NCBI GenBank assembly: GCA_945876985.1
Contig: CAMCQX010000003.1
Location: 1 to 17,289, forward strand
Origin: Chitinophaga pinensis
GTDB taxonomy: Bacteria; Bacteroidota; Bacteroidia; UKL13-3
Direction: 5' to 3'
DNA length: 17,289 nt
Numbering within the stretch: position 1 is the first letter of the stretch; each line of letters begins with the position of its first letter. The position numbers were made by a program, and so were the translations under genes. The notes beneath the pieces were generated by a model. It was not told the DNA's origin, ran no database searches, and worked only from the letters and a program-made list of their open reading frames with translations. Below, piece by piece: positions 1-17,289 of the stretch.

Positions 1-767
1 TCAATACTCATACCTTGCTCATCAATTGGTATACCAATGATGTCTGCCATTAGTCCTTTAAAAATTGATTTTACATTAGGAAAAGTTGGATCTTCAAGAA
101 AAATTTTTTCACCTGGATTTAATAAAATACAACCTAATAAATATAACGATTGTAAGGAGCCAGAAGTAATTATTACCTGACTGCTATCGCATTTTAAATT
201 TCGAATCAAGTTTAAATAATTTGCAATATTAATTTTCAATTTTTCAATTCCTGAAGAAGGAGAATATGACAAATTCGAAAATTTTATCTCTTTCCAATAC
301 ATATTAGAAAGATTTTTCCATTGCGATACAGGGAAAATATCTAATGGTGGTAATCCAGGACTAAATGCCAAATTTTCATCACTATTTGAATTAATATCTT
401 GGTTGTTTTTTAAAAATGATTTACCAATTATAGATAAATTTTCAAAGTCTTTTCCATTAAAATTTATTGGAGTTATTTGTGAAACCTCTTTCTTTTTTAT
501 GGTATAACCTGAACATGGAACTGATACGATTAAACCATCTAAAATAAGAAACTCATATACCCTTAAAATGGTACTTCTAGAAACATTCAGTGCTTTTGCT
601 AAACTTCTGGATGTAGGAAGTGTAATTTCTTCTGGTATTTCCATTGAAACTATCATTTGTTTTAGCAATTTATAAATTTTTAAATACAATTTATCGTTAT
701 CAATTACATTTGAATTCAAAACTTGAACATTGTAATTATTAATAATTTTATTGAGTAGAATTGACAT
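1..767 (-). CDS. MocR-family regulator (GntR HTH + aminotransferase-like domain), C-terminus outside window
   Basis: Reading leftward from an ATG at 767-765, the frame stays open for 255 codons to the window edge, so the gene is partial at its 3' end. Residues about 28-95 form a GntR winged helix-turn-helix (LPTSRSLAKALNVSRSTI, then a YEFLILDGLI wing). From about residue 134 a fold-type I aminotransferase-like domain begins (FSPGLPPLDIFPVSQW; YSPSSGIEKLKINIANYL; QVIITSGSLQSLYLL; EDPTFPNV). This fusion defines MocR regulators such as GabR, PdxR and DdlR, which bind PLP and sense an amino acid or related ligand. The PLP-binding lysine would lie beyond the window. The gene is divergent from the eight-gene transport operon, which it probably controls, along with itself: the proximal ATACCA repeat touches its own start codon. 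The ligand is unknown; an amino acid derived from the operon's substrate is an inference. Confidence 0.9.
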   Translation of the reverse strand, partial: MSILLNKIINNYNVQVLNSNVIDNDKLYLKIYKLLKQMIVSMEIPEEITLPTSRSLAKALNVSRSTILRVYEFLILDGLIVSVPCSGYTIKKKEVSQITPINFNGKDFENLSIIGKSFLKNNQDINSNSDENLAFSPGLPPLDIFPVSQWKNLSNMYWKEIKFSNLSYSPSSGIEKLKINIANYLNLIRNLKCDSSQVIITSGSLQSLYLLGCILLNPGEKIFLEDPTFPNVKSIFKGLMADIIGIPIDEQGMSI

Positions 768-808
768 AATTGGTATCTTTAATTTAAAATAATTGGTATG
801 GCAATTAT
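766..808. promoter_or_regulatory. Putative MocR operator: two 11-bp direct repeats plus an inverted repeat
   Basis: The sequence ATAATTGGTAT occurs exactly twice on the + strand, at 766-776 and 789-799, 23 bp apart start to start (about two helical turns). On the minus strand each reads ATACCAATTAT. As I recall, ATACCA is the direct repeat bound by Bacillus subtilis GabR, a MocR protein, although with wider spacing there. The distal copy also forms an inverted repeat, ATAATTG (789-795) with CAATTAT (802-808). The site lies between the divergent regulator and operon. No perfect TAnnTTTG element is visible before the first operon gene; TATTTTG at 811-817 is one base short of it. Confidence 0.6.
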
Positions 809-869
809 AATATTTTGAAACTGTTATTTGTTAATTATTTAAAAAATTCAATCGCGTAAGTAAATCAAA

Positions 870-3341
870 ATGAAAAAAATACACCTACTTTTTGTTTTAG
901 CCTTTTTTATTTGTAAAAATAGTAAAGCACAATTAATTATTAATGAAGTTTTATACGATCCATCAAACGTTACCTTAGTTGGCGATGCTAATGGTGATGG
1001 AGTTTATAGTCAAACGCAAGATGAATTTATAGAATTTTTCAATACAAGTACTTCCAACTTAAATATAAGTGGTTACGAAATTTGGGATGATACTTTAGTA
1101 GGTAGTTTGGTTTATAAATTCCCTATTGGAACTATTATTCCAGCTCGAAGTGCTTTAGTAGTTTTTGGTGGAGGTATACCATTTGGTTTATTTGGAAATG
1201 CAATTGTGTTAGCAGATACTGGCATTTCGGGTTTAAGCCTAAACAATATAGGGGAGAAAATAACAATAAAAAACAATGCTGGTGTATCAATACTTACTTT
1301 CGATTCGGATGCGTTATCAAATAATCCCGATGAATCATATACAAGATCTCCAGATATTACAGGTAATTTTGTTCAACATTCAACATTAGGTATAAGAAAA
1401 TTTTCGCCAGGAACTAATATCAATGGCATTGGTTTTATTTATAGTTTAGCTCACTCCATTACTTTTAAAGTAGACATGAATAAATATGGTTTGAACTTTA
1501 ATAAAGTAAATATTGCTGGTAACTTTAACCAATGGTGTAATAGTTGCAATACATTGCAAGATACTAATCATGATGGTTTATGGGAAATTACTTTAGCCAT
1601 TGCATCAGATACATTAGAATTTAAGTTTGTAATTGATACTGTTATTCAAGAAAATTTTACTTCTGTTAGTGCATGTACCAGACAAAATGGAACTGATATC
1701 AACCGTTATTCAATTATAAAAACTGATAGTATTTTAAAATCAGTTTGTTTCGAAAAATGTATTCAATGTGCAAATGAATTAAGTTTAAAAGGAATTACCG
1801 ATTTTAAAATTCCATTTGGAACTTCTGCGGGAAAATCAATTCACCTCATTGCAGATACAAATATTACAAATTTAAGTATATATGGAATTGGAGTGGCTAA
1901 TAATGGGGGTGGTACAAATGGACAAGAACTTAGATTCCCTGCAATTGCAGTAGCCAAAGGAAATCAAATAATAGTAGTAAGAGACTCGGCATCCATTGCT
2001 AGTTATTTTGGCGAATGTTGGTCAGCATTTAATACCATTATTATTGATTCAGCTGGAATTATTTCTCAAAATGGCGATGATGCTGTGGAACTTTTTAAAG
2101 TGGGTGAAGTTGTTGAAACTTTTGGCAATGCAAATGTTGATGGCACAGGAAAAGATTGGGAATATACAGGCTCTTGGGCTTTTAAAAATAATTTAGGAAA
2201 TTGGATTTATGGTGCACTGAATTGTACTGATAGTTCTACTACTATTTTTAACTCAAAATGCGTTTATCCAATCTGTACGGAATTAAAAGTAAGAACGATA
2301 ACTGTAAACGGAGAAAATAATGTGAATAGCATTTCTCAAAATCAAGGAACACTTCAAATGCTTGCAGCTGTATTGCCTATAAATGCAAAAGATACAACTG
2401 TAATTTGGTCAGTTACCAATCCGGGTGTAGCATCAATAAATAGTAATGGTTTATTAACAGCTATAGCCAATGGAAATGCAATTGTAAAAGCAACGGCAAA
2501 TGATGGAAGCGGTATTTTTGGAACCAAAACTATAAATATTACGGGACAAACTACTGGTATAATGGTTTCATCTGTAACTGTTACTTCATCAGGAAATGTA
2601 AACACCATTTCAACTACAAATGGTACATTATTATTATTTGCAAATGTTTTACCAAAAAATGCAACTGATACAAGTGTTATTTGGGATATTGACAATAAAG
2701 CAATTGCTTCAATAAATATTAATGGATTGCTTACCGCATTAGCTGACGGAATAGTAAAAGTTAAAGCAATGGCCAACGATGGCAGTGGAAAAGCCGATTC
2801 TATAAACATTACTATTACTAATCAGATTTTTAAAGTTACATCATTAAAAATTCGTACAGAAGGAAATGTAACTACAATTTCAGAGCCAAATGAAACATTA
2901 AGTTTTTATGCAGATATACTACCTAAAAATGCAACAGATACTTCAGTTACATGGTCGGTTGATAAAAATTCAATTGCAAGCATTAGCAACAAAGGTTTAT
3001 TAACTGCAATAGCTAATGGAACGGTAATGGTAAAAGCAACGGCTAATGATGGCAGCGGGAAAACAGATTCTTTAAAAATTAATATTTCAAACCAAACCAG
3101 TTTGAAGGAACTTTTTAAAAGTAAAATCAATATTTTTCCAAACCCTACAAATGGTATTATAAACATAGCAACTACAATGAATTTAAACGAATATAAAATA
3201 AAAAGTATTTACGGAAATTTATTAAGTGTTGGTGTTTTAGCATCAAATCAAATAAATATAGAAACATTAGCTGCTGGTGTATATTTTATTGAATTTAAAG
3301 TAAATGATTCATGGGTAAATTTTAAAATAATAAAAAACTAA
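870..3341 (+). CDS. T9SS-secreted multidomain protein: lamin-tail domain, carbohydrate-binding-like domain, Ig-like repeats
   Basis: This 823-residue protein has a signal peptide (about 1-20, ending NSKA-Q). Residues about 22-190 are a lamin tail domain (LTD) with a calcium-loop-like DANGDG and the signature QDEFIEF. Residues about 195-260 resemble a CBM48/starch-binding beta-sandwich (VNIAGNFNQW, DGLWEITL). Residues about 300-450 look like a second LTD-like domain found in Bacteroidota nuclease-associated proteins (NGDDAVELFK, NVDGTGKDWEY). Three bacterial Ig-like (Big_2) repeats follow at about 472-558, 565-650 and 656-740. Residues 752-823 are a T9SS type A sorting domain (INIFPNPTNGIINI, LAAGVYFIEF). 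It is probably exported through the T9SS and attached to the surface or released. It is the first gene of the operon. No catalytic site is recognisable; an adhesive or substrate-binding role is an inference. Confidence 0.85.
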   Translation: MKKIHLLFVLAFFICKNSKAQLIINEVLYDPSNVTLVGDANGDGVYSQTQDEFIEFFNTSTSNLNISGYEIWDDTLVGSLVYKFPIGTIIPARSALVVFGGGIPFGLFGNAIVLADTGISGLSLNNIGEKITIKNNAGVSILTFDSDALSNNPDESYTRSPDITGNFVQHSTLGIRKFSPGTNINGIGFIYSLAHSITFKVDMNKYGLNFNKVNIAGNFNQWCNSCNTLQDTNHDGLWEITLAIASDTLEFKFVIDTVIQENFTSVSACTRQNGTDINRYSIIKTDSILKSVCFEKCIQCANELSLKGITDFKIPFGTSAGKSIHLIADTNITNLSIYGIGVANNGGGTNGQELRFPAIAVAKGNQIIVVRDSASIASYFGECWSAFNTIIIDSAGIISQNGDDAVELFKVGEVVETFGNANVDGTGKDWEYTGSWAFKNNLGNWIYGALNCTDSSTTIFNSKCVYPICTELKVRTITVNGENNVNSISQNQGTLQMLAAVLPINAKDTTVIWSVTNPGVASINSNGLLTAIANGNAIVKATANDGSGIFGTKTINITGQTTGIMVSSVTVTSSGNVNTISTTNGTLLLFANVLPKNATDTSVIWDIDNKAIASININGLLTALADGIVKVKAMANDGSGKADSINITITNQIFKVTSLKIRTEGNVTTISEPNETLSFYADILPKNATDTSVTWSVDKNSIASISNKGLLTAIANGTVMVKATANDGSGKTDSLKINISNQTSLKELFKSKINIFPNPTNGIINIATTMNLNEYKIKSIYGNLLSVGVLASNQINIETLAAGVYFIEFKVNDSWVNFKIIKN
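2283..3089 (+). repeat. Three in-gene repeats encoding Big_2 Ig-like domains
   Basis: Three segments of about 260 bp (near 2283-2543, 2562-2819 and 2835-3089) encode related domains. Each ends in a version of GLLTAIANG...VKATANDGSG. The DNA is still visibly similar between copies, for example around 2445-2515 and 2992-3062. This points to internal duplication within the gene. Confidence 0.75.
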
Positions 3342-3358
3342 TATACAATAATTACAAA

Positions 3359-4312
3359 ATGAAAAATAATACTATTTGCTTAGCAATGGGTTTTTTACTT
3401 GTTGCATTTAATGCTTGTAAAACCGATGATGTGGCGCCTAAAAATGTAATATCATTTGGCAGTTCGGTGAGTCTTTCTGTTAATAATGCTATCATCTCTG
3501 AAAACAATGATTCGGCAATAATAAAAGTAGAATTAAATACTATTTCTTCAAGCGATGTTCAAGTGATTCTTTCCTACACCGGAACTGCAATATTAAATAC
3601 CGATTATAGTTCAAATATTACAATTGTTATTCCTTCAGGAAGTTTATCAAATACTGCTTCTTTGTTTGCTCTTCAAGATACTTTGAAGGAAGGCAACGAA
3701 ATTATAAATATAGCGATTGAATCTGTTATAGGTGCTGCAGAAAATGGCATTCAAATTACTGAAATTACCATAGAAGATGATGACGTTACTAATCCAATAA
3801 ACTTAATTTTCAATGAAATTTTATATGATCCATCAAATTCTGGTTTAGATGGAAATGCTAATGGAGATGGTATTTATTCACAAAGTCAAGATGAGTTTAT
3901 TGAAATATATAATAATTCATCAAAAGCAATTGATTTAAGTGGCTATAAAATTTTTGATGCAAATGCACTTTTATCAGATACTCCTAGACATGTTATTATA
4001 GCTGGAACTATTTTACAACCACAAAAAGCATTAGTAATTTTTGGAGGAGGCACTTTAACAGGAACCTTTGGAAACGCTTTGGTTCAAAAAACTACAACTG
4101 GCGATTTAAACTTAACCAATGCCGGTGATGTAATTACAATTAAAGATGCTTTGAATAATGTTGTTCTTTCAATTGATATTACACCTTGGTCAGACAATCC
4201 AAATGAATCATATACGAGAAACCCAGATATAACCGGAGATTTTGTACAACACGTGAGTGTAAACGCCAAAAAATTTAGTCCAGGTACAAAAGTAACTGGC
4301 GATCCATTTTAA
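3359..4312 (+). CDS. Lipoprotein with Calx-beta and lamin-tail domains
   Basis: This 317-residue protein has a lipoprotein signal peptide with lipobox AFNAC, putting the lipidated cysteine at residue 20. The mature protein starts C-K-T-D-D, resembling the acidic surface-export signals of Bacteroidota lipoproteins, so a cell-surface location is plausible. Residues about 38-142 are a Calx-beta domain (typical ending TIEDDD). Residues about 148-310 are a lamin tail domain closely resembling the N-terminal LTD of the preceding protein, sharing ILYDPSN-like, NANGDG, QDEFIE, DITG-FVQH and KFSPGT segments. It starts 17 bp after the preceding gene and ends 16 bp before dcuC. The shared LTD suggests that the two proteins were duplicated from one another or work at the same surface site. 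No enzymatic motif is seen. Confidence 0.85.
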   Translation: MKNNTICLAMGFLLVAFNACKTDDVAPKNVISFGSSVSLSVNNAIISENNDSAIIKVELNTISSSDVQVILSYTGTAILNTDYSSNITIVIPSGSLSNTASLFALQDTLKEGNEIINIAIESVIGAAENGIQITEITIEDDDVTNPINLIFNEILYDPSNSGLDGNANGDGIYSQSQDEFIEIYNNSSKAIDLSGYKIFDANALLSDTPRHVIIAGTILQPQKALVIFGGGTLTGTFGNALVQKTTTGDLNLTNAGDVITIKDALNNVVLSIDITPWSDNPNESYTRNPDITGDFVQHVSVNAKKFSPGTKVTGDPF

Positions 4313-4328
4313 CTAATCAAATATAAGT

Positions 4329-5705
4329 ATGCAGTATGCTGGTTTTATATTATCAATTATTGTAATCATAATTGTTGCAAAACTTTTACTTAAAAACTAT
4401 TTTCCTCAAGCAGTACTGCTTATTGCTGGAATTACAATGTTATTAATCAAAGGTGGTTTAGATTATTTCAATCACACAATTGTGCTTAAAGAAAATAGTT
4501 TTTTACTAATTAATATTTTTGAATTTATAAAAGAATCGTTCTCAAGTACCAATGCGAATGTAGGTTTAATGATCATGGCAATAGGCGGATTTGTGGCTTA
4601 TATCGACAAAATTGGTGCTTCGGAAGCATTGGTAAGAATTGCTTTAAAGCCATTATCGTTCTTAAAAAAACAACCTCATTTAGCAGCTGTTTGTGTGGTG
4701 CCAATTGGCCAATTATTATTTATATGTGTACCCTCAGCAGCAGGTTTAGGCTTGTTATTAATGGCTTCTGTTTTTCCAATTTTAATAAATATAGGTGTAA
4801 GTAGGTTAGCCGCAGTTTCTATTATTACAAGTAGTACCGCATTTTGTATTGGGCCAGCTTCTGTTATTACAGCTTCTGCCACACAAATTGCAAATATTGA
4901 TACTGTACCATATTTTATAAATATGCAAATACCTATTGCTATAATTTTAAATATTGTGGTTATGATTTCGTATTTTTTTGTAAACAAATATTACGATAAA
5001 AAAGATAAATTAATGCCATTGGTTGATGCTAAAATAGAAAAACAAATTATTCAAGCACCGGCTATTTATGGTATAATACCTATTTTACCGCTGATTATAT
5101 TATTACTTTTTTCAGGTGTTTTCACCGTCTTTCCTATTAAATTAAAAATTGAAACTACTACAGCTATGTTAATTAGCTTATTTATTGCTATAATATTTGA
5201 ACTAATCAGAACTAAAAATATTAAAAATATTTTATCAACTTTTAAAATATTTTTCGATGGAATGGGAGATATTTTCAAAACAGTAGTAACACTTATTATT
5301 GCGGCCGAAATTTTTGCCAACGGATTAATTTCAATAGGATTTATAGATGGTTTAATAACGATCTCTCAAGGCTTAGGTTTTGGGGCAATTGGACTAGGAA
5401 TAATTATGACCATTATGATATTTTTTGCGGCCATACTAATGGGAAGTGGGAATGCAGCTTTCTTTGCATTTGGACCATTAATTCCTAATGCTGCTGCTAA
5501 GTTTGGTATTGCTAGTACTTCTATACTTTTACCTATGAATCTTTCAGCATCTATGGGAAGGGCTTTAAGCCCCTTAGCTGGTGTACTATTGGCCACAGCA
5601 GAAATTGCTGGTGTATCATCAATAGCTATTGTAAAAAGGAATTTAATCCCAATTTCTTTGTCGTTACTCACATTATTAATTTATCATTTTGGATTATGCT
5701 TTTAA
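4329..5705 (+). CDS. dcuC: DcuC-family C4-dicarboxylate transporter
   Basis: This 458-residue polytopic inner-membrane protein is the usual DcuC length (about 460). It resembles E. coli DcuC throughout: the N-terminal hydrophobic pair, GLMIMAIGGFVAYIDKIGA (79-97), SAAGLGLLLMASVFPILINIGVSR (136-159), the GSGNAAFFAF motif (372-381) and SMGRALSPLAGV (408-419). DcuC proteins carry succinate, fumarate or aspartate, in E. coli mainly as succinate efflux under anaerobic conditions. Direction and substrate here cannot be read from sequence. The 3' end overlaps the start of the IadA homologue by 10 bp, so the two are probably translationally coupled. In E. coli iadA also adjoins membrane-protein genes (yjiG, yjiH), but from another family. 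Confidence 0.87.
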   Translation: MQYAGFILSIIVIIIVAKLLLKNYFPQAVLLIAGITMLLIKGGLDYFNHTIVLKENSFLLINIFEFIKESFSSTNANVGLMIMAIGGFVAYIDKIGASEALVRIALKPLSFLKKQPHLAAVCVVPIGQLLFICVPSAAGLGLLLMASVFPILINIGVSRLAAVSIITSSTAFCIGPASVITASATQIANIDTVPYFINMQIPIAIILNIVVMISYFFVNKYYDKKDKLMPLVDAKIEKQIIQAPAIYGIIPILPLIILLLFSGVFTVFPIKLKIETTTAMLISLFIAIIFELIRTKNIKNILSTFKIFFDGMGDIFKTVVTLIIAAEIFANGLISIGFIDGLITISQGLGFGAIGLGIIMTIMIFFAAILMGSGNAAFFAFGPLIPNAAAKFGIASTSILLPMNLSASMGRALSPLAGVLLATAEIAGVSSIAIVKRNLIPISLSLLTLLIYHFGLCF

Positions 5706-6835
5706 TAAAAAATGCAGACATATACACTCCCAATCATATTGGAGTAAAAGATATTCTTATAGGAGAAGAGAAAATTCTTGCTATAGAAGATCATATTGAA
5801 TTTGATGGCAAGTATTGTAAATATTGGGATGCAGCGGGAAAAACTGTTACACCTGGGTTTATTGACCAACATATTCATATTACAGGTGCAGGTGGAAAAC
5901 ATGGTTTCGCTTCCATGACTCCAGAAATCAAACTTTCTGATTTAATAGCTTGTGGATCTACTACAGTTGTAGGATTGCTAGGCACTGACGGAACAGCCAG
6001 AAGTATTAAAAACTTGTATGCAAAAACAATGTCGCTTGAAAGTGAAGGAATATCAGCTTATATGTTTACGGGTTATTATGGCATTGAACCTACCTATATT
6101 ACCAATACCATTCAGGATGATATGATTTTTATTGATAAGGTATTGGGTTGTAAAATTGCCATTACTGATATTCGTTCTTCCTACCCAACTGAACTTGAAT
6201 TACTAAGAATGTTAAGGCAAATTACTGTTGGAGGAATGATTGCTAATAAAAAAGGAATTCTACATATTCATTTAGGGAATTTAAAACCTAAAATGGATAT
6301 TTTATTTAAATTGGTAGAAGAACACGAATTTCCAATTAGCCATATTTCCCCTACTCATGTTGGCAGAACAAAAGCTCTTTTTGAACAAGCAATTGCTTTT
6401 GCAAAGTTGGGTGGAATGATTGATATTACTACTGGTGCATCAAAATATACTGATCCATACAAAGCTGTTTTATATGCTTTAGAAAATGGTGTTTCAATTG
6501 ATAAAATGACATTTAGTAGTGATGGAAATGCCGGCCTTGACAAACTTGATGAAAACGGCAAACTAATTGGATTTAAAAAAGCACCCATTGATCAAAATTA
6601 TTTACAAGTAAAACAATTAATTGAAACCAAAGAAGTAAGCATTGAAGACGCAATAAAGTTAATTACCTTAAATCCTGCAAATAATTTAGGTTTAAAAAAT
6701 AAAGGTATTATTGAAATAAATGCAGACGCTGATTTATGCTGTTTGGATAAAGATTTTGTTTTAACAGATGTATTTGCCAAAGGCAAACTAATGATGGAAA
6801 ATAAAGTAGTTATAGTTAAAGGAAATTTTGAATAA
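5696..6835 (+). CDS. iadA: Isoaspartyl dipeptidase (beta-aspartyl-peptidase) homologue, altered substrate pocket
   Basis: This is a 379-residue amidohydrolase without a signal peptide, hence cytoplasmic. It aligns with E. coli IadA without gaps through the first half. The binuclear zinc site is intact: H59 and H61 (QHIH), K153 (carboxylated lysine, GCKIAITD), H192 (IHLG), H221 (PTHVGR) and D276 (SSDGN). Y128, R160 and R224 match E. coli Tyr137, Arg169 and Arg233. Two substrate-side positions differ: E. coli Glu77, which contacts the substrate alpha-amino group, is K68 (GGKHG instead of GGGEAG), and Ser289 is G280. Catalysis of amide hydrolysis is therefore likely, but classical beta-aspartyl dipeptides with a free amine may not be the substrate. 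The start at 5696 overlaps dcuC and fits the family N-terminus (LLIKNADIYTP). Confidence 0.88.
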   Translation: MLLIKNADIYTPNHIGVKDILIGEEKILAIEDHIEFDGKYCKYWDAAGKTVTPGFIDQHIHITGAGGKHGFASMTPEIKLSDLIACGSTTVVGLLGTDGTARSIKNLYAKTMSLESEGISAYMFTGYYGIEPTYITNTIQDDMIFIDKVLGCKIAITDIRSSYPTELELLRMLRQITVGGMIANKKGILHIHLGNLKPKMDILFKLVEEHEFPISHISPTHVGRTKALFEQAIAFAKLGGMIDITTGASKYTDPYKAVLYALENGVSIDKMTFSSDGNAGLDKLDENGKLIGFKKAPIDQNYLQVKQLIETKEVSIEDAIKLITLNPANNLGLKNKGIIEINADADLCCLDKDFVLTDVFAKGKLMMENKVVIVKGNFE

Positions 6836-6839
6836 TTAA

Positions 6840-8144
6840 ATGATGAAAATAAAGCACTTTGTACTTTTTATAAGTATTTTTCTGTGTCAATTATTATTGG
6901 CTCAAAATCCTATTTTAAACAAATATACTTTTGGCGAGGGTTTTAAATTTTCGGATAAAGATAACTCTGAAATAAGCTTGGGTGGTTATATTCAAAATTC
7001 GTTAGAAATAAAATATAACTCAACCGATACAACAAGCGATGCATATAACAGATTTAGAATGCGCAGACTCAGATTTAGGCTTGCTGGCGATATGCCCAAA
7101 TATAAAATAAATTACAGATTTCAAATTGACTTAAGTGGAACACCCGAAATTGGTGATGAAGGCAATGGAAATTTTTTATTTGATGCTTGGATGGCCTATA
7201 ATCCAACTCCAAAAACTCAAATAAAATTTGGACAAAGCATTTCACCTACCGAAAATTTGGAGCTTTTAATGATTTCAAATTCATTGCAATTACCCGAAAG
7301 AAGTAGGCTTACCTCCGCTTTTGGAATTGTAAGAGAGTTTGGAATTTTTACTTCAAGCGAATTAAAAGTAGCTAGAAATTTTTTTATTAAACCAGCTATT
7401 TCGTTAACCAATGGCGATGGTCAAAATGTTTTTGTAAACGACCGAGGAGGTTTTAAAATTGGTGGAAGAATAGATTTTTTACCATTTGGCAAGTTCAATA
7501 ATTTTGGTCAGTTTAGGCAAGTAGATGTGGTTAGAGAACTTACTCCAAAACTATTGATAGGATTTATTTATAGTACAAATTATGGTGTAAGTAGCCGCAG
7601 AGGTGAAGGTAACACCATTATTTATTTAAATGATTCTTTAAAAGAAGTGCTCCCTAATTTTACAAAATATGGTGTTGATTTTTTATTCAAATACAAAGGT
7701 TTTAGTATGCTTGGTGAATACATTCAAACTACTGCTACTGTGCCAAACGATATTTCAATTAGGGTAAGAAATGATGGTTCAACTGCTACTACTTTTTTAG
7801 TAAATGGAGTTCAAGATGTTGAAAATTATGTAAAAGGCAGAATGATGCTAGGAAGTGGATACAATATACAAGCTGGGTATTATTTTAAAAGCAGAATTTC
7901 AATAGATGCAAGATATACCAACTTAAGGGCAGACTTAAACTCTTTTTTAAACAATCCAACATATTATAACCGACCTAATTATTATACTTTTGGTTTAAGT
8001 AAATATTTAAGTAGAGGTTATGGTTTTAAAATTCAAGCTTCTGCTACTTATGTGGAATTAGCTGCTGGAAGCCTTGATATATTTGGAGCACCACTAATTA
8101 ATAATGAGTGGATAGGAAATATTATTACCACTTTATCATTTTAG
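6840..8144 (+). CDS. OprO/OprP-like outer-membrane porin (first copy)
   Basis: This 434-residue protein has a signal peptide (about 1-22, ending LLLAQ) followed by a beta-rich barrel of the phosphate-selective porin O/P family. The visible hallmarks are NRFRMRRLRFRLAGD near residue 70, INYRFQIDLSG, LFDAWMAYNPTPKTQIKFGQ and VREFGIF. It ends in a terminal Phe (TTLSF), the usual barrel-assembly signal. In Pseudomonas this family forms anion-selective channels; the substrate here is unknown, but an anionic C4 compound or acidic peptide would suit the operon. It begins 4 bp after the IadA stop and ends 2 bp before the M14 gene. A related porin follows the M14 gene. Confidence 0.85.
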   Translation: MMKIKHFVLFISIFLCQLLLAQNPILNKYTFGEGFKFSDKDNSEISLGGYIQNSLEIKYNSTDTTSDAYNRFRMRRLRFRLAGDMPKYKINYRFQIDLSGTPEIGDEGNGNFLFDAWMAYNPTPKTQIKFGQSISPTENLELLMISNSLQLPERSRLTSAFGIVREFGIFTSSELKVARNFFIKPAISLTNGDGQNVFVNDRGGFKIGGRIDFLPFGKFNNFGQFRQVDVVRELTPKLLIGFIYSTNYGVSSRRGEGNTIIYLNDSLKEVLPNFTKYGVDFLFKYKGFSMLGEYIQTTATVPNDISIRVRNDGSTATTFLVNGVQDVENYVKGRMMLGSGYNIQAGYYFKSRISIDARYTNLRADLNSFLNNPTYYNRPNYYTFGLSKYLSRGYGFKIQASATYVELAAGSLDIFGAPLINNEWIGNIITTLSF

Positions 8145-8146
8145 GT

Positions 8147-9685
8147 ATGAATAAAATAATCGTTTTTTTAATTCTAATTTTGTGTTTCAATTTTACCCAA
8201 GAATTTGATCCGCAATCGAAAAAAATAACAAATAGTTTTTTTCCTGACATCAATGTGGAAATTAATACACCCGCATTTAAAAAAACAAAAGGATTTACAA
8301 ATTATAATGAACTAATATTTTTTATAAACGATTTACAAAAAAAATATCCTGAAATAGTAAGCATCAAATACATTGGTGAGAGTCAAAAAGGCAAATCAAT
8401 TCCGTTTGTAGTTTTGAATAAAAAATCAAACGATAAAAAGTTAAGAGTTTTTTTACAAGGTGGCCTTCATGGCGATGAAATGGCTAGTTCGGAAGGAGTA
8501 TTGTTTTTGATGGAAAAGCTTTTAAATGATTCTAGTTACAGCTATTTGTTAAACAAATTAGAAATAGCAATTATACCCATTGCAAATATTGATGGGTATG
8601 AAATTCAAGATAGATATGCAGCTAATGGATTGGATTTAAACAGAGATCAAACCAAGTTAATGATTAAAGAAAGTATTTTTTTAAAACAAACTTTTAGTGA
8701 TTTTAACCCTCATGTAGCAATTGATTTTCATGAATACAGACCATTTAGAAAAGAGTTTGCTCAACTAAGTAATTATGGAATCACATCGCTTTATGATGCA
8801 ATGATAATGACTTCTGGCAACTTAAATGTTCCTGAAAAAATAAGGGCTTATACTAAAGATAAATTTGTTAAAAATGTGGAAGTTTCATTAAATGATTTAG
8901 GTATTACTAACCGCGAATACCTAACTTCTGAAAAGGTTTTAGGAGATATTCATTTTAATCAAGGATCAAATAATGGCCGTTCAAGTGCTACTTCTTTTGC
9001 TTTGGCAAATACCATTTCAACCTTAATTGAAATTAGAGGTGTTGGTTTAGGAAGAACATCATTTAAACGTAGGGTGTTTTCAACTTTTTCAATAGGAATA
9101 TCTTATTTGAAAACAGCTTATGAAAACATAAATGAAATTGATGAGTTACTAAAAAACGAATACAATACCAATGATTTAGCAATTGTTACCTGCAAGAAAG
9201 AAAAAAGTATTGAACCATTAAAGGTAATAGATTTAGATACTGAAAAAGAAATAACCATAGATGTTACAGTATTTAATGCTTCAAAATCGACTGCGGTATT
9301 AACAAGGGTAAAACCTTTTGCCTATTTAGTTGAAAATAACCAACAAAATATAATCGAAAAATTAAAAATACTTGGACTTGCTGTAGAAACCTTAACAACA
9401 GAAAAAGAAATAGAAGTGGAGAGTTATTATGTAAGTGAATACAATATTGACAATGTAAAAGATGAAGGTGTTTACCAGCAAAAAGTAAAAACTACAATAA
9501 ATATAGAAAAAAAATCTTTTACTAAAGGCACTTTTATTATTTACATGAACCAAGAAAATTGCGGTTTAGCAATTGAAACAATAGAACCAGAAGGACATAA
9601 TAGCTTTGTAAATTTTAGTGTTTTAATAACAAAAAAAGACGAAAAATTACCTATTTACAGATACTTAAAAAACGAAAAATTATAA
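8147..9685 (+). CDS. Secreted M14-family zinc carboxypeptidase
   Basis: This 512-residue protein begins with a signal peptide (MNKIIVFLILILCFNF, then TQ). I chose the ATG at 8147 because it puts the signal peptide at the N-terminus and follows the porin stop by 2 bp; an in-frame ATG at 8108 would add 13 polar residues inside the porin gene. The M14 site is complete: H108 and E111 (HGDE), N165-R166 (LDLNRD), the third zinc ligand H195 (DFHEY) and the catalytic Glu E295 (LIEIRG). About 200 residues follow the peptidase domain with no motif I recognise. The enzyme should act in the periplasm or outside and remove C-terminal residues from peptides; its true specificity is unknown. It sits between two related porins, which suggests it produces the molecules they admit. 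Confidence 0.87.
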   Translation: MNKIIVFLILILCFNFTQEFDPQSKKITNSFFPDINVEINTPAFKKTKGFTNYNELIFFINDLQKKYPEIVSIKYIGESQKGKSIPFVVLNKKSNDKKLRVFLQGGLHGDEMASSEGVLFLMEKLLNDSSYSYLLNKLEIAIIPIANIDGYEIQDRYAANGLDLNRDQTKLMIKESIFLKQTFSDFNPHVAIDFHEYRPFRKEFAQLSNYGITSLYDAMIMTSGNLNVPEKIRAYTKDKFVKNVEVSLNDLGITNREYLTSEKVLGDIHFNQGSNNGRSSATSFALANTISTLIEIRGVGLGRTSFKRRVFSTFSIGISYLKTAYENINEIDELLKNEYNTNDLAIVTCKKEKSIEPLKVIDLDTEKEITIDVTVFNASKSTAVLTRVKPFAYLVENNQQNIIEKLKILGLAVETLTTEKEIEVESYYVSEYNIDNVKDEGVYQQKVKTTINIEKKSFTKGTFIIYMNQENCGLAIETIEPEGHNSFVNFSVLITKKDEKLPIYRYLKNEKL

Positions 9686-9687
9686 CA

Positions 9688-10908
9688 ATGAAAAATATAA
9701 TACTAAGCATAACTATTTTATTTAGTTTAAATTTAAAAGCACAAGAAGTAACAATTTCTAATCCTTTAGAAGCAAATTTTAAAGTTGGAAATGCACTCGA
9801 TTTCAAATTTAATGATGGGAATTATTTGTTCAAAATTGGCGGAATGATTCAACCATTTGTTGGGCTACAAAAAGACAGCACTAGCGATGCAAAATACTTT
9901 CTAAACGCAAAGCGAACATACTTTAACATATCGGGTAAAGCAGCTAAAGAAAAAATTTCTTTTTTAATTCAAACAGATTTTAGTTTAAGCACTTCTTTGT
10001 TGGATGCTTGGGTGGCATACATGCCTTATAAAAATTTGAAATTTACCGTTGGCCAAGTTCAAACTTTTACAAATAATAAAGAAATGAATATGATGGAAAA
10101 CCAACTCCAGTTTATAGATAGAAGCCTTGTAAGCGATCAATTTAGTGCTACTGGAAGAGAGTTTGGTTTGTTTGTAGAATCTCAATTTAAATTAAGTAAA
10201 ATAGGTATAGTGCCACAAGTTGCTATTACATCTGGTGATGGAAGAAATTCGTTTGGAGCAACTTCTATTGATTACGATTTTGGCGGACTTAAATATGCCG
10301 GCAGAATAAATGTATACCCTTTGGGTTATTTTACAGAAGGCAATAGCACTCAAATTGCAGACATTAAGAAAGAGCCAAAACCTAAATTGGTTTTGGGTAT
10401 TTCAGGAAGTTATAACCAAGGAGCATCCAACTCAAAAGGTGAAGGGCATGGAAGTTTTTTATTATATAATGAATTAGGGAAAACCAAATTACCAGATTAT
10501 AGAAAAGTATATTACGATTTACATTTTAAATATAAAGGATTTTCTTTTTTAACTGAATATGTTATTGCCACAGCAAAAGTAACCGAAGGTACATTTATAG
10601 ATCTAACAGGAATTAATGAATTACAAATTACACAAATTAGCCAATTTTTAGCTTTAGGAACTGGTTTAAATACACAACTTGGCTATGTTTATCATAAAAA
10701 ATATGGCATTGATTTTAGATACTCAATGGTTACACCTGAGTTTGCCACTAATACAAACTCATTGATTAAAGAGCGTAACGAATGGACTGTAGGCCTAACA
10801 AAGTATGTAGACGAAAATAATTTAAAATATGGAACTTCATTATCGCAAATAAATAGTGGTACATCTACTAAAATTTCAGGTTCGTTTTTTGTACAAATAG
10901 CTTTTTAA
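9688..10908 (+). CDS. OprO/OprP-like outer-membrane porin (second copy)
   Basis: This 406-residue protein has a signal peptide (MKNIILSITILFSLNLKAQ) and a beta-barrel related to the porin two genes upstream. Parallel segments include LLDAWVAYMP with LFDAWMAYNP, KFTVGQ with IKFGQ, GREFGLF with VREFGIF, and YKGFSFLTEY with YKGFSMLGEY. It ends in Phe (FFVQIAF), as outer-membrane barrels do. The two are clearly diverged, so this is an old duplication or two separate recruitments. It starts 2 bp after the M14 gene and stops 18 bp before dctA. Selectivity cannot be predicted beyond a likely preference for anions. Confidence 0.83.
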   Translation: MKNIILSITILFSLNLKAQEVTISNPLEANFKVGNALDFKFNDGNYLFKIGGMIQPFVGLQKDSTSDAKYFLNAKRTYFNISGKAAKEKISFLIQTDFSLSTSLLDAWVAYMPYKNLKFTVGQVQTFTNNKEMNMMENQLQFIDRSLVSDQFSATGREFGLFVESQFKLSKIGIVPQVAITSGDGRNSFGATSIDYDFGGLKYAGRINVYPLGYFTEGNSTQIADIKKEPKPKLVLGISGSYNQGASNSKGEGHGSFLLYNELGKTKLPDYRKVYYDLHFKYKGFSFLTEYVIATAKVTEGTFIDLTGINELQITQISQFLALGTGLNTQLGYVYHKKYGIDFRYSMVTPEFATNTNSLIKERNEWTVGLTKYVDENNLKYGTSLSQINSGTSTKISGSFFVQIAF

Positions 10909-10926
10909 TTTTTGGGTAAATAACCA

Positions 10927-12138
10927 ATGGCAATAACTTTAAAGAAAATTTTAAATCACCTTACATTTTATGTTTTAATAGCAATAATTTCAGGTGTTTT
11001 ATTAGGTCATTTTATACCAGAATGGGGAATAAAATTAGAATTCATTGGAACTACCTTTATCAATATTATTAAAGTATTTATTGCACCAATCATATTTTTT
11101 ACCATTGTTTTGGGTATAAGCTCTATGGGCGATTTAAAAAAAGTAGGTCGAATTGGAATAAAATCGCTCTTATACTTTGAAGTTGTTACCACTATTTCGC
11201 TTGCTATTGGTATTGGGGTAGCTTTAATTCTAAAACCTGGAAATATTGATAGAACTCAAATACCAATTTCCGATGTATCAAAATTTACTACTCAAGGAAA
11301 TGGTACGTTTAGTTGGTTAAAATTTTTACAAGACAATATAACAATACAAATTTTAATTGTTGCCATTATTATTGGCATTTCGCTCAATTTATTCAGTAAG
11401 AAAAAACCTATCATTGATTTACTAAACGTATGTTCAAAATTTGTTTTTAAAATACTAAAATACGTAATGTACCTTGCCCCTATTGCAGCTTTTGGCGCTA
11501 TGGCATTTACAGTATCAAAATTCGGCTTACATACACTAATACCCCTCGGTAAACTTCTTGCTTGTGTGTATATCACAATGGCATTATTTATAGTAATTAT
11601 TTTAGGTTCCATCATGAAATATTATGGGCTTAATATTTTTAAATTTTTAAAATACATAAAAAACGAAATTTTAATTGTTTTAGGAACTTCATCGTCTGAA
11701 ACAGCGTTGCCAAGTTTAATGAACAAATTAGAAAAATCTGGCTGCAGCATACCTGTAGTTGGTTTGGTTATTCCCGCTGGTTATTCTTTTAATTTAGACG
11801 GAACTTCCATTTACCTTTCTATGTCTGCTATATTTTTAGCACAACTATACAATGTGCCTCTTAGTTTTCAAGAAATTTTAATGATGATTGGAATACTAAT
11901 GATTACTTCTAAAGGTGCAGCAGGAGTAACCGGAAGTGGCTTTGTGGTGCTTGCTTCAACTTTAGCATCTATGCATACTATTCCATTGGAAGGATTAGGA
12001 TTTTTATGGGGAGTTGATAAATTTATGAGCGAAGCCAGGGCCATTACAAATATTATTGGAAATGGAGTGGCTACTATTGTAATTGCTAAAAGTGAAAAAG
12101 AATTTAATGAAGAATTATATCATCAAGTAGTGAATTAA
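10927..12138 (+). CDS. dctA: DctA-type C4-dicarboxylate symporter (DAACS family)
   Basis: This 403-residue inner-membrane symporter of the glutamate/dicarboxylate family (GltPh fold) has HP1 with SSSETALPS (255-263), TM7 with NLDGTSIYL (289-297), HP2 with SKGAAGVTGSGFVVLAST (328-345) and TM8 with DKFMSEARAITNIIGNGVAT (364-383). The TM8 pattern, with R371 and Asn at the position of GltPh Asp405, matches E. coli DctA (FMSEARALTNLVGNGVAT) rather than sodium-glutamate carriers. Proton-coupled uptake of succinate, fumarate, malate or aspartate is therefore the best assignment. It is the last gene of the compact operon; a 53-bp gap with a possible promoter follows. Together with DcuC it gives the locus two unrelated C4-dicarboxylate carriers. 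Confidence 0.9.
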   Translation: MAITLKKILNHLTFYVLIAIISGVLLGHFIPEWGIKLEFIGTTFINIIKVFIAPIIFFTIVLGISSMGDLKKVGRIGIKSLLYFEVVTTISLAIGIGVALILKPGNIDRTQIPISDVSKFTTQGNGTFSWLKFLQDNITIQILIVAIIIGISLNLFSKKKPIIDLLNVCSKFVFKILKYVMYLAPIAAFGAMAFTVSKFGLHTLIPLGKLLACVYITMALFIVIILGSIMKYYGLNIFKFLKYIKNEILIVLGTSSSETALPSLMNKLEKSGCSIPVVGLVIPAGYSFNLDGTSIYLSMSAIFLAQLYNVPLSFQEILMMIGILMITSKGAAGVTGSGFVVLASTLASMHTIPLEGLGFLWGVDKFMSEARAITNIIGNGVATIVIAKSEKEFNEELYHQVVN

Positions 12139-12140
12139 GT

Positions 12141-12148
12141 TATTTTTG
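12141..12148 (+). promoter_or_regulatory. Candidate Bacteroidota -7 element before the asparaginase gene
   Basis: TATTTTTG is an exact match to the Bacteroidota -7 consensus TAnnTTTG and starts 3 bp after the dctA stop codon. It would put the transcript start near 12153, giving a leader of roughly 40 bases. No clear TTTG is visible at the proper -33 distance. A chance match in AT-rich DNA is possible. Confidence 0.35.
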
Positions 12149-12191
12149 TTATTGTATTTTTTTTATTTGCTTGCGCCTTTAAATATAAAAA

Positions 12192-13211
12192 ATGCAAAAC
12201 CCTATTTTAGTTGAAGTTTATCGTGCCAATGTATTAGAAAGTTTTCACCGTGGCGCCATTTGTGTGGTAAATGAAAACAATGAAATCATATTCAGTAAAG
12301 GGAATGTGGAACAAATTTGTTATCCACGCTCAGCCATGAAATTTATTCAAGTTTTACCTTTATTGGTATTGGGTGGAATAGAAAAATTTGGTTTTACATT
12401 GCAAGAAATTGCCATCATGTGTGGCTCGCACAATGCAGAACAGGAACATTTAACAGTGGTGGAAAGTATCCTTTCAAAAATTGGTTTACATAAAAACGAT
12501 TTGTATTGCGGTCCGCAATATCCAAGTTCCAAACGCGATTCCGATCAATTAATTCGAGATAATAAAAAGCCCGAACATATTCATAATAATTGCAGTGGGA
12601 AGCATGCAGGCATGTTGGCTTTGTGCCAATTAATGAATGTATCTATTCACGATTATATCCATCCAGATCATGCTATTCAGCAATTGATTTTAGATTATGT
12701 GGAGAAAGTTTATGAATATCCGAAAGAAAAAATGGTGACAGCTTTGGATGGTTGCTCCGCTCCTATTTATTCCATTCCGGTTTTAAACCAAGCCATTGCT
12801 TTTAAAAATTTGGTAAGTAATCAGTATGAAGAAAAACTAGCCAATGCTTGTAAAATACTAATGGAAGCCGTTTCAAAATATCCTTTTATGGTGGCAGGTT
12901 CTAAGCGTTATTGTACCGATATGATGCAAATTACTGCTCCGCAAATCATTGGAAAAACAGGCGCAGAAGGCATATTCTGTATGAGTTTACCTGAACAAAA
13001 ATTAGGAGTTTGTATAAAAATAGATGATGGAAAAATGTTGCCTCAATACAATGTTGCGCAAGCTTTTGTAGCAGCTACTGGTTTGTTCAGTGATGAAGCC
13101 TTAGCACCTTTGCACCATTATTTACAAGAACCTTTGATTAACTTTAACAAATTCACTGTTGGCGAAATAAAAGCTGTAAATAGTTTGTTTGATGGATTGG
13201 AGATTGGGTAA
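12192..13211 (+). CDS. L-asparaginase, Rhizobium-etli type (Asparaginase_II family)
   Basis: This 339-residue cytoplasmic protein belongs to the Asparaginase_II family typified by the Rhizobium etli inducible enzyme (ReAV), unrelated to E. coli AnsA/AnsB. It hydrolyses L-asparagine to aspartate and ammonia. By motif, the key positions are all present: the S47-x-x-K50 pair (PRSAMK), S79 (CGSHN), C134 and K137 (NNCSGKHAGM), C188 (LDGCSAP) and K255 (GKTGAEG), corresponding to the catalytic Ser/Lys and zinc-binding residues of ReAV. It should be active. It lies 53 bp after dctA on the same strand and may add to the aspartate pool used by the upstream operon, but could have its own promoter. The following small gene begins 3 bp after its stop. 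Confidence 0.9.
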   Translation: MQNPILVEVYRANVLESFHRGAICVVNENNEIIFSKGNVEQICYPRSAMKFIQVLPLLVLGGIEKFGFTLQEIAIMCGSHNAEQEHLTVVESILSKIGLHKNDLYCGPQYPSSKRDSDQLIRDNKKPEHIHNNCSGKHAGMLALCQLMNVSIHDYIHPDHAIQQLILDYVEKVYEYPKEKMVTALDGCSAPIYSIPVLNQAIAFKNLVSNQYEEKLANACKILMEAVSKYPFMVAGSKRYCTDMMQITAPQIIGKTGAEGIFCMSLPEQKLGVCIKIDDGKMLPQYNVAQAFVAATGLFSDEALAPLHHYLQEPLINFNKFTVGEIKAVNSLFDGLEIG

Positions 13212-13214
13212 AAA

Positions 13215-13400
13215 ATGAAAAGTATAAAATTTGTTGTCAATGAGAAAACAGCAATTCAGATTGATTCGAAATCAATTGATAGAAATCGAAATGCAATTGA
13301 AGAATTGTTGGATGGTATTATTGCTGAAAGCAGAAAAAAAGAAGTAAAAGTTCCGCTTTCTAAGGTGATAAACAATCTGAAAAAATCAGGTAAATTGTAA
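13215..13400 (+). CDS. Small hypothetical protein (61 aa)
   Basis: This 61-residue lysine-rich protein starts 3 bp after the asparaginase stop, so it is probably co-transcribed and translationally coupled. I do not recognise the family. The sequence suggests a short N-terminal beta strand (KSIKFVVNEK) followed by helices (RNAIEELLDGIIAESRKKE, then PLSKVINNLKK). The shape recalls small antitoxin-like or DNA-binding proteins, but no toxin gene follows it. It has a clean ATG and stop and no signal peptide. A role with asparaginase is possible only by position. Confidence 0.55.
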   Translation: MKSIKFVVNEKTAIQIDSKSIDRNRNAIEELLDGIIAESRKKEVKVPLSKVINNLKKSGKL

Positions 13401-13412
13401 ATAATTTTAAAG

Positions 13413-13420
13413 TAGATTTG
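13413..13420 (+). promoter_or_regulatory. Candidate -7 element for pabB
   Basis: TAGATTTG matches TAnnTTTG exactly and lies 12 bp after the stop of the small gene. A TTG at 13395-13397 is a possible -33 element, though the 15-bp gap is shorter than usual. Transcription would start near 13425 and the leader of about 45 bases would include the inverted repeat over the pabB start codon. Confidence 0.45.
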
Positions 13421-13440
13421 AATTAAACTTCTATAAATTA

Positions 13441-13474
13441 ATTGTTGGTGTCGCTAAGCTTAAACACCAACAAT
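13441..13474. repeat. REP-like inverted repeat overlapping the pabB start codon
   Basis: ATTGTTGGTGT (13441-13451) is the exact reverse complement of ACACCAACAAT (13464-13474), with a 12-base loop containing the palindrome TAAGCTTA. The first two bases of the pabB ATG (13473-13475) lie in the right arm. The arm and what follows (CACCAACAATGGCAA) resemble the right end of the downstream REP units (CACCAACCATAGGCAA), so this may be a diverged REP unit of the same or a sister family. Confidence 0.7.
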
Positions 13475-14762
13475 GGCAAATAAAATGATCAAAACTGGAC
13501 TACAACATATAAAAGACAAAGCATTAGATTGGGCTACTCAATTTGAAGTGTGCTTGCTGTTAAATAACAATGAAAGTGCCAATGCTTATGGATTACATGA
13601 AATAGAATTTGCTTTGGCAGCTGGTGTAAAAAATTCTTGTGTTGGCACAAATCAAGATGATTTTGAAGCACTCAAAGCATTTAGAAATATTCACAAAAAC
13701 GAATATTGTTTTGGTTTTTTTACCTACGATTTAAAAAATCAAATAGAGGATTTAAGTTCCAATAATTTTGATGGAATTCAATTTCCGAGTTTATACTTTT
13801 TTGTTCCTGAGCATGTTTTTATTATTAATAAAAATGGCGAAATAATTTTCAAAAGTAATTTGTATAATAGTTTTGAGGAATGGCTTGAAAGCATTGAAAA
13901 ATATAAACAAACTAGCATTGCGACTAGCAAAAAAACTGTTTTAAAACAACGAGTAAGTAAAGAAATTTACTCGGAAAATATTGAAAAAATTAAGCAACAT
14001 ATCATTGCTGGCGATGTGTATGAAATGAATTATTGCATGGAGTTTTATGACGATGATGCATCCATCAATCCCATAGAAATTTACAAACAATTGCAAATTA
14101 ATTCGCCTGTGCCGTTTGGAAGTTTTATTAAATATGATGACAAATATTTGGCATGTGCCAGTCCGGAAAGATTTATTTTAAAGCAAGCAGAAAAATTGTT
14201 TTCACAACCTATCAAAGGAACCATTAAACGTAATTTGAATAACGAAACAGAAGACAATCATTTAAAAGAATTGCTGCTGCATTCAGAAAAAGAACGTGCC
14301 GAAAATTTAATGATTGTAGATTTGGTGAGAAACGATTTGGCGCATTCATCGAAAACGGGAACTGTAAAAGTAGAAGAGCTTTTTGGAATATATTCGTTTA
14401 AGCAAGTGCACCAAATGATTTCAACTGTTTCGAGTGTTATTCATGATAATACAGATTCGGTTCAAGCCATAAAAAATGCATTTCCCATGGGCAGCATGAC
14501 AGGTGCGCCAAAGGTTATGGCCATGGAATTAATAGAACAATATGAAGCGTCCAAACGTGGTTTGTATAGTGGTGCCGTAGGTTATTTTGCACCCAATGGA
14601 AATTTCGATTTCAATGTAGTCATTCGTTCTATTCAATACAATGAAAGCAATAAATATTTAAGTTTAATGGTAGGTGGCGCTATTACTTTCGATAGTATTG
14701 CAGCGCATGAATACGATGAATGTTTACTAAAAGCCCAAGCTACTATGCAGGTGTTGCAATAA
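13473..14762 (+). CDS. pabB: Aminodeoxychorismate synthase component I (PabB)
   Basis: This is a 429-residue chorismate-binding enzyme of the PabB/TrpE family. The decisive motif is PIKGT (246-250): PabB has this lysine (K248), whereas anthranilate synthase TrpE has PIAGT. Other landmarks are GDVYEMNY (180-187), SPERF (230-234), LVRNDL (284-289), FPMGSMTGAPKVMAME (337-352) and the C-terminal HEYDECLLKAQA. The product, aminodeoxychorismate, feeds 4-aminobenzoate and folate synthesis. The glutaminase partner PabA is not in the window. The chosen ATG at 13473 sits in an inverted repeat; an in-frame ATG at 13485 (MIKTG) is a possible alternative that would free translation from the hairpin. Confidence 0.88.
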   Translation: MANKMIKTGLQHIKDKALDWATQFEVCLLLNNNESANAYGLHEIEFALAAGVKNSCVGTNQDDFEALKAFRNIHKNEYCFGFFTYDLKNQIEDLSSNNFDGIQFPSLYFFVPEHVFIINKNGEIIFKSNLYNSFEEWLESIEKYKQTSIATSKKTVLKQRVSKEIYSENIEKIKQHIIAGDVYEMNYCMEFYDDDASINPIEIYKQLQINSPVPFGSFIKYDDKYLACASPERFILKQAEKLFSQPIKGTIKRNLNNETEDNHLKELLLHSEKERAENLMIVDLVRNDLAHSSKTGTVKVEELFGIYSFKQVHQMISTVSSVIHDNTDSVQAIKNAFPMGSMTGAPKVMAMELIEQYEASKRGLYSGAVGYFAPNGNFDFNVVIRSIQYNESNKYLSLMVGGAITFDSIAAHEYDECLLKAQATMQVLQ

Positions 14763-14803
14763 ATGTTAATGATTGTTTCAATGAAATCAATATTATTGCA
14801 CTT

Positions 14804-15937
14804 ATGAAACACATCAGCTATACAATTATATTCATTACACTTTTAAATTTAAGTGCAAGTGCTCAAAAACTTTTTCCTATTTTGTTAAAAGACAAATGGG
14901 GCTATATGAACCAAGAAGGAAAAGTTGTAATTACCCCTAAATACGATATTGCGCAGGAATTTAATGAAGGTTTTGCGGTGGTTGCTCTTGGCAATCAACC
15001 TTGCTTGATCAATGCCTCAGAAAAAAGAATTATTGACACCGGAGTGTATCAATTCATTTCTAAATTCAGTGAAGGAAGTTGTGCTGTTCGCAATTTCAAA
15101 ATGCAATGGTTTTATGTAAATGCTACTGGAAATGTTGCCATGAAATTAGATTCATTTATTTATGAAGCAAATCCTTTCTACAATGGATTATCAAGGGTTA
15201 GCAGACAAATGGATGAAGTTTCAAAGAGATATTATATTGATGTAACTAGCCTTGCTTACCGATTTTCTTATATAAAATCCGATGGTAAATATGCCTGTGA
15301 TTTTATATATAGAGATGCTGAAAATTTTGAAAATAACATGGCAAGGGTTAAGGAAAACACCATGACTTATTTGATAGACAATACCTTTACAAAAAAATGT
15401 AAAGAAACTACCGAAATAGGAAAGTTCAATGAGGGAATTGCCGTTTTTATTGACAATGGAAAGTTTGGCTACATGAACGATAAAGGTGAAATAATTATTC
15501 CTGCGCAATACGATTATGCAAGTATGTTTTACAATGGATTGGCAGAGGTAGAAATACTTAAAAAAGTATGTTTTATTAACACAGCTGGAGTAAAACAATT
15601 TGAACCAACATTTGAAGAATTACGTCCGTATGCAGAAGGATTTGCTGGCTTTAAAATGTTTGATAAAATGGGAAAAGCAAAATACGGATTCATTAATGGA
15701 AAAGGCGAAATGATGATGCAACCATTTTACGATGAGGTGGCTTATTTTGCCAATGGATTATGCCCAGTAAGAAAAGGTAGTAAATGGGGAGCCATTAACA
15801 AAGAAGGCAAATTGGTGTTGAAATTAGACTTTGATTTTGTTGGAACTTTTGAAGATGGTGTGGCCGAAATTATTTACAATGACATTTCACTTTACGCTGA
15901 CTTAAGAGGAAATATTTTACCTGTTTGGGATAAATAA
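14804..15937 (+). CDS. Secreted WG-repeat protein
   Basis: This 377-residue protein starts with a signal peptide (MKHISYTIIFITLLNLSASA-Q). I prefer the ATG at 14804; the longer frame from 14720 overlaps pabB and adds 28 residues before the signal peptide. The mature protein is built of WG repeats, each reading roughly K-(W/F/Y)-G-(Y/F/A)-(M/I)-N-x-x-G-(K/E): KWGYMNQEGK (31-40), KFGYMNDKGE (220-229), KYGFINGKGE (293-302) and KWGAINKEGK (327-336), separated by degenerate copies such as FYVNATGN. Each is followed by the typical YD and (F/Y)xxGLA segments. WG-repeat proteins are common in Bacteroidota envelopes and their function is mostly unknown. It starts 41 bp after the pabB stop and appears complete at its C-terminus, 11 bp before the mobile element. 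Confidence 0.87.
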   Translation: MKHISYTIIFITLLNLSASAQKLFPILLKDKWGYMNQEGKVVITPKYDIAQEFNEGFAVVALGNQPCLINASEKRIIDTGVYQFISKFSEGSCAVRNFKMQWFYVNATGNVAMKLDSFIYEANPFYNGLSRVSRQMDEVSKRYYIDVTSLAYRFSYIKSDGKYACDFIYRDAENFENNMARVKENTMTYLIDNTFTKKCKETTEIGKFNEGIAVFIDNGKFGYMNDKGEIIIPAQYDYASMFYNGLAEVEILKKVCFINTAGVKQFEPTFEELRPYAEGFAGFKMFDKMGKAKYGFINGKGEMMMQPFYDEVAYFANGLCPVRKGSKWGAINKEGKLVLKLDFDFVGTFEDGVAEIIYNDISLYADLRGNILPVWDK

Positions 15938-15948
15938 AATTTCATGCA

Positions 15949-15976
15949 TTGCCTATGGTTGGTGTTTTCACCAACC
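15949..15976. repeat. REP unit 1 (outer left)
   Basis: The head TTGCCTAT is followed by the perfect hairpin GGTTGGTG-TTTT-CACCAACC at 15957-15976. It has the same orientation as REP unit 2. Confidence 0.85.
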
Positions 15977-16001
15977 AATACGAACTAAAACATAAAAACC
16001 A

Positions 16002-16052
16002 ATGCAAAGCTACCTATACTTTTTTACGGCAACCATTTTGAATTGGCAAAAA
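16002..16052 (+). pseudogene. 5' fragment of a RAYT transposase gene (outer copy)
   Basis: The fragment encodes the first 17 residues (MQSYLYFFTATILNWQK), differing from the complete gene by N3S and K9T. The two ~104-bp units around these starts (15949-16052 and 16053-16157) differ at only about three positions, one of them a single-base insertion. The frame runs on through REP unit 2 to a stop at 16092-16094, so a 30-residue peptide could be read, probably without function. Confidence 0.8.
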
Positions 16053-16080
16053 TTGCCTATGGTTGGTGTTTTCACCAACC
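16053..16080. repeat. REP unit 2 (inner left)
   Basis: This is identical to unit 1: head TTGCCTAT and hairpin at 16061-16080. It also acts as the left end of the complete element. Confidence 0.85.
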
Positions 16081-16106
16081 AATACGAACTATAAACATAA
16101 AAACCA

Positions 16107-16625
16107 ATGCAAAACTACCTATACTTTTTTAAGGCAACCATTTTGAATTGGCAAAAATTATTGAAACAAGATAAATACAAACAAATTATTTGTGATAGTC
16201 TTAGCTATCTAGTTAAAAAAAACAGAGTAGTGGTATTTGGATTTGTAATAATGCCAAACCACATTCACATAGTTTGGCACATAAATGAACCAGATATATT
16301 GGAAACTGTTCAAAGAGATTTTTTGAAGTATACAGCACAGCAAATCAAATTTGATTTAGTGAAAAACCATTTGAATGTTTTACCCTATTTTAAAAGTAAT
16401 GCCAAAGACAGAAATTATCAATTTTGGGAAAGAAGGCCTTATTATTCAAAATTATTTAACAGAGAAGTAGTAGAAGAAAAGTTAAATTATATTCATAATA
16501 ATCCAATGAACAAGAAATGGAATTTGTGCAATGCTCCTGAACTATATCCATTCTCATCGGCTTCATTTTATTTAACAAACAATTGCACCTTTGATTTTAT
16601 TACCGATTATAGAGAATGTATTTAG
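16107..16625 (+). CDS. REP-associated tyrosine transposase (RAYT, Y1/IS200-like)
   Basis: This is a 172-residue Y1 (HUH) transposase. The HUH metal-binding motif is H52-I-H54 in IMPNHIHIVWH, and the conserved (L)NYIHNNP (126-133) supplies the likely catalytic tyrosine Y128. FWERRPYYSKLF and LYPFSSASFY are further RAYT-like segments. Length and motifs match single-copy RAYTs, which nick REP hairpins as single strands and spread REP sequences. The gene is flanked by inverted REP pairs, so it sits with its own substrate. It appears intact. Its 5' and 3' ends are each repeated once outside the element. Confidence 0.88.
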   Translation: MQNYLYFFKATILNWQKLLKQDKYKQIICDSLSYLVKKNRVVVFGFVIMPNHIHIVWHINEPDILETVQRDFLKYTAQQIKFDLVKNHLNVLPYFKSNAKDRNYQFWERRPYYSKLFNREVVEEKLNYIHNNPMNKKWNLCNAPELYPFSSASFYLTNNCTFDFITDYRECI

Positions 16626-16633
16626 ATTAAATT

Positions 16634-16661
16634 GGTTGGTGAAAACACCAACCATAGGCAA
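16634..16661. repeat. REP unit 3 (inner right)
   Basis: The hairpin GGTTGGTG-AAAA-CACCAACC (16634-16653) is followed by ATAGGCAA, the exact reverse complement of units 1 and 2. It lies 8 bp after the transposase stop codon and could also work as a transcript-end hairpin. Confidence 0.85.
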
Positions 16662-16662
16662 T

Positions 16663-16716
16663 TTAACAAACAATTGTACTTTTGATTTTATTACCGATTA
16701 TAGAAAATGGATTTAA
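16663..16716 (+). pseudogene. 3' fragment of a RAYT transposase gene (outer copy)
   Basis: The fragment encodes LTNNCTFDFITDYRKWI and a stop, matching the last residues of the complete gene (ending YRECI), with a few base changes. It lies directly after REP unit 3 and before REP unit 4. It pairs with the 5' fragment as the remains of the outer element. Confidence 0.8.
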
Positions 16717-16723
16717 ATAAACT

Positions 16724-16751
16724 GGTTGGTGAAAACACCAACCACAGGCAA
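16724..16751. repeat. REP unit 4 (outer right)
   Basis: This has the same hairpin as unit 3 (16724-16743) followed by ACAGGCAA, one base different from the other three copies. It directly adjoins the truncated toxin gene. Confidence 0.85.
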
Positions 16752-16752
16752 T

Positions 16753-16896
16753 AGTAAACCACATAAACTAAGAGGGAATTTTGAACATCATTGGGAGTGT
16801 CATATTCAACCAGATTGGTTATTAATATGGTTATGTGATTTGGATAAAAAAGAAATTCATTTAATTAGAACTGGAACTCATAGTGATTTATTCTAA
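16753..16896 (+). pseudogene. 5'-truncated YafQ/RelE-superfamily toxin gene
   Basis: The frame encodes 47 residues clearly matching the C-terminal half of YafQ-type mRNA endoribonuclease toxins: PHKLRGNF, ECHIQPDWLLIW and RTGTHSDLF. The equivalents of E. coli YafQ His50, His63, Asp67, Trp68, His87 and Phe91 are all kept, but the N-terminal half (about 40-45 residues) and start codon are missing. REP unit 4 abuts the break. No N-terminal half lies to the left of the mobile element and no cognate antitoxin gene adjoins, so insertion was accompanied by deletion. The frame is open upstream through the REP unit to a TAA at 16714-16716 without an ATG. Confidence 0.82.
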
Positions 16897-17017
16897 TTTT
16901 AAATACTTTGTTTTATTATACATCCTAGTTTTGGATTTTAATTTTAAGTTCAAAAGTCCTAATCAGCACCAAAAAAGTTAGCTCCTTGTTTTGATTTATA
17001 AATCGAACAAAAAAACA

Positions 17018-17025
17018 TACTTTTG
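17018..17025 (+). promoter_or_regulatory. Candidate -7 promoter element for mnmE
   Basis: TACTTTTG is an exact TAnnTTTG match only 6 bp before the mnmE ATG. TTTTG at 16989-16993 is a possible -33 element, 24 bp upstream, slightly wide. Transcription would start at or within a few bases of the start codon. Apart from this, nothing recognisable lies between 16897 and 17031. Confidence 0.55.
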
Positions 17026-17031
17026 CTGTTC

Positions 17032-17289
17032 ATGAGTAATTATTTAAGAAGCGATTTAAACGACACCATTTGTGCTTTAGCAACGCCTGAAGGCATTGGT
17101 GCCATTGGTGTAATAAGAATAAGTGGAAGTAACGCCATGTACATTGTAAACCATGTTTTTAAAGGTAAAAACCTTGCATCACAAGCTACTCATACCGCTC
17201 ATTTTGGAAGAATCATAGATGTTTCTGATATAGAAAATCCTAAGATTATAGATGAAGTATTGGCCACTATTTTTGTAGCACCAAAATCA
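17032..17289 (+). CDS. mnmE: tRNA modification GTPase MnmE (TrmE), N-terminal part
   Basis: The first 86 codons are in the window and the gene continues past its right edge. The N-terminus DTICALATPEGIGAIGVIRISG (residues 11-32) is the formyl-tetrahydrofolate-binding TrmE domain; the GTPase domain would follow outside. MnmE works with MnmG (GidA) to add the carboxymethylaminomethyl group to the wobble uridine of several tRNAs. The ATG at 17032 leaves the usual short lead before the conserved DTI. The next in-frame ATG falls after the conserved motif, so this start is secure, although hardly any leader is possible with the promoter seen. Confidence 0.93.
   Translation, partial: MSNYLRSDLNDTICALATPEGIGAIGVIRISGSNAMYIVNHVFKGKNLASQATHTAHFGRIIDVSDIENPKIIDEVLATIFVAPKS

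Follow-up and report, generated by a model that had tools for sequence, protein, structure and literature searches.

The window, by which we mean the whole stretch of 17,289 nucleotides analysed, carries one end of a gene set found in many members of the Bacteroidota; its probable role is to break down and take up a negatively charged polymer. We interpret it as a locus for using a polyanionic polymer that occurs outside the cell and consists of beta-linked C4-dicarboxylic units, most likely poly(beta-L-malate), and assign this reading a probability of about 0.38. That the substrate is a beta-linked dicarboxylate polymer of one kind or the other, malate or aspartate, appears probable. Malate is favoured over aspartate, a choice that we infer from the make-up of the locus.

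Gene content of the locus

Eight linked genes and a divergent MocR gene are present in the window (Table 1). Gene calls, family matches and the short gaps between the eight genes (in order, 17, 16, -10, 4, 2, 2 and 18 bp) bear out the tight linkage described in the first-pass annotation. The LTD matches scored 48.8 and 57.4 bits (cut-off 34.3), the DcuC-family carrier 366 bits to NF037994 (cut-off 100), and the SDF-family carrier 324.8 bits to SDF (cut-off 27.9), with DctA as its best NCBIfam match at 496.7 bits, slightly below the cut-off of 513. For the M14 gene, a start at ATG 8147 is more likely than the mechanical call at GTG 8108. Among the loci compared, L-asparaginase II occupied its position only in the window, L009 and L010, which belong to a single genus, and it is doubtful that it is part of the locus. 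Neither SusC/SusD nor glycosidases were seen in the window. Promoter and terminator scans of the window returned signals at shuffle level, and an Rfam scan gave no matches at gathering cut-offs.

Table 1. Genes of the locus and its borders, with positions in the window.
Feature	Position	Strand	Matches and remarks
MocR/GabR-type regulator	3..767	-	GntR, Aminotran_1_2; N-terminal 255 aa only, gene truncated by contig end
Secreted T9SS protein	870..3341	+	LTD (18-141), weak AMPK1_CBM match, second LTD-like region (about 269-470), three Big_2, T9SS C-terminal tail
LTD-domain protein, lipoprotein by leader (...AFNAC)	3359..4312	+	LTD match; lipobox judged by eye
DcuC-family C4-dicarboxylate carrier	4329..5705	+	NF037994
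IadA homologue, Lys-type clade (K68, G280)	5696..6835	+	TIGR01975
OprO/OprP-type porin 1	6840..8144	+	PF07396, model match
M14 carboxypeptidase, signal-like leader	8147..9685	+	M14 family match
OprO/OprP-type porin 2	9688..10908	+	PF07396; about 32% identical to porin 1 family
SDF-family carrier, DctA-like	10927..12138	+	SDF, DctA matches
L-asparaginase II	12192..13211	+	PF06089; 53 bp downstream of the eight-gene set

Both porins exceeded the PF07396 cut-off of 20.9 in a whole-genome search (28.6 and 21.9 bits); Pfam scans of the window proteins did not list PF07396 for either. OprP and OprO were the best matches to the structure model of porin 1, which was built from a 20-row alignment of our choosing, mostly of porin 1 and with some porin 2 rows. 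By match and by fold, the porins belong to the OprO/OprP family.

The M14 carboxypeptidase (78.1 bits, cut-off 21.6) has the Zn ligands, the catalytic Glu, the carboxylate-binding Asn-Arg pair and the fold, the latter in a model from 12 rows selected by us, with the window row lacking the initiator Met. An Arg near the S1' position was present in all 18 readable loci; it was tentatively assigned to position 255 by manual alignment, and the HMMER alignments stop short of this region. We take an Arg at S1' position 255 to be a mark of acidic specificity in CPO-like M14 enzymes.

Conservation of the locus in Bacteroidia

The gene order, with a divergent MocR followed by the LTD-containing T9SS protein, LTD lipoprotein, DcuC, IadA homologue, porin, M14 enzyme, porin and DctA-like symporter, was kept in Flavobacterium, Lutibacter, Chryseobacterium and many MAGs. 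Because the arrangement recurs across families of Bacteroidia, it is not due to chance. The co-occurrence check proposed in the first-pass annotation therefore came out in its favour, as the order is not confined to the window. Its idea of a utilisation locus in which porins replace SusC/SusD is likewise supported: the gene set is conserved and an acidic substrate is very likely. A DctA-like carrier was found in 8 loci (window counted) and a DASS carrier in 7, with no locus containing both. Spread driven by a recent man-made polymer was considered and dropped, as the M14 and porin orthologues of F. succinicans and Lutibacter share only 30-34% identity with those of the window.

A PahZ1 homologue beside the locus

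The contig is cut inside the MocR gene. In the nearest relatives (G002 and G003), a homologue of PahZ1 (poly(aspartic acid) hydrolase-1) lies just past MocR (E = 8e-52 to 6ve6, 2e-74 by profile); none was found in the window's own assembly, which is incomplete. This gene and asparaginase II were both absent from the gene set first described. The GxSxG nucleophile motif had the form G[HF]SAG in all 14 PahZ1 copies compared, and there is distant kinship with PHB/PHA depolymerases (3d0k, 2e-29; NF050058, 27 bits, below the cut-off).

Among 58 relatives, IadA was present in 5 and PahZ1 in 4, all 4 of them IadA-positive (Fisher p = 1.2e-5). PahZ1 was detected at E<=1e-60 in 10 of 395 Bacteroidia genomes, in 8 of these beside this locus. 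At E<=1e-15, it was not found in 3 of the 9 genomes that had been selected by their IadA loci; two of the three are named isolates (Lutibacter and Chryseobacterium). Only indirect support came from the 120 IadA and 120 PahZ1 matches listed, whose genomes had 13 longest-contig values in common. In L039, a second LTD-like region, like that of the T9SS protein, is fused to the PahZ1 catalytic domain. A variant locus with SusC/SusD (L066) retains PahZ1, an LTD-like protein and a DASS carrier, and its genome gave no IadA match.

Instead of a polymer, the locus might serve the uptake of small succinyl-, malyl- or citryl-conjugates, either amino-acid amides or esters. The carriers do come from C4-dicarboxylate families, some loci are without PahZ1, and the IadA homologue combines a changed Glu site with both arginines for the leaving group (see below). 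However, the linkage of PahZ1 with LTD surface proteins, the LTD-PahZ1 fusion and the SusC/SusD variant indicate a polymer, and we regard small conjugates as an unlikely substrate. The succinyl or malyl amides proposed in the first-pass annotation come closest to our favoured reading, which has a polymer rather than an amide.

PahZ1 homologues on plasmids (9 records, 26-38% identity) were not informative in the four neighbourhoods examined, which held pectin, catalase, transport and plasmid-upkeep genes. More distant PahZ1-like proteins (168-236 bits) occurred in 14 of 18 phylum-sample genomes. Among the 11 of these 14 neighbourhoods that were examined, only those in G439 and G297 (L075 and L077) had M14, M20 and an LTD-like match alongside, and none had IadA or DcuC.

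Altered residues in the IadA homologue and the regulator

The IadA homologue scored 393.9 bits to TIGR01975 (cut-off 331.25). Across 21 loci, the metal-ligand positions (H59, H61, K153, H192, H221 and D276) were unchanged wherever readable, and the two arginines that bind the leaving group were kept. These features agree with the first-pass view of a normal isoaspartyl dipeptidase that scavenges isoaspartyl peptides or cyanophycin fragments, as does a cyanophycinase elsewhere in the window's own genome (G000:C79) and over the cut-off in 8 of the 13 locus genomes searched. Against this view, the Glu in contact with the nitrogen of the substrate (E77 in EcIadA) is Lys in all 119 readable sequences (the window and 118 of the 120 listed homologues). 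Among the 20 readable loci, 19 have Lys at the site and one (L091) has Gln, L087 being unreadable. Malic enzyme adjoins the locus in L091 and may be a chance neighbour. By contrast, all six non-locus IadAs of the phylum sample retain the Glu, and five of them (all but L046) sit in cyanophycin clusters and branch apart from the locus IadAs.

In a true IadA, the Glu-to-Gln mutant is reported to be inactive (PMC5517026). We read atom N11 in the contact description of the same source as the alpha-amino nitrogen of the substrate. True IadAs lose only slightly when the amino group of the substrate is shifted, and the role of the Glu may therefore lie in catalysis no less than in handling the amine. 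In addition, the position of the catalytic Tyr137 is Phe in 7 of the 20 loci, and the matching Tyr-to-Phe mutant is reported to keep under 10% of activity (PMC5517026). The window contains no cyanophycinase, none was over the cut-off in 5 of the 13 locus genomes, and scavenging would leave PahZ1 unexplained.

The regulator points in the same direction. It has both the GntR-type HTH and the aminotransferase-like domain of the MocR/GabR group, and in alignment to GabR all 15 full copies have Arg in place of the PLP-binding Lys (GTFNR versus GTFSK in GabR), a count taken from relatives since the window copy ends before the motif. Another MocR, in G389, has Lys at this position. Our first view of the MocR gene as a sign of an amine inducer was reversed by the loss of the PLP lysine. 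As judged from sequence, the Glu and Lys changes speak against a substrate of the usual isoaspartyl or cyanophycin type. Ordinary beta-aspartyl peptides thus lost support as a substrate because the Glu needed by true IadAs is missing, and cyanophycin was set aside on the Glu-type, separately branching IadAs of its clusters and the patchy cyanophycinase; overall, scavenging of either kind seems very unlikely.

Polymalate or polyaspartate as the substrate

Poly(beta-L-malate) is the ester isostere of poly(beta-aspartate), the substrate of PahZ1. In favour of malate, besides the changed residues, are the distant kinship of PahZ1 with PHB/PHA depolymerases and the report that PahZ1 of strain KP-2 cuts an all-L beta-Asp trimer only slowly and leaves dimers (PMC4456602). 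We tentatively suggest that the locus is a natural polymalate locus, that PahZ1-type hydrolases were originally polymalate depolymerases cutting the amide isostere incidentally, and that two proteins were adapted so as to disregard amines, an isoaspartyl dipeptidase by a Glu-to-Lys change and a PLP-sensing regulator by a Lys-to-Arg change. Going by the anatomy of the locus for every step, LTD surface proteins would bind the polymer and the lipoprotein PahZ1, encoded just outside the window in the nearest relatives, would cut it. Anionic oligomers would pass through the OprO/P-type porins, and the secreted M14 enzyme would trim terminal units. DcuC would import dimers and the DctA- or DASS-type carriers monomers, the Lys-type IadA homologue would split the dimers in the cytoplasm, and the MocR relative without the PLP lysine would sense a non-amine product. 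Action of the locus enzymes on polymalate is thus predicted from gene content.

Some evidence runs counter to polymalate. The reported activity of PahZ1 is on beta-Asp amides (PMC4456602). The 43-kDa polymalate hydrolase of Comamonas is said to be without serine-esterase activity and that of Physarum to differ from typical PHA depolymerases (PMC9210645); both are unlike a PahZ1-type serine hydrolase, which counts against the polymalate reading. M14 and IadA are families of peptidases, and the window, L009 and L010 have asparaginase II next to the locus. The possible catalytic role of the IadA Glu and the genomes in which PahZ1 was not found (see above) also weigh against polymalate.

The same locus might instead serve beta-linked poly(aspartate), natural or detergent-derived and possibly with D-units, which we consider possible but less likely. 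IadA and M14 enzymes hydrolyse amides, the window's genus has asparaginase II linked to the locus, and DcuC is paired with a canonical iadA elsewhere (L135 and L136). K68 and G280 would suit a D-isoAsp first residue with amino and carboxylate groups swapped. PahZ1 of Pedobacter sp. KP-2 is reported to cleave beta-Asp amides with a preference for L-D bonds and to leave dimers (PMC4456602), which an IadA homologue could finish. On the other side, the amine-handling residues are altered in both the IadA and the MocR relatives. We know of no natural beta-poly-Asp, and to our knowledge DASS carriers are not typical for aspartate.

PahZ1 is known as a degrader of an industrial polymer; no natural role is given for it in the accessible part of the report (PMC4456602). 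The locus places it in a genomic context and offers a candidate substrate that can be tested, and may explain the natural role of enzymes that act on a man-made polymer. It also predicts a new specificity within a family that pipelines annotate as beta-aspartyl-peptidase, a branch of MocR proteins that lacks the PLP lysine, and the use of anion porins for the work of SusC/SusD.

Comparison with known systems

The polymalate hydrolases of Physarum and Comamonas acidovorans share the proposed substrate, and the Comamonas enzyme is described as outer-membrane located, in a group of bacteria using polymalate as carbon source (PMC9210645). They differ in being 43-68 kDa proteins reported to be without serine-esterase activity; as the accessible part of that source names no bacterial gene, they are set beside the locus by description. 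If polymalate is the substrate, the locus would offer a genetic handle on the bacterial turnover of this fungal and slime-mould polyester.

The PahZ1 systems of Pedobacter sp. KP-2 and Sphingomonas sp. KT-1 resemble the locus through the PahZ1 homologue linked to it, but are described as purified enzymes acting on thermal polyaspartate, and the accessible part of the report does not mention a locus, porins, carriers, IadA or a regulator (PMC4456602). Cyanophycin clusters (CphA, CphB and IadA/IaaA; PMC10206079) likewise end with an IadA homologue acting on a beta-linked dimer, and differ from the window in their Glu-type IadAs and in having cyanophycinase. In the iadA-dcuC pair of Gammaproteobacteria (L135 and L136), DcuC also adjoins IadA, and these IadAs form the neighbouring branch to the locus IadAs in a midpoint-rooted tree of 26 rows. 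The pair differs in its canonical Glu/Ser site and opposite gene order, with a LysR gene in L136 and no M14 or PahZ1 match in the two stretches examined.

Polysaccharide utilisation loci of Bacteroidota use SusC/SusD where this locus has OprO/P-type porins, SusC/SusD being present in one variant (L066). As in those loci, a divergent regulator, a surface lipoprotein, a secreted hydrolase and uptake across the outer and inner membranes are clustered together.

Gene content and conservation of the locus

Contig C3, which forms the window, comes from a metagenome-assembled genome (MAG) that is 66% complete and in 309 contigs; its named relatives belong to Bacteroidota. The first-pass annotation had described here a divergent MocR regulator and eight linked genes as a candidate locus for the use of an acidic isopeptide or C4-dicarboxylate amide, and all nine genes were found. 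Successive plus-strand genes are spaced by 17, 16, -10, 4, 2, 2 and 18 bp, and an asparaginase II gene lies 53 bp after the SDF carrier gene.

Features of the window and of related stretches
Stretch	Position	Strand	Feature
Window	3-767	minus	MocR gene, cut by contig end
Window		plus	T9SS LTD protein
Window		plus	LTD lipoprotein
Window		plus	DcuC
Window		plus	IadA homologue
Window		plus	porin 1
Window		plus	M14 carboxypeptidase
Window		plus	porin 2
Window		plus	DctA-like SDF carrier
Window			PabB-type enzyme
Window			WG-repeat protein
Window	16107-16625		transposase-like gene, below Pfam cut-off
Window	16591-16896		partial repeat of the end of the transposase-like gene, then truncated YafQ-type toxin remnant (64.2 bits)
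Window			TrmE_N (MnmE) start
L010	20440-20712		YafQ match of full length
L014	7116-8225	other strand	gene upstream of DcuC
L018	6188-7159	other strand	similar gene upstream of DcuC
L017	14434-19532		divergent unit of DASS, PahZ1, MocR and second LTD gene, next to DcuC-to-porin unit
L066 (G107:C12:328001-348000)	10231-19912		PahZ1, LTD-like protein, DASS carrier, DUF4886 protein, SusD, SusC

A scan with the IadA protein yielded 12 loci. As far as the stretches extend, DcuC, IadA, porin 1, M14 and porin 2 keep the same order, as for example in Flavobacterium succinicans, Lutibacter agarilyticus and Chryseobacterium angstadtii, and MocR and LTD genes are usually present. Because this order recurs in other genomes, the gene set is not peculiar to the window, and the proposal of a linked system stands in this respect. 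In the Flavobacterium and Lutibacter loci an LTD gene is at the opposite end, and no MocR, SDF or DASS gene was seen within the stretch read; MocR was also not found in genome G721 (E<=1e-15). The DctA-like carrier occurs in eight loci (window, L009, L010, L013, L015, L020, L026, L027) and a DASS carrier in seven others (L017, L038, L040, L086-L089). No locus among the 27 compared shows both; several of the stretches end early, so absences there mean little.

Some observations concern individual stretches. L017 looks as if the locus had been split. The gene upstream of DcuC in L014 and L018, both Flavobacteriaceae loci, appears by eye to belong to the endonuclease/exonuclease/phosphatase family. 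In L009 a ParE-type gene separates asparaginase II from pabB. This Bacteroidota locus is also present in a MAG whose title names Klebsiella pneumoniae (L019, record CALPPA020000187.1); since a phylum search with that MAG as its centre gave the same PahZ1 matches as the Bacteroidota sample, the title looks wrong.

A PahZ1 homologue beyond the regulator in relatives

In the nearest relatives of the window, the region beyond MocR encodes a homologue of poly(aspartic acid) hydrolase-1 (PahZ1), a lipoprotein judging by its leader (E 8e-52 against 6ve6, 1.5e-47 against 9o7u, 2e-74 in a profile search). GHSAG or GFSAG was present in all 14 copies inspected. Elsewhere (L013, L015, L026, L027, L091) the gene sits either between porin 2 and SDF or at the 3' end. 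The sister genome G002 has one contig (L025) that carries a T9SS-tail protein, PahZ1 and MocR; it matches window positions 1-967 at 95.8%, and its overlap with the contig bearing the remainder of the locus (L009) is 141 identical bases. This arrangement puts PahZ1 past MocR, so that the window contig stops at the expected PahZ1 site. As PahZ1 was not found in the incomplete assembly of the window's own genome (G000), we only infer its presence there.

In L039 a single protein consists of an LTD-like region, in which Pfam did not detect LTD, followed by the PahZ1 catalytic domain. The LTD-like region matches residues 269-470 of the window's LTD-T9SS protein (E 4e-29), and the fusion therefore ties the first gene of the window's series to polymer hydrolysis. 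The gene set of L066 forms a PUL-like variant; no M14, DcuC or any peptidase gene was seen in that stretch, and IadA was not found in its genome (G107). Distant PahZ1-like genes lie beside M20 and M14 peptidase genes and an LTD-like match in L075 and L077, from genomes of the same phylum, with an AbgT carrier also nearby in L075.

Among 58 relatives (G000 included), IadA was found in five and PahZ1 in four; all four PahZ1-positive genomes also have IadA, the fifth IadA genome being G000 (Fisher p 1.2e-5). A phylum sample of 395 genomes contained IadA (E<=1e-30) in 10, four of locus type (G000, G100, G343, G389) and six others, and PahZ1 (E<=1e-15) in 18, including G100, G343 and G389, where it is beside the locus (p 3e-4). 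In a class sample of 395 genomes, PahZ1 (E<=1e-60) occurred in 10, eight of them with the locus (G003, G011, G100, G509, G616, G628, G668, G721); in G011 the locus is spread over two contigs joined by synteny alone. The other two are G107, with the SusC/SusD variant, and G695, whose gene has no locus neighbours within 20 kb. Genomes reached via IadA loci have PahZ1 in six of nine cases, which counts against strict co-occurrence: it was not found in the genomes of L012, Lutibacter and Chryseobacterium, and in F. succinicans it is at another site, away from the locus.

Altered residues in the IadA homologue and in MocR

The IadA homologues of the loci retain both their metal ligands and the pair of arginines in contact with the leaving group. 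In IadA, the glutamate contacting the substrate nitrogen is reported to be E77 in E. coli and E80 in Colwellia, where the E80Q mutant is inactive (PMC5517026). In all 13 loci first compared this residue is Lys68. Lys also occupies the site in all 119 sequences readable there, namely the window and 118 homologues (the 120 best, less two fragments); this count samples near kin only, since these are the best 120 of 2146. Over 20 readable loci, Lys was present in 19 and Gln in one. Every locus IadA read has Gly in place of the residue that contacts a substrate oxygen (Cys297; in E. coli S289). At the catalytic Tyr137 position, 13 of 20 loci have Tyr and 7 have Phe, and the residue immediately before it is always Tyr. 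Non-locus IadAs of the phylum sample have Glu (6/6) and Ser or Cys (5/5 readable). Five of these six adjoin cyanophycinase or cyanophycin synthetase; neither was seen beside the sixth (L046). In a tree of 26 rows, the 18 rows with Lys and the one with Gln formed a single group, the Lys type (support 100/99), which lies next to two canonical iadA genes paired with dcuC. One such pair (L136, CP090268.1) is accompanied by a LysR gene and lies on an E. coli KPC plasmid, with an IS26 copy on either side.

For true IadA, a shift of the amino group in the substrate is described as causing slight loss only, the alpha-carboxylate being essential (PMC5517026). This tolerance counts against an over-strict reading of the Glu change.

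The GTFSK motif of GabR, with its PLP lysine, is GTFNR in all 15 full copies of the locus MocR, and a repeat on 10 copies, largely the same ones, agreed. Another MocR in G389 has Lys at this position. The loss is read from relatives because the window MocR ends before the motif. In EnuR, this lysine is reported to carry PLP, with which inducers react, and a Lys-to-His mutant to be a constitutive repressor (PMC8739950).

Candidate substrates

PahZ1 of strain KP-2 is reported to cut beta-linked but not alpha-linked Asp trimers, to need at least three units and to leave dimers; it acts best on L-D bonds and slowly on the all-L trimer (PMC4456602). Judging by its genes, the locus would supply the subsequent steps, with a dimer hydrolase and dicarboxylate carriers. 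Both the dimer hydrolase (IadA homologue) and MocR are altered at the residue by which their relatives handle amines. Malate has a hydroxyl group where aspartate has the amine, and beta-linked polymalate is the ester isostere of beta-linked polyaspartate. PahZ1 is distantly akin to polyhydroxyalkanoate depolymerases. Polymalate occurs naturally and is described as a carbon food for some bacteria (PMC9210645). We tentatively favour polymalate as the substrate, with a probability of roughly 0.38; against it, the known polymalate hydrolases are described in this source as being without serine-esterase activity (PMC9210645).

Polyaspartate, D-isoAsp included, is a somewhat less probable substrate than polymalate; a flipped first residue would likewise explain the change of Glu to Lys together with that of Ser to Gly. 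Asparaginase II is linked to the locus in the window's genus, whereas a malic enzyme beside L091 (NF009501, 767 bits; below the cut-off of 1178) points to the malate side, so that single linked genes point in both directions. No description of this locus was found among the open-licence titles and abstract openings listed on PahZ1, IadA, polymalate, iadA-dcuC and polymer loci. We regard the locus as a PUL-like system for a non-carbohydrate polymer.
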